Assembly: GCA_016125385.1 (NCBI GenBank)
Contig: WGLV01000036.1
Location: forward strand, 1-52,780
Direction of reading: 5' to 3'
DNA: 52,780 nucleotides
From: a bacterium
Lineage (GTDB): Bacteria > Hinthialibacterota > Hinthialibacteria > Hinthialibacterales > Hinthialibacteraceae
Shown here: positions 1 to 52,780 of the stretch, piece by piece
Layout of the letters: every line of letters begins with the position of its first letter
Position numbering within the stretch: the first letter of the stretch is position 1
Made by a program: the position numbers and the translations under genes
The notes under the pieces: generated by a model
The model's input: only the letters and a program-made list of their open reading frames with translations
The model's database searches: none
What the model was told of the DNA's origin: nothing

Positions 1-135
1 AACGGAAACAACGGAAACAACGGAAACAACGGAAACAACGGAAACAACGGAAACAACGGAAACAACGGAAACAACGGAAACAACGGAAACAACGGAAACA
101 ACGGAAACAACGGAAACAACGGAAACAACGGAAAC
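1..135 (+). repeat. 15 tandem copies of a 9-bp unit encoding Asn-Gly-Asn
   Basis: Fifteen identical copies of AACGGAAAC run from the window edge to position 135, where the array ends cleanly at AGTGATTCC. It lies in frame with the downstream coding sequence and encodes a repeated Asn-Gly-Asn linker. The copies show no base differences, which points to recent expansion by slippage or to selection for homogeneity. The unit is a multiple of three, so copy-number change alters linker length without shifting frame. The array probably continues to the left of the window. Confidence 0.97.
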
Positions 136-1374
136 AGTGATTCCGAAGATGATGTTGAAGACCCCTCTGATATCCGCCTGTTGCTGATACCCATCGATGG
201 ATCGGTTGCGGGGCCCGGCGCGGCGAACTCCAACTCTGTGATCGATAACGCCTTTGCCGGCGTTCCGTTCCACTGGTTGATCGCGGTAGTGGATCAGAAC
301 GGCGCCGCGCTCGCCGCCAATGGCCTCTTTCGCTTCACCTGGTCGAGTCATAACCGGATCGAACCCGATGAGCCCGGCCCCTCCAACCCGCCTATCGACA
401 TCAATTGGGATTACCCCATCGAAGGCGGCGCCGGGTGGATTCCGAATTTTCGCTTTGTTGACTGCGGCGTATTTCAATTCACCGGTATGGCGCGGGTTCG
501 TATCGGCGAGGGGAAACGCACGTATGTATTACGCGTGACGTCGGCGCCGATGCGCTTTCATCCGCGTTCGTATCGCATTGAGGTCAACCAACAACCCGCC
601 GTCGCGGGGCGCAATGCGTCGTACACCTATTTCGGTCAGCCGTTTCAGGCGTCGCTGACGGTTACCGCGTTGAACGGCGAAGACCCGCCCGCCGTCGCCA
701 CGAATTACAGTGGAGAATTCGCCGCCGCCGACGCGCATCAGCTAACGGTTGCTCCCGCCGAGCCGCTGGCGGCGGGCCAGCGCTTTTCGTTCGCTCCAGC
801 TGTCTTCGAGTTTCAGAGCGGCGTTGCCCACGTCGAGTCGGCGTCAATGACGTTGGCTTGCGATTCGCCCACTGAACCTGAAAGCCGCGTTTTCAATTAT
901 CGCGTGGAAGATCGCTATGGCGGCTACGGTCAGATCGCCGGTCCCGTGTTGGAATTTCGTTGCGGCCGTTTGTTTTTTCACGATATTTATGGGTATACGG
1001 GCCAGACCCGGCGTGTGTTGATCGACGCGCAGTACTACAAAGACGCGGCGTGGCGTCTCAACACCGATGAAGACGTGATTGAAATCACTTCGCCGGATCT
1101 CGCGCTGAGCGGGGCTTCAAGCGTGACGGTTGAAGGCGCGGCGCATCGCTTTTATGGCGGAAAGTTGCGCGGCGGCGCCGAGCCGCTTCAGGTCAGCTCC
1201 GCCGCTTCATTGGAACCACTCCGTTTTACAGTATCGCTTGCGCCCGCGTCGGCGTTGAATTTCTTTTTCGTCAAAACCGCCCATGCGCTGATCGAATCCG
1301 GGCCGGATTCGCCTGATACGCTGGTTCCCGTCATTCTGAGCCGGGTGCTTTATGAACGCGAAATCGTCCCATAG
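1..1374 (+). CDS. MshQ-like (DUF6701-type) surface protein, 5'-truncated by window
   Basis: The frame is open from base 1, so the N-terminus lies outside the window; apparent internal starts near 181 are not real starts. Visible order: about 45 residues of Asn-Gly-Asn repeat, a short acidic linker, then about 400 residues of beta-rich sequence. The pattern LEFRCGRLFFHDIYGY followed by AQYYKDAAWRLNTDED resembles the DUF6701 region of the MSHA biogenesis protein MshQ, where a 'GRL...AQYW...W..N..D' block recurs. That match is recalled, not computed. The last 23 bases overlap the next gene, and the following four genes are MSHA-type minor pseudopilins, which supports a role as a pilus-associated or tip surface protein. 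In Vibrio mshQ is the last gene of the cluster; here it precedes the pseudopilins. Confidence 0.6.
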   Translation, partial: NGNNGNNGNNGNNGNNGNNGNNGNNGNNGNNGNNGNNGNNGNNGNSDSEDDVEDPSDIRLLLIPIDGSVAGPGAANSNSVIDNAFAGVPFHWLIAVVDQNGAALAANGLFRFTWSSHNRIEPDEPGPSNPPIDINWDYPIEGGAGWIPNFRFVDCGVFQFTGMARVRIGEGKRTYVLRVTSAPMRFHPRSYRIEVNQQPAVAGRNASYTYFGQPFQASLTVTALNGEDPPAVATNYSGEFAAADAHQLTVAPAEPLAAGQRFSFAPAVFEFQSGVAHVESASMTLACDSPTEPESRVFNYRVEDRYGGYGQIAGPVLEFRCGRLFFHDIYGYTGQTRRVLIDAQYYKDAAWRLNTDEDVIEITSPDLALSGASSVTVEGAAHRFYGGKLRGGAEPLQVSSAASLEPLRFTVSLAPASALNFFFVKTAHALIESGPDSPDTLVPVILSRVLYEREIVP

Positions 1375-1828
1375 CGGTTTTACCTTGCCTGAACTGCTGG
1401 TGACGCTGATTCTCGTCGGCGTCCTGGCGGGCGTGGCGATGGCGCGTCTCGATTTTGGCGGCGCCAACGCCGCCGGCGCCGCGAGTCTGCTCGAGGTTCG
1501 CCTGTGGGGAGTCAAACAGATCGCCATGACGCATCTGATCCGTGCGGGCCTGCGCTTTGATGAATCGGCCCGCGTATATACCGCCGTTGCGATTCCATCT
1601 GAAAACGGCGGCGCGGACCCATTCGAAGCGGATCCGATTCGTGAAACCATCTCCGCCGATTTCATCGAGACGACGTTCCCCGGCGGCGAGCTCTTTTTTG
1701 ACGCGATGGGGCGTCCGGTCACCGGCGCGGGCGCGCTGATGCAAACGCCGCAGCGAATCACGATCCATGACGGGGATCGCGTGTTTGAAATCGTCGTCGA
1801 GCCGATCACGGGATGGATACATCAATGA
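1352..1828 (+). CDS. Minor pseudopilin, MshC/GspH-like
   Basis: A 158-residue protein with a class III (type IV pilin-like) signal: a short basic leader, then GFTLPELLVTLILVGVLAG with Glu at +5, followed by a hydrophobic helix. A prepilin peptidase would cleave before Phe and the protein would join a pilus or pseudopilus. The remainder is a compact globular domain with no further recognisable motif. It starts inside the end of the MshQ-like gene and its own end overlaps the next gene, so translational coupling is likely. Position and size fit MshC, but assignment to a named MSHA subunit rests on order and general resemblance. Confidence 0.75.
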   Translation: MNAKSSHSGFTLPELLVTLILVGVLAGVAMARLDFGGANAAGAASLLEVRLWGVKQIAMTHLIRAGLRFDESARVYTAVAIPSENGGADPFEADPIRETISADFIETTFPGGELFFDAMGRPVTGAGALMQTPQRITIHDGDRVFEIVVEPITGWIHQ

Positions 1829-2340
1829 AACGCGCCTCGAACGCATTCACGCTGGTTGAAACCATCGTGGCCATCGTCATTCTGGTCGTGACGGTGGGGG
1901 CCGTCGCGATGATCATGACGCAGGGGTACGAGCAACTGGCTTACGCCGGTCAGGCCCAGCGCGCTGCCGCGCTGGCGTCGGTTTATCTGGATGAAGCGAT
2001 CGCTTCGGGCCGCTGGGATGAACTCTCCGGCGGCTTTTCGTCTCGCCCGCGCGCGGTTCCTCTCGATCGCGCGTCTATCGGACCCGAAGAAAGCAATCGC
2101 GCCGCGTATGACGATTGCGACGATTACGACGGCTTTACCGCTTCCGCGCCGCATCGAACGAAAAACGGCGAGCCGCTGGGCGATGAATACAATCTTTTCA
2201 CGGCGTCGATCCGCGTCGAGTTCGCCAATGCGGATGGTTCTCCGGCTTCGGGCAGGACCAATCTGAAGAAAATCACGGTGGTGGTTGAATGGAATCCCGC
2301 GCAACGCGTCCAGTTCTCCAGCCTGCTCGCCAATCTGTGA
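1813..2340 (+). CDS. Minor pseudopilin, MshD/GspI-like
   Basis: A 175-residue pseudopilin. NAFTLVETIVAIVILVVTVG gives the prepilin cleavage site, with Ala rather than Gly before Phe, and Glu at +5. After the helix comes AAALASVYLDEAIASGRWDE, the 'A.A..YL.E' block expected of MshD/GspI-type proteins. The ATG at 1813 overlaps the upstream gene by 16 bases; an ATG at 1825 would give a seven-residue leader and is equally plausible. The last 52 bases overlap the next frame if that gene begins at 2289. Confidence 0.75.
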   Translation: MDTSMKRASNAFTLVETIVAIVILVVTVGAVAMIMTQGYEQLAYAGQAQRAAALASVYLDEAIASGRWDELSGGFSSRPRAVPLDRASIGPEESNRAAYDDCDDYDGFTASAPHRTKNGEPLGDEYNLFTASIRVEFANADGSPASGRTNLKKITVVVEWNPAQRVQFSSLLANL

Positions 2341-3011
2341 GGGCGGGTTTTTCTCTGGTCGAGGTCATCGTCGCCATGACGGTGATGGGGCTGGTGTGCG
2401 TCATGGCCGCGATGCTGATCACCCTGATCGCCGATTCGTATCGTGACGGCTATTCGCGCGCGCTGTATCAGACCCGCCTGCGCGTCACGCTGGCTCAAAT
2501 GACGCGCGAGTTATCCAGCGCCGCGCCTGCATCCGTGCAGGTTTCAGGCGACCCGCCGGGGCTGAGTTTTCTCACGGTCACATGGGCCGCGCGCGTGGAT
2601 GAGGCGTCGCCCGGCGTACTGACCGCTGTTCACGCGCCGCGCTTCAACGCGATTCAACCCGGTCAACGTCTTCTGACGCCCGCCTGGAACGGTGGAACCT
2701 CGCAGCCGCCAATCGCCGCCGTGGATACGCACACGAATCGGATCACCACCGATGGCGTTGATGAACAATCGCCCTTGTTTGTCTGGCCGGTGGATGGCCG
2801 GGTGACGTTCGTGTATCAGGACCATGCGCTTCGGCGCGTGGTAGAATCGTTTGATGGCGCCGGGCCGGCGGGATCGGCCCTGTTGTGTGATGAGTTAAGC
2901 GGTTTTTCCGTAACGCGGCCTTCGCGCGGTCAGATCGTGTTGCGTCTGGCCGCGCGCGACCCGGTCGAAGGCGTCGAATATATTGAGACCGCTTCGGTGA
3001 ATGTGAAATGA
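2289..3011 (+). CDS. Minor pseudopilin, MshO/GspJ-like
   Basis: A protein of up to 240 residues with a prepilin signal: AGFSLVEVIVAMTVMGLVC, cleavage between Gly and Phe, Glu at +5. Following it is a helical segment containing QMTRELSSAAPASVQVSG, which matches the 'RM.RE...A.P.SV' block typical of MshO. The start is uncertain. An ATG at 2289 gives a 20-residue leader, while a GTG at 2337 overlaps the upstream stop as GTGA and would leave only four leader residues. The stop overlaps the next start as ATGA. Role: minor subunit or initiation-complex member of an MSHA-like pilus. Confidence 0.75.
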   Translation: MESRATRPVLQPARQSVRAGFSLVEVIVAMTVMGLVCVMAAMLITLIADSYRDGYSRALYQTRLRVTLAQMTRELSSAAPASVQVSGDPPGLSFLTVTWAARVDEASPGVLTAVHAPRFNAIQPGQRLLTPAWNGGTSQPPIAAVDTHTNRITTDGVDEQSPLFVWPVDGRVTFVYQDHALRRVVESFDGAGPAGSALLCDELSGFSVTRPSRGQIVLRLAARDPVEGVEYIETASVNVK

Positions 3012-3649
3012 ACTCGTCAGGGAAAGTCAATCAATCAAAGGTCCGCCGCCGTTCACCGAAAAACGAACGCGGCTTCGCGCTGGTGGCGGCGATCGCCGTC
3101 CTGCTGCTGCTCTCCATGACGGGTCTGCTGTTCACCGCGCTGGTTCGCGCCCGGCTCGATTCGGCCGCGCGCGCGGTCAACGCGGCGCAGGTGCGCTACC
3201 TGGCTCACAGCGCCGTCCAGCTCGCGATGCTGGAACGCCAGCCGCTGGCGGAAGCGTTAACCGACGCGGCGCCGGGGGCGGCTCGACTTCGCGTATCGGG
3301 CGTGGAGAGCCTGCCGGAGCGAGGGCGTCTCTACGCGGGAGAACACCCCGCCGCCGAGTCAATCGCTTTTACCCGTTCAGCGGGCGATGAAATCGTGCTG
3401 TCCGAACCGTTGCGAAGAGACATCCCCGCTGGTTCGGTTTTGTATGGGCTTACCGATCTGGACGGCGACGGCGCTTACGATTCGGTGACCGATCTTTCGA
3501 TATTAAACGGAGTCGTTACCGTCACAGCCCAATCCGCCGCATCGTCTGACGAAAGCCCGGGCACGTTTGTTGAAACCATCGTCTATCGCGCGGAGGCCCG
3601 GTTGGGCGGCGCCCGATGTCTGGTAGAAGCCGCCGTGATTTATCCCTGA
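3008..3649 (+). CDS. MshP/PilX-like pilus assembly protein
   Basis: A 213-residue protein. After a basic stretch, RGFALVAAIAVLLLLSMTG forms an N-terminal hydrophobic helix of the type seen in MshP and PilX, which lack the +5 Glu of major pilins. The helix is followed by a segment with YLAHSAVQLAMLE, comparable to the 'A..AG.E.A' region after the MshP helix, then a beta-rich domain. The start overlaps the previous stop as ATGA. This is the last gene of the cluster; the next gene is convergent and only 8 bases separate the two stops, with no obvious terminator hairpin between them. Confidence 0.65.
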   Translation: MNSSGKVNQSKVRRRSPKNERGFALVAAIAVLLLLSMTGLLFTALVRARLDSAARAVNAAQVRYLAHSAVQLAMLERQPLAEALTDAAPGAARLRVSGVESLPERGRLYAGEHPAAESIAFTRSAGDEIVLSEPLRRDIPAGSVLYGLTDLDGDGAYDSVTDLSILNGVVTVTAQSAASSDESPGTFVETIVYRAEARLGGARCLVEAAVIYP

Positions 3650-3657
3650 ACAGACAT

Positions 3658-4935
3658 CTACACGTCTTCCGTCAGCACGAACGGTTCGCGGTATTCTCGC
3701 CAGATCAGCTGGTTCGCCTCATCCGCGCCTGGCCCGGTGAATCGTTGCGTCTCGGCGTCAAACGCCAGATTGAGGCGCGTCCGGTAGGCGATGTTGGCGA
3801 GGTGACACATTGAGGTCGACTGATGGCCGATCTCGATCTCGGCGTTGGGGCGTTGCCGGCTGATGACGCAATCGATGAAGTTCTGATAGTGATTGCCGCC
3901 GCTGGCCTCCTGTTCTTCCAACAGGTTGCCGCCGTTGTCGTATGCTTTCCAGCCGCTTCCGTCCGTCGTCAGGCGCCCCTGTTCGCCGTAAAAAGTCACG
4001 CCGAATGAGTGGCCTTCAAATCCGGCGGGGTTCCATGTCCGGTGTTCCCACGTAACCGTGGCGTCATCGTATTCCAACACGGCGATCTGGGTATCGGGCG
4101 TTTGCTGGTCGTCGTCGAAAAAGTGTTTGGCGCCGCCCGCGCAAACCCGTTTCGCGAATCCGCCCTGAATGCCCCAGCGCGCCATGTCGAGCGCGTGGAT
4201 GCCGTTGTTGCCGCATTCGCCGGTGCCGTAATCCCAGAACCAGTGCCATTTGTAGTGAAAGTGGTTTTCGTCGAATGGCCGTTTGGGTCCCGGCCCCAGC
4301 CACAAGTCGTAATTCACGCCGTCTGGAACCGGCTCCGGTTCGGCGTGGCCGATGTTGGGGCGCTGGCTGACGATCCAGGCGCGCGCCATGTGCAGTGGGC
4401 CGATCTCTCCGTCGTGCAGAAACTTCATCGCGTTTTGAATCGCCGTGGCGCTGCGCCGTTGCGTGCCAATCTGAACCACGCGGCCGTATTTGCGGGCGGC
4501 TTTCACCATCAGCCGCCCTTCGGTGAGGTCGTGAGACGCGGGTTTTTCCACGTAGACGTCCTTGCCCGCCTGACAGGCCCAGATGGCGGCGATCGCGTGC
4601 CAGTGGTCGGGAGCGGCGACGACCAGCGCGTCGATCTGGTCGCCTTCAAGCAGACGCCTGAAATCGGTTTCCGCTTTGGGACGCGCCCCGGTGGCTTTTT
4701 CGACTTTCTCCTGCACGGGAGGAATCGTGCGCTCGTCGACGTCGCACAAAGCCGCGATGCGCGTGTTTTTGCATTGGATGAACTCATTCGCCAGTTGTGC
4801 GCCGCGTCCGTGCAGCCCCAAGATGGCGATGCGTACCGTGTTATTCGCCGCCAGCGAGGCGCGCGCCGTGAGCGCGGCGCTTGACGCCAGCAACGCCGAT
4901 CGGCTGATGAATTGTCTGCGGGTGGTTTCGGTCAT
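3658..4935 (-). CDS. Tat-exported Gfo/Idh/MocA family oxidoreductase
   Basis: A 425-residue protein with a twin-arginine leader (TTRRQFISRSALLASSAALT) and a Rossmann motif IAILGLHGRGAQL near residue 35, followed by CDVDE and the family EKPASHD motif. Members are NAD(P)-dependent oxidoreductases acting on sugars, inositols or glycosides; the substrate cannot be read from sequence. Export by Tat implies folding with a bound nucleotide in the cytoplasm before release to the periplasm. The ATG lies 3 bases past the stop of the upstream gene, and its Shine-Dalgarno GGAG overlaps that gene's end, so the two oxidoreductases are coupled. Confidence 0.9.
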   Translation of the reverse strand: MTETTRRQFISRSALLASSAALTARASLAANNTVRIAILGLHGRGAQLANEFIQCKNTRIAALCDVDERTIPPVQEKVEKATGARPKAETDFRRLLEGDQIDALVVAAPDHWHAIAAIWACQAGKDVYVEKPASHDLTEGRLMVKAARKYGRVVQIGTQRRSATAIQNAMKFLHDGEIGPLHMARAWIVSQRPNIGHAEPEPVPDGVNYDLWLGPGPKRPFDENHFHYKWHWFWDYGTGECGNNGIHALDMARWGIQGGFAKRVCAGGAKHFFDDDQQTPDTQIAVLEYDDATVTWEHRTWNPAGFEGHSFGVTFYGEQGRLTTDGSGWKAYDNGGNLLEEQEASGGNHYQNFIDCVISRQRPNAEIEIGHQSTSMCHLANIAYRTRLNLAFDAETQRFTGPGADEANQLIWREYREPFVLTEDV

Positions 4936-4938
4936 GGT

Positions 4939-5925
4939 TTATTCTCCATAGATCGTAGCGGGAGTGATCTCCGGCAGTTTCGCCGGACCTCCGCTCGTTT
5001 TGGACTGGTCGGCGGCTTCCATGAACGCCATCAGCTCCAGCGTCTCCAGCGGGTCGATGGGAGGCTTTTTCGTCTGGAAGAATTGTACGATCGTCTCAAC
5101 GAGTCCTTTATAGGTATGCCCCTCGACGAACTCGATCTTTTTCGTACCGTAAATCGTTGCGCCGTAGGTGTGCAGCCCTTCGCGAATTCCGCGAAAGGTT
5201 CCGATGCGTCCGTCGTTCCATATCCCCACCGTGACGTCGGCGGAGTCCTGCTGAAAGCGTGTGACCGAGACGCATCCGCGCCCCATTACGGTATACAGCG
5301 TTTCCACGCCGTGTACGCCGTACCAGAACAGGTCGGGATGATGTTCTTCGTATGAAATGGGCGAAAACGCTTCACACCCCTTTACCTCGCCCAGCTCGCC
5401 GCTTTTCAGCATCGTCTGCAAGGGTGGATACCAGCGCAGGCTCGATCCCCCGAACCACGGTACGCCCGCCTTGTGGGCCAGCCGCGCGATCTCAACCGCG
5501 TCGGCGTAGCTGCCCGCGACCGGTTTGTCGACGAAAAACGGCAGCCCGGCTTCGATGACCTTTCGGGCTTCTTCCAGGTGCGGGCGGCCATCCACGTTTT
5601 CAATCAGAACGCCGTCAACCATGCCGCACAGTTCCTCTATCGAATTGGTGATGGTCGCGCCGAACTCATCGCGCAGGCGTCTGGTGTATTCATCGACCCG
5701 CGACGCGCTTGATTCGATGTCGGGGCTTCCGCCCGGAAAACCCGCCACCACTCTGGCGCCCGGCACATGCTCGGGATGGTTGGGGTCGTTGAGAATCTGA
5801 GAAAAGGCGATGACGTGTGAGGTATCGAGACCGATCATCCCCAACCGGATCGGCTCCCCGGCGGCGCCGGCCGGTAAACACAGGGAAATCGTTATGATAA
5901 TGGCGGATAATAATTTGACGTTCAT
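4939..5925 (-). CDS. Gfo/Idh/MocA-like oxidoreductase, Sec signal peptide
   Basis: A 328-residue protein with a conventional signal peptide (hydrophobic core, AGAAG), then IRLGMIGLDTSHVIAFSQIL as a degenerate Rossmann start in which the usual GxGxxG is replaced by GLDTSH. FVDKPVAGSYADAVE carries the DKP variant of the family EKP motif. It is shorter than its partner and probably belongs to a divergent Gfo/Idh subfamily; whether it binds nucleotide is uncertain. A strong ribosome binding site (GAGGAG) sits just upstream. It is the first gene of a two-gene unit with the Tat-exported oxidoreductase. The AT-rich stretch at about 5950-5985 is the likely promoter region. Confidence 0.8.
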   Translation of the reverse strand: MNVKLLSAIIITISLCLPAGAAGEPIRLGMIGLDTSHVIAFSQILNDPNHPEHVPGARVVAGFPGGSPDIESSASRVDEYTRRLRDEFGATITNSIEELCGMVDGVLIENVDGRPHLEEARKVIEAGLPFFVDKPVAGSYADAVEIARLAHKAGVPWFGGSSLRWYPPLQTMLKSGELGEVKGCEAFSPISYEEHHPDLFWYGVHGVETLYTVMGRGCVSVTRFQQDSADVTVGIWNDGRIGTFRGIREGLHTYGATIYGTKKIEFVEGHTYKGLVETIVQFFQTKKPPIDPLETLELMAFMEAADQSKTSGGPAKLPEITPATIYGE

Positions 5926-6146
5926 GGATTCATTCTCCTCAGTAAAGTCTTCTTTTATAACATAACATAATAAAGTTAAACAGATGGGGCGGCGCTTTCA
6001 AAAAAACATCGAACATGGCTATACCCGCCGCTCGAGCCAAACGATAATAGACAACCCGGTTCACGAGCGGTTCGCGGCAGGGTCAATCCCGTCCTTTATC
6101 CGGGCGGGATTTGTAATATTCCGATGAACTTTGAGACGGCCCCCGC
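5926..6146. other. Divergent intergenic region with a stem-loop at 6085-6111
   Basis: This 221-base gap separates the minus-strand oxidoreductase pair from the plus-strand acetyltransferase. The left part (5950-5985) is strongly AT-rich, and on the minus strand contains TATAAAA preceded by overlapping TTATG repeats, a plausible promoter for the oxidoreductases. The right part holds an inverted repeat: 10-base arms at 6085-6094 and 6102-6111 (AATCCCGTCC and GGGCGGGATT, one G-T pair) with a 7-base loop. The tail is TGTAATATT rather than a run of T, so termination is doubtful; it lies 35 bases before the GNAT start. Confidence 0.45.
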
Positions 6147-6644
6147 ATGAAACTGTTCACCGACCGGTTTTGCATCCGCAATATCGTTCAACGAGACTGG
6201 AACGATTATTTCGAGATTTTTGGAAACCCGATCGTCTGCCAGTACGACGATTTTGAACCTACCCGGTTTGAAGACGCCAAGAGCGAAATCGCCCGCATTC
6301 TGCAAGCCTACGTCGAAAAAAGGCCCGAGCAGGAATTCGCGCTCGAATTGAAATCAGAGAAGAAGATGGTGGGCGTGTTGTCCTATCGCCTGAGCGGCGG
6401 CCTGCTGTATGTGGGCTATCATATTAACGTAAACTATCATGGCCGAGGCTTCGCCACCGAGGCCATGACCGAATTCATTCAATATCTCTCCAACGTCTTC
6501 AGCGAACCCATCGCCGCGGTCGTCGATTCTGAAAACGCGCCCTCCATCCGCGTGCTGCAAAAACTCGGTTTTAGAAAGGTCTCCTGCAAACCCGATCCCC
6601 TCAAAGCCGATCAGGGCAGAATCGAGTTGGAATACCGGTTGTAG
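6147..6644 (+). CDS. GNAT N-acetyltransferase, RimJ/RimL type
   Basis: A 165-residue single-domain acetyltransferase transferring acetyl from acetyl-CoA to an amino group; the acceptor is unknown. The acetyl-CoA loop YHGRGFATEAMTEFIQYL (about residues 92-110) and the C-terminal SENAPSIRVLQKLGFRKV block are diagnostic of the Acetyltransf_3 branch that includes ribosomal-protein acetyltransferases and resistance-like enzymes. No signal peptide is seen. The last 34 bases overlap the 3' end of the convergent membrane-protein gene. Confidence 0.9.
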   Translation: MKLFTDRFCIRNIVQRDWNDYFEIFGNPIVCQYDDFEPTRFEDAKSEIARILQAYVEKRPEQEFALELKSEKKMVGVLSYRLSGGLLYVGYHINVNYHGRGFATEAMTEFIQYLSNVFSEPIAAVVDSENAPSIRVLQKLGFRKVSCKPDPLKADQGRIELEYRL

Positions 6645-8479
6645 GCCCTGCCTGTATCCACGACGGGGGTGTCTGGCTGTTCCGCCCCTCGCTTTCGTTT
6701 CTCCAGCGACGCCCTCGAAAGCCCGATGTACCAGCGGTCGATTTTCTCCACCCGGAACCCGTCGGGAATCGATTCGCGTGCGTTCGCCACGAACAGCCCT
6801 CGCGCCGCGTCGTTGCGCTCGTCCTGAATCGCCTGCCACATCGCTTCGGTCGAGACCTCGCCCCAGCCGCCCATGTCGGTGCGCCGGCCCGTCATCACGG
6901 TGACGAGGTCGGCGAAGTGCGCACCGGCGTCAGGCAGGTGAATGATGTCATCCGGTTCCGTCGTTTCTTCGATCTCTTTCCACAGCGCCTCCAGATGGCT
7001 CAGGTCCTGACGCTCGCGATGCAACAGCATCACGATGGAGAAATGCGTCGCGGTGATGTTGGGCATGAAGCCGGGCCGGGTTTGTCCTTCGCCGAAAAAC
7101 GAAATGCAGGGCAGGGGAATCAATGTGATCAGCCCCAGTTGCAGAACGCGGCGCCGGGTGGTCTCCGGCGTCAGCCAGCGGCGGAACGGCCAGGCGATGA
7201 AGGGCGAGTAAAACGGCGCCGCGTGCATGAAAAACCGTCCGCCGTACTGGATCAGCATCGGAATGAACCCGAGCGTCATCGAACGCAGAATCGCCGCGTT
7301 TCGATTGCGCATCCGAATCCATCCGTACGCCGCCAGCAGCACAAACACGGGGTTGATGAGTTGCAGCCACAGCAGCCGGCCGACGATCGCCTCGGTGGAA
7401 TACCCCTGCGGCCCGCCGGAGTGCATCCAGCCCGAAAACGCGGCGTACCGCGCCAGCCAGGGCGCCGCGAGACAGAAACCGCCCGCGATGGCGAACAACG
7501 TGGTGATGAAATACTCGCGCCGCCATACGCCGAATATCAACAACCCCAGCGAAATCAGCATCGGCATGCCGGTGTGCGTATAAAACGCCAGCCCGAGCAG
7601 CGCCGCCGCCAGCCATTTCCGTTTCGACAGAACCGCCAGCAGTATGAACGGCGTGAATGAATTAACCAGCGACGAAGGCAATCCGCTCAGACACCCCATA
7701 CCGAACATGAATTCCATCGAGAGAACGATCAGCGAACCATAGGCCAACCCCGCGCCCAGCAGCCGCCGGTACAGCAGCCAGTGCGAAAACAACGCCAGCG
7801 GATAAATCAGCATCTGCAGCGTGGCGTATCCGCTGACGACGTGATCGGGCGTGTGGGCGAAGAACGCGGTCAGCAAGTGAATAAACGGCGGGTAGAGATG
7901 AGGCCGCCCCATCGGAGCGAATTCCCAGTCGTCCCACAGGGGAATCTCGCCGCGCTCGAGAATTTTCTGCGCCACGGCCATGTGATAGTAATGATCGGAG
8001 GGCTCCAGCTGATTGACCAGCCGTTCTTTGTTGATGGCGAGAACCGCGAAAAAGAAAACGATCAGAATCAGGCTGTATCCATCGAATGAATGAGCCGAAA
8101 AACCGCTCGCCTCGCGATCGCTCTCCGCGCCGATCGGCGTATTCAGATTGAGGGCCTCGTCGATCCAGAAAAACAGCCTCACCATCAGCAGCAACAGCGC
8201 GAATCGCCACAACCCCGCGAAAAAAAGAAACGTTCCCACTATCAGGCAAACGAAGCCGATCGGCCGTAACAGATAGGCCGGCCAGCGCTGGTTAAACTCT
8301 TTTCGCCAGCACCACAGCCCCAGCGGCCAGAGGCCCGCGCTGCATGGGATGAAGCCGATATAATGCCATCGCGGCGCGGCGACCCATTTCGCCAGCCGTT
8401 CGGCAAGGCCCGCGAACCAGGCGGGAATCGTCAGGACGATGCCGATAAACGCCGCTAACCGGCCGATTAGTTTTTTCAT
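6611..8479 (-). CDS. Polytopic GT-C-like membrane protein (putative glycosyltransferase)
   Basis: About 622 residues with many hydrophobic helices in the first 460 and a soluble C-terminal region of about 160. The segment SDHYYHMAVAQKILERGEIP, followed by WDDWEFAPMGRP and YPPFIHLL, recalls the first extracytoplasmic loop of STT3/GT-C glycosyltransferases, where an acidic residue binds metal and lipid-linked sugar. The assignment is by pattern only. The soluble tail contains TDMGGWGEVSTEAMWQ and may be the acceptor-side domain. I chose the ATG at 8479 because GGGGAC lies 7 bases upstream; an ATG at 8494 would add five residues. The 3' end overlaps the GNAT gene by 34 bases. Confidence 0.6.
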   Translation of the reverse strand: MKKLIGRLAAFIGIVLTIPAWFAGLAERLAKWVAAPRWHYIGFIPCSAGLWPLGLWCWRKEFNQRWPAYLLRPIGFVCLIVGTFLFFAGLWRFALLLLMVRLFFWIDEALNLNTPIGAESDREASGFSAHSFDGYSLILIVFFFAVLAINKERLVNQLEPSDHYYHMAVAQKILERGEIPLWDDWEFAPMGRPHLYPPFIHLLTAFFAHTPDHVVSGYATLQMLIYPLALFSHWLLYRRLLGAGLAYGSLIVLSMEFMFGMGCLSGLPSSLVNSFTPFILLAVLSKRKWLAAALLGLAFYTHTGMPMLISLGLLIFGVWRREYFITTLFAIAGGFCLAAPWLARYAAFSGWMHSGGPQGYSTEAIVGRLLWLQLINPVFVLLAAYGWIRMRNRNAAILRSMTLGFIPMLIQYGGRFFMHAAPFYSPFIAWPFRRWLTPETTRRRVLQLGLITLIPLPCISFFGEGQTRPGFMPNITATHFSIVMLLHRERQDLSHLEALWKEIEETTEPDDIIHLPDAGAHFADLVTVMTGRRTDMGGWGEVSTEAMWQAIQDERNDAARGLFVANARESIPDGFRVEKIDRWYIGLSRASLEKRKRGAEQPDTPVVDTGRAYNRYSNSILP

Positions 8480-8576
8480 CGTGAGTCCCCGCATCGCCTT
8501 GAGATGATTGCCGCTCGTAAGTCATACCACGGAAACCCGCTCCAATGGGAGTGGCGCCGGCGGGAACCTTTCTGGT

Positions 8577-8591
8577 AAGATGAATCATCTT
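8577..8591. promoter_or_regulatory. Perfect palindrome upstream of oxidoreductase RBS
   Basis: AAGATGA-A-TCATCTT is a perfect inverted repeat with 7-base arms and a single central base. It lies in the 132-base divergent gap and ends 5 bases before the GGAGGAG ribosome binding site of the gene at 8612. It could be a dimeric repressor operator or an RNA hairpin at the ribosome binding site. No regulator gene is adjacent. Confidence 0.4.
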
Positions 8592-8611
8592 GACTGGAGG
8601 AGAGTGACGCA

Positions 8612-9967
8612 ATGGATCGTAGAAAATTCATCCAGACCGGCGCGGCGGGGCTGGCGATCGCCGCATCCAAACCGTACGCCGCCCGCGCGGCGGAGTTCCC
8701 CACGAAAAAAATGGCTTTGATCGGCTGCGGCTGGTATGGCAAAAGCGCGTTGTTCCGCATGCTTCAGGTCGCCCCGCAGGAAGTCGTCGCCCTCTGCGAC
8801 GTCGATTCGCATATGCTGAACGAGGCCGCCGATATGGTCGCCCAGCGTCAGGCTTCGAAAAAACGTCCGAAAATCTATTCGGATTACCGCAAGATGCTTG
8901 CTGAAGAGCAGCTCGATATCGTTCAGGTTTCCACCCCCGACCACTGGCACTCGTTGGCGATGATCGAGGCGGTCAAATCGGGCGCCGACGTCTACGTGGA
9001 AAAACCCGTCAGCGTCGACGTGGTCGAAGGCCAGGCCATGCTCGCCGCCGCCCGCAAATACAACCGCGTCGTTCAGGTGGGAACCCAGCGCCGCAGCACG
9101 CCTCACATCATCGAGGCGCGCGACCGGTTCATCCGTGAAGGCAAACTCGGCAAGATCGGGCTGGTTGAAATTTGCTGCTATTACCATATGCGTAACGGCC
9201 AGAATCCTCCCGCCATCGAGCCGCCTGACTGGTTCGATTACGATATGTGGACCGGCCCAGCGCCCATGCGCCCCTACACCCAGATCCAGCATCCGCGCGG
9301 CTGGCGCGCATTCATGGAATACGGCAACGGCATCGTCGGCGATATGTGCGTTCACATGTACGACATGACCCGCTGGATGCTCGATCTCGGCTGGCCCAAC
9401 CGCGTCGGCTCCACCGGCGGAATCTATATCGACAAAGACAGCCTCTCCAATATCTCCGACACCCAGACGGCCACCTTCGAGCACGACGACCTCGATGTGG
9501 TCTGGCAGCATCGCACCTGGGGCGAATCGGCCGAACCTCAATACCCGTGGGCCGCGATTTTTTACGGCGATAAGGGGACTCTGAAGGTCAGCGTCATGTC
9601 GTATGACTTCATCCCTTACGGGCGCAACAACGGTGAGCCGGTTCATCAGGACGTAACCTACGAACTGGATCAATACCCCGAAGACCGGACGGAAAAAGAT
9701 CTCGAAAAACATTGCGCGCCCGCTCTGCGCGCTCACATGCGCAATCTGTTGACCTGTATCGAAGACCGCAGCCGTCCGGTGGCCGACATCGAACAGGGCT
9801 ATATCTCCAGCGCGAGCTGTATTCTGGCGAACATCTCCATGAAGCTGGGCCGCAAACTGACGTGGGACCCGGTGAAGGGCGAGGTCGCCGGCGATGACGA
9901 GGCCAACCGCCTGCTGCGCCGCGAATACCGTTCGCCGTGGGTTCATCCCGACCCGAAGACGGTTTGA
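8612..9967 (+). CDS. Tat-exported Gfo/Idh/MocA family oxidoreductase
   Basis: A 451-residue protein with a short twin-arginine leader (MDRRKFIQTGAAGLAIAA), then MALIGCGWYGKSALF as nucleotide-binding loop, CDVDSH at the end of the second strand, and STPDHWHS and YVEKPVSVD as the conserved family blocks. The C-terminal half is the alpha/beta sugar-binding domain with conserved Trp and His residues. The ATG is fixed by GGAGGAG 11 bases upstream. It stands alone on the plus strand and is closed by a terminator 16 bases after the stop. It resembles the oxidoreductase at 3658-4935 in architecture; the substrate is unknown. Confidence 0.92.
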   Translation: MDRRKFIQTGAAGLAIAASKPYAARAAEFPTKKMALIGCGWYGKSALFRMLQVAPQEVVALCDVDSHMLNEAADMVAQRQASKKRPKIYSDYRKMLAEEQLDIVQVSTPDHWHSLAMIEAVKSGADVYVEKPVSVDVVEGQAMLAAARKYNRVVQVGTQRRSTPHIIEARDRFIREGKLGKIGLVEICCYYHMRNGQNPPAIEPPDWFDYDMWTGPAPMRPYTQIQHPRGWRAFMEYGNGIVGDMCVHMYDMTRWMLDLGWPNRVGSTGGIYIDKDSLSNISDTQTATFEHDDLDVVWQHRTWGESAEPQYPWAAIFYGDKGTLKVSVMSYDFIPYGRNNGEPVHQDVTYELDQYPEDRTEKDLEKHCAPALRAHMRNLLTCIEDRSRPVADIEQGYISSASCILANISMKLGRKLTWDPVKGEVAGDDEANRLLRREYRSPWVHPDPKTV

Positions 9968-9983
9968 TTGATTCAGAAACATG

Positions 9984-10021
9984 AAAAGCGGGAGGGCCGG
10001 CGATGGTCTTCCCGCTTTTTT
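9984..10021 (+). terminator. Rho-independent terminator
   Basis: AAAAGCGGGA (9984-9993) pairs perfectly with TCCCGCTTTT (10010-10019), and the T-run continues to 10021. It follows the oxidoreductase stop by 16 bases. It also shows that an apparent ATG at 9981, in frame with the next gene, is not a start, because translation from there would run through the hairpin. Confidence 0.9.
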
Positions 10022-10049
10022 ATCCACGTTTGATGGAGATTTTATTGAA

Positions 10050-10880
10050 ATGAAGAATCTGGCTTGTCTTGCGTTCGCTTTGACGCTGATCGTTTCCGCC
10101 GCGGCGTTTGCCGAAGAAGCGCCTCGCGCCGCACGGTCCGTTCATCTGTGGTATCCCGCGCCCGAGGGCGTGTTGTACTATAACGAGATGACCGTCGAAC
10201 AATCGCACCCCGGCAGTTACTTCATGGCGTGCGGCTTCAGTCATGGTTATTTCGGCATTCAGGAAATCCGTGACGCGGGCGATAAGGTGGTGATCTTCTC
10301 GGTATGGGAGCCCGGCGAGCAGAACGACCCCAACACGGTCGCGGATGAACGCCGCGTTCAGGTGTTGTTCGAGGGCGACGATGTGCGCGTCAGCCGCTTC
10401 GGCAATGAAGGCACCGGCGGCAAGAGCATGTTTTCGTATGACTGGAAGATTGGCGAGACCTACCGCTTTCTCGTGCAGGCGAAGCCGGACGGCAAGCGCA
10501 CCGTCTATACCGCGTGGTTCTATCTGAATGAGTCGAGCGAATGGAAACGCCTCGCCAGTTTCTCCACCCTCGCCAATGGCGATTTGCTGAAAAATTATTA
10601 TTCGTTCATCGAAGATTTTCGCCGCGACGGCGACAGCGCGCGCGAGGTGCGCCGCGCGTTATACGGCGGCGGCTGGATCAAAACCGCCGAAGGAGACTGG
10701 ATCGCCCTCACGCACGCGCGTTTCACCGCCGATCGTACTCCAACGATGAACATCGATTCCGGCGTTGACGGCGCGCGGTTCTTTTTGCAGAACGGCGGCG
10801 ATACTGAAAATCACACCCCGCTTCAGTCCGATCTCCGCCGCCCGCCGGCCGGGATCAAGACGCCCGATCTGATGAAGTGA
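10050..10880 (+). CDS. Secreted DUF3472 protein
   Basis: A 276-residue protein with a clean signal peptide (MKNLACLAFALTLIVSAAAF, cleavage after AFA). The body has the DUF3472 signature blocks: TVEQSHPGSYFMACGFSHGY, FGIQEI, FSVWEPGEQNDP, RFGNEGTGGKSM, the WKIGETYRFLV strand and YYSFIEDFRRDG. Function of the family is not established; it is a beta-sandwich found in secreted proteins of plant- and glycan-degrading bacteria, which suggests carbohydrate binding. The upstream N-terminal partner domain often seen with it (DUF5077) is missing. The start is the ATG at 10050, after the terminator and 11 bases past GGAG. Confidence 0.85.
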   Translation: MKNLACLAFALTLIVSAAAFAEEAPRAARSVHLWYPAPEGVLYYNEMTVEQSHPGSYFMACGFSHGYFGIQEIRDAGDKVVIFSVWEPGEQNDPNTVADERRVQVLFEGDDVRVSRFGNEGTGGKSMFSYDWKIGETYRFLVQAKPDGKRTVYTAWFYLNESSEWKRLASFSTLANGDLLKNYYSFIEDFRRDGDSAREVRRALYGGGWIKTAEGDWIALTHARFTADRTPTMNIDSGVDGARFFLQNGGDTENHTPLQSDLRRPPAGIKTPDLMK

Positions 10881-10978
10881 CACGCGCCTTTCCGCCTTCC
10901 CCGGGCGCTGACTGGCTGTCTTCCCCTCGCGGGTGAAAACGGGATACCATAGGCCATTCCAATGATCGAGGCGGCTGA

Positions 10979-12316
10979 ATGAGTACGGCAACGAGTTCAT
11001 CCTCGGCGGAGTTGATGGATCTTCTCCGCCGCAACGGCGTAGTGGGCGCGGGCGGCGCGGGTTTTCCCGCGTACGCCAAGCTGAAAACCCCCGTTCGAAC
11101 CTTTCTGTTGAACGGCGCTGAATGCGAACCCCTGCTCCATAAAGATAAAGAGCTGCTCAAGCATTTCGTTGACGACGTCATCCGCGGGGTGGCGATGGTA
11201 CGCGACGCGCTGCAGGCCGAAGAAGCCGTGCTCGGCGTGAAGAACAAGTATCACAACGTGATCGAGCTGCTTGAGTCGCGCCTTGAAGAGGGTATGCGGG
11301 TTCATCCCCTGCCTGACGTCTACCCAGCCGGCGATGAGTTCGTGCTGGTGTATGAGGCGACCGGCCGCGTGATTCCGCCCGGCGGTCTGCCGTTGCACGT
11401 CGGCGCGGTGGTGATGAACGTCGAAACCGTGATCAACATCGCGCGCGGCGCGCCGGTGACGTCCAAATATCTCACCGTGGCGGGTGCGGTTCATGAGCCT
11501 CAGACCGTCGAGGTTCCCATCGGCGTTTCGATCCGCTCGGTGATCGAGGCCTGTGGCGGGGCGAAAGTCGAACCCTTCACCGTGTTGACCGGCGGCGCCA
11601 TGATGGGCAAACTCCCCGCCAGTCTCGACGACCCCATCACCAAGACCACCGGCGGCCTGCTGGTGTTTCCCGTCGATCATCCGCTGATACATAAATACCA
11701 GCGCAGCGCCGCTTCGATCCGCCTGATCGGTAAATCGGCGTGCGATCAGTGCTCGTTCTGCACTGAACTCTGCCCCCGCTATCTGCTGGGGCATCCCATT
11801 GAGCCGCACAAGGCGATGCGCGCGCTTGGCTTCAGCCATGAAAAGCTTTCGCTGGTCGCGGGGGCGACGTTCTGTTGCGAGTGCAACATCTGCAGCCTGA
11901 TCGCCTGCCCTGAAGACCTCGATCCTAAAAACGTCTGTGTGATGAACAAAGCCGAGTTGCGCGCGCAGAACTTCAAATACCCCGACGGTCCGCCTCAGCG
12001 CGACGTTCATGGAATGCGCGTGGGGCGGCAGACGCCCGTCAAGCGCCTGATCGTCAAACTGGGCCTTTCGTCTTATGTGAACAAAGGGCCGCTGACTGAG
12101 GTGAAACCGCGCGTCGAAAGCGTGACCCTGCCCATGCGCCAGCACGTCGGCGCCCCGGCGAAACCAAGAGTGAAACCGGGCGACCGGGTAACCGTGGGGC
12201 AGACTATTGGCTCCGTTGATCCTGACCAACTGGGTTGCGACGTCCACGCCAGCGTAAACGGCGTGGTGCGTGAAGTGGATGAAAACCGCGTAGTCATCGC
12301 GGTCGAAACCGATTGA
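10979..12316 (+). CDS. pduS: PduS-like microcompartment electron-transfer protein (RnfC/SLBB family)
   Basis: A 445-residue protein close in length and plan to PduS, the flavin and iron-sulfur protein thought to reduce cobalamin or shuttle electrons in metabolosomes. The N-terminus has VVGAGGAGFPAYAKL and LNGAECEPLL, the RnfC/Nqo1-type FMN/NADH fold. An SLBB-like region follows near residues 165-200. Two ferredoxin-type cysteine clusters come next: C255, C258, C261, C265-Pro and C299, C302, C305, C310-Pro. The C-terminal 70 residues form a lipoyl-like beta barrel (VKPGDRVTVGQTIGSV). It is followed 11 bases later by a PduT-type shell protein, the same pair order as in pdu operons. No cobalamin enzyme or other shell gene is in view. 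Confidence 0.88.
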   Translation: MSTATSSSSAELMDLLRRNGVVGAGGAGFPAYAKLKTPVRTFLLNGAECEPLLHKDKELLKHFVDDVIRGVAMVRDALQAEEAVLGVKNKYHNVIELLESRLEEGMRVHPLPDVYPAGDEFVLVYEATGRVIPPGGLPLHVGAVVMNVETVINIARGAPVTSKYLTVAGAVHEPQTVEVPIGVSIRSVIEACGGAKVEPFTVLTGGAMMGKLPASLDDPITKTTGGLLVFPVDHPLIHKYQRSAASIRLIGKSACDQCSFCTELCPRYLLGHPIEPHKAMRALGFSHEKLSLVAGATFCCECNICSLIACPEDLDPKNVCVMNKAELRAQNFKYPDGPPQRDVHGMRVGRQTPVKRLIVKLGLSSYVNKGPLTEVKPRVESVTLPMRQHVGAPAKPRVKPGDRVTVGQTIGSVDPDQLGCDVHASVNGVVREVDENRVVIAVETD

Positions 12317-12327
12317 GAGAGTCGAAC

Positions 12328-12882
12328 ATGCCGAAAGCGATTGGAATGATTGAATTGTCGAGCATCGCCATTGGACATCTCGTTCAGGACGCCATGCTCA
12401 AAGCCGCGTCCGTCGAGTTGCTGGTGGCCCGCTCCATCTGTTCGGGCAAGTACATGACGCTGGTGGGCGGCGCCGTCGCCGAAGTCGAAAGCGCCGTCGA
12501 GGCGGGCGTTGGAATCGCCTCCGACGCGGTGATCGATTCGCTGATCATCCCCAACGTTCATGACAACGTGTTCCCCGCCATCTCGCAGTCGGTCGAACTC
12601 AAACCGGGCGACATGGGCGCGTTGGGCCTGGTCGAGACCTTTACCGTCTCATCCATCATCGAAGCCGCCGACGCCGCCGCCAAAGCGGCCGCCGTCACCC
12701 TGTTTCGCGTCCACGTAGCGATGGCGGTGGGCGGTAAGGGGTTCCTTCAGGTCACCGGCGACGTTTCCGCGGTGCGCGCCGCCATCGACGCCGCCGCCAG
12801 CGTGGCGATTGAAAGCGGCGTACTGGTCGCGCACGTGGTGATTCCCAATCCCCGCCGTGAATTGTTCACCGAATACATTTAA
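12328..12882 (+). CDS. pduT: PduT-like tandem-BMC shell protein with Cys38
   Basis: A 184-residue protein made of two BMC domains (about 4-85 and 97-180), the length and layout of PduT, a pseudohexameric trimer in the microcompartment shell. SICSGKYM places a cysteine at residue 38; in PduT of Citrobacter Cys38 from three subunits ligates a 4Fe-4S cluster in the central pore, so this copy should also carry one. Its partner upstream is the PduS-like redox protein, consistent with electron transfer across a shell. I chose the ATG at 12328, preceded by GAGAGAG; a TTG at 12313 in the same frame would overlap the upstream stop and would shift the cysteine from position 38. Confidence 0.93.
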   Translation: MPKAIGMIELSSIAIGHLVQDAMLKAASVELLVARSICSGKYMTLVGGAVAEVESAVEAGVGIASDAVIDSLIIPNVHDNVFPAISQSVELKPGDMGALGLVETFTVSSIIEAADAAAKAAAVTLFRVHVAMAVGGKGFLQVTGDVSAVRAAIDAAASVAIESGVLVAHVVIPNPRRELFTEYI

Positions 12883-12886
12883 AAAA

Positions 12887-13927
12887 ATGATGAAACGTTC
12901 ACTTCTTGTATGGGCTTCATGTCTGCTGATTTCTTCTTTCACAGCGGCTCAAAACGCTCCCGCGTCGCGTGATCCTTGGCTCTGGCCGTTTTCACAAGAC
13001 TCCATCTGGAACCGGCCGATCGGGTCCGACGCACAATACGAATCCGCCAGCCTGCCCGCCTCGTACTACATCGGCTGCGACATCGAATGGCATTGTAAAA
13101 CGGTCGAATCCGATCCCGTCGTGACGGTCTATTCTCCATCCAGCTGGTCGAAACGCTGGCCGGGCGACCGCGAACTCGGCGAATTGCGGATTCCCGCCGG
13201 ACTCATAATTCCGGATGCGTCTCCGCCTCACACGCCCAACGCATGCGCCGTGTTTCTGATGCCGGATGGTCGAACTATCCGCCAGCTGGAGCCCGCCTGC
13301 CGCGTCGAATCCATTGGCCGCATCGTTGGATGGCTGCATCATGAAGATCAGGACCTCTATGGCGCCGGGATCAAGGGGACGCATTACGGGTCGGGATTGT
13401 CCGCGATTGGCGGTTCCATCCGCATTGGCGAGTTATCGGGCGATGAGCCGATCCATCACGTGTTGAAAATCAACGTCTGGGGAAAATATCTGAATTACTC
13501 GGATGACAACCACGGGTTTCGCTGGCCCGCCGACCGCAGCGATTCGTACGCCTCCAGAAACTACAAGGGGTCGAATCCACAACTCGTCATGGGGACGTTG
13601 CTGGCATTGCCGCCGGATCTCACGCCTGAAGACGTGGGCGCGTCGACTCAGGTCGGTTTGAAACTATTCCACGCCCTGCAGGATTACGGAGCCTATATCT
13701 CCGATGATTCCGCATGGAACGCCTATGACCTGTGCGTGGAGCGGGGCGTACCGGAAGAAGTTGAAAAGACGTATGAGTTCGCGCTGACTGGTTCGGAGGG
13801 CGTCTTTGTTGATGAAATGAAACGCATGGTGACCCATCTGGCCATCGTCGTGAACAACTCGCCTGATTCGATCGGAGGCGGAGGAAAGCCCCGTCAGCCG
13901 CTTGCGCCGCCCATTTCCGCTCCCTGA
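12887..13927 (+). CDS. Secreted protein of unknown function with SIWN motif
   Basis: About 346 residues with a signal peptide (RSLLVWASCLLISSFTAAQ). The mature protein begins DPWLWPFSQDSIWNRPIGSD and later has GTHYGSGLSAIGGSIRIGEL, ALQDYGAYISDDSAWNAYDL and a C-terminal NNSPDSIGGGGKPRQPLAPP. These blocks look strongly conserved, and I have the impression of a recurrent uncharacterised secreted family, but I know no name or activity for it. Several Cys residues could pair. The start follows the shell-protein stop by only 4 bases (ATGATG at 12887) with no good ribosome binding site, so it may be co-transcribed and reinitiated. This is odd, since a secreted product has no obvious use in a cytosolic compartment. 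Confidence 0.75.
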   Translation: MMKRSLLVWASCLLISSFTAAQNAPASRDPWLWPFSQDSIWNRPIGSDAQYESASLPASYYIGCDIEWHCKTVESDPVVTVYSPSSWSKRWPGDRELGELRIPAGLIIPDASPPHTPNACAVFLMPDGRTIRQLEPACRVESIGRIVGWLHHEDQDLYGAGIKGTHYGSGLSAIGGSIRIGELSGDEPIHHVLKINVWGKYLNYSDDNHGFRWPADRSDSYASRNYKGSNPQLVMGTLLALPPDLTPEDVGASTQVGLKLFHALQDYGAYISDDSAWNAYDLCVERGVPEEVEKTYEFALTGSEGVFVDEMKRMVTHLAIVVNNSPDSIGGGGKPRQPLAPPISAP

Positions 13928-14096
13928 TTTCCAGGGTTTAAAACGGGCATGTGATCGATAACCGTTACAGGGAGAAAAAAAAGAATAAAACTGGATGAAT
14001 AAATTATGTTAACATTGTTCTGACAATCGACGGTCATTCTGCTCGTGAGATTCGCATCGGATCGATTATCCCAATCGAATGAAACGGGAGGGCGGA

Positions 14097-14669
14097 ATGA
14101 TGAGAGGCAACGCGTTTACGCTGATTGAGTTGCTGATCGTGGTCGCGATCATCGGTATTCTGGCGGCGATCGCCGTGCCCAACTTTCTCAACGCCCAGTT
14201 ACGCGCCAAACTCGCCAAGGTCGAGTCGGAAATGAAAGCCGTCAACGACGCCTATCTGATGTACAACATGGACAACAACGGCTGGCCTCCCCATCTCGAC
14301 GGCAGCATCACTCAACATCGCTTCGTCACCACTCCCATCGCCTACCTCAATACATCGCTCGCCGATCCATTCCAGATGGAGGGCGTCACCGATCCCCAGA
14401 CCCTCGGCTGGTACAAAGGGCAATATCACGAAGAACCCGGCTATCAGATGCGCAACGAATTTATGGGCTCTCGCGACCCCGACGCCATGCGGTACGCCGA
14501 GCGCACCCGTAACGCCGCCTTCTATTGCCGCTCGGTCGGCCCCGATATGGACCGGATCGCCGAGGTTTCCATACCCTACCACGCCACGAATGGGCTGGTC
14601 AGTCAGGGCTGCATCGTGCGCGAGCTGATGATGGAATGGAAAAATCAATACCCCTACGTTCGCCGCTGA
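14097..14669 (+). CDS. Type IV pilin-like / GspG-like prepilin, solitary
   Basis: A 190-residue protein with a canonical prepilin signal: MMRGNA then FTLIELLIVVAIIGILAAIA with Glu at +5 and Pro22, the classical N-terminal methylation helix. The next segment (VPNFLNAQLRAKLAKVESEM) continues the helix, and YLMYNMDNNGWPPHLDG resembles the 'Y..DNN.YP' block of GspG-like and oligotrophic-lineage pilins. The C-terminal part is unassigned. The start is set by GGGAGG 8 bases upstream; an ATG at 14079 would add six residues. It stands alone, with no assembly genes beside it. It could be secreted through the T2SS or pilus machinery encoded elsewhere in the window. Confidence 0.88.
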   Translation: MMRGNAFTLIELLIVVAIIGILAAIAVPNFLNAQLRAKLAKVESEMKAVNDAYLMYNMDNNGWPPHLDGSITQHRFVTTPIAYLNTSLADPFQMEGVTDPQTLGWYKGQYHEEPGYQMRNEFMGSRDPDAMRYAERTRNAAFYCRSVGPDMDRIAEVSIPYHATNGLVSQGCIVRELMMEWKNQYPYVRR

Positions 14670-14779
14670 TCCGTCGATTGATTAACCATCTCCCGAACGC
14701 GCTTTCCTGAAGTACAATACTCCTCGCCGTACGCCCGCCGAGTGCGGCGCGGCGCATTACCCCCGGCGGGGAGGCAACC

Positions 14780-15220
14780 ATGAGTTCGATTGAATACCGC
14801 TATGGCAATGACCTTGGCGTGGACGCCGTGATCGATTTGCTGCGCGATTCCACGTTGGGCGAGCGCCGCCCGATCGACGACCCTCGCATTGTTGAAGACA
14901 TGATCCGTCACGCCAACCTGACCGTCACCGCGTGGGATGGTGAGACGATGGTCGGCTTCTGCCGCACTCTGACCGATTTCTCCTACGTGGGCTATCTCTC
15001 CGATCTCGCCGTGCGGCTCGCCTATCAGAAACGAGGCGTCGGGACCGAACTCATCCGTCTGACCCGCGAAAAAATGGGGCCGCGTTCCATGCTGGTGTTG
15101 CTGGCGGCCCCTAAAGCGGCCGGCTATTACCCCCGCATCGGTTTCACTCAACATAACTCCGCCTGGCTGCTGCGCGCCGGCGATCCATTTCCAACTTCCG
15201 GGGATGACTCCACCGCATGA
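14780..15220 (+). CDS. GNAT N-acetyltransferase
   Basis: A 146-residue acetyltransferase. YVGYLSDLAVRLAYQKRGVG followed by TELIRLTRE forms the strand-4 and acetyl-CoA pyrophosphate loop (Q/R-x-x-G-x-G), and PKAAGYYPRIGFTQHNSAW is the C-terminal block of this family. No signal peptide; the acceptor is unknown. GGCGGGGAGG precedes the ATG. Its stop overlaps the next start as ATGA, so it is translationally coupled to the U32 protein, which might hint at a role in translation or RNA modification, though that is inference. Confidence 0.9.
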   Translation: MSSIEYRYGNDLGVDAVIDLLRDSTLGERRPIDDPRIVEDMIRHANLTVTAWDGETMVGFCRTLTDFSYVGYLSDLAVRLAYQKRGVGTELIRLTREKMGPRSMLVLLAAPKAAGYYPRIGFTQHNSAWLLRAGDPFPTSGDDSTA

Positions 15221-17049
15221 CCGAATCGATGTCTGAAACCGTAGAACTGCTGGCGCCCGCCCGCGATTCGTCTTGTGCGATGATGGCGTTGCGCTGCGGC
15301 GCCGACGCCGTATACATCGGTGCGCCGCGCTTTGGCGCCCGCGTACAGGCGGGCAATTCGATTGATGACATCCGCGCGGTGATTGACTACGCCCATCGCT
15401 ACTGGGCGCGAGTCTACGTCACCATGAACACCCTGCTGTACGATGACGAGTTTCCCGACGCTTTGCGCATGATCGGCCAGCTGTATGAGTGTCACGCCGA
15501 TGGTCTCATCATCCAGGACATGGGCCTGCTGGAGTGCGATCTTCCGCCCATCCCGCTCATCGCCAGCACCCAGATGCACAACCTGACGCCCGAGCGAGTC
15601 GCCTTTTTGCGCGACGTGGGCTTTCGCCGCGTCATCCTCGCGCGTGAACTGACGCTGGATGAGATTCACGAGATTCGCCGGAAGGTCGAAGGCGTTCAGC
15701 TGGAGTCGTTCGTTCACGGCGCCGTCTGCGTGTCGTACAGCGGGCAGTGTTCGCTCAGCCAGGCGCGCGGCGGACGCAGCGCCAATCGCGGCGATTGCGC
15801 CCAACCCTGCCGCAAGTCGTACCGGCTGATCGATTCGGAGGGCGAGACGCATGGCGAGGCGCATTACCTCTCGCTCAAAGACATGAACCGCGCGGATGAT
15901 CTGGAAGCCATGATCGGGGCGGGAATCCGTTCGTTGAAGATCGAGGGCCGCCTCAAGGATGAGGCCTACGTAGCCAACATCGTGTCGTATTACCGCGCCC
16001 GGCTCGACGCGATTCTGCCAGGAATGGGCCTCCGCCGAAGTTCATCGGGCGCATCGCGGATCGATTTTACCCCCGATCCGTCGAAGACGTTCAATCGCGG
16101 CTCCAGCGATTACTTCATGCACGGCCGCGACGGCTCTCTCGCTTCATGGCAAACGCCCAAGATGACCGGGGAGCTGATTGGCGCCGTTCTTTCCACGGGC
16201 CCTCGCGGCGTCGCGGTGAAAAACGGCGAGCGTCTTCATACCGGAGACGGAGTCTGTTTCTTCGACGCCGGGGGGGAATTGCGCGGCGCGTATGTGAACG
16301 GCGTTCAAGACAATCTTGTGACGCTGGGAAGCGTTGAGGGCCTTACGCCCGGCGCGATGCTCTACCGCAACTTCGATCGCGTCTATCACCAGTCGGTGTT
16401 GAATGGCGTTCACGAACGCAAGATTCGCCTTCAGGTCTCGCTGGTTCAGGCGGATGAACAATACCTGCTGCGCGCGAGCGATGAAGACGGCGTACAAAGC
16501 GAACTCGGGTTCGATGGCGCGATCGAACCCGCCAACAAAGCCGAGGCCGCGCTGGCCAACATCCAGCGCCAACTGGCTCGCTCCGGCGACAGTGAATTTG
16601 AATGTGAGAAGGTCTGCGTCGAGGTGACTGTGGCGCCGTTTCTGCCGCTGTCCGCGCTGAACGAATGGCGCCGCCGCCTGTTCGACGCCCACCGCGAGGC
16701 GCGTATGCTGAGCCGCCCCGTCGCCGTGCGCGAGCCGGTGAAAAGCGAGGCGCTTTGCCCGGAAGATGATTTATCGTATCTGGGCAACGTTCTCAACAAA
16801 CGGGCGGAGCGTTTTTATCGCCGTCATGGCGTCCAATCCATCGAACCCGCCGCCGAGGCGGGAACCGGTCTGGAGGGCCGCGACGTCATGACCGCGCGTT
16901 ATTGCATTCTTTACCAGATGGAAGCCTGCAAAAAACTCCCCGGCGTCAAACGCTACGCCGAACCCCTCTACCTGGTCGACGACCGCGATGAGCGCCTCGA
17001 ATTGCGCTTTGATTGCCATCGCTGCGAGATGCGCGTGATCCTGCGCTGA
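15217..17049 (+). CDS. U32 family protein, RlhA (YdcP)-like
   Basis: A 610-residue protein with the U32 signature ESFVHGAVCVSYSGQCSLSQ (about residues 165-185), then RGDCAQPCRKSY. Once called collagenase-like peptidases, E. coli members hydroxylate RNA: RlhA at 23S rRNA C2501 and TrhP at tRNA uridine-34. The length and the C-terminal region (with RYCILYQMEACKK and FDCHRCEM, cysteines suited to an iron-sulfur cluster) fit RlhA better than the shorter TrhP. N-terminal LLAPARDSSCAMMALRCGAD is the TIM-barrel start. It is coupled to the upstream GNAT gene by ATGA. The specific RNA target is inferred. Confidence 0.85.
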   Translation: MTESMSETVELLAPARDSSCAMMALRCGADAVYIGAPRFGARVQAGNSIDDIRAVIDYAHRYWARVYVTMNTLLYDDEFPDALRMIGQLYECHADGLIIQDMGLLECDLPPIPLIASTQMHNLTPERVAFLRDVGFRRVILARELTLDEIHEIRRKVEGVQLESFVHGAVCVSYSGQCSLSQARGGRSANRGDCAQPCRKSYRLIDSEGETHGEAHYLSLKDMNRADDLEAMIGAGIRSLKIEGRLKDEAYVANIVSYYRARLDAILPGMGLRRSSSGASRIDFTPDPSKTFNRGSSDYFMHGRDGSLASWQTPKMTGELIGAVLSTGPRGVAVKNGERLHTGDGVCFFDAGGELRGAYVNGVQDNLVTLGSVEGLTPGAMLYRNFDRVYHQSVLNGVHERKIRLQVSLVQADEQYLLRASDEDGVQSELGFDGAIEPANKAEAALANIQRQLARSGDSEFECEKVCVEVTVAPFLPLSALNEWRRRLFDAHREARMLSRPVAVREPVKSEALCPEDDLSYLGNVLNKRAERFYRRHGVQSIEPAAEAGTGLEGRDVMTARYCILYQMEACKKLPGVKRYAEPLYLVDDRDERLELRFDCHRCEMRVILR

Positions 17050-17072
17050 TGTGTCTGAGTGGAGCGCCGCCT

Positions 17073-18461
17073 TTACAGATCGAAAAACTCGCCCCGTTTC
17101 GGCACCGTCGCCGATACGATGCCTTTGCCTTCAAGGCGCTTCGCCATGGCGTGGCTCTGGTCGGTTTCGCCGTGGACCAGAAACAGCCGTTTCAGCGAAT
17201 CTTTCGAGGCGAGCGCGAACGCGTCCAACCCGTCTTTTCCGGCGTGCGCGCTGTAGGCGTTAATGACGCGAACTTCCGCTTCGAGGTCGTGTTCCAGCCC
17301 GAAGATACGAACGCTTGACTGGCGTTCCACGATTTTGCGCCCCAGCGTGTTTTTCGCCTGAAAACCCACGATCAGCACCATGTTGTTCGGATCGGAAATA
17401 TTATTGCGCAGATGGTGCAACACCCGTCCCGCTTCACACATGCCCGACGCCGAAACGATTACCATCGGGCCGTCGAGGTTGTTCAACGCCTGCGAATCCT
17501 CCTTGGTGCGGCTCTGTTCGAGGGAGGGGAAATCGAAGGGATCTTCGTGATTGTTGAACAGGCTCAACATCTCTTCATCGAAACATTCTTTGTGCAACTT
17601 GAAGATTTCAGTCACTTTCAGCGTGAGCGGGCTGTCGATGAATACGGGGATCGGCGGGATGCGGTCCTGCTTCAGCAGTTTGTGCAGGCTATAGATGATC
17701 TCCTGCGCCCGTTCCAGCGCGAACGAGGGAATGATCAGTTTGCCCTTGCGCTGATAAATCGCGTTGACCGCTTCGGCGAGTTTGCCATCGGCCACTTCGA
17801 TGGGGTCGTGATCGCGGTCGCCGTAGGTGCTCTCTTCGATCATGAAGTCGGCCCCTTCGATCAGCGTCGGGTCTTTCAGAATGGGCAGGTTTTTGCGCCC
17901 GATATCGCCGCTGTACACCAACCGCCGCTTTTCACCGTTTTCAACGATATCGAGAATGACCGACGCCGAGCCGAGCACGTGCCCCGCGTCGACAAAGGTC
18001 ATCGTGACGCCGTCCGCCAGGGGGAACGGCCGGTCGTATCCCACTGTGATGAACTGTTTCAGGCTCTTTTCCACGTCGGCGAAGGTATAGATCGGTTGAA
18101 TGAACTGGTCTTCATGCTGGGCGATCTTTTTGTTATAAAACTCCGCGTCTTTTTCTTGAATGTGCGCGCTGTCGTTGAGCATGACCGCGCACAGGTCGCG
18201 CGTGGCTGGCGTGGTGAAGATGTTGCCGTCGTAACCCCGGCACAGGGTGGGGATGCTGCCGCTGTGGTCGATGTGTGCGTGAGAGAGAACCATCACGTCG
18301 ATGTTTTCCGGGGCGAAGGGCAGGGTGCGATTCAGCCGGTTCGATTCATCGCGGCGGCCCTGAAACATGCCGCAATCGAGCAGAATGCGTTTGCCGTTGA
18401 CTTCGATCAGGTGCATCGAACCTGTCACTTCTTCGGCCGCGCCCATAAAATACACTCTCAT
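17073..18461 (-). CDS. Beta-CASP metallo-beta-lactamase RNase-like protein
   Basis: A 462-residue soluble protein. The metallo-beta-lactamase motifs are complete: LSHAHIDHSG (motif 2), VDAGHVLGSAS, YSGDIGR. They are followed by the beta-CASP cap with IPSFALERAQEI and the C-terminal Zn ligands in VSASGMCEAGRVLHH and SAHAGKDGL. This family comprises CPSF73-like and RNase J-like hydrolases that cleave RNA; bacterial members of this shorter form are mostly uncharacterised. The C-terminus ends in the RMMBL-type VHGETDQS. The RBS AAGGAG is 6 bases upstream. It converges with the U32 gene, with a 23-base gap. Confidence 0.9.
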   Translation of the reverse strand: MRVYFMGAAEEVTGSMHLIEVNGKRILLDCGMFQGRRDESNRLNRTLPFAPENIDVMVLSHAHIDHSGSIPTLCRGYDGNIFTTPATRDLCAVMLNDSAHIQEKDAEFYNKKIAQHEDQFIQPIYTFADVEKSLKQFITVGYDRPFPLADGVTMTFVDAGHVLGSASVILDIVENGEKRRLVYSGDIGRKNLPILKDPTLIEGADFMIEESTYGDRDHDPIEVADGKLAEAVNAIYQRKGKLIIPSFALERAQEIIYSLHKLLKQDRIPPIPVFIDSPLTLKVTEIFKLHKECFDEEMLSLFNNHEDPFDFPSLEQSRTKEDSQALNNLDGPMVIVSASGMCEAGRVLHHLRNNISDPNNMVLIVGFQAKNTLGRKIVERQSSVRIFGLEHDLEAEVRVINAYSAHAGKDGLDAFALASKDSLKRLFLVHGETDQSHAMAKRLEGKGIVSATVPKRGEFFDL

Positions 18462-18582
18462 CGCGTTTCTCCTTGTCTAACGGGTTGGCGGCATTATTGA
18501 ACGCAATCGCCGCGAATTAAAGAAGCGCGTCGGCTCGCCGGATAGTCATCGTTGTTTCGGACCATCGTGAATGAGGAGCATC

Positions 18583-20331
18583 ATGAAACAAATTATTGTG
18601 CTTTCGCTGTCAATCATCTGCCTCGCTTCGCCGCTTTTCGCTGACGACGCTTCCGGTTCCTCCCTCGACTACGACGTTTCATGGCTGGGCAATTCATTCT
18701 CCGGCGCCAATGGCGAGTGGGTTCAGAATTTTTTTATCCACATGAACGTTCGCCCGGACGGATCATGCATCACCTGGAGTCATTGGGATGAAGGCGGCAA
18801 ACGTTTTGGCGTCTATAAAGACGGCAGTGTCATGGGCGATGAAGACGCCGGAGCCAACAGCCTCGAAACGACGGATACGCAAGGCCGTCGCTGGACGATC
18901 GAGATCGATTACGTCGATCCCGAAAACAACGAATACGATTTCACTCCCAAAGGTGTTGATTGCGATGGCGAACGCATCGAGTTTCCCGATCTCTTTCAAC
19001 CCACCGCGCTGGCGATGTCCAGCGACGGACGTCTGATGATCGCCGATTCAGGGACCGGACCGCGCCAGCAGGTGTTGTTTTATGACGTATCGGATATTCG
19101 TCATCCCAGGTTGACTCGCGCGTTCGGCGAATACGGCGGAATCGCTTCCGGAACGCCCGGCGAAGTCGCGCCGCTCAAGTTTTGGGGAATCAGGGGCGTG
19201 GGTATGGACGCGGAGGGGAACATCTATGTCGCCATGAGCGAGATGGGAACCGTATTGCGCAAGTTCACCCCTGAGGGCGAGATGGTATGGCAGCTTTATG
19301 GCCACTTTTTCGTCGATCTCGCCTGCGCCGATCCTCAAACGGACGGCCTCGATGTGTGGGGAATTCAAGAACACTACAAAATGGATTACACGGCGCCGCC
19401 GGGCCATGAAGCCCGCTGGGTGGGGTATTCGCTCGATCGCCACGCGTATCCCGACGATCCGCGTGGACTGACGTTCGTCAAGCAACAGGGTGAACACGGT
19501 TTGACCTCGCCTCAGATCGTTTATATCGGCGGGAAGCGTTTTATGTTCGTGGGGGGAATGTTCGCCAGCAACTTCATCAACATATTCCGCTACGAAGGTG
19601 AAATCGCCGTCCCATCCGGTTTGATTATGCAATGGAAGAACGGCCTCTATCGAACGGACCTGACCTGGCCTCCCGATCGTCCCGCCAAACCTTTTATCTG
19701 GCGCGACCAGAACGGCGACAGTCATTACCAGCCGGATGAATACGCCGATAACGCATCCCGCGTTCGTCCTGGTCCATTCTGGGTGGACGGACAAGGAAAC
19801 ATCTGGATGGCCTATGGCTTCTTCCGCTATGACTGCCAGGGGCTTGATGATGAGGGCAACCCGATATACCGGGCCGATAAAATCACCGTCATGGAGCCGC
19901 CAACCGGTATGAAAAACGTGGCGCGAGTCTGGTATGACGACGATCGTGACATCCTCGTCGCGGCGGAAGAAGGCTCGGATATGCGTCACATCGGCCGGGT
20001 GTTCATCTGCAAAAACTACCTGGCGGGCAACCGTGACGCCGTAATTTTTCAGTCTGGAGCCGGCGATGAAGCGGGCTGTGTGACCGCGGCGGGCGAATAT
20101 GTGTTCACCGCCGGGTGGAAAGAGCGCGGGCGGGTATGGATCAATCGCATCTCAGACGGCGCGCCGGCCGGCGTGTTTGAACCGGGGCCATCGCTGGGCG
20201 GCGTGGAGAACACCGGTTGGATCGACATTCTGACAGGACTCTCGGCGCATCGCCGGAAAAACGGTGAGTACCTGATCTTTGTCGAAGAAGATTACAAGGC
20301 GAAGGTTATACTGTACCGCTGGCATCCCTGA
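18583..20331 (+). CDS. Secreted NHL/beta-propeller-like protein with EF-hand loop
   Basis: About 582 residues with a signal peptide (MKQIIVLSLSIICLASPLFA). The middle shows propeller-like repeats: PTALAMSSDGRLMIADSG, IRGVGMDAEGNIYVAMSEM, WVDGQGNIWMAYG. These resemble NHL/SMP-30 blades. At residues 375-386 DQNGDSHYQPDE is an EF-hand/dockerin-like calcium loop (Asp1, Asn3, Asp5, Glu12). Enzymatic role unknown; it may bind or sense glycans or pigments. Start: an ATG at 18571 precedes, but GAGGAG lies 4-9 bases before the ATG at 18583, which I prefer. It is a monocistronic gene followed by a 545-base gap. Confidence 0.75.
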   Translation: MKQIIVLSLSIICLASPLFADDASGSSLDYDVSWLGNSFSGANGEWVQNFFIHMNVRPDGSCITWSHWDEGGKRFGVYKDGSVMGDEDAGANSLETTDTQGRRWTIEIDYVDPENNEYDFTPKGVDCDGERIEFPDLFQPTALAMSSDGRLMIADSGTGPRQQVLFYDVSDIRHPRLTRAFGEYGGIASGTPGEVAPLKFWGIRGVGMDAEGNIYVAMSEMGTVLRKFTPEGEMVWQLYGHFFVDLACADPQTDGLDVWGIQEHYKMDYTAPPGHEARWVGYSLDRHAYPDDPRGLTFVKQQGEHGLTSPQIVYIGGKRFMFVGGMFASNFINIFRYEGEIAVPSGLIMQWKNGLYRTDLTWPPDRPAKPFIWRDQNGDSHYQPDEYADNASRVRPGPFWVDGQGNIWMAYGFFRYDCQGLDDEGNPIYRADKITVMEPPTGMKNVARVWYDDDRDILVAAEEGSDMRHIGRVFICKNYLAGNRDAVIFQSGAGDEAGCVTAAGEYVFTAGWKERGRVWINRISDGAPAGVFEPGPSLGGVENTGWIDILTGLSAHRRKNGEYLIFVEEDYKAKVILYRWHP

Positions 20332-20796
20332 TAGAAAAAAATTGGCCGCTTGAAACCAAGAGTACCAAGCGGCCCACTTGAACTAATGGGGAGTGTGTTT
20401 CCTGCGTAGGGTAACTTTCTGTAATGAAAGATTCGTGCCAAGCCGATTTATTGAACTTAGAGCATCCGGCTGACTCGAATCGCGCAAGAATTGCGCAAAA
20501 AACTGTGAAGACGGTGTGAAAACATTGCTCATTATTTAATGAACATTATATAAAGGGTTTTTTGAGTCGATTTTCCCGGTTTGCCTTCGCCGTGATTCAG
20601 ATTTCCGGCTGTGAGGCGGGCTGATTCCACTCGGTTCCTCCTTTTTTTCTTCCATCTCCAAGGCGCTCTTCATCGAAATCCATCTTGATACAAGTGCGCA
20701 AAACCATACCGGCCCTCAGTAATCACTGCAACAATTCTGCGCGCCCCTGAATAGTTCGGTTGTGCTTAACTGTTTTGTTTTATTGATGTTGTGTCT

Positions 20797-20812
20797 TGGT
20801 ATGCTTCATGCT
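20797..20812 (+). promoter_or_regulatory. Candidate sigma-54 (-24/-12) promoter
   Basis: TGGTATG-CTTC-ATGCT matches the sigma-54 consensus TGGCACG-N4-TTGCW at 9 of 12 positions and keeps the invariant GG and GC exactly 10 bases apart (GG 20798-20799, GC 20810-20811). A transcript from it would start near 20823 and have about 54 bases of leader. The operon it precedes ends with an NtrC-family sigma-54 activator, which makes such a promoter expected. GG-N10-GC alone occurs often by chance, so this stays a candidate. Confidence 0.4.
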
Positions 20813-20836
20813 CCTGTTGATCTTCGGTCAATCATC

Positions 20837-20857
20837 CCCGCGAGCGAGGCTCGTGGG
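20837..20857 (+). promoter_or_regulatory. Leader hairpin just upstream of the RBS
   Basis: CCCGCGAGC (20837-20845) pairs with GCTCGTGGG (20849-20857), a 9-bp stem with one G-U pair and a 3-base loop. It ends 6 bases before the GGAGG ribosome binding site (20864-20868) of the LTxxQ gene. It may stabilise the long transcript's 5' end or modulate initiation. It lacks a T-run, so it is not an intrinsic terminator. Confidence 0.55.
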
Positions 20858-20876
20858 CATTCTGGAGGTAACGGAT

Positions 20877-21428
20877 ATGAAGAAAGTCGTATATGGCGTA
20901 CTGGCGTCGGCTCTGCTGGCGTGCGTACTGTTCGGCGGACTGGTTTCCACCGCGCAGGATCGTGGAGGCCGGGGTAATTTCGATCCCGAACAGATGCGTC
21001 AACGCATCATGGATCGGATGAAAGAACAGTTGCAGGCAGGGGATGACGAATGGCAGATCATCCAGCCCAAGATCGAAAAAGTGTGGGAACTTCAGCGTGA
21101 GTCACGCTCTGGCGGCATGGGTTTTGGCATGTTCGGCCCGCCTCCCGGAGGTCCGGGCGGCCCTGGCGGCCCCAATGGCGACAATAATGGCGACCGTGGT
21201 GGACGGCGCCGCGGCTTTGGCCCCGAACCCAGTCCTGAAGCGGCCGCTCTCCAGCAGGTGCTCGACAACAAGGACGCTTCAGCCGATGAAATCAAGGCGA
21301 AGCTGACTGCGTACCGCGATTCGGTCAAAAAGAAAGAAACCGAACTCGCCAAGGCGCGTGAAGACCTGCGCGCGGTCCTGACCGTCCGTCAGGAAGCCAT
21401 GCTTGTTTTGATGAGCGTACTGAACTAG
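20877..21428 (+). CDS. Periplasmic LTxxQ (Spy/CpxP-like) protein leading the T2SS operon
   Basis: A 183-residue protein with a signal peptide (MKKVVYGVLASALLACVLFG). The mature protein has an N-terminal helical part, a Pro/Gly-rich low-complexity centre (FGPPPGGPGGPGGPNGDNNG, then DRGGRRRGFG) and a C-terminal helical part ending in LTVRQEAMLVLM, which carries the LTxxQ motif of Spy and CpxP. In enterobacteria Spy is a periplasmic chaperone and CpxP inhibits the sensor kinase CpxA. The ATG is set by GGAGG 8 bases upstream. It lies 26 bases before gspE, and a kinase/regulator pair closes the same operon. A sensing role is inference. The fold match is by motif only, since the central insertion is atypical. 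Confidence 0.65.
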   Translation: MKKVVYGVLASALLACVLFGGLVSTAQDRGGRGNFDPEQMRQRIMDRMKEQLQAGDDEWQIIQPKIEKVWELQRESRSGGMGFGMFGPPPGGPGGPGGPNGDNNGDRGGRRRGFGPEPSPEAAALQQVLDNKDASADEIKAKLTAYRDSVKKKETELAKAREDLRAVLTVRQEAMLVLMSVLN

Positions 21429-21454
21429 TTGAACTATCGCGCGGAGCGTTGGAC

Positions 21455-23128
21455 ATGATCGAACTGATTGAGAAGATGGTTGAATCCAGACAGTTGTCCT
21501 CCGCCGACGCGGAGTCGCTGGAATCATGGGTCAACCGCAACGGCGCATCCGCCATACAATCTGAAGATGATGTGTTACAGTGGCTGGCGGGCGAGTATGG
21601 AATTCCCTTTCGCAACCCGGAAGAGATTTCCATCGACCGCCAGCTGCTGTCTCAGTTTCCCGCCCGTATTCTGCTGAAAGAAGAGATTCTCCCGCTGCAG
21701 CGGGTGAACGGTTCCGTCGAGGTCGCCACCAGCCGCCTTTTCGCATCCAGCGGGCTCGACGCACTGCGCAGCCTCTCCGGTCTCAATCTGACGCCGGTGC
21801 TGGCGCCGCGTGAGTCGATTCAACGCGAACTTAAAAAACGGCTTGGCGTCGGCGCCGACACCATCGACACGCTGGATGAAGAAACCGCGTTGCAGGTCGT
21901 GGATGAAGCGCGTGACGAAGACGCCGACCTCGAACAGGCCGCGGAAGACGCATCCATCATTCGATTCGTCAACCAGGTGCTGGGAGACGCCATCGAACTG
22001 CGCGCGACGGATATTCACCTTGAGCCCTTTGAAGACGAACTGCGCATCCGCTACCGCATTGACGGCGTTCTGCAGGATGTGCCCGTTCCCGCGCAGATCA
22101 AACGGTTTCAGCCCGCCATCGTCTCGCGCGTCAAGATTCTGAGCCATCTCAACATCGCCGAAAAACGCCTGCCACAGGACGGACGCATCAAAATTCGTAT
22201 CCACGGCGGCGAAGTCGACGTGCGCGTCTCCATCATCCCCATGCTGCACGGTGAAGCGGTGGTCATGCGCCTGCTGCGGCAGGATTCAACCATCCTCGAT
22301 CTCAGCCGCTTGTGCATGGACGAGAGAGAACTGCGGCTCTTTCAATACGTTTTAGGTTTGCCTCACGGCATCGTGCTGGTCACCGGACCCACCGGCAGTG
22401 GAAAGACCACCACGCTCTATACCGCGTTAAACGAAATTAACGACTCCGTCCGCAAAATCATCACGATCGAAGACCCGATCGAATATCAGTTAAAAGGCAT
22501 CAACCAGATTCAGGTTTCTGAAAAAACCGGGCTCACTTTCGCGCGCGGTCTGCGTTCGATTCTGCGTCACGATCCTGACGTCGTGCTCGTCGGTGAAATC
22601 CGCGATCACGAAACCGCCCAGATCGCCGTGCAGGCTTCGCTTACCGGCCACATGGTGTTTTCCACGCTTCACACCAACGATGCGCCTGGCGCGCTGACTC
22701 GCCTCGTCGACATGGGCGTCGAACCGTACCTGGTGTCATCGTCGCTTGAAGCGGTCATCGCCCAGCGCCTGGTGCGCGTCTTGTGTCCGCATTGCAAGGC
22801 GCTTGATGAGTCCGATAAAACCCGCGCCCTTCGCGGCCGCGTCGCCGCGCTCGGCGGCATCGATATCTTTCAGGCCGTTGGTTGCCGTGAATGCCGCCAG
22901 ACCGGCTTCCACGGACGCCGCGCCGTGTTTGAGATGATGCCCATTGATGGCGCGATTCGTGAAATGATTCTTCAGCAACACTCCAGTGGAGAAATCCGCG
23001 AAGCCGCCCGCCGCGCCGGAATGCGCTCACTGCGCGAAGATGGCTGGCGCCTCGTCGCCGAGGGCGTCACCACCGTCGATGAAGTTCTGCGCGTCACCAA
23101 AGACGACTACGCCGAGAGCGTGGCGTAA
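21455..23128 (+). CDS. gspE: Type II secretion ATPase GspE
   Basis: A 557-residue cytoplasmic hexameric ATPase that powers pseudopilus extension. Visible are the N-terminal MshEN/T2SSE-N domain, Walker A GPTGSGKTTT at residue 311 onward, the Asp box ITIEDPIEYQ, Walker B with VVLVGEIRDHETAQI, the His box TGHMVFSTLHTNDA, and the zinc-binding tetracysteine CPHC...CREC near residue 444. All catalytic elements are intact. The start is the ATG at 21455; an in-frame TTG two codons earlier is less likely. It is the second gene of the operon, 18 bases before gspF. Confidence 0.97.
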   Translation: MIELIEKMVESRQLSSADAESLESWVNRNGASAIQSEDDVLQWLAGEYGIPFRNPEEISIDRQLLSQFPARILLKEEILPLQRVNGSVEVATSRLFASSGLDALRSLSGLNLTPVLAPRESIQRELKKRLGVGADTIDTLDEETALQVVDEARDEDADLEQAAEDASIIRFVNQVLGDAIELRATDIHLEPFEDELRIRYRIDGVLQDVPVPAQIKRFQPAIVSRVKILSHLNIAEKRLPQDGRIKIRIHGGEVDVRVSIIPMLHGEAVVMRLLRQDSTILDLSRLCMDERELRLFQYVLGLPHGIVLVTGPTGSGKTTTLYTALNEINDSVRKIITIEDPIEYQLKGINQIQVSEKTGLTFARGLRSILRHDPDVVLVGEIRDHETAQIAVQASLTGHMVFSTLHTNDAPGALTRLVDMGVEPYLVSSSLEAVIAQRLVRVLCPHCKALDESDKTRALRGRVAALGGIDIFQAVGCRECRQTGFHGRRAVFEMMPIDGAIREMILQQHSSGEIREAARRAGMRSLREDGWRLVAEGVTTVDEVLRVTKDDYAESVA

Positions 23129-23146
23129 CCGGAAAGGCGGCGGATC

Positions 23147-24373
23147 ATGTCTCAGTTTCGATACAAGGCGTTGCAGGCGGATGGCGGCATGACCGAAGGC
23201 GTGATCGAGGCGCAGGGCCGCCAGGACGCCATCGCGCGTCTGGAATCAAAGGGCTGGAAGCCAATCCAAATCGCCGAACAGGCCGCCGCCGCGCCGAAAA
23301 AAAGCGCTTCGTTCGCTTTGCCGGTTTTTTCGCGCCGCATCTCCTATCACGATCTCGAAAACTTTACTCGCCTTCTCGCCAGCCTGCTCGCGGCGGGCGT
23401 TCCCCTGAGCCGCGCGCTGGTCATCCTTCAGCGTGAGGCCGCCAATCCCGCCGCGTCCGAACGTTGGAAGGAAATTCACGATTGCGTCATCGACGGCATG
23501 TCGCTCGCCGACGCCATGGCGCAGAAGCCTCAGCCTTTTTCACGCATTTACATCGCGATGGTTCAGGCCGGCGAGACGGGCGGGTTTCTCGACGTGGTGC
23601 TCAGCCAGATCGCCGATTTTCAGTCGCGTGAAAAAGACCTGCGGTCCAAGGTGTCGACCGCGCTGATTTACCCAAGCGTGTTGATGGGGCTCGCGGTGTG
23701 CGTTCTGATTTTTCTGTTAACGTTTTTCATTCCGCGTTTTCAGAAAATCTTTTCCGGCTTTGGCGCCGAATTGCCCATGATTACCCAGATCATCATCGGC
23801 GCCAGTCACGCCGTGCGCAATTATGGAATCTTTATTCTGCTTGGCATCGGCATTCTCGCCTGGTTCGTGCGCAACTGGCTTGAATCAGAAAACGGCAGCC
23901 GCGCCTGGCAGCGGATTTTATTGAATTTGCCCGTGCTGGGGCCGCTCAGCGCCCGTTTCGCCATGACGCGCTTCTGCCGCATGCTGGGTACGCTCATCGG
24001 CGCCGGCGTGCCGCTCATTCAGGGGCTTAACGTGGCGCGCAAGTCGATTCACAACGCCATCCTCTTCGACGCGGTGTCCGATTCCATCGAACGCGTCAAG
24101 AAGGGCGATCCGCTTGCCTCCAGCCTGTCGCAATGTCCCCAGCTGTTTCCGGCGTCCATTCTCGAGATGATCTCCATCGCCGAAGAAACCGGCCGGCTCG
24201 ACCAGGAGCTCATCCGCATCGCGTCAGACGCGGAAGAAGATCTCGACCGCCGTCTGCGTATCGCCGTCGCGCTGGCCGAGCCGCTCATGTTGTTTGTTAT
24301 CGCCGGTTTCATCGGCGTGATCTTCATCGGCATGGTGATTCCCATCTTCACCATACAGGATTATATCAAATAG
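23147..24373 (+). CDS. gspF: Type II secretion inner-membrane protein GspF
   Basis: A 408-residue platform protein. It begins with FRYKALQADGGMTEGVIEAQ, the GspF N-terminal domain, followed by two copies of the T2SSF helical domain, each with the VQAGETGGFLDVVLSQIADF/SIAEETGRLDQELIRIASDA block. Transmembrane helices lie near residues 175-200, 225-245 and 375-400. It links the ATPase GspE to the pseudopilus base. GGAAAGGCGG precedes the start. Length is normal for the family. Confidence 0.97.
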   Translation: MSQFRYKALQADGGMTEGVIEAQGRQDAIARLESKGWKPIQIAEQAAAAPKKSASFALPVFSRRISYHDLENFTRLLASLLAAGVPLSRALVILQREAANPAASERWKEIHDCVIDGMSLADAMAQKPQPFSRIYIAMVQAGETGGFLDVVLSQIADFQSREKDLRSKVSTALIYPSVLMGLAVCVLIFLLTFFIPRFQKIFSGFGAELPMITQIIIGASHAVRNYGIFILLGIGILAWFVRNWLESENGSRAWQRILLNLPVLGPLSARFAMTRFCRMLGTLIGAGVPLIQGLNVARKSIHNAILFDAVSDSIERVKKGDPLASSLSQCPQLFPASILEMISIAEETGRLDQELIRIASDAEEDLDRRLRIAVALAEPLMLFVIAGFIGVIFIGMVIPIFTIQDYIK

Positions 24374-24442
24374 CCAGACAACGCGCCGCATGGCGTGAAT
24401 TGAATGATTGGAATCAACGATCGAATTATTGGAGGCGGAACG

Positions 24443-24892
24443 ATGAACCGGAAACTGAATCACACAGGCGCTGACCTTCGCCGCGAGGCGGGCTTCACCC
24501 TGGTCGAAATGCTGCTCGTGCTCGTGATCCTGGCGACTTTGGCGGCCATTGTCGTGCCCAAGTTCGCCGGACGCTCCGAACAGGCGAAGGTGACCGCAGC
24601 GCAAACCCAGATATCCAACTTCGAGATGGCGCTCGACGCCTTCGAGGTTGACAACGGGCTCTATCCCAAGGGCGGCGACGGTCTGAAGGATCTGGCCGAA
24701 CAGCCCAATTACGCCAAAGACTGGCGAGGACCTTACTTGGATGACGTACCGCTCGACCCTTGGGGCAACGCGTACATCTATGAATACCCGGGCAAGCACA
24801 ATCCGCGTGGATTCGACCTGATGTCGATGGGCCCCGATGGCCGCACCGGCGGCGATGACGACATCACCAATTGGGACAAGGATAAGAAGTGA
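24443..24892 (+). CDS. gspG: Major pseudopilin GspG
   Basis: A 149-residue protein: a basic leader, EAG|FTLVEMLLVLVILATLAA, then the GspG core LDAFEVDNGLYPKGGDGLKDL, the proline-rich LDPWGNAYIYEYPGKHNPRG and the calcium-site region DLMSMGPDGRTGGDDDITNW. These are hallmarks of GspG (PulG), the main pseudopilus subunit, whose loop binds calcium through Asp residues. The ATG at 24443 follows TGGAGGCGG; an earlier in-frame ATG at 24404 lacks an RBS. The 69-base gap after gspF is the longest gap among the gsp genes. Confidence 0.97.
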   Translation: MNRKLNHTGADLRREAGFTLVEMLLVLVILATLAAIVVPKFAGRSEQAKVTAAQTQISNFEMALDAFEVDNGLYPKGGDGLKDLAEQPNYAKDWRGPYLDDVPLDPWGNAYIYEYPGKHNPRGFDLMSMGPDGRTGGDDDITNWDKDKK

Positions 24893-24894
24893 TC

Positions 24895-25398
24895 ATGACG
24901 CGCCGCCGGGGCTTCACGCTGATCGAACTGATCGTCGTGATGGCGCTGCTTTCCGCGCTGCTGGCGGCCTCCGCGCCCACTCTGTCGCGTTTTTTTCACG
25001 GGCGCTCGATGGATGAAGAAGCTTTGCGCTTTCTCTCGCTTACCCGCTACGCGGCCAGCGAGGCGGCGTCGCGATCCATCCCTCTTTCGCTCTGGATCGA
25101 CCCGGTTCGCAAAGGGTACGGGCTGGAAGCGCAGCCTGGGTATGAAGAAGACGGCTTTCAACCGTTCGCGTACCAGATGGACGAAAACCTGTCCGTCGAG
25201 ATCGAACCGCGGAACGCGCTGCAGAACGGCATGGCGCGAATCCGCTTCACCCCGGGCGGGCTCAGCGAAAGCGATGTGGAGTGGGTGAGGTTTTATCGAG
25301 AAGGAGAACCCGGCTTGTGGATCGTCAAGAAGATCGCCGGGCCTGAATACGAAATTCTGAAGGAAGCCGATGTCCGCGAGCGCCAGGCGTTTCAGTGA
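24895..25398 (+). CDS. gspH: Minor pseudopilin GspH
   Basis: A 167-residue pseudopilin. RRRGFTLIELIVVMALLSAL gives the prepilin site and +5 Glu, and the downstream FLSLTRYAASEAASRSIPLS matches the GspH/FimT helix ('L...R..A..r...v.L'). The body ends with strands rich in charged residues. GTG at 24889, overlapping the gspG stop, is an alternative start two codons earlier. The end overlaps gspI by 29 bases. Role: minor pseudopilin beneath the tip complex. Confidence 0.85.
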   Translation: MTRRRGFTLIELIVVMALLSALLAASAPTLSRFFHGRSMDEEALRFLSLTRYAASEAASRSIPLSLWIDPVRKGYGLEAQPGYEEDGFQPFAYQMDENLSVEIEPRNALQNGMARIRFTPGGLSESDVEWVRFYREGEPGLWIVKKIAGPEYEILKEADVRERQAFQ

Positions 25399-25831
25399 GT
25401 TTTCGGCGCCGTGCGCGGCACGGCGCGGTGAGCGCGCGTTCACCTTCGTTGAGATTCTGATGACGATGGTGTTCATGGCGGTGGTGATTCCCGTGGTGTT
25501 GCACGGTGTTTCGCTCGCCAACCGCGCGGCGGTATTCGCCGAACGCAAAGAAGCGGCGGCGCGGACCGCGGAACGCCTGCTGGATGAGCTGATCCTGACT
25601 GACGAGTGGCAATCCGGCGCTCAATCGGGCGTCGTTACCGTAAACCGGATCGAGTACGAATGGAAACTCATCAGTGAATCATGGCTTGATGATTCGATGA
25701 CCCAACTGACCCTGGTTGTCTTCTTTACCGTACAGGGCCAGCAATACGAATCGCATCTCAGCGCGCTGGTCGAGACCGAAACCACCAGCAGCGAATCGAC
25801 CGAAACGAGTGAAAGCGGCCAATCGTCATGA
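25370..25831 (+). CDS. gspI: Minor pseudopilin GspI
   Basis: A 153-residue pseudopilin with a 22-residue leader and the cleavage site ERA|FTFVEILMTMVFMAVVIP, then KEAAARTAERLLDELILTDE, the GspI-type 'A..lA..ll.e' helix. The last 20 residues are Ser/Thr/Glu-rich (ETETTSSESTETSESGQSS), a low-complexity tail that ordinary GspI proteins lack. It starts inside gspH and its stop overlaps gspJ as ATGA. GspI joins GspJ and GspK in the pseudopilus tip. Confidence 0.82.
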   Translation: MSASARRFSEFSAPCAARRGERAFTFVEILMTMVFMAVVIPVVLHGVSLANRAAVFAERKEAAARTAERLLDELILTDEWQSGAQSGVVTVNRIEYEWKLISESWLDDSMTQLTLVVFFTVQGQQYESHLSALVETETTSSESTETSESGQSS

Positions 25832-26727
25832 GAGCGTCCAACCCGCATACCCCGCGCCGTGAAGCGGGCTTCACCCTGCTGGAGGTGATTGTGGCCGCCG
25901 CCATGTCGGCGGTGATCATCCTCGCCTTGCAGGGGGCCTTTTTCGGCGCGATGAAATTGCGTGAACGCGCTTACGCGGCGGTTGAGAGCGGTCAGCGTGA
26001 AACCTGGGCGCGTACCCTGCTTGAACGCGATCTCAAAAACGCCGTGCCCCCCACCGATTCGCTTTCCGATTCATGGATCGGCCAGCAGAACGGCTCCGAT
26101 CAATCGCGCAATGATTCCTTTGCGTTTTATACCAGCACCGGCGAGATGCAGGAGCTGCTCCCCTGGGGCGTCGTACAAAACGTGATGTACCAGCTTACGC
26201 CCTCTACCGATCCAACCCGGCCCGCCGGAATGGACCTCGTCCGGTACGTGATCCGTAACCTCAACGCGCCCGAAACAGGGGTGCAGGACCCGCCGGAATC
26301 CGAGATCGTCATGCAGAACGTCAATTCGCTGGCGTTTTCGTATTACGACGGCTCTTCGTGGCTCGATTCATGGGATTCGACGGAAGAAGAGGCGAAGGTT
26401 CCTGAAGCCGTCCTCGTTCAGATCGCCTATTTGTCTGAAGAAGATCTGGAGGCCCAGAACACGCGCAACCCGAACATAAGAGAAGACAACCTCATGAGGA
26501 TGGAAATCCTCGTGCCTGTTACGGTGAAGCCTCAGGAAGAATCATCCAGCGATGAAACCGCCTCGCAGAGCGATGACGGCGGCTCCGGAGGCGATACGAA
26601 CGGAGGAGACTCGGGCGGACAAACCCCCGGCGGCTCGGGCGGACAGACGCCCGGAGGCGCGGGAGGCGATACGGGCGGCGGTTCCCGGCCCCCCGGTGGA
26701 AGTGGAGCGGGAGGTGGAGGCCGATGA
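25828..26727 (+). CDS. gspJ: Minor pseudopilin GspJ with Gly-rich C-terminal tail
   Basis: A 299-residue protein. EAGFTLLEVIVAAAMSAVII is the prepilin site and helix; TWARTLLERDLKNAVPPTDS matches the GspJ 'r.l..D.....p' block. The globular domain runs to about residue 235. The remaining 60-odd residues are a Gly/Asp/Thr/Gln-rich tail with repeats such as GGQTPGGSGGQTPGG, unusual for GspJ (typically about 200 residues). The DNA coding the tail shows repeated short units, suggesting expansion. Start overlaps gspI as ATGA and the end overlaps gspK as ATGA. Confidence 0.85.
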   Translation: MRASNPHTPRREAGFTLLEVIVAAAMSAVIILALQGAFFGAMKLRERAYAAVESGQRETWARTLLERDLKNAVPPTDSLSDSWIGQQNGSDQSRNDSFAFYTSTGEMQELLPWGVVQNVMYQLTPSTDPTRPAGMDLVRYVIRNLNAPETGVQDPPESEIVMQNVNSLAFSYYDGSSWLDSWDSTEEEAKVPEAVLVQIAYLSEEDLEAQNTRNPNIREDNLMRMEILVPVTVKPQEESSSDETASQSDDGGSGGDTNGGDSGGQTPGGSGGQTPGGAGGDTGGGSRPPGGSGAGGGGR

Positions 26728-28076
26728 CCGCTTCATCCCTTCGAACCGTTCGCGTGTCTCAGCGTGGTTCGATCTTCATCGTCGTCTTGTGGGTTACGTT
26801 CGGCCTGGTCACCGTTGCGATCCTGTTCGGTCATTCCATGACGATGGAACTGCGCGTGAGTGAAAACGAATACGCTTCGCTTCAGGCGGATGAGATCGTC
26901 GAGTCGGCGGGGCGTTACGCCATGACGATGCTCTCCAACCTCGACACGCCCGGCCTGCCGCCCGCTCGGGAAGATTACGAAAACCAGGGCGTCTCGGTGG
27001 GAGACGGCTTTTTCTGGTTTATCGGACGCGACGCGGACAACGAGCAATACGCCGAACCCGTGTATGGACTGGTGGATGAATGCTCCAAGCTGAACATTAA
27101 CACCGCCACGCTGGAGATGCTTCAGGCGCTGCCCGGTATGACGGATGAATTCGCCGCGTCCATCGTCGACTGGCGCGATGAAGACGACGACGTGACCGAG
27201 AACGGCGCCGAATCGCAGACCTATCTGCTGCGCCGCCCCGGCTATGAATGCAAAAACGCGCCTTTTGATTCGGTGGAGGAATTGCGCCTGGTATACGGCG
27301 CCACACTGGAAGAACTGTACGGCGAAGACGCGAATCAGAACGGCGTGCTTGATCCCAATGAAAACGACGGAGACGAATCGTATCCGCTCGACAACCGCGA
27401 TGGAAAGCTCGATTTCGGCCTGCTGGAATACGTCACCGTCTACAGCCGTGAGCCGAACAAGAATGAAGACGGCGAAGCGCGCGTCGACGTAACCGCCACC
27501 GATACTCAATCGCTCAGCGATCTGCTGAACGAAAAATTCGACTCGGACCGCGCCAGTGAGATTCTCGCCAACGTGTCGACGGGAACCGCCGTGACCAGCC
27601 TCGTCGAATTCTATCAGCGCAGCCAGATGACGCTGGCTGAATTCGCGGAGGTCGAGGGAGGCCTCACGGTGGGGGATGACGACTTTCGCGAAGGGCTGAT
27701 TAACGTCAATACCGCCCCGGCCGAAGTGCTCGCCTGTCTTCCCGGCGTCGATGAATCCACCGCGCGTTCGCTGGTTGATTATCGCCGTTCGCATTCCGAT
27801 GCGGCGAATACCTCGGTCTGGATCACCGAAGTGCTGGATGAAGCCGTCGCCGTTGAGGCGGGGCCGTATATCACCAGCCGTTCATGGCAGTACGCCGCCG
27901 ATATCGCGGCGGTGGGGCGTTATGGCCGCGGCTACCGCCGCGCGCGCCTGATTGTTGACATGAGCGGCGATGAACCCGCGTTGCGCTTCCGGCGCGATCT
28001 GACGGGGACGGGCTGGGCGCTGGGTGACCAGACGCGGCGCCAGCTGATCGCTTTGAAAGAAGAGACGCGACGATGA
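26724..28076 (+). CDS. gspK: Minor pseudopilin GspK with an EF-hand loop
   Basis: A 450-residue protein, longer than enteric GspK (about 330). An N-terminal helix RGSIFIVVLWVTFGLVTVAI lacks the +5 Glu, as is normal for GspK, the tip subunit. Helix-hairpin-helix segments LNINTATLEMLQALPG and LINVNTAPAEVLACLPG are the family marks. Between them, residues 202-213 read DANQNGVLDPNE, a perfect EF-hand calcium loop, followed by the acidic NDGDESYPLDNRDGKLDF. Enteric GspK also binds calcium, but through different loops. Overlaps: ATGA with both neighbours. Confidence 0.92.
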   Translation: MTASSLRTVRVSQRGSIFIVVLWVTFGLVTVAILFGHSMTMELRVSENEYASLQADEIVESAGRYAMTMLSNLDTPGLPPAREDYENQGVSVGDGFFWFIGRDADNEQYAEPVYGLVDECSKLNINTATLEMLQALPGMTDEFAASIVDWRDEDDDVTENGAESQTYLLRRPGYECKNAPFDSVEELRLVYGATLEELYGEDANQNGVLDPNENDGDESYPLDNRDGKLDFGLLEYVTVYSREPNKNEDGEARVDVTATDTQSLSDLLNEKFDSDRASEILANVSTGTAVTSLVEFYQRSQMTLAEFAEVEGGLTVGDDDFREGLINVNTAPAEVLACLPGVDESTARSLVDYRRSHSDAANTSVWITEVLDEAVAVEAGPYITSRSWQYAADIAAVGRYGRGYRRARLIVDMSGDEPALRFRRDLTGTGWALGDQTRRQLIALKEETRR

Positions 28077-29488
28077 AGTCAAAATCACCCTCCGTGAAAT
28101 CGCTGGTGTGCATCGCTCTCCGCCCGGGCTGGATGGAGGCGATGGTCTTCGTTCCCAACGGACGCGGTGGCCGCGTGCGAAAATGCCTGTCTTCGGCGTT
28201 GTCGCTCGATCCGTTGTCTGACGACGCTGAATTGGTGGGCCGCGAGTGGAAGACGAAACTGCGTGAAGCGGGCGTCGTCGAAACGCAGTGCCTGATCTGC
28301 GTCCCGCTGCAATGGGCGATGTCCGTCGCGATCGATTTGCCCGAACTCTCGCGTGAGGATGAAGCCAGTTACATTCAGCTCAACGTCGAGCGCGCCATCC
28401 CCTTTGCGCTGGATGACGTCGTTCTTTCCAGCGTCAAGTTTCAGACGCCTGACGGCAAACGCTGGGCGACTCTCTCCGCCCTGCCTAAGACGTACATCAG
28501 CGCGCTTGAAGCGATCTGCCGCCGCGCGGGGCTTAAGCCGCTCAGTTTCACCTTCGCTTATCCCGCGGCTGAAGGCCAGCGTCCCGGTTCGGGCCGCGTC
28601 ATGATGAGAAAGTCGAACGGCGGCGTCGATCTCTGGGTTGAATACAACGGCGCCGTGGCCGCCATGCGCCGGCTGGTGCTCGGTGATGAAGATGACGGAA
28701 CGCTGACTGAATACGACGCGGCGTCGCTGCAACGCGAGCTGCGCATTACGCTCGGCCAGGCGCCCTCCGCGATTACGCCGGAATTGAACACGTTGCAGGT
28801 GTACGGCCCCTCCGCGTGGGAACGCTCCGCGCGCGCCGCGCTGGTTGAACCCATGCGACGCCTGGGCCTCGAAACCGTTTCGGGAACTTGGCCTGAGTGG
28901 ATCGCCTCTTGTGGAATCGCTTCAGGTCATGACGTCTTCGCGCCGCTTGCGTTGGCGGCGTGGGCGTTCGTGACGCGTGACGTGAATCGTTTTGAATTCT
29001 GCCCGCCCCGCATCCAGCGATGGAAAAAATACGCCGCCCGCGTGGCCTCGCGCGGCAATCTGGTTTTCGGCGGCGCCGCCGTACTGGTCGCCGTAATCAT
29101 CGCCGCGATGTTTATCCAGCAATCGTTACGCCTCTCCAGCCTTGAATCGCAGTGGGATGGGATTCGCGGCAAAGTGACGGAGGTCGAAGCGCTTCAGCGC
29201 AACGTCAAAACCTTCAAATCGTGGTTCGATACGTCCATCCCCAGTCTCGGCGCTATGCGGGTTCTGACCGAAGCGTTCCCTGAAGGGGGCGATGCGTGGA
29301 CGAAACTGGTTGAAATTGAAGACGGTTACCGCGTTTCCTGTTCAGGCTTCGCGCGAAGCAACCGTGATTTTCTCGAAATTCTCGATCGTTTGTCTGAAGA
29401 CGATCGCGTGCTGGGCTATCAGGTTCAGCAGGTTCAATACGGCGAACCGCTTCAGTTTTCGCTATCTCTGCAATGGTCTGGAGTCTGA
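28073..29488 (+). CDS. gspL: GspL-type assembly protein (PilM/PilN fusion)
   Basis: A 471-residue protein that joins a cytoplasmic actin-like (PilM/GspL) domain (about residues 1-300) to a single transmembrane helix (NLVFGGAAVLVAVIIAAMF, about 329-350) and a periplasmic ferredoxin-like PilN/GspL-C region. In T2SS it anchors GspE at the membrane and partners GspM. Sequence identity to the enteric protein looks low; the call rests on domain layout, membrane position and operon place. Start overlaps gspK; stop is 4 bases before gspM. Confidence 0.82.
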   Translation: MKSKSPSVKSLVCIALRPGWMEAMVFVPNGRGGRVRKCLSSALSLDPLSDDAELVGREWKTKLREAGVVETQCLICVPLQWAMSVAIDLPELSREDEASYIQLNVERAIPFALDDVVLSSVKFQTPDGKRWATLSALPKTYISALEAICRRAGLKPLSFTFAYPAAEGQRPGSGRVMMRKSNGGVDLWVEYNGAVAAMRRLVLGDEDDGTLTEYDAASLQRELRITLGQAPSAITPELNTLQVYGPSAWERSARAALVEPMRRLGLETVSGTWPEWIASCGIASGHDVFAPLALAAWAFVTRDVNRFEFCPPRIQRWKKYAARVASRGNLVFGGAAVLVAVIIAAMFIQQSLRLSSLESQWDGIRGKVTEVEALQRNVKTFKSWFDTSIPSLGAMRVLTEAFPEGGDAWTKLVEIEDGYRVSCSGFARSNRDFLEILDRLSEDDRVLGYQVQQVQYGEPLQFSLSLQWSGV

Positions 29489-29492
29489 ATCG

Positions 29493-30032
29493 ATGCAGCC
29501 ACGTTCCCGTGAAAAAATCCTGTTGATCGCCACGATGGTTTGTTTCGCCCTGTTGGCGAGCGACCGGCTGATCTTTACGCCGCTCTTCAGCGTGTGGGAA
29601 GCGCGCGCCGAAGAGGTCGATAAACTCAACAAAGACCTCACGCAGGGGCGTATGTTGCTCTCGCGTGAACGCGAATTGCGCAAGCGATGGCGCGAGATGC
29701 AGCGCGACGCATTGCCCGCCGACAGCGCGGCGGCCGAAAATCTCGTCCTCAAGGCGGCCGATCGCTGGACGAAAGACAGCCACGTCAACGTAACGTCGTT
29801 CAAGTTGCAATGGAAACAACCGGAAGAAGGCTATGAAACGCTTGAATGCCGCGCCGTAGCCCAGGGCGATATGAGCCAGTTATCGCGCTTTGTGTACGAA
29901 CTCGAACGCGATCCCGTGCCGGTGCGAATCGATAATCTGGAAATCACATCCAAAGATGAGAACGGCGCAACCCTGATGCTCGCCATCCAGTTCAGCGGCG
30001 TGAAATTCGTGGAGAAGGAATCAAACTCATGA
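29493..30032 (+). CDS. gspM: GspM/PilO-like assembly protein
   Basis: A 179-residue bitopic protein: a short basic N-terminus (MQPRSREK), one transmembrane helix (ILLIATMVCFALLASD), a coiled-coil segment (about residues 35-75, VDKLNKDLTQGRMLLSRERE) and a C-terminal ferredoxin-like domain (LSRFVYELERDPVPVRIDNL) typical of GspM/PilO. It pairs with GspL in the inner-membrane platform. I chose ATG 29493; upstream in-frame codons lie inside gspL. ATGA overlap with the next gene. Confidence 0.82.
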   Translation: MQPRSREKILLIATMVCFALLASDRLIFTPLFSVWEARAEEVDKLNKDLTQGRMLLSRERELRKRWREMQRDALPADSAAAENLVLKAADRWTKDSHVNVTSFKLQWKQPEEGYETLECRAVAQGDMSQLSRFVYELERDPVPVRIDNLEITSKDENGATLMLAIQFSGVKFVEKESNS

Positions 30033-30694
30033 ACCTGCGCCGCTTGAATCACACTTTTCTCGCCGCTCTTTTGCTTATCGTTGCCGCCGGTTATTTCGCC
30101 GCCGCGCAAGACGGCGCACCCGCCACTCCGGCTCAGGATGGAAACGGCCCCGAATTCGATGAATTCCGCGTAATCATTGAGCGCAACATCTTCAACCCCA
30201 ACCGGCGCGGCCCTCAGGTTGAGCGAGAGCCTGAACCCGAACCGCCGCCCGTTCAGGTCGATGAGTATGTTTTGCTCGGTACGCTGCTCACCGATCAGAC
30301 CGCTTACGCTTTCATCGAAGGGCGGGGCGCCGTGGGCGATGACGTGATGAGCGTGGGCGATGCTCTGGCCGATGGCGTAATCCGTGAAATTCAGGCGTCA
30401 TCCATCGTAGTTGCAGCCAGCGAGTCGGCTGAGACCCTCGCCGTGGGCGAAGCGCTCTCGCGACGCGACGGCGGACCGTGGGCTAAAACGGCTCCGTCGG
30501 CGGGCGGCGGATCGTCTCGCTCTGGGCGATTCAGCCGATCGAGCCGTACTAACGCTTCTCAAACTCAGGCGGAAGCGCCCAAAGAAGAAACTAAATCCGG
30601 CTCCGAAGCGGCGAACGCCGCCGATTCAGGTTCTGATGCCAATGAAATACTGAAAAGAATGATGGAGCGACGAAAACAGGAGTTGAGCAAATGA
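30029..30694 (+). CDS. gspC: GspC/PilP-like periplasmic linker protein
   Basis: A 221-residue protein with an N-terminal hydrophobic segment (LAALLLIVAAGYFAAAQ) that acts as signal or membrane anchor. The motif IIERNIFNPNRRG is the conserved 'r.iF.p' entry of the GspC homology region, followed by YVLLGTLLTDQTAYAFIEGR and VMSVGDALADGVIREIQASS, the small beta-barrel that contacts the secretin N0 domain. The last 80 residues are Ser/Ala/Glu-rich and disordered, with no PDZ domain. The position before the secretin genes fits GspC. PilP-like is the alternative name. Confidence 0.72.
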   Translation: MNLRRLNHTFLAALLLIVAAGYFAAAQDGAPATPAQDGNGPEFDEFRVIIERNIFNPNRRGPQVEREPEPEPPPVQVDEYVLLGTLLTDQTAYAFIEGRGAVGDDVMSVGDALADGVIREIQASSIVVAASESAETLAVGEALSRRDGGPWAKTAPSAGGGSSRSGRFSRSSRTNASQTQAEAPKEETKSGSEAANAADSGSDANEILKRMMERRKQELSK

Positions 30695-32172
30695 ATAAAA
30701 AAACGATCAACCTGGCGTTGGCCCTCGCGGCCGCATTATGGATCACCGGCGCCGGGCTCTCCGCAGGCGCTCAGAGCGCGGCGGCGCCCGCGCCGCAAAG
30801 CGCCACCCCTCATAACGACATCCGCATGAACTTTCGCGGTGTGCCCATCGATCAGGTGTTGGAATACCTGAGTCAGGCGGCGGGCTTTATCATCGTGAAA
30901 GAAGTGGAGGTTGACGGCCCCGTTAACGTGATGAGTTACCAGCCGCTGAATGATGAAGAAGCGGTCGCATTGCTTAATACGGTTCTGAACGAAAAGGGGT
31001 TCGCCGCTGTTCGCAATGGCCGCACTCTCACCATCGTCAAACGCGATGACGCCAAACAGCGCAATATCCCGGTCAAAACCGGCGCGAATCCTGACGCCAT
31101 TCCACAGACGGACGAAATGGTGACTCAGATCATTCCGGTTCGGTACGCCGACGCGACCAAACTGATCGAGAACCTTCAACCATTGATGCCGACGTACGCC
31201 ACCATGAGCGCGAACGAGAGCAGTAACGCCATCGTGTTGACCGACACCCAGTCTCACGTTCGCCGCATGGTTGAGATTGTCCGCGCGCTGGATACTTCCA
31301 TATCCAGCATCTCTTCGTTGCGCGTATTCTCGCTTCAGTATTCCGACGCCACCGAACTCGCCGACGTGGTGAACCAGTTGTTTCAGGAAGACACGAGTTC
31401 CAGCAATCGTAATAACCGGCGTGGAAACTTTCCGCCCTTTTTCGGTGGTCCCGGCGGCCCGGGCGGGCGGGGAGGCCGAGGCGATAACAGCGACGATCAA
31501 ACCGACAGCACCGCGCTCAAAGCCGCGTCCCGCGTCGTCGCGGTGGCGGATGAACGATCGAATTCACTGGTCGTCAGCGCCCCCGATGAACTCATGCCGA
31601 TTATCGAAAACATGATTCATGAAATCGATTCCGCGGTGGAAGACCTGACTGAAATCCGTGTGTTCAAACTGATGTACGCCGACGCGACCGAAACCTCCAG
31701 CATGATTACCGAACTGTTTCCTGATGAGTCGTCATCCAGCAATCAGAATAATAACTTCCGCTTTGGACGCGGCGGTTTCTTTGGCGGTCCCGGCGGGCCG
31801 GGCGGCCCCGGCGGCGGTCAGAGTACGTCATCCAATAGCGAACGCAAACAGCTGCAGACCACGGTACGTTGCGTTCCCGACCCGCGCACCAATTCCCTCG
31901 TGGTGACCGCGTCGCGCGATCTGATGTTTCAGATATCTCAAATGATCGAACGGCTCGACGCCAATCCGGCCAAGAAACAACAGGTTTACGTTTATCGCCT
32001 CGAACACGCCGACGTTGACAACGTGGCGGAAATTCTCCGGGGCATCTTCGAAACGACCAACACCACGCGGAACCGTCAGACGACGACCGGCAGCCAGAGC
32101 GGCAATACGCTCAGCAACCGTACCGTGACCACGCCGCAATCATTCGGCGCCGGCGGCGGGCTTGGCCAGTAA
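30691..32172 (+). CDS. gspD: Secretin N-terminal part (N0-N3 and half of the last N domain), GspD-N
   Basis: A 493-residue exported protein (signal peptide 1-28, cleaved near AGAQS). Order: N0/STN 42-120, N1 142-203, N2 208-315, N3 320-425, then the first strand-helix half of a further N domain (VYVYRLEHADVDNVAEILRG, 432-451), and a Ser/Thr/Gln-rich tail to the stop. N2 and N3 each carry a Gly/Pro-rich loop (FFGGPGGPGGRGGRG; FFGGPGGPGGPGGG) between their two halves. There is no secretin barrel. The missing second half of the last N domain begins the next protein. The gene overlaps gspC by 4 bases. Confidence 0.88.
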   Translation: MNKKTINLALALAAALWITGAGLSAGAQSAAAPAPQSATPHNDIRMNFRGVPIDQVLEYLSQAAGFIIVKEVEVDGPVNVMSYQPLNDEEAVALLNTVLNEKGFAAVRNGRTLTIVKRDDAKQRNIPVKTGANPDAIPQTDEMVTQIIPVRYADATKLIENLQPLMPTYATMSANESSNAIVLTDTQSHVRRMVEIVRALDTSISSISSLRVFSLQYSDATELADVVNQLFQEDTSSSNRNNRRGNFPPFFGGPGGPGGRGGRGDNSDDQTDSTALKAASRVVAVADERSNSLVVSAPDELMPIIENMIHEIDSAVEDLTEIRVFKLMYADATETSSMITELFPDESSSSNQNNNFRFGRGGFFGGPGGPGGPGGGQSTSSNSERKQLQTTVRCVPDPRTNSLVVTASRDLMFQISQMIERLDANPAKKQQVYVYRLEHADVDNVAEILRGIFETTNTTRNRQTTTGSQSGNTLSNRTVTTPQSFGAGGGLGQ

Positions 32173-32193
32173 CAGGCGAAAGGGAAAAAGATC

Positions 32194-33411
32194 ATGTTCC
32201 GAAAACAATACTTACTCGTCATCATCCTCGCTGCGGCGATCGCCTGGCTCGCTCCTGAGTCGGCCCACGCCCAGTTTCGCCAATTCGGCGGTTCTTCTTC
32301 GTTTTCCGGCGGCGGTTCCAGCAGTTCGTATGGAACCCAGCGGTCTTATTATACGAACGGCATGGTAGGCGAAGCCATCATCCAGGCCGATCACGATACG
32401 CGTTCAATCATCGTCATCACCGACGAAGAGACCAACGAGCATATCAAGAAAATCATCGAGAGCCTCGATCATCCGGTCCAGCAGGTGTTGATCAAGGTCG
32501 TGTTTCTTGAAGTGACCTACCGCAACGACACCGATATCGGCATTGAGGGCTCGATCAACATCAATGGAAACAGCGACGGCACGGGTAATATGTTCCAGAC
32601 GGCGTATGGTCTCGCCGCCGAGACGCGCGGCGGGTTTTACACCCTGCTTGAAAAAGACCTGAACCTCACCATGCGCGCTATCGCCGAGGTCGGCCATACG
32701 GAAGTTCTTTCACGGCCTTCGATCTTGACTCGCAACAATCAGGAAGCCGTGATCACCGTCGGTAAAGAAGTGCCCTTCGTCACCAACAGCCGTATCTCCG
32801 ACACTGGCCAGACCATCAATACCGTCGAATATCAGGACATCGGCATCATTCTGCGCGTAACGCCGTTTATCACGCAGGACGGCCTCGTCGAGATGATTCT
32901 CGCGCCGGAAATCTCGACCGTCACCGATGAAACCGTGCCTATTTCCGATACGATCAACTCTCCCGTGTTCGCCAAGCGTTCCGCCGACACCGTCGTCGTT
33001 ACGCCTAACGGCAAAACGGTCGTCATCGGCGGCATGATGGAAGATAACAAGACCAAGGTCGAGAACAAAATTCCCATTCTGGGCGATATTCCCCTGCTGG
33101 GTATGGCGTTTCGGCGCAACACGAAAAACGATTCGAAAACCGAATTGATTATTTTTCTGACGCCGTACGTCGTCGAAGGGCCGCAGGATCTGGTTAAAAT
33201 GTCTCAATCTGAACGCGACCGCTCCGAACTTTCACCGCAGGCGTTCGATCAGAAACAACTCGACAAATATATTGACAATTTGCCGCCCACTGAAAATAAA
33301 CTGGATGAAGAAGGCGTCGATTCCGCTCCCGCCGGGGGAAACTCCAATGGTCAGAGCGGAGATTTAACGGATTCTTCCGTACGCCGTAATTCGAAGGGGC
33401 GCCCGTTTTAA
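32194..33411 (+). CDS. gspD: Secretin C-terminal part (barrel) with its own signal peptide, GspD-C
   Basis: A 405-residue protein with a fresh signal peptide (KQYLLVIILAAAIAWLAPES, AHA cleavage), a Gly/Ser linker, then residues 57-95 (IIQADHDTRSIIVITDEETN, then IKKIIESLDHP). This is the second half of an N domain, aligning with the second halves of N2 and N3 in the previous protein. Residues 96-345 are the secretin domain with EVPFVTNSRISDTG, the secretin signature IPILGDIPLLGMAF and LIIFLTPYVVEG. The C-terminal 60 residues are polar, perhaps an S-domain-like tail. The gene follows 21 bases after GspD-N and has its own RBS (GGCGAAAGGG). The two proteins must assemble together. Confidence 0.9.
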   Translation: MFRKQYLLVIILAAAIAWLAPESAHAQFRQFGGSSSFSGGGSSSSYGTQRSYYTNGMVGEAIIQADHDTRSIIVITDEETNEHIKKIIESLDHPVQQVLIKVVFLEVTYRNDTDIGIEGSININGNSDGTGNMFQTAYGLAAETRGGFYTLLEKDLNLTMRAIAEVGHTEVLSRPSILTRNNQEAVITVGKEVPFVTNSRISDTGQTINTVEYQDIGIILRVTPFITQDGLVEMILAPEISTVTDETVPISDTINSPVFAKRSADTVVVTPNGKTVVIGGMMEDNKTKVENKIPILGDIPLLGMAFRRNTKNDSKTELIIFLTPYVVEGPQDLVKMSQSERDRSELSPQAFDQKQLDKYIDNLPPTENKLDEEGVDSAPAGGNSNGQSGDLTDSSVRRNSKGRPF

Positions 33412-33515
33412 ACTGGAGAGGAAACCCGCGCGCTGATTCAATAACGAGCGGCGCTCGCCGTTTGAATATGTGAGTGACGCTCAACAGAGGATGGCCGCCT
33501 GAGGTTACGCGAACG

Positions 33516-35084
33516 ATGAAACGAAAAATTGTGATTCCGGTTGTGTTGGTGCTTTTCGGCCTGATGGTGGCCGTCTGGCAATATTTTGAACATCAGCGCT
33601 TCGTCGACTACTCGCGCGAGGCGCTGTACAACCGGGCGCGCGATATCAGTAATACTCTGGCGGTGGTCATCCGCTCCCAGCGCCTGTTTGGTGGAATGGT
33701 CATGCAGGCCCGGCTCGAACTGGCCCTCTGGGACCTCGTTCAGCCCGAAGAAATCCGCTCTATCACGCTGATCAATACAAAAGGAGACGTGGTCGCCTGG
33801 GCGGGGCAGGGCGTGGAGGAAACCGATCCCGAATTACTCAAGGAAGGCGTCAGCTGGAAAGGCGACACCGTCGCGTTCGTCAATCTCGCCGACCTGGGAG
33901 TCGATCAGGATCGCGAAGGCCCCGATTCCGAACCGACTCTGATTCTTACGGAAGAAGACACGCACCGAATCTTCCGGCCCGATCGCCGTCCGCCACCCCC
34001 GCCCGACTTTGAGGAAAAGAACTTCGATCGCGGCCCTGACGGCCCGCCCGGTGAGATGGCGAATGCGACCGGTGAAGTGAACGCCGCCTCCGGATTTCTG
34101 CACGACGCGACGCCGCCTCCGCCGGATGAGCGCCGGGGCGGACGCGGCGAGTTTCGCGGCGGACGTCCGCGCTTCGGCCGCCCTCCCTGGATGGACGAGG
34201 AGGAATACAAATCACTGCTGGGCCGCGCCGGGTTGTACGGCTTTCGCATTGAAATGTACAACAACGATTACTACGCCGCCTGCGAGCGCGATCTCTGGAT
34301 GCGTGGAATCATCTGCGGCTTCGCTCTGATCGCGATGCTGGGCGGCCTCGCCGCGTGGCGCAATGTGATGAAAAATTCCGCGTTGCAGGTCCGGCTGGTG
34401 CGCGCCAGCGAGATGAACGCCCATCTGCGCGAGATGAATCTCGCCGCCGCCGGTCTGGCGCATGAGACGCGCAATCCACTCAATATCGTGCGTGGCCTGG
34501 CTCAGCTCATTTCGCGCAAATCCAGCCCTGGCGATGAGGTTCACCGCGAGGCGGTTCAGATCGCTGAAGAAGTCGATCGCGTTACGGCGCAATTGAATGA
34601 ATTCATCAATTATTCCAAACCGCGAGACGCCAAACCCGCGCCGGTCAGGCTATATAACGTCGTCAAAGACGTGGAACGCGCGTTACACAGCGACGTGGAA
34701 GACAAAAATATCACGGTGACGTTGCAAAATCTCGATCGGGTCATTGAAGCGGATGAAACCCTGCTGCGTCAGGTGATCTTCAATCTGTTCATGAATTCGG
34801 TTCAGGCCGTGAATGAAGGCGGCGCCATCGTCATTGAAAGCGTGCAACGCGGCGCGGAGCTTGAGTTGGTGATTCGCGATGACGGCCCGGGCGTTCCGCG
34901 TGAAAGCATCGATAAAATATTTCGGCCTTATTTCACAACGAGAGAAGGGGGAACGGGCCTCGGCCTGTCAGTGGTGAATCAGATCGTTCAGGCTCACGGT
35001 TGGGACGTCCGTTACGAAGACGCCCGTGGCGGGGGAGCCTGTTTCCGTATATCCCCCATGAAGATCGTTTCGCTGGGAGAATGA
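33516..35084 (+). CDS. Membrane sensor histidine kinase of the T2SS operon
   Basis: A 522-residue kinase. Helix 1 (IVIPVVLVLFGLMVAVWQYF) and helix 2 (GIICGFALIAMLGGLAAW, about 265-285) flank a 220-residue periplasmic sensor that contains a Pro/Arg/Gly/Asp-rich insertion (DRRPPPPPDFEEK; GGRGEFRGGRPRFGRPPW). The catalytic core is intact: LAHETRNPLN with His316, N box NLFMNSVQAV, DDGPGVP, F box FRPYFTTREGG, GTGLGLSVV. It is of the NtrB/ZraS type. The downstream response regulator begins 1 base past its stop, and the gene follows the secretin by 104 bases. The signal sensed is unknown. Confidence 0.88.
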   Translation: MKRKIVIPVVLVLFGLMVAVWQYFEHQRFVDYSREALYNRARDISNTLAVVIRSQRLFGGMVMQARLELALWDLVQPEEIRSITLINTKGDVVAWAGQGVEETDPELLKEGVSWKGDTVAFVNLADLGVDQDREGPDSEPTLILTEEDTHRIFRPDRRPPPPPDFEEKNFDRGPDGPPGEMANATGEVNAASGFLHDATPPPPDERRGGRGEFRGGRPRFGRPPWMDEEEYKSLLGRAGLYGFRIEMYNNDYYAACERDLWMRGIICGFALIAMLGGLAAWRNVMKNSALQVRLVRASEMNAHLREMNLAAAGLAHETRNPLNIVRGLAQLISRKSSPGDEVHREAVQIAEEVDRVTAQLNEFINYSKPRDAKPAPVRLYNVVKDVERALHSDVEDKNITVTLQNLDRVIEADETLLRQVIFNLFMNSVQAVNEGGAIVIESVQRGAELELVIRDDGPGVPRESIDKIFRPYFTTREGGTGLGLSVVNQIVQAHGWDVRYEDARGGGACFRISPMKIVSLGE

Positions 35085-35085
35085 C

Positions 35086-36456
35086 ATGAACGTACAACAA
35101 CGCCCCCTCATCACCCAACACGTCATCCTCGTGGTGGATGACGATCAGAGCCAGCGCAGCCTGCTGTCATCGTTTTTGACGGGGCAGGGATTCCAGATTC
35201 TTCCGGTCGCCAGCGGAGAAGAAGCCCTTCAGGTTTTATCTCAGCGTGAAGATATCGAGATGATGATATCCGACGTGCGCATGCCGGGCATCTCCGGCCT
35301 CGACGCGCTTGAGAAAGTCCGCGAAATTCATCCCCATCTGCCCGTATTGATGGTCACCGCGTACGCCGACATCCGTGACGCGGTGCGCGCCATGCGCGAC
35401 GGCGCCGTTAACTATCTGGAAAAACCCATCGATCTGGATGAACTGCTGCGTTCCGTGTTGAGGGCCGTCGGCGTGGAAGGCGCTTCGCGCGCCTCGCTGC
35501 CTGACGATCTGCGCCTGCCTGATGACGTCGTCGCGCAGAGTCCATCCATGATGGAAGTGTTTCGCGAGGCCGCGCTGGTCGCCGCATCCGACAGCCGCAT
35601 TCTTATCACCGGTGAAAGCGGCGTCGGAAAAGAGATTCTCTCGGACGTGGTTCACGGATGGAGCCCGCGCCGCGAAAAGCCTTTCATTAAAGTAAACTGC
35701 GCCGCTATACCGGACGCATTGCTCGAGAGTGAACTGTTCGGACACGAAAAAGGATCGTTCACGGGCGCCTCTCAACAGCGTATCGGCCGTTTTGAAGAAG
35801 CCGCCGATGGAACTATTCTGCTTGACGAAATCGCCGAGATGTCGCCAACGCTTCAGGCGAAACTGCTGCGCGTCACTCAGGATGGAACCTTTCAGCGAGT
35901 CGGCTCCAACAAAGAACGCAATACCAACGCGCGCATTCTCGCCGCCACCAACCGCAACCTGGAGGAAGAAGTCGAAAAGGGCGCGTTCCGCGAAGACCTG
36001 TTCTTTCGTCTTAACGTGATGGAAATCTTCATCCCGCCGTTGCGCGACCGCCGCGAAGACATCCTTCCCCTCGCCACGCGTTTCGCCGCCGAGTTTACCC
36101 AGAGCAAACCGCGATTCTCAAACTCGGTGTCTCATTGCCTCGAACAATATGAATGGCCCGGCAACGTCCGTGAACTGCGCAACGCCATCGAGCGCGCCAC
36201 GCTGATCTCGCGCGGCGACGTGATCATCCCCGAACACCTGCCCAAGCGTCTTCAATCCTTCCTGTCGGGCGCGTCCGAGTCTGAAGGGCGTGAAAACAAA
36301 ACCCGTCTTGAAGACATCGAGCGAGATGCGATCTTTGAAGCGCTCAAAAAACACAACAACAACCGCACTCAGACCGCGCGCGAACTGGGCATCAGCCGCC
36401 GCGCGCTGCTCTACAAACTGCAGAAATACATCGAGCAGGGGTATCCCGTCGAATGA
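35086..36456 (+). CDS. NtrC-family sigma-54 response regulator
   Basis: A 456-residue activator: receiver domain 1-130 with phosphorylated Asp63 (ISDVRMPGISGLD) and Lys in EKPID; AAA+ domain with Walker A GESGVGKE at 176, the sigma-54 contact loop GSFTGA at 223-228 (Ser in place of the usual Ala), Walker B TILLDEIAEM and the sensor-II Arg region; C-terminal Fis-type helix-turn-helix RTQTARELGISRRALLYKLQ. It drives sigma-54 RNA polymerase at -24/-12 promoters. With the kinase it forms a ZraSR/NtrBC-type pair located at the end of the T2SS operon, so autoregulation is plausible. Confidence 0.94.
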   Translation: MNVQQRPLITQHVILVVDDDQSQRSLLSSFLTGQGFQILPVASGEEALQVLSQREDIEMMISDVRMPGISGLDALEKVREIHPHLPVLMVTAYADIRDAVRAMRDGAVNYLEKPIDLDELLRSVLRAVGVEGASRASLPDDLRLPDDVVAQSPSMMEVFREAALVAASDSRILITGESGVGKEILSDVVHGWSPRREKPFIKVNCAAIPDALLESELFGHEKGSFTGASQQRIGRFEEAADGTILLDEIAEMSPTLQAKLLRVTQDGTFQRVGSNKERNTNARILAATNRNLEEEVEKGAFREDLFFRLNVMEIFIPPLRDRREDILPLATRFAAEFTQSKPRFSNSVSHCLEQYEWPGNVRELRNAIERATLISRGDVIIPEHLPKRLQSFLSGASESEGRENKTRLEDIERDAIFEALKKHNNNRTQTARELGISRRALLYKLQKYIEQGYPVE

Positions 36457-36473
36457 TTTCCGTCTGGCTCGCC

Positions 36474-36501
36474 TTGGCTCCATTCCAGAAAATTTGATAC
36501 A
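36474..36501 (+). promoter_or_regulatory. Candidate sigma-70-type promoter
   Basis: TTGGCT (36474-36479) and GATACA (36496-36501) are spaced by 16 bases in the 124-base gap between the response regulator and the DUF1080 gene. It would give a leader of about 70 bases. No terminator for the T2SS operon is visible in the gap, so read-through into the DUF1080 gene is possible. Confidence 0.3.
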
Positions 36502-36580
36502 CTCGATCCGGAGATATGCGTCAGTGCGCCTTTTCTATCGTGCTGGCGTTCACATTCGGATTTTGAGTGAGGAGATCGAC

Positions 36581-37387
36581 ATGTCGCGTTCAATGAATTT
36601 CACACGGCCCGATCGTCTTGTTCGTCTGTCGCTTGCCGTGTCGTTCGCGTTGCTCTTCGCCGGCGCCGCGTCCGCCGAAGACTGGATCAGCCTGTTTAAC
36701 GGAAAAGACCTCGACGGCTGGTCGCCCAAGATCACCGGATACGACTTCGGCGATAATTTTGGAAACACCTTTCGAGTCGAAGACGGCGTCATCAAAGTCG
36801 CCTATGACGCGTATGAAAAATTCGATGGGCGCTACGGCCATCTGTTTTACAAGGAGCCCTTCTCTCATTACCGTCTGCGCCTCGAATATCGTTTCACCGG
36901 CGAACAGATCGACGGCGGCGCGGGATGGGCGCTGCGCAACAGCGGAATCATGCTCCACTGTCAGGATCCTGAAACCATGCGCAAGGATCAGGAGTTTCCC
37001 GTCAGTATTGAATGCCAACTATTGGGCGGCGACGGAACGAATCCCCGCACCACCGCCAACCTCTGCACGCCGGGAACCAACGTGGTGATGGAGGGCAACC
37101 TGATCGAACAGCATTGCACGACTTCTTCCTCCAAAACCTATCACGGCGACCAATGGGTCCGCTGTGAGGTCGAAGTGCATGGCAACGGAAAAATCATCCA
37201 TTACGTCAATGGAGAAAAAGTGCTGGAATACGAAGCGTCTCAACTCGATCCGCGAGACGCGGACGGGGCGAAACTGATTAAAGACCGGGATGGAAACAAG
37301 ATGTTGACCGGAGGGTATATCTCGCTGCAATCCGAGAGCCACCCCTGCGAGTTCCGCAACATCGAAATACTCCCGTTGGAAGAGTAG
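36581..37387 (+). CDS. Secreted DUF1080 (3-keto-disaccharide hydrolase-like) protein
   Basis: A 268-residue protein with a signal peptide (LVRLSLAVSFALLFAGAAS, ASA cleavage). DWISLFNGKDLDGWSPKITG is the standard DUF1080 opening, and YRLRLEYRFTGEQ, WALRNSGIMLHCQ, FPVSIECQLLGGDG and GYISLQSESHPCEFRNIEIL complete the fold, a concanavalin-like beta-sandwich. Characterised members cleave 3-keto-glycosides or bind glycans. The start at ATG 36581 follows GTGAGGAGA; upstream in-frame codons overlap the response regulator. It pairs with the Gfo/Idh/MocA enzyme 65 bases downstream, the sort that could make 3-keto sugars. That pairing is known in such systems. Confidence 0.9.
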   Translation: MSRSMNFTRPDRLVRLSLAVSFALLFAGAASAEDWISLFNGKDLDGWSPKITGYDFGDNFGNTFRVEDGVIKVAYDAYEKFDGRYGHLFYKEPFSHYRLRLEYRFTGEQIDGGAGWALRNSGIMLHCQDPETMRKDQEFPVSIECQLLGGDGTNPRTTANLCTPGTNVVMEGNLIEQHCTTSSSKTYHGDQWVRCEVEVHGNGKIIHYVNGEKVLEYEASQLDPRDADGAKLIKDRDGNKMLTGGYISLQSESHPCEFRNIEILPLEE

Positions 37388-37452
37388 GCCGTTCGTTGTT
37401 ACGCACCATGAATTGCATCCGCGATGAAAAACTTTTTGGGGAAGGAATGATT

Positions 37453-38610
37453 ATGACTGACAAAGGCGTATCACGAAGAAAATTCATGGGGACGGCGGTG
37501 ATGAGCGCTTCCGCCCTGACGATGGCGGCTTCCAATCGCGTATTGGGCGCCAATGACCGCATGCGTATCGCGTGGGTCGGGTGCGGCGGGCGCGGTTCGT
37601 ATCTTTCACGGCGCGCGTTGACCGTCGATACCATCGAAATCGCCGCCGCCTGCGATCTGCGTCCCGAACGCGCCGACAAGGTGAAGGAATACGTGAAGGA
37701 AGAAGAAAACCGCTCGATCAATACCTACACCGATTTCCGCCAGATGATTGAGAAAGAAAAACCGGACGCGATTCTCTGCGCCACCGAAGTCGGCAACCAC
37801 GCCAAGGTGGTCGTTCCCGTTCTCGAAGCCGGTCTCCATTGCCTCAGCGAAAAATGTATGGAAGCCAACGTCGAGAAGGTCGACGCCATCGTCCGCGCCG
37901 CGCGTAAGGCGAAGGGAATCTATCAGGTCGCGTTTCAGCGCCGATCCGACGTCGGCATGCGGGCCGGCATCAAGGCGATCCGCGACGGCAGCATCGGTGA
38001 AATCGTATTCATGCAGGCGCAATGGCACTGGGGCGGCTCGGGACACGTCGGAGGCTGGGTCGGCGACGTCGACATGTCGGGCGGTAAACTGGTCGAGCAG
38101 GCCTGCCACCACATGGACCTGATGAACTGGGTGATGGATAACAACGCGCCCACTCACGCCGTCGCGATGGGCGAAATCACCGTCGAATACGAACACCCCA
38201 ACAAGCATCAGGCCGAAAACATGAGTTCCGTCTCGTGGTATTACCCCAACGGCGCGATCTTCTCGTATACCCATCTTCACGGTGTGCCGGAGGCGTTTCA
38301 GGGCGAAAAATCGTGGGTCATGGGTAAGAATGGCGGCATCGACATGCTTAAGGGCGAGCTCTACGTTCGCGATCAGGACCCGAAAATGGTTTCCGATGAA
38401 ACGCCCGGCTGGGGCGACAGCTCGGTTCGGAACGAACTAATTGAATTTGTTGAATGCTGCCGCGCCAACAAAAAGCCGACCAGCAACGTCGAAACCGCGC
38501 GCGTTTCAACCCTGACCGCCTTGATGGGCCACGCCGCCATGTACCGCTACCAGCAGAACAAGTACGGCCCCGGCATCATTACCTGGGCTGAAGTCGGTTC
38601 CACGACGTGA
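37453..38610 (+). CDS. Tat-exported Gfo/Idh/MocA family oxidoreductase, EKC variant
   Basis: A 385-residue protein with a twin-arginine leader (GVSRRKFMGTAVMSASALTM). The Rossmann loop is MRIAWVGCGGRGSYLSRRAL, followed by ACDLRPERADK. In the place of the family EKP motif it reads CLSEKCMEANVEKVDA: Lys is kept, Pro is replaced by Cys. QVAFQRRSDVGM and GHVGGWVGDVDMSGGKLVEQ carry the substrate-side residues. Start: ATG 37453, 7 bases after GGAAGGA; an ATG at 37447 lies too close. It sits between DUF1080 and CRTAC1 genes and ends in a terminator. Probably oxidises a sugar derivative in the periplasm. Confidence 0.88.
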   Translation: MTDKGVSRRKFMGTAVMSASALTMAASNRVLGANDRMRIAWVGCGGRGSYLSRRALTVDTIEIAAACDLRPERADKVKEYVKEEENRSINTYTDFRQMIEKEKPDAILCATEVGNHAKVVVPVLEAGLHCLSEKCMEANVEKVDAIVRAARKAKGIYQVAFQRRSDVGMRAGIKAIRDGSIGEIVFMQAQWHWGGSGHVGGWVGDVDMSGGKLVEQACHHMDLMNWVMDNNAPTHAVAMGEITVEYEHPNKHQAENMSSVSWYYPNGAIFSYTHLHGVPEAFQGEKSWVMGKNGGIDMLKGELYVRDQDPKMVSDETPGWGDSSVRNELIEFVECCRANKKPTSNVETARVSTLTALMGHAAMYRYQQNKYGPGIITWAEVGSTT

Positions 38611-38622
38611 AAAATATCAAGC

Positions 38623-38659
38623 AAGGCTGCGGCTCCGATTCGGCGCCGCGGCCTTTTTT
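38623..38659 (+). terminator. Rho-independent terminator
   Basis: AAGGCTGCGGC (38623-38633) pairs with GCCGCGGCCTT (38645-38655), 11 bp with one G-U pair, followed by T's to 38659. It begins 13 bases after the oxidoreductase stop and separates it from the FG-GAP gene. It also excludes a GTG at 38607 as the start of that gene. Confidence 0.9.
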
Positions 38660-38684
38660 ATTCCACGCCATGCCGTTTTCCGTT

Positions 38685-40319
38685 ATGAAGTCTACCATCG
38701 TATTGCTCTTCACGATTACGTTGGCATCCGCTGGAGCCGCCTCCGCCCAATCGCTCCCCATCCGCTTTATCGACGCCACTCATAAAGCAGGCCTTGATGG
38801 ATTCCGCCATCGCCTCGGTTCGCCGGACAAACCCTGGATCGTCGACGCGATGGGCTCGGGCGTCGCGGTGGCCGATTACGACGGCGACGGCGATGACGAC
38901 GTCTATTTTCTCAACGGCCGCCCCCGCGCCGATCGCCCCGATCCCGCGTATCGAAATGCGCTGTTCCGAAATGATGGCGGCGTCTTCACCGATGTGACCG
39001 GGCAGGCGGGCGTGGGCGATGAGGGAGTCGGCATGGCCGCCGTCTTCTTCGACGCGGACGGCGACGGCTGGCTCGATTTATACGTTGGTAACTATGGCCC
39101 CAACGTGTTTTACCATAACAACGGCGACGGAACCTTCACCGATGCGACCGAAGAATCGGGCCTGGCCGACGAGGGCTACGCCGCCGCGCTCGGCGCCGCC
39201 GATTATGATCGCGACGGCGACGCTGATCTCTTCGTGGGCAACTATGTTCGTTTCGATCCCGATGAACAGAGTGACCGCCGGGCGCGGTACCACGGCCGCG
39301 AGGTGTTTCTGGGGCCGCTCTCGCTTGACGCCCAGTGGGATCGCCTGTTCGAAAACGACGGCGCCGGGCGCTTTCAAAACACCGCCTCCAGCGCGGGCGT
39401 CAATCCCTCCAAAGGCCGGGCGATGGGCGCCGCCTTTTTCGATTTCGACAATGACGGCCTGCTCGACCTGTACGTCACCAACGATTCGACGTTCAACCAT
39501 TTTCTTCACAATGAAGGCGGCCGCTTTGACGACTGGAGTTTTGTCTCAGGCGGTGGATTTTCAGACGACGGCCGCGCCGGCGCCAGCATGGGGGTCAGCG
39601 TGGGCGACTATGACAACGATGGTTACTTTGATCTGTATATCACGTCGTATGAGGGCGAATCAGACGAACTCTACCGTAATTCCGGCGACGGTCAGCTGAT
39701 CGACGCGTCGGCGACGATGGGCCTGTTTGGCTCTACGCGAAGCAAGGTGACGTGGGGAAATGGTTTTTGCGATTTTGATGCGGACGGTTGGCTCGACGTG
39801 TATACCGCCAACGGCCACGTGTATCCTCAGGCCGATTCCACGCCGGAAGCCATGCGGCCTTACCGGCAGGGCGTGTCGGTGTATCGCCAGGCGGATGGAC
39901 GATTTCATGAGCAGGACGATGACGCCCTGCCCGCCGCCGCGTTACAATGCGCCGGCCGGGGATCGGCTCTGCTCGATTACGACGACGATGGCGATATGGA
40001 TATCGTTATCAATTGCATCGACTCCGCCCCGCTGTTGCTTGAAAACGTCAGCCCGCGCGGAAACTGGCTTCAGCTGCGCTTGCGCGCGTCATCCGCACAA
40101 ATCAACGGCATGCGCATCGTCGCGCGCGCCGGCTCACGCCGCTGGACGCGAATGGCCGATGCGGGATCGAGTTACCTTTCACAGAATTCCGCGCTGGTTC
40201 ACTTCGGCTTCGGCGAAGTCGATCGCGTGGATGTCCTCACCCTGTACTGGCCGGGCCGCGAACCGCAGGTCATCGCCAACCCCGCGCTCAACCGGCGTAT
40301 CGAACTGTCCGCGCCGTGA
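38685..40319 (+). CDS. Secreted FG-GAP / ASPIC-UnbV (CRTAC1-like) protein
   Basis: About 544 residues with a signal peptide (MKSTIVLLFTITLASAGAAS, ASA cleavage). It contains seven calcium-binding FG-GAP-like blades: DYDGDGDDDVYF, DADGDGWLDLYV, DYDRDGDADLFV, DFDNDGLLDLYV, DYDNDGYFDLYI, DFDADGWLDVYT and DYDDDGDMDIVI. These fold into a beta-propeller. The C-terminal GNWLQLRLRAS...AGSSYLSQNSALVHFGFGEV is the ASPIC/UnbV module seen in CRTAC1-family proteins. Function is not established; surface binding is likely. An ATG at 38670 is an alternative start; neither has a clear RBS. It converges with the GH32 gene, 5 bases apart. Confidence 0.9.
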   Translation: MKSTIVLLFTITLASAGAASAQSLPIRFIDATHKAGLDGFRHRLGSPDKPWIVDAMGSGVAVADYDGDGDDDVYFLNGRPRADRPDPAYRNALFRNDGGVFTDVTGQAGVGDEGVGMAAVFFDADGDGWLDLYVGNYGPNVFYHNNGDGTFTDATEESGLADEGYAAALGAADYDRDGDADLFVGNYVRFDPDEQSDRRARYHGREVFLGPLSLDAQWDRLFENDGAGRFQNTASSAGVNPSKGRAMGAAFFDFDNDGLLDLYVTNDSTFNHFLHNEGGRFDDWSFVSGGGFSDDGRAGASMGVSVGDYDNDGYFDLYITSYEGESDELYRNSGDGQLIDASATMGLFGSTRSKVTWGNGFCDFDADGWLDVYTANGHVYPQADSTPEAMRPYRQGVSVYRQADGRFHEQDDDALPAAALQCAGRGSALLDYDDDGDMDIVINCIDSAPLLLENVSPRGNWLQLRLRASSAQINGMRIVARAGSRRWTRMADAGSSYLSQNSALVHFGFGEVDRVDVLTLYWPGREPQVIANPALNRRIELSAP

Positions 40320-40324
40320 ATCCA

Positions 40325-41992
40325 CTATTCGTTTTCGGATGGCCAGATCGATTTTAATTCCGCGGCGCGGATCGAATCCGCCCTGACGGCGCCGCCCTTG
40401 CAGTAAAAATCCAGCGCCACGGTATCGTCTTTAAACGTCGCGCTCATCGGCATATACACCCGTCCGTCGCCGCCAAAAATCTCCACCGACTGGCGATCGA
40501 CCAGCAGGCGCAGGCTGAGGAATCCATTCGGGGCTTTCAGCGGCGCCGTATTGTCTCCGCAGCGCAGCGTCTCGCTTTTCACGTCATACGACACCGGCAT
40601 GCCTCGCACGATGAACCCGACTTCGCTCGCGTCCATCAACTCGATGTTGGCGGTGACATCGAACAGGTCGCCCCGCGCGGTGACGATCAGCGGTTCATCG
40701 GGCGTCACGCGCGTCTTCTTAACGCGCAGTTTGTCGTACAGCGTGTTGATTTCACGAATGGGCCAGGCGAAAAGCCGAAGCCCGTCATCTGTTTCACGCA
40801 GCGTTAGTTCGACGGGGAAATTCATCTGCTGGTTGAATGGCATGGCGGGGTCTCCGGTTCGGCCCCAGCCGATCTGGATGCGCCGTCCGTCCGATTCGGG
40901 AATGTTGTTATACGTCTGCGACGCATAAAAGCAATCGCCGTAGTTATAGGGCAGTTTGTCTGTTTCCGGCGTAAAGGTTTTTCCGTCGAATTGACCGATC
41001 GTATAGGCCCCATCGGCGGCATAGACGATCCATTTCGTTTCCGTTTTTCCTTCGATGGGGATCTCGAACAGCTCGGGGCATTCATAATAGCCTTCGATAC
41101 GGCTTTGGCGCGTCCATTCTTTCAGATCGGGCGAGGTGTAAAACGCGATGCCTTTTGAATCTCCCATTTCGTCATACACCGCCATCACCCAGTGCTGACC
41201 GGGTTTGTACCAGATGACCTTGGGGTCGCGCCCCTGATGTTTAACCACCGGGTTACCTTCATAATCATGAAACGTGCGTCCCCGGTCGAGGCTGAAGGCG
41301 ATGCACTCGCCCCGGCCCGTGCTGGTGTAAGCGGCGATCAGCGGCGGTTCGCCGCCCTGTCCGAATTCCGACGTGTTTTTCTCATCAATGACGGCGCTGC
41401 CTGAAAAACACCAGTCGTTGTATTGCCTGGGGTAGAGCGCGATGGGCAGTTCTTTCCAATGGATGAGATCGGGGCTGACCGCGTGTCCCCAGTGCATATT
41501 GCCCCAGTTCCAGCCGAAGGGGTTGTGCTGATAATACAGGTGGTATTCACCCTGAAAAAACACCAGCCCGTTCGGGTCATTGTTCCAACCGCGCCGCGAG
41601 GTGAAATGAAACTGAGGGCGCGTCGCTTCGTGGTACATCGTTTCGGCGCCGGGCAGCGTATCCGATTGCTGAATGGCGTCGAGTCCGCCCGGCGCATCCT
41701 GGGGCGCGCTGGTTTCAATCGTGAGTTTCTTTCCGTTAAAGCCGCTCACGTCGCTGAAAACCCAGAATGATGGATTCTCTCCATCCAGTTCGATGTCAAA
41801 TTCCCGAGCGGTCTTTCCATCGACCAGGTATTTGACGCGCTGTTTGGCGGCTCCAGTGCGGACCGGCAAAAGCAGATATTGTTTATCAATGGTAAGTTCG
41901 CGCGTTACAACCTGCTGGGCGTATCCGCTGATGCAGACCATGAATGCGATCATTAAAGCCGCGAGCAGGAGCGTCGAGTGAAATCGAAACAT
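40325..41992 (-). CDS. Secreted GH32 glycoside hydrolase (fructan/sucrose-type)
   Basis: A 555-residue enzyme with a signal peptide (FHSTLLLAALMIAFMVCISG). Residues 30-110 form a small beta-sandwich like that preceding some levanases. The GH32 propeller has the three catalytic motifs: WNNDPNG with nucleophile Asp139, RDP at 255-257 and ECPELF with acid/base Glu304. The C-terminal beta-sandwich ends in SVEIFGGDGRVYMP. It should cleave beta-fructosidic links (levan, inulin or sucrose); which is not determinable. GAAGGAGAT before ATG 41992 sets the start; an ATG at 42010 is inside the RBS. Probably co-transcribed with the upstream large secreted protein, 39 bases apart. Confidence 0.93.
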   Translation of the reverse strand: MFRFHSTLLLAALMIAFMVCISGYAQQVVTRELTIDKQYLLLPVRTGAAKQRVKYLVDGKTAREFDIELDGENPSFWVFSDVSGFNGKKLTIETSAPQDAPGGLDAIQQSDTLPGAETMYHEATRPQFHFTSRRGWNNDPNGLVFFQGEYHLYYQHNPFGWNWGNMHWGHAVSPDLIHWKELPIALYPRQYNDWCFSGSAVIDEKNTSEFGQGGEPPLIAAYTSTGRGECIAFSLDRGRTFHDYEGNPVVKHQGRDPKVIWYKPGQHWVMAVYDEMGDSKGIAFYTSPDLKEWTRQSRIEGYYECPELFEIPIEGKTETKWIVYAADGAYTIGQFDGKTFTPETDKLPYNYGDCFYASQTYNNIPESDGRRIQIGWGRTGDPAMPFNQQMNFPVELTLRETDDGLRLFAWPIREINTLYDKLRVKKTRVTPDEPLIVTARGDLFDVTANIELMDASEVGFIVRGMPVSYDVKSETLRCGDNTAPLKAPNGFLSLRLLVDRQSVEIFGGDGRVYMPMSATFKDDTVALDFYCKGGAVRADSIRAAELKSIWPSENE

Positions 41993-42031
41993 TGGAATGA
42001 TCTCCTTCAAGTCATGAAATGAGATAATCCG

Positions 42032-44464
42032 CTATCGGGGTTCCGTCCTGACGACTCGATAGCGATGTGAACCACCGTCCAGTTCCACGCGAAACGCGGC
42101 GCCGAAGAGGCCGTCATCACAAACATAGCGCTGCTGGCCCTCGCCGTCGATGTCGGAGCCGCTTGTCTTCGACGAGAACACGCATGGCGACCATCCATTC
42201 TCCGTTTCGCGTTCCAGGTCCCATCCCGTGTAGGAGTCCAGTCCTTCCACCAGAACCGCGATGGTCGATCGCCCCCCGCCGATCGTGAATTCCGTGACCT
42301 CGCCTGCGACATGGATTCGCGGTGGAAAATTCGCAAGCGCCTCTCCACCGCGCACGTTGGATAACCGGACCGGATTTAATCCGTAACGATCGCGTTCACG
42401 CAATGCGGCTGTGTAGTCGTCGCCCGCCTTGCCGTAGGGCATGATGAACAGATCGATTTCAAAGGCGTCGCCTTTTTTTAGCCCTTTCGCATTACTTTGC
42501 GGCGTCAGAATCAGGTTGCTGTTTTCATCCTTTCGCCCCTGGCATGACAGCGCGAGCCCCACCAATGGCTCGCCGCCAAGCGTTCCGCGCCAGCCCTCCA
42601 CGATGAAGGCGTTGTTCCCCTTGGGCGAGTTCCACAGCGCCGCCATCGGCGCCTCGTTCGCAAGAGCGGCGCTGTCCAGCGTCCATAAATCATCAAACTG
42701 AATGCCGCGCGTGACAAGTTCGCCTTGCGAATTCAGATATGAGGCTTTCTGGTAACGCAACTGTTGCGTCTTCGTGTCAATCTGCATGATCCGGAAATCG
42801 CGCCCCCAGTTCGCGATGGGTACGTTGTCGAGTGCGGTGACGCGCAGGCGGATAAAGTTGCGCAGTTCGTCGAGTTGAGGATACTCGAACGTCTCGAGTT
42901 CGGTTCGCACCCGTCCGTCGCTGGATAGAAAATGAAACGTGATGTGCGACCAGACCGGGCCGGTTGAGTGATAGTCCGTCCCCATGTATTCGATCGCCTG
43001 CCGCGCTCCGGGCCGGTCCGTCGCCTGGTATTCCATGAAGATATGCCCGCCGACGTTGTCGTGTTGAGGCTGGCTTTCCCACATGGTTCCGCTCATTCCA
43101 CGCAGATCGGCGATGCTGATGCCGGTGTAAAACTTGAACGGGACGTAACAGGTGGTTTCGGTCACCCCGGTCGACATGTGAAAGTAATCCATCCACGCGC
43201 CCAGCGATGAAAACTGCTTGAGGGGATGATCGCCCCAGTTCTGGTAGAGTTGCAGGCTGGTCAGCTCGCGCGTCTCGCCCGCTTTCAGATGGATCGGGAT
43301 GAAGGTCTCGCTGAACGGAGTGTCCTGTGGATTATAAAATTTCTCTTCTTTCTCACCGGCGAAGTTCTTGCTGATCTGGTTTACGATGGGCAGCAGGCGG
43401 TTTTCAGCGTCCAGCGTTACGCCGCATTCCACCTGACCCAGCGCGCCGTCGCCCACTTCGTGGCGCAGATATATCTTGCGATCGAAGTTGCTGTTTCGAA
43501 TCGCGATCCGCGCGCGCCGGTAATCGTTTTGATTTTCATAATAGTGATAGTTGAAGCCGCCGGGATTATAGGTGGAGACCACGTAATCGCCGCGCCGCGC
43601 GTCGTACTTGAATGCAAGCCCCTCTTTCAGGACGAGGCTTTCCGGCGGCAACGGTTCGGTCTGAGCGCGCAATGCGTTCCAGTCGCCATTGACGATCGAG
43701 ACAAAACCCGTGTTGAGTTCGACTGGTTCGCCGGGCTCTAGAGTCAGGGCTGGACCTGTGTTCATCAGGATATTGAAACGCCCGTCATCCGATTGAAACG
43801 CGATGGGATTCACGCATTCAAACCACCCCAGAGCGTTTTCACGATCGCGCCCCGTTATCCTGGTCGGTTTCTCCGTGGCGCCGCCCTGTGATTCATAAGC
43901 CGAGACGCCATCCGCGCGATCGAATACGAGTTGGGCGTGCTGAATTTCCATCGTCTCTGTGGCGTGCAGCCGCAGCCCGAGACGGCACGATTCGGGGTAG
44001 CAATAAAATACCACTTCTCCGCGAATCGGCGCCGGCTGGCCGTTCTCATTCTCGAACAGCAGATCGAGCCAGTGGACTTCATCGTAATACGGTCCGCGCC
44101 GGTACAGATTGATTCGTGACGGTTTCGTGGCGCGCAGCGAACTCCATCTCGAGCCGTTACGGTCTTCCAACTCGAAGTATCCATCTCTCAGAAGAATTTC
44201 GCCGTTTTGCTGAACAGACTGAATCGCGCCCATCCCGGCCCCGAGCCCGAGTTCGATGAGGTAGCGTTCCGCATCGATAATGAATGCGTCTCTCGCCGCC
44301 GAGACGTATCTCGCCTCCAGCCTGGGACGCGAAGGTTCACGCTGCGTTTCAAAATCGCTACGCCATGCGTTCGCGATTTGGTCGAGGCTCCACGTGGCCT
44401 GAATGCTTCCAGCTATGAGCAGGATAAAACAAAGTGCGTGCAACCGGCGGAATAGAATCCTCAT
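42032..44464 (-). CDS. Large secreted protein of unknown function
   Basis: An 810-residue protein with a signal peptide (ILFRRLHALCFILLIAGSIQ). I recognise no family. It is aromatic- and strand-rich, suggesting several beta-sandwich domains. Notable segments are ENQNDYRRARIAIRNSNFDR, QHDNVGGHIFMEYQATDRPG, NLILTPQSNAKGLKKGDAFE and, at the C-terminus, a region with GLDSYTGWDLERE near a small beta domain. No catalytic signature is obvious. GAAGGAAAC sets the start at ATG 44464. Position directly upstream of GH32 and divergent from GH2 makes a carbohydrate-active or carbohydrate-binding role plausible, but that is context only. Confidence 0.6.
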   Translation of the reverse strand: MRILFRRLHALCFILLIAGSIQATWSLDQIANAWRSDFETQREPSRPRLEARYVSAARDAFIIDAERYLIELGLGAGMGAIQSVQQNGEILLRDGYFELEDRNGSRWSSLRATKPSRINLYRRGPYYDEVHWLDLLFENENGQPAPIRGEVVFYCYPESCRLGLRLHATETMEIQHAQLVFDRADGVSAYESQGGATEKPTRITGRDRENALGWFECVNPIAFQSDDGRFNILMNTGPALTLEPGEPVELNTGFVSIVNGDWNALRAQTEPLPPESLVLKEGLAFKYDARRGDYVVSTYNPGGFNYHYYENQNDYRRARIAIRNSNFDRKIYLRHEVGDGALGQVECGVTLDAENRLLPIVNQISKNFAGEKEEKFYNPQDTPFSETFIPIHLKAGETRELTSLQLYQNWGDHPLKQFSSLGAWMDYFHMSTGVTETTCYVPFKFYTGISIADLRGMSGTMWESQPQHDNVGGHIFMEYQATDRPGARQAIEYMGTDYHSTGPVWSHITFHFLSSDGRVRTELETFEYPQLDELRNFIRLRVTALDNVPIANWGRDFRIMQIDTKTQQLRYQKASYLNSQGELVTRGIQFDDLWTLDSAALANEAPMAALWNSPKGNNAFIVEGWRGTLGGEPLVGLALSCQGRKDENSNLILTPQSNAKGLKKGDAFEIDLFIMPYGKAGDDYTAALRERDRYGLNPVRLSNVRGGEALANFPPRIHVAGEVTEFTIGGGRSTIAVLVEGLDSYTGWDLERETENGWSPCVFSSKTSGSDIDGEGQQRYVCDDGLFGAAFRVELDGGSHRYRVVRTEPR

Positions 44465-44606
44465 GTTTCCTTCTCCGTGCGGATCATTTCGTGATGGTGG
44501 TTTCGTGCGATTAAAACTCTGGCTTTCCGTCAAAAAATGAGAGACGATATGGCGAAGTCGATCGATCGGTTCGCATCATGACCACGGCATTCTGGAGACC
44601 GCGATA

Positions 44607-46682
44607 ATGAAAAGACTCTCGATTTCTTCCGCGCTGTTTTTCTTTCTGATTCTCTCAATTCTCACCGTTGGATTCTATCCCGCGGAGGTTCATGCGGGGT
44701 CAGTCTTTCCGCTGGATGGCGCATGGCGTTTCTCCACCGACGCCGAGGACGCTGGCGTTGAGCAGGGGTGGTTTCAACGCTCGTTTGACGTAAGTGAGTG
44801 GCGATCCGTCTCCGTTCCTCATACCTGGCAGGTGGAGCCCGGGCTCGAATCGTATTACGGAATCGCGTGGTACGTGGGTGATATCCCCCCGCTTCAACCG
44901 GATGACCCGGTCGTGTTGCTTGAATTCGACGCGGTTTATCGCGATTCGAGCGTCTGGGTGAATGGTGAAAAAGCGGGCGAGCACAATGGCAGTGGCTGGA
45001 CGCCCTTCCGGTTCGATGTCTCCCCATATTGGAAGCCGGGCGAGGTCAATCGCGTGGCGGTGCGCGTCGATAATCGTTTTTCCGCGAACGCGCTTCCGTA
45101 TGAACGGTCTTCCGACTGGGCGGCTGACGGCGGTTTGATCCGTTCCGTCCGCCTGCGATTCATGCCGCCGGTTTATATTGACGCTCTTTTTGTGAGCGCT
45201 GATCCCTCGGATGATTTCTCCTCGGCCGAAGTCAAACTCCATGTCCGCTTGGCGGGCGAACTCTCTCATTCGCTACAGCTCCATGCCGCCGCCGTCAGCC
45301 CTGACAGAATCCGGGTCGCTGAGGGCATACTCGCCCCAGACCCTTCGGAGCCCGGGCGGGCCGGCGCCACTTTAACAATCTCACGGCCCGATTTGTGGCA
45401 CTTCGATCATCCCGCTCTTTATGAATTGCAGGTTCAGCTGATGGAAAACGGCGTTACGATTCATTCCGCTGAAACCAGGTTCGGCGTACGCTCGATCGAA
45501 TGCCGGGAGGGATTCTATTATCTCAATGGCGAACCCATGCGGCTGATGGGCGTCGAATGGATGCCGGGCAGCGACCCGCGTTACGGCATGGCCGAATCGC
45601 CGGACGCCATGCGCGAGGTGATGCGCGGCATGAAGCGCCTTAATTGCGTTATCACCCGCTTTCACTGGCAGCAGGATGATTCCGTGTTCGATTTTATGGA
45701 TCGTGAGGGCATGCTCACTCAGGAGGAAGTTCCCGCCTGGGGTGGAAAAACGATGCAGGGCGATCTGGATGAAATTCAGGCGCTTCACACCCGCGAGATG
45801 ATCGAGCCTCACTATAACCATCCATCCATTTACGCCTGGGGCCTGTGCAACGAAATTCAGGGCCAGCGTGATGAAGCGTGGCGTTTCGTTCAGCGCGGCG
45901 CACAACTCGCCCGTGAGCTGGACCCCACGCGCCTGTTGACATGGGCGTCGAATTCGCTCCAGTCCACGCCTGAAAAAGACGCTTCGCGATTCAGCGATTT
46001 CATCGAATGGAACGAGTATTACGAATCGTGGTACGGTGGAACCGTGGCGGACGCTTCCGCCGCGCTGAGCCGCATCGCCGCCGCGTTTCCGGGAAAGTCG
46101 ATTGTCGTCTCTGAATACGGCGTCTGCGAATGCTCGGATAAAAATCCGACCGGCGATGACGTCCGCATTCGAGTTCTCAAGACGCACACTGACGCCTACC
46201 GCGGTAATCCGTCCGTCGCGGGAGCGATCTTTTTCGATTACAACGATTACCGGACTCATGTAGGTGACAAGGGACAAGGCGCCTTTCAGCAGCGCGTTCA
46301 CGGCGTGGTTGATTTGCTCGGCAAGCCCAAGCCATCGTGGGAGGCGTTGCGCCGCGAGGCTTCGCCCATCCGTTCGCTGACGGTCGCCGCGCCGCGAGCC
46401 GATGGGGATGTGACCCGCGCTGCGATAGAGATCGAAACCCGTTCACTTGAAAACGATTTTCCCGCCTATACCCTGCGTGGCTATGAATTGATCTGGATCG
46501 CGTATGACAAGCGCGGGCTGCCGATGGGGAGTGGAAAAATCACCCTGCCCGATCTCGCCCCCGGATCGTTATTTGAACATCTGGGCGAATGGCCTTCGTT
46601 CGATGGGCTCGATCGGGTTACGGCTGAAGTCTTCCGCCCCACCGGATACTCCGTCCTTGACGCGCAGTGGGATTCGGATTGA
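44607..46682 (+). CDS. Secreted GH2 glycoside hydrolase
   Basis: A 691-residue enzyme with a signal peptide (ALFFFLILSILTVGFYPAEV). GH2 domains in order: N-terminal sugar-binding domain (FQRSFDVSEWRSVSVPHTWQ, GIAWYVGD), the immunoglobulin-like domain (about 195-300), and the TIM barrel with acid/base Glu416 in WGLCNEIQG and nucleophile Glu503 in VVSEYGVCE. It has a short C-terminal domain. GH2 includes beta-galactosidases, beta-glucuronidases and beta-mannosidases; the specificity is not resolved. GGAG lies 12 bases before the ATG. It diverges from the unknown protein across a 142-base gap and ends at a strong bidirectional terminator. Confidence 0.94.
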   Translation: MKRLSISSALFFFLILSILTVGFYPAEVHAGSVFPLDGAWRFSTDAEDAGVEQGWFQRSFDVSEWRSVSVPHTWQVEPGLESYYGIAWYVGDIPPLQPDDPVVLLEFDAVYRDSSVWVNGEKAGEHNGSGWTPFRFDVSPYWKPGEVNRVAVRVDNRFSANALPYERSSDWAADGGLIRSVRLRFMPPVYIDALFVSADPSDDFSSAEVKLHVRLAGELSHSLQLHAAAVSPDRIRVAEGILAPDPSEPGRAGATLTISRPDLWHFDHPALYELQVQLMENGVTIHSAETRFGVRSIECREGFYYLNGEPMRLMGVEWMPGSDPRYGMAESPDAMREVMRGMKRLNCVITRFHWQQDDSVFDFMDREGMLTQEEVPAWGGKTMQGDLDEIQALHTREMIEPHYNHPSIYAWGLCNEIQGQRDEAWRFVQRGAQLARELDPTRLLTWASNSLQSTPEKDASRFSDFIEWNEYYESWYGGTVADASAALSRIAAAFPGKSIVVSEYGVCECSDKNPTGDDVRIRVLKTHTDAYRGNPSVAGAIFFDYNDYRTHVGDKGQGAFQQRVHGVVDLLGKPKPSWEALRREASPIRSLTVAAPRADGDVTRAAIEIETRSLENDFPAYTLRGYELIWIAYDKRGLPMGSGKITLPDLAPGSLFEHLGEWPSFDGLDRVTAEVFRPTGYSVLDAQWDSD

Positions 46683-46718
46683 CGGGATCGGATTGGAACC
46701 GATACGCATAATAAGCAA

Positions 46719-46751
46719 AGAGCCATTCGGGACGCGCCCGAATGGCTCTTG
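46719..46751. terminator. Bidirectional terminator between convergent genes
   Basis: A perfect 14-bp stem (AAGAGCCATTCGGG, 46719-46732, with CCCGAATGGCTCTT, 46738-46751) has a 5-base loop ACGCG. On the minus strand it is followed by TTTGCTTATT, so it best closes the minus-strand LysM/PilZ unit; on the plus strand it follows the GH2 stop by 36 bases but lacks a long T-run. Confidence 0.85.
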
Positions 46752-46775
46752 TCTCACGTATCCAAGTACCGCCGG

Positions 46776-47144
46776 TCAGGTTTCGAATTGCAGGATGATG
46801 TCTTCCATGCCTTTGAACACGACCGCGACCTTGTGCCCGTTTTCGTAAGGTTCGATCCGGCATACCGCGCCGTGATAGATGGGCGGCTGTTCTTCCGGAT
46901 TGTCGTGCAGCGTGTTTTTCAGATCGAGGTCCATGAACAGCGACAACCGCATCTTCTGGCCGATCTCATAAGGCTTCTCTGAAAAAAACGCCAGACCGCC
47001 GATTAAGACCGGTCCGATGTCGAGCGTGATGGCCTCTTTCCACTCGCCCTGCGTCAGGCTTTCTCCTTCGTCCAGGCTGTAGATGAAGGGAATCCGAATC
47101 TCTTCCCGTTCAAAAACGCGGCGTTCTTTGCCTTCAGCGCACAT
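46776..47144 (-). CDS. PilZ-like domain protein with degenerate c-di-GMP motif
   Basis: A 122-residue cytoplasmic protein. ERRVFEREEIRIPFIYSL contains the RxxxR arm of PilZ domains, and GLAFFSEKPYEIGQKMRLSL with GHKVAVVFKGM are its barrel strands. The second binding motif, normally D/N-x-S-x-x-G, reads DIGPVLIGGLA, with Gly in place of Ser and extra residues, so c-di-GMP binding is doubtful. AAGGATG precedes the start. It lies 70 bases downstream of the LytM lipoprotein gene on the same strand and is probably co-transcribed, ending at the shared terminator. Confidence 0.78.
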   Translation of the reverse strand: MCAEGKERRVFEREEIRIPFIYSLDEGESLTQGEWKEAITLDIGPVLIGGLAFFSEKPYEIGQKMRLSLFMDLDLKNTLHDNPEEQPPIYHGAVCRIEPYENGHKVAVVFKGMEDIILQFET

Positions 47145-47214
47145 GGTTTCATCCTTTTCAACGATGATTGGGCGGTGATCCAGCGATCGCTGGAATTATC
47201 TTCCTGTCATCCCG

Positions 47215-48327
47215 TTATTTCAACGAGGGCAGCGCTTTTTGCGGATCGAGAGCCTTGGTGCTTTCACGGATCTCAAAGTGCAAAACGCCTTCCGAATTCG
47301 CTGGCGGCGCGCCGGTTTTACCGACCTTGGCGATGGCGTCGCCGCGCTTGACCAGCTGACCCACCGTAACCAGGTTCTCCTGATTGTGGGCGTAGATCGT
47401 GCGCAGGTCTTCATTGTTGCGCTTGCCGTGATAGAGAATGATGAAGTTGCCGAAACTTCCGCCCAGGTCGTCATCCACGCCGCCCACCAGTTGAACCTTG
47501 CCGTCAGCTGCCGCGTAGATCGTCGTCCCCTCCGGCGCGGAGAGGTCGATTCCCGCGTTCATCGTGTCGGCCGCAGTGCTGTAAGGCCGCAACACGCGGA
47601 AGTTATCTTTCAGCGGCCACTGAAAGCGCGCGTCGCCGATTTCGGTGACTTCGCGGGGGAACGTTTTTTCCGGCCCCTTGGGAGTGGGTTCTTTGTTCGC
47701 TGTCTCTTCGGGCTTTTTCTCGGTCGGGGTCGGCGTCGGTTTGGGCACGACTTTCTGCACGATGCGCGGATCGTCTTTCGCCTCTTTCACCGGCGCTTCG
47801 GCGATAATCGTTGACTGCGCCACCTCGACGTCTTTCACTTCTTTGGCGCGGGGAATCCACAATACCTGGCCCGCGCGTAACTGGCGCGCGTCGGGCAGGT
47901 TGTTTACCCGTTGCAGCTCCTGCACGGTCACATCGTATTCTTCGTAGGCTTTCGCGATGCCGATCAGCGTTTCACCCTGACCCACCTGATGCCACAAGCC
48001 GTCGGGCGCCGCCGGTTGATAGACGGTTTGAGCGGGGTTGGTGTCGACCGCGCGGTATTCCGTCGCGCCGGGGATGAACAGCCGCGTTCCTTCGCTGACG
48101 GGCGAATTCATATCGATGCCATTGACCCGCGCCAGCAGCTCGGGCGACACCTCGTACGTTTTCGCGATGAGATAAATGGTTTCATTGGGGCCGGCCTTGT
48201 GCATCACGCCGTCCATAATGACGACGTCGTTGGTCGTCCCGCCTCCTCCCGGCGAAGCGCATCCCGCGCACCAGAGCGCGGCGGCGGCCGCCAGAAACAG
48301 TATCGCCTTCAACCCGAATCGATTCAT
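47215..48327 (-). CDS. NlpD-like lipoprotein: two LysM domains and a degenerate LytM (M23) domain
   Basis: A 370-residue predicted lipoprotein: signal peptide with lipobox-like CAGC (Cys23), LysM domains at about 43-88 and 113-160, a Pro/Lys/Glu-rich linker 165-225, and an M23/LytM domain 235-370. In LytM the first zinc ligand of HxGxD is Asn (MNAGIDLSAPEG, Asn257), as in E. coli NlpD, so it is probably not a peptidase but an activator of cell-wall amidases at the division site. TIYAHN and LHFEIR keep other ligands. GGAGAG lies 7 bases before ATG 48327; an ATG at 48342 is an alternative. Probably an operon with the PilZ gene. Confidence 0.88.
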   Translation of the reverse strand: MNRFGLKAILFLAAAAALWCAGCASPGGGGTTNDVVIMDGVMHKAGPNETIYLIAKTYEVSPELLARVNGIDMNSPVSEGTRLFIPGATEYRAVDTNPAQTVYQPAAPDGLWHQVGQGETLIGIAKAYEEYDVTVQELQRVNNLPDARQLRAGQVLWIPRAKEVKDVEVAQSTIIAEAPVKEAKDDPRIVQKVVPKPTPTPTEKKPEETANKEPTPKGPEKTFPREVTEIGDARFQWPLKDNFRVLRPYSTAADTMNAGIDLSAPEGTTIYAAADGKVQLVGGVDDDLGGSFGNFIILYHGKRNNEDLRTIYAHNQENLVTVGQLVKRGDAIAKVGKTGAPPANSEGVLHFEIRESTKALDPQKALPSLK

Positions 48328-48639
48328 AAGATAACTCTCCATCTCGCTCCGTCGGCGTTCATGCCGCCGGGCTATTGTCCATCGCCGAGTTTCGGCGGGG
48401 TGGATTGGTTGTCAGTGTAGCGCATTCGCGCCGGCGCGGAGCCGCAAAGTTACACTGGCGCCCGCAACGCCGTCTCAGGGTGTAACGGTTGAGCGCCCCG
48501 GGTGGATACATTCTCCGCGCCGCCAGCCTTAACCCGCCTATTATTCAATGCTTTTGGTTTCCTCTCAACCCGGCGCACCGGATTTCCCGAAGCGGTGGCC
48601 GTGAAATCGCTCTGGCTTCGCCGGACGGTGAGGTGAGGG
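48328..48639. other. 312-base noncoding gap upstream of the LytM gene
   Basis: No gene is supported here. It separates the NlpD-like gene (start 48327) from the end of the GlmU-like gene (48640); both are on the minus strand. It includes an inverted repeat CAGTGTA (48413-48419) / TACACTG (48451-48457) with a GC-rich spacer, which may be a protein-binding site or a long hairpin. No clear terminator for the GlmU-like gene is visible. Confidence 0.6.
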
Positions 48640-49893
48640 TCAGCAGGTCCCGCTGGTCAGAAACGCGCCGCGCTCATCGCGTGTGGCTTCAAAAACCTGC
48701 TGATAAATCGCTTCCAGCGCGGGCGTCATGGTCTGATTCCGCCGCGCCATCATGCGCTGAGCGGTCTCGATGGCTTTGTCAAAGCGGTATTCCATCCAGC
48801 CTTTTTCTCCGCCCCAGGCGAATCCAGGGATCTCGCGCGGCGGATACCCCAGCCCGAACAGGTTACAGAACGGGCCGATCATCGATCCGGTGTTGATCAT
48901 CGCCTGGATTCCGGTTTTGACGTGGTCGCCCACCGCCGCGCCGAAAAACTGTTTGCCGGTAGAGATTTTCTCGCCGTCGACGGTGCATGACACCACGCCG
49001 TAATCGTTGCGCAGGTCGCTGTTGTTGGTGTCGGCCGCCAGGTTGACCCATTGGCCGATGTAGGCGTGCCCCAGAAAGCCGGTATGTTGTTTGTTGGAGT
49101 AGGATTGCAGAATGCTGTTTTCGATCTCGCCGCCCAGTTTACAGTATTCGCCGCAACTGGTTCCTTCATAGATGTGCGTCGACGCCTTCAACAGGCAGTT
49201 TGGGCCGATCGAACAGGGGCCCTGCAACAGGCAGTGAGGCAGAATCTTTGTTCCCAGTCCGATCGAGATCGGCCCCTTTCGCGCGTCCAGCACCACGAAG
49301 GGGTCGATGACCGCTCCCGTCCCGATGGTGACATCGTGCTCGCCAAGAAACTGAACGGTGGGATGAACCGCCTCGCTGCGCACGCCCGCGTGTTTGACCG
49401 CACTCAGGTCGCTGACGATTTCTTCGGGATTGGCGTAAACCAGATCCCAGGGGTAGTTCACCATCCGCGCCGCCAAAGGCTCCTGCGGCATAGGCGGGAG
49501 CGCATCCAGCTCGATGGGCCGGTCCCACGCGATTTCTTTTCCCCGCCCGGCTTTGCAGCGCGCCGCGGCGAGCCGCCCCTGACAGACGAAGGCGGTTTCG
49601 CGGCTGTCCGCCAGAATGGCCGCCGCCAGCTCTTTCGTCCATAACACGCGCCCGTTGAGCAGAATAAAATCGTGCGGCGGCGGGGTGTTAACGCAGGCTT
49701 CTCCTTTTTCTTCCTTCTGGCGCGCGGCCAGCGTCTCACGCGCGTGAAAATAAATCTCCGACGGGCCGAAGGCGCGGGCGGCTTTTTCCCACAGCAGCCG
49801 GATTCCACAGCGCAAGTCGTACGCCGGGCGCGTCCAGGTCATCGGTTTCAGCGAACGCCAGCCCTCGTCTTCAAATAACAGGATGCAAGGCAT
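48640..49893 (-). CDS. GlmU-family sugar nucleotidyltransferase/acetyltransferase-like protein
   Basis: A 417-residue protein starting MPCILLFEDEGWRSLKPMTW, the opening of the alternative bacterial GlmU-like family that lacks classic E. coli GlmU order, followed by a short nucleotidyl-like domain and a long left-handed beta-helix (hexapeptide repeats GTGAVIDPFVVLDARKGPIS, IGPNCLLKASTHIYEG, VGDHVKTGIQAMINTGSMIG). Predicted activity: UDP-GlcNAc synthesis or a related acyl/nucleotidyl transfer. The C-terminal helix ends in the LTSGTC residues. GAGGG precedes the start. It lies 33 bases downstream of nagB on the same strand, a natural amino-sugar operon. Confidence 0.83.
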   Translation of the reverse strand: MPCILLFEDEGWRSLKPMTWTRPAYDLRCGIRLLWEKAARAFGPSEIYFHARETLAARQKEEKGEACVNTPPPHDFILLNGRVLWTKELAAAILADSRETAFVCQGRLAAARCKAGRGKEIAWDRPIELDALPPMPQEPLAARMVNYPWDLVYANPEEIVSDLSAVKHAGVRSEAVHPTVQFLGEHDVTIGTGAVIDPFVVLDARKGPISIGLGTKILPHCLLQGPCSIGPNCLLKASTHIYEGTSCGEYCKLGGEIENSILQSYSNKQHTGFLGHAYIGQWVNLAADTNNSDLRNDYGVVSCTVDGEKISTGKQFFGAAVGDHVKTGIQAMINTGSMIGPFCNLFGLGYPPREIPGFAWGGEKGWMEYRFDKAIETAQRMMARRNQTMTPALEAIYQQVFEATRDERGAFLTSGTC

Positions 49894-49926
49894 GAAGGTG
49901 GTCCCTCGATTCAGGTGAAGCGCGTC

Positions 49927-50700
49927 TCAGAGTTTGGGCTTGTTTTCGAACACCCACTTGTAATAGTCGTAGCGTTCCAGCTTCGACGCCGCCGCTTCGT
50001 CGAGGTAGACCACCGTCTGCGCGTGCAGTTGCAGTACGGAGCCGGTGACCTGCGCCGTCACCGGGCCTTCGATGGCCTTGGCGATGATCTCGGCTTTGTT
50101 CTCTCCGCTGGCGATCAGGATGATCTGCTTCGCTTCCTGAATGGTACCGACGCCCATCGTGATGGCGTAGCGCGGCACGTCTTCCACGCTGCCGAAAAAG
50201 CGCGCGTTGTCTTCCACCGTCTCGCGTGTCAGCGTCTTGATGCGGGTACGCGAGCCCAGCGCCGAACCGGGTTCGTTGAAGGCGATGTGGCCGTCGCGGC
50301 CGATGCCGAGAATCTGTAGGTCGATGCCGCCCAGCCGCTTGATCTCTTCTTCATACCACTGGCAGAAGGCGTTCACGTCGGTCGCCGTCCCGCTCGGCAG
50401 GTAAATGCGCTCCGGCTGAACGTTGATATGGTTGAAGAAGTTTTCGTGCATGAAAGCGTAGTACGACTGCGGATGCGCGGGCGGAATCCCATAGTATTCG
50501 TCGAGGTTGAAGGTCGAGATTTTCGAAAAATCGAGCCCTTCTTCCTTGTGCATGCGGATCAGTTCCTGATAGAGCCCCAGCGGGGTGCTGCCCGTCGCCA
50601 GCCCCAGCACGCAGTTGGGTTTGTTGCGGATCAGGTTGGATACTTCTTTCGCGGCTTTTTTGCTGATCTGTTCGTATGAGTCGAGGATGACGACTTCCAT
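49927..50700 (-). CDS. nagB: Glucosamine-6-phosphate deaminase NagB
   Basis: A 257-residue enzyme converting glucosamine-6-phosphate to fructose-6-phosphate and ammonia. GLATGSTPLGLYQELIRMHK is the phosphate-binding site, TFNLDEYYGIPPAHPQSY the catalytic Asp region, and GIGRDGHIAFNEPGSALGS holds the Asp/His/Glu proton-relay residues. The length equals short NagB forms (about 240-266). GGAGA lies 9 bases before ATG 50700; the in-frame codons upstream to 50793 have no family match. It is the first gene of the amino-sugar pair with the GlmU-like gene. Confidence 0.96.
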   Translation of the reverse strand: MEVVILDSYEQISKKAAKEVSNLIRNKPNCVLGLATGSTPLGLYQELIRMHKEEGLDFSKISTFNLDEYYGIPPAHPQSYYAFMHENFFNHINVQPERIYLPSGTATDVNAFCQWYEEEIKRLGGIDLQILGIGRDGHIAFNEPGSALGSRTRIKTLTRETVEDNARFFGSVEDVPRYAITMGVGTIQEAKQIILIASGENKAEIIAKAIEGPVTAQVTGSVLQLHAQTVVYLDEAAASKLERYDYYKWVFENKPKL

Positions 50701-50973
50701 GATTCGGGTCTCCGCTCGAGCGCCGCGCCGGCGCCGATGATGGTGGTTCCGATAAATCGCGTACACTATGGCGCCGAAGCGCCGAAATGACAACCAACCC
50801 CCGCCGCTGAACGCCTGGAGAGATGATCCAGACTTCTGTCATCTGTGACGAATCGAGTTTGTACAACACCAACCCCGATTGAGTTTTGAAAGAAATTGAT
50901 TTAGTTTATAAACGTTACTTAATTCCATCATTGCGATCTCTATACCCGATCACCCTTTAGGGGAGGACCTATC
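50701..50973. promoter_or_regulatory. Divergent promoter region between nagB and aldehyde dehydrogenase
   Basis: The 273-base gap carries an AT-rich stretch at about 50880-50930. On the plus strand TTGAAA (50886-50891) and TATAAA (50907-50912) lie 15 bases apart; TAAACG two bases further gives a 17-base spacing. GTTTATAAAC (50904-50913) is a perfect palindrome that may be an operator. A strong GGGGAGGA ribosome binding site follows before the ATG at 50974. Confidence 0.4.
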
Positions 50974-52482
50974 ATGACCATCGCCGCACCCGAAATCCGC
51001 CTGCATTCCAACGTGGAGGCCTTTCTCGCGTCTCCCAAACAAAACCTGATCGACGGCCGCTGGATCGACGCCGCCTCGAGCAAGACTTTCGCCGTCCATG
51101 ATCCCGCCACCGGCGACGTCATCGCGCATGCCGCCGCGGGCGACGCGCCCGATATCGCCGCCGCCGTCGCCGCCGCGCGCAAAGCCTTCGATGAAGGGCC
51201 CTGGCGCCGTATGACCCCGTCCGAGCGGGGTAAAATCGTCTGGAAGATCGCCGACCTGCTCGAAGACCACCTTGAAGAATTCGCTCAGCTTGAATCCATC
51301 GACAACGGCAAACCCGCCGCCGTCGCCCGCGTAGCCGACGTTCCGCTGGCGGTCGATATCTTCCGCTATATGGCGGGCTGGGCCACCAAGATCGAGGGCG
51401 CCACCATCCCCATCACCGTGCCGTATCTGCCCGGCGCGCGGTTTCACGCCTACACCCTGCGCGAGCCGATCGGCGTGGTCGGCCAGATCATCCCGTGGAA
51501 CTTCCCGCTGCTGATGGCGGCGTGGAAGCTCGCGCCCGCCCTCGCCGCCGGTTGTACGGTGGTGTTGAAACCCGCCGAACAGACGCCGCTCTCCGCCTTG
51601 CGCCTGGGTGAGATTATGCAGGAGGCGGGCCTGCCCAATGGCGTGGTAAATGTCGTGACCGGCTTCGGCGAGACCGCCGGCGCCGCCCTGGCCGCCGCGC
51701 CCGGCGTCGACAAGGTCGCCTTCACCGGCTCCACTGAAGTGGGCCGCATCATTGTGAAGGCCGCTTCGCACGATCTGCGCAAGGTTTCGCTCGAACTGGG
51801 CGGAAAGTCGCCGAACGTCATCTTCAAAGACGCCGATCTCGACGTCGCCATCCCCGGCGCGGCCAACGCGATCTTCTTCAATCACGGGCAGTGCTGCTGC
51901 GCGGGATCGCGTCTTTACGTTGAGAAAGATATCTTTGATGACGTCATCAGCGGCGTCGCTGAAGAAGCCAAAAAGATCAAACTCGGCCACGGCATGGCGG
52001 ATGATTCCGGCATGGGGCCACTGGTTTCTGAAGAACAGCTCAACCGCGTCTGCGGGTATATCGAAGAAGGCAAGGCGAGCGGCGCCAAGGCGGTGGTCGG
52101 CGGCGCGCGAAAGGGCGACCGGGGCTACTTTGTCGAGCCCACCATCTTCACGAATATCAAGCAGGACATGAAGATCGTTCAGGAAGAGATCTTCGGTCCG
52201 GTGGTCACGGCGGCGCCTTTTGATTCGCTGGATGAAATCACGCCCGTCGCCAATGACTCCGTCTACGGCCTCGCGGCTGGAGTCTGGACTCGCGATGTGG
52301 CCCGCGCCCACCGCTTCGCCGCCGAACTGCGCGCCGGAACGGTCTGGGTCAATTGTTACAACGTCTTCGACGCAGCCATGCCCTTCGGCGGCTACAAACA
52401 ATCCGGCTGGGGACGCGAGATGGGTCACGAGGTTCTCGAACTGTACACCGAAACCAAGTCGGTCTGCGTCAACATCAGTTAA
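50974..52482 (+). CDS. NAD(P)-dependent aldehyde dehydrogenase (ALDH2/betaine-type)
   Basis: A 502-residue classical ALDH oxidising an aldehyde to the acid. Catalytic residues: Glu274 in LELGGKSP and nucleophile Cys308 within GQCCCAGSR, 34 residues apart as in the family. GFGETAGAALAA is the cofactor-binding turn and FTGSTEVG the conserved block. The C-terminal GGYKQSGWGREMGHEVLELY belongs to the betaine/retinal-type class. It lacks the CoA-acylating PduP features and any encapsulation-type extension, so it is not the microcompartment enzyme. Monocistronic: promoter-like gap before it and a terminator 48 bases after its stop. Confidence 0.96.
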   Translation: MTIAAPEIRLHSNVEAFLASPKQNLIDGRWIDAASSKTFAVHDPATGDVIAHAAAGDAPDIAAAVAAARKAFDEGPWRRMTPSERGKIVWKIADLLEDHLEEFAQLESIDNGKPAAVARVADVPLAVDIFRYMAGWATKIEGATIPITVPYLPGARFHAYTLREPIGVVGQIIPWNFPLLMAAWKLAPALAAGCTVVLKPAEQTPLSALRLGEIMQEAGLPNGVVNVVTGFGETAGAALAAAPGVDKVAFTGSTEVGRIIVKAASHDLRKVSLELGGKSPNVIFKDADLDVAIPGAANAIFFNHGQCCCAGSRLYVEKDIFDDVISGVAEEAKKIKLGHGMADDSGMGPLVSEEQLNRVCGYIEEGKASGAKAVVGGARKGDRGYFVEPTIFTNIKQDMKIVQEEIFGPVVTAAPFDSLDEITPVANDSVYGLAAGVWTRDVARAHRFAAELRAGTVWVNCYNVFDAAMPFGGYKQSGWGREMGHEVLELYTETKSVCVNIS

Positions 52483-52530
52483 AACGCTGTCTGATTGATT
52501 GATTTATGTTTGCAACAAATCGTCCACAAC

Positions 52531-52562
52531 GGCGGGAGCCAGCATCTCCCGCCACTTTTTTT
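52531..52562 (+). terminator. Rho-independent terminator
   Basis: GGCGGGAG (52531-52538) pairs with CTCCCGCC (52546-52553) across a 7-base loop, followed by ACTTTTTTT. It closes the aldehyde dehydrogenase transcript 48 bases past the stop. Confidence 0.9.
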
Positions 52563-52780
52563 GTGCCAGGATAAGATGTATTTTTTGTAATTGAAAAGAA
52601 ACGTGGCGAAAATTGCATATTATGAAAAATATGATCACATATTAAGAACCTGTTTTCATGAATTGAGTGCCCGGAGGACCTGCCGGATTGCGTGAACGCG
52701 AATATAGTTTTCTGAATGTCCCGGCAGGATTTCATAATCTTTGGATAGCCGGCGGCCATGATTCATCCAGGCGAAGGTGC
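52563..52780. other. Right-end noncoding stretch with an inverted repeat
   Basis: No gene is supported. The left part is AT-rich. CCTGCCGG (52679-52686) and CCGGCAGG (52721-52728) form an inverted repeat with a 34-base spacer, possibly a leader RNA structure for a gene beyond the edge. An ATG at 52758 opens a frame to the window edge, but it is too short to judge and has no good RBS. Confidence 0.5.

What the first reader, a model, noticed from the sequence alone, without database searches (positions are those of the whole stretch)
30691..33411. Type II secretin split inside an N domain into two separately exported proteins
GspD is normally one chain. Here GspD-N carries signal peptide, N0, N1, N2, N3 and only the first half of one more N domain (VYVYRLEHADVDNVAEILRG). 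The next gene has its own signal peptide and begins with the matching second half (ADHDTRSIIVITDEETNEHI). That half aligns with the second halves of N2 (ADERSNSLVVSAPDELMPII) and N3 (DPRTNSLVVTASRDLMFQIS). The break sits exactly where N2 and N3 carry long Gly/Pro-rich loops, so a loop appears to have become a gene boundary and the domain would be completed in trans. This is directly visible; how common it is I cannot say.
Basis: partly seen in the sequence, partly recalled or inferred. Interest (0 to 1): 0.78.

Follow-up and report, generated by a model that had tools for sequence, protein, structure and literature searches.

The report
Secretin split inside one domain
The outer-membrane gate of a bacterial protein-export machine, normally one protein, is here made as two separately exported proteins that each carry half of the same small domain; forty related loci in two bacterial phyla are built the same way, so it is an old, maintained two-part gate and not an error.

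Summary
In a complete type II secretion operon the secretin GspD is encoded by two genes, 30691-32172 and 32194-33411. Each product has its own signal peptide. The first ends halfway through an N domain and the second begins with the missing half. One correction: the broken domain is the canonical N3.

All 40 loci examined (11 in ten genomes of the window's own phylum, OLB16/SURF_12 lineage; 29 genomes of a second phylum, Verrucomicrobiota by record title) are split at the same N3 loop. Planctomycetota relatives examined are fused, mostly with a long low-complexity loop there. Split forms make one clade (100/100). Stop codons, gaps and reading frames vary, which excludes sequencing error and readthrough. 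Both half-domains are as conserved as intact N domains. Both new ends carry clade-specific motifs (LxxR in 39/41 GspD-N tails; Tyr in 39/40 GspD-C leaders).

A linked AlphaFold2 model forms one N-type fold from the halves. No two-chain prediction or experiment was possible. The closest precedent, rhizobial T3SS RhcC1/RhcC2, is a chimera of two secretins. This is a new variant: one secretin cut within a domain.

The parts
30691..32172 (+). gspD-N: signal peptide, N0, N1, N2, N2', first half of N3, low-complexity C-tail
   Evidence: NCBIfam TIGR02517 GspD 5.7e-71 over model 1-335
30817..31038 (+). N0 domain (residues 43-116)
   Evidence: PF21305 5.9e-11; phmmer to PDB GspD N0-N1
31117..31299 (+). 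N1 domain (residues 143-203)
   Evidence: PF03958 stretches; strand/helix pattern in model
31321..31632 (+). N2 domain with Gly/Pro-rich loop (residues 211-314)
   Evidence: PF03958 best stretch 211-315
31654..31962 (+). N2' domain, extra copy, with Gly/Pro-rich loop (residues 322-424)
   Evidence: second alignment of the fused-GspD profile, positions 254-424; absent from L067-L069 and from fused L011
31978..32055 (+). first half of N3: strand and helix (residues 430-455)
   Evidence: (mean identity 0.60)
32104..32127 (+). conserved LxxR motif (NTLSNRTV, residues 472-479) in the C-tail of GspD-N
   Evidence: LxxR in 39 of 41 split-type GspD-N tails; shuffled tails mean 6.1, max 13
32173..32193 (+). 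21-nt intergenic gap with purine-rich ribosome-binding stretch
   Evidence: gap and frame vary in relatives
32194..33411 (+). gspD-C: signal peptide, Ser/Gly-rich leader, second half of N3, secretin domain, C-tail
   Evidence: TIGR02517 7.2e-71 over model 273-599
32194..32271 (+). second signal peptide (AHA-Q cleavage site)
32344..32352 (+). conserved Tyr region (SYY, residues 51-53) just before N3 half 2
   Evidence: 39 of 40 split GspD-C have Tyr/Phe here; fused relatives vary
32371..32478 (+). second half of N3: two strands and helix (residues 60-95)
   Evidence: PF03958 positions 32-69
32683..33177 (+). secretin (pore) domain
   Evidence: PF00263
21449..23128 (+). gspE ATPase
   Evidence: TIGR02533 2e-184
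23147..24373 (+). gspF
   Evidence: TIGR02120 1.6e-112
24404..24892 (+). gspG major pseudopilin
   Evidence: TIGR01710 above cut-off
24889..26727 (+). gspH, gspI, gspJ minor pseudopilins
   Evidence: weak family matches TIGR01708, XpsI, TIGR01711
26724..28076 (+). gspK
   Evidence: PF03934, PF21687
28073..29488 (+). gspL-like (PilM-like)
   Evidence: weak TIGR01175 and position
29292..30032 (+). gspM-like
   Evidence: NF040576 8.7e-12, PF10741; true start probably downstream of 29292
30029..30694 (+). gspC-like
   Evidence: NF041515 4.1e-6, below cut-off, and position
33474..36456 (+). two-component pair (histidine kinase, sigma-54 type response regulator)
   Evidence: a similar kinase also follows gspD-C in L044, L048 and L067

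Best explanation
This is a two-subunit type II secretin. GspD-N (N0, N1, N2, N2', half of N3) and GspD-C (other half of N3 and the pore domain) are each exported by Sec and co-assemble in the periplasm, one of each per protomer. The N3 domain is completed in trans, so the N3 ring is the non-covalent joint between the periplasmic vestibule and the outer-membrane pore. The break removed the N3 loop of ordinary GspD and left two flexible ends, each with a conserved motif (LxxR on GspD-N, Tyr on GspD-C) that probably helps them dock. Shown: the split, its conservation, its single clade, selection on both halves, the conserved motifs. Inferred: co-assembly, completion in trans, docking role of the motifs.
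For: Complementary halves: in 16 pairs GspD-N ends near position 416-435 and GspD-C starts near 411-446 of a fused-GspD profile. All 24 loci found in one class of the second phylum are split too. Both genes lie side by side in a T2SS operon (gspC/L/M-like ORFs upstream in the second phylum). N3 half 1 and half 2 have mean pairwise identity 0.60 and 0.54, against 0.54-0.64 for the other N-domain pieces and 0.22-0.31 for tails and loops; dN/dS 0.04 and 0.08 for the half-domains in one pair. Linked AlphaFold2 model of N3 alone: pLDDT mostly above 90 in both halves; the only strand of half 1 is called a strand by DSSP and only half 2 offers partner strands. In the full linked model N3 has the same order of strands and helices as N2 and N2'. 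Best Foldseek hits are GspD structures. Split clade supported 100/100. LxxR in 39/41 tails; Tyr in 39/40 leaders.
Against: No two-chain prediction was possible and no coordinates or PAE could be inspected. The linked query is an artificial read-through and the alignments included fused homologues, which favours a joined domain. For the N3-only model the Foldseek E-values are weak (best 0.11) and many hits cover only half 2. Two lineages (L050, L051) lack LxxR and one (L051) lacks the Tyr, so these motifs are not essential everywhere. An apparently unpaired GspD-N exists in G014.
Confidence: 0.8

Rival explanations
1. The two chains work together, but N3 is not rebuilt from the two halves: GspD-C uses a reduced N3 ring and GspD-N docks some other way.
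For: No direct two-chain structure; the half-domains are short; two lineages lack the conserved end motifs.
Against: Half 1 of N3 is conserved like an intact domain although it would then have no role; linked models fold the halves together.
Confidence: 0.13
2. Stop-codon readthrough or recoding yields some full-length GspD.
For: In the window and several relatives the two ORFs are in the same frame with a single stop between.
Against: Frames are random elsewhere: 8 of 24 in frame in one class; out of frame in L049, L050, L051, L065, L067-L069. Stop codons are TAA, TAG and TGA. Readthrough would leave a hydrophobic signal peptide in the middle of the chain.
Confidence: 0.02
3. Sequencing error or a decaying gene.
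For: None found.
Against: Forty split loci; both ORFs have start sites and signal peptides; purifying selection.
Confidence: 0.005
4. A chimera of two different secretins, as in rhizobial T3SS (RhcC1 remnant plus Tad-type RhcC2).
For: Same outcome: two separately encoded secretin parts (PMC3459982).
Against: Both parts score about equally against the GspD model (239.8 and 239.4 bits), align in complementary fashion to one fused GspD profile, and are adjacent in one T2SS operon.
Confidence: 0.03

Closest known systems
Type II secretin GspD (PulD, XcpQ, ExeD, EpsD)
   Same: N0, N domains, secretin domain, T2SS operon; best matches of both halves
   Different: Encoded as two exported chains split inside N3; an extra N2-like domain
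Rhizobial/P. syringae-type T3SS secretin RhcC1 + RhcC2 (HrcIIC1/HrcIIC2)
   Same: Secretin in two genes, N part and pore part (PMC3459982, PMC3574062)
   Different: There the parts have distinct origins (T3SS-type remnant and Tad-type secretin), the genes are apart, and RhcC1 holds the first N domain; here one secretin is cut inside a single domain and the genes are adjacent
Fused Planctomycetota GspD, e.g. L011 (894 aa)
   Same: Among the nearest fused relatives in the tree; same domain order; long Gly/Ser/Thr-rich loop at the same place in N3
   Different: Single chain, no N2' in L011, no LxxR or fixed Tyr at the loop ends
TadB/TadC platform proteins
   Same: Gene fission within the type IV filament superfamily, discussed in PMC6668835
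   Different: Inner-membrane platform, not an outer-membrane secretin, and not presented there as a cut inside one small domain

Membership tests
Type II secretin GspD | N0 domain of GspD type | tested here: met
   PF21305 5.9e-11, above its cut-off
Type II secretin GspD | N1-N3 (Secretin_N) domains | tested here: met
   four stretches in ORF1 plus half in ORF2; N3 is whole only when both chains are counted
Type II secretin GspD | Secretin pore domain | tested here: met
   PF00263 2.2e-48
Type II secretin GspD | Curated whole-protein score of TIGR02517 | tested here: not met
   each chain 239-240 bits, cut-off 351; each covers only part of the model
Type II secretin GspD | Encoded in a T2SS operon with gspE/F/G/K | tested here: met
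Type II secretin GspD | Single polypeptide chain | tested here: not met
   two chains in 40 loci
Type II secretin GspD | Multimeric ring in the outer membrane that secretes proteins | not testable with these tools
   needs biochemistry or cryo-EM
Rhizobial split T3SS secretin (RhcC1/RhcC2) | Part of a T3SS, pore part related to Tad secretins | tested here: not met
   T2SS operon; pore part scores best with GspD
Rhizobial split T3SS secretin (RhcC1/RhcC2) | Two genes of distinct origin | tested here: inconclusive
   both halves fit one GspD profile equally; GspD-N tree not built

The most novel reading that the evidence does not exclude
A separable secretin: the N3 ring is a reversible joint made from half-domains of two exported proteins and held by newly evolved end motifs (LxxR and Tyr), so the periplasmic vestibule and the outer-membrane pore can assemble, be checked or be exchanged independently, and the N3 constriction of the channel is formed by free tails instead of a closed loop.
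Probability: 0.3. Interest if true: 0.8.

Novelty: new variant of a known kind. Interest (0 to 1): 0.62.

Why it matters
Secretins are large, very stable rings, and how their periplasmic part is joined to the pore and gates it is hard to study in a single chain. Here the chain has been cut inside the N3 domain and kept cut across two phyla, so the joint can be tested with two separate proteins. It also suggests that the N3 loop is dispensable as a covalent link. Annotation pipelines may miss such secretins, since each half falls below the curated GspD cut-off.

Tried and rejected
Sequencing error, pseudogene and readthrough were rejected. A mixed MAFFT alignment of separate N and C chains (A1) was useless because the repeated N domains were aligned to each other; it was replaced by read-through rows and fused rows (A2, A5). 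Own-genome paralogous secretins were left out of the second tree because of very long branches. The single genome-contig scan gave only three loci, so breadth came from the genome search samples. Four paper searches for split, bipartite or Verrucomicrobia/OLB16 type II secretins found only the rhizobial-type case in the open library. L130 looked fused by frame length (942) but is split: GspD-N and GspD-C are in different frames.

Full report
What is there. The window holds one T2SS operon read left to right: gspE (21449), gspF, gspG, three minor pseudopilins, gspK, gspL-like, gspM-like, gspC-like, then two secretin genes, then a histidine kinase and a sigma-54 type response regulator. The first secretin gene, 30691-32172, gives a signal peptide, N0 and Secretin_N domains. 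The second, 32194-33411, gives a second signal peptide, a Ser/Gly-rich leader, the last 38 positions of a Secretin_N domain and the pore domain. Against NCBIfam GspD each chain scores about 240 bits and covers a different part (1-335 and 273-599 of 600), both under the curated cut-off of 351.

Which domain is cut. Solved GspD structures align the end of ORF1 with the start of N3 and the region around residues 47-97 of ORF2 with the rest of N3 (5wq7). A profile built from seven fused Planctomycetota GspD puts the end of GspD-N at about position 416-435 and the start of GspD-C at about 411-446 in all 16 pairs tested; the window gives 424 and 438. The cut domain directly precedes the pore domain and is N3. 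ORF1 contains an extra N2-like domain, which L067-L069 and the fused L011 lack. PulD residues 288-303, a loop, were left out of the cryo-EM model (PMC6882859); ORF2 begins to align at chain position 306 of PulD, though the numbering offset was not checked.

How widespread. In the window's phylum 14 genomes were searched; ten, the window's own included, hold a close relative of GspD-C (11 loci), all short chains with GspD-N just upstream. Four genomes of two other families lack it. A second phylum, Verrucomicrobiota by the title of L010, has it in 6 of 195 sampled genomes and in 24 of 141 genomes of one class; all were split. In 199 Planctomycetota genomes 28 had relatives at E<=1e-40; the 21 inspected, L011 included, encode N3 in one open chain, in most with a long Gly/Ser/Asn-rich loop.

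One origin. Trees of the shared C part put all split forms on one side of a branch with 100/100 support, with 17 and with 34 split rows. The fused forms included Planctomycetota GspD and giant secretins of the second phylum. The trees are not rooted by an outside group, so 'one clade' assumes that the root lies among the fused forms.

Not an error, not readthrough. The stop codon of GspD-N is TAA, TAG or TGA; the gap to GspD-C is 4 to 54 nt in the 16 pairs measured; L049, L050, L051, L065 and L067-L069 are out of frame, and in the class sample 8 of 24 are in frame, the chance value. In 40 of 40 GspD-C a signal-like hydrophobic start is present, 38 with a typical cleavage site followed by Gln. 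Between close relatives dN/dS is 0.08-0.21 for GspD-N and 0.07-0.13 for GspD-C, with 0.04 and 0.08 for the two half-domains in one pair (few sites).

Selection keeps both halves. Mean pairwise identity over ten divergent GspD-N is 0.60 for N3 half 1, like N0, N1 and the halves of N2 and N2' (0.54-0.64), against 0.27 for the tail. In GspD-C N3 half 2 is 0.54, the pore 0.59, the leader 0.22. This is not expected of a leftover fragment.

New motifs at the new ends. The GspD-N tail is low in complexity but carries LxxR, usually as [NS]xLxxR, in 39 of 41 loci (40 pairs plus the unpaired L070); shuffled tails gave a mean of 6.1 and at most 13 (related sequences are not independent, so this is a description, not a probability). 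The GspD-C leader has a Tyr just before the G-[E/D/S]-A strand in 39 of 40, while fused relatives vary there. L051 lacks both, and L050 lacks LxxR and has an altered leader; these two lie outside the well-supported set that holds all other split rows in the second tree. That fits motifs gained after the cut and a partnership between them, but does not show it.

Structure. Because the window's two ORFs are in frame, the read-through (TAA read as Gln) was folded as a linked chain. The full model has moderate confidence (mean pLDDT 57.6, pTM 0.31), with N3 as strand 431-436, helix 442-453, low-confidence linker, strands 563-567 and 572-577, helix 579-592, the same order as in N2 and N2'. The N3-only model has pLDDT mostly above 90 in both halves; half 1 has only one strand, so its strand assignment needs a partner in half 2. 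Foldseek gives PulD first for the full model (3.8e-29). For N3 alone the best hit, ExeD, has TM 0.34 over 190 residues, roughly both halves, against about 0.18 where only half 2 aligns, but its E-value is 0.11. This supports packing without proving it, since fused homologues were in the alignment.

Mechanism. Most likely GspD-N and GspD-C are exported separately and join through N3. XcpQ work places N3 structurally with the C domain and links it to prepore stability (PMC5646246), so GspD-N would give each pore subunit half of its N3. Possible benefits, all inferred: a check that pores mature only with a vestibule, independent folding of a repeat-rich vestibule, or a more open N3 constriction.

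Comparison. The known split secretin is that of rhizobial-type T3SS, where RhcC1 is a remnant of the original secretin and RhcC2 a Tad-type replacement (PMC3459982; PMC3574062). Here one secretin appears to have been cut inside one domain. No report of a split type II secretin was found in the open-access library, which does not hold most subscription papers.

Noticed in passing
L005 and L008 (own genome, contig C13 about 4879-6392, minus strand): Two adjacent very short secretin genes (377 and 381 aa), each with a signal-like start and no room for N domains, next to a TPR lipoprotein-like gene. One search shows paired neighbouring secretin matches in several relatives of the phylum.
   Followed up: partly
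L144-L149, L089/L116: Secretin pore domains in very long open frames (2928-4276 aa); L116 shows many repeated matches to the N domains.
   Followed up: no
L150:5676-7157 (-), same gene as in L070: A GspD-N relative (44% identical, with half N3 and an LxxR tail, DPLLAR) without a GspD-C next to it; the downstream neighbour is an alcohol-dehydrogenase-like gene. Its genome G014 showed only one split-type GspD-C.
   Followed up: partly
L051 about 5186-5330: The N-terminal part of gspD-N in G001 is out of frame with the rest, a frameshift or assembly error away from the split.
   Followed up: no
window 31415-31520 and 31750-31840: Similar Gly/Pro-rich loops in N2 and N2' (GGPGGPGG), consistent with duplication of N2.
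   Followed up: no
window 33474-36456: A kinase and sigma-54 regulator pair directly after the T2SS operon; a similar kinase follows gspD-C in L044, L048 and L067, suggesting dedicated regulation.
   Followed up: partly
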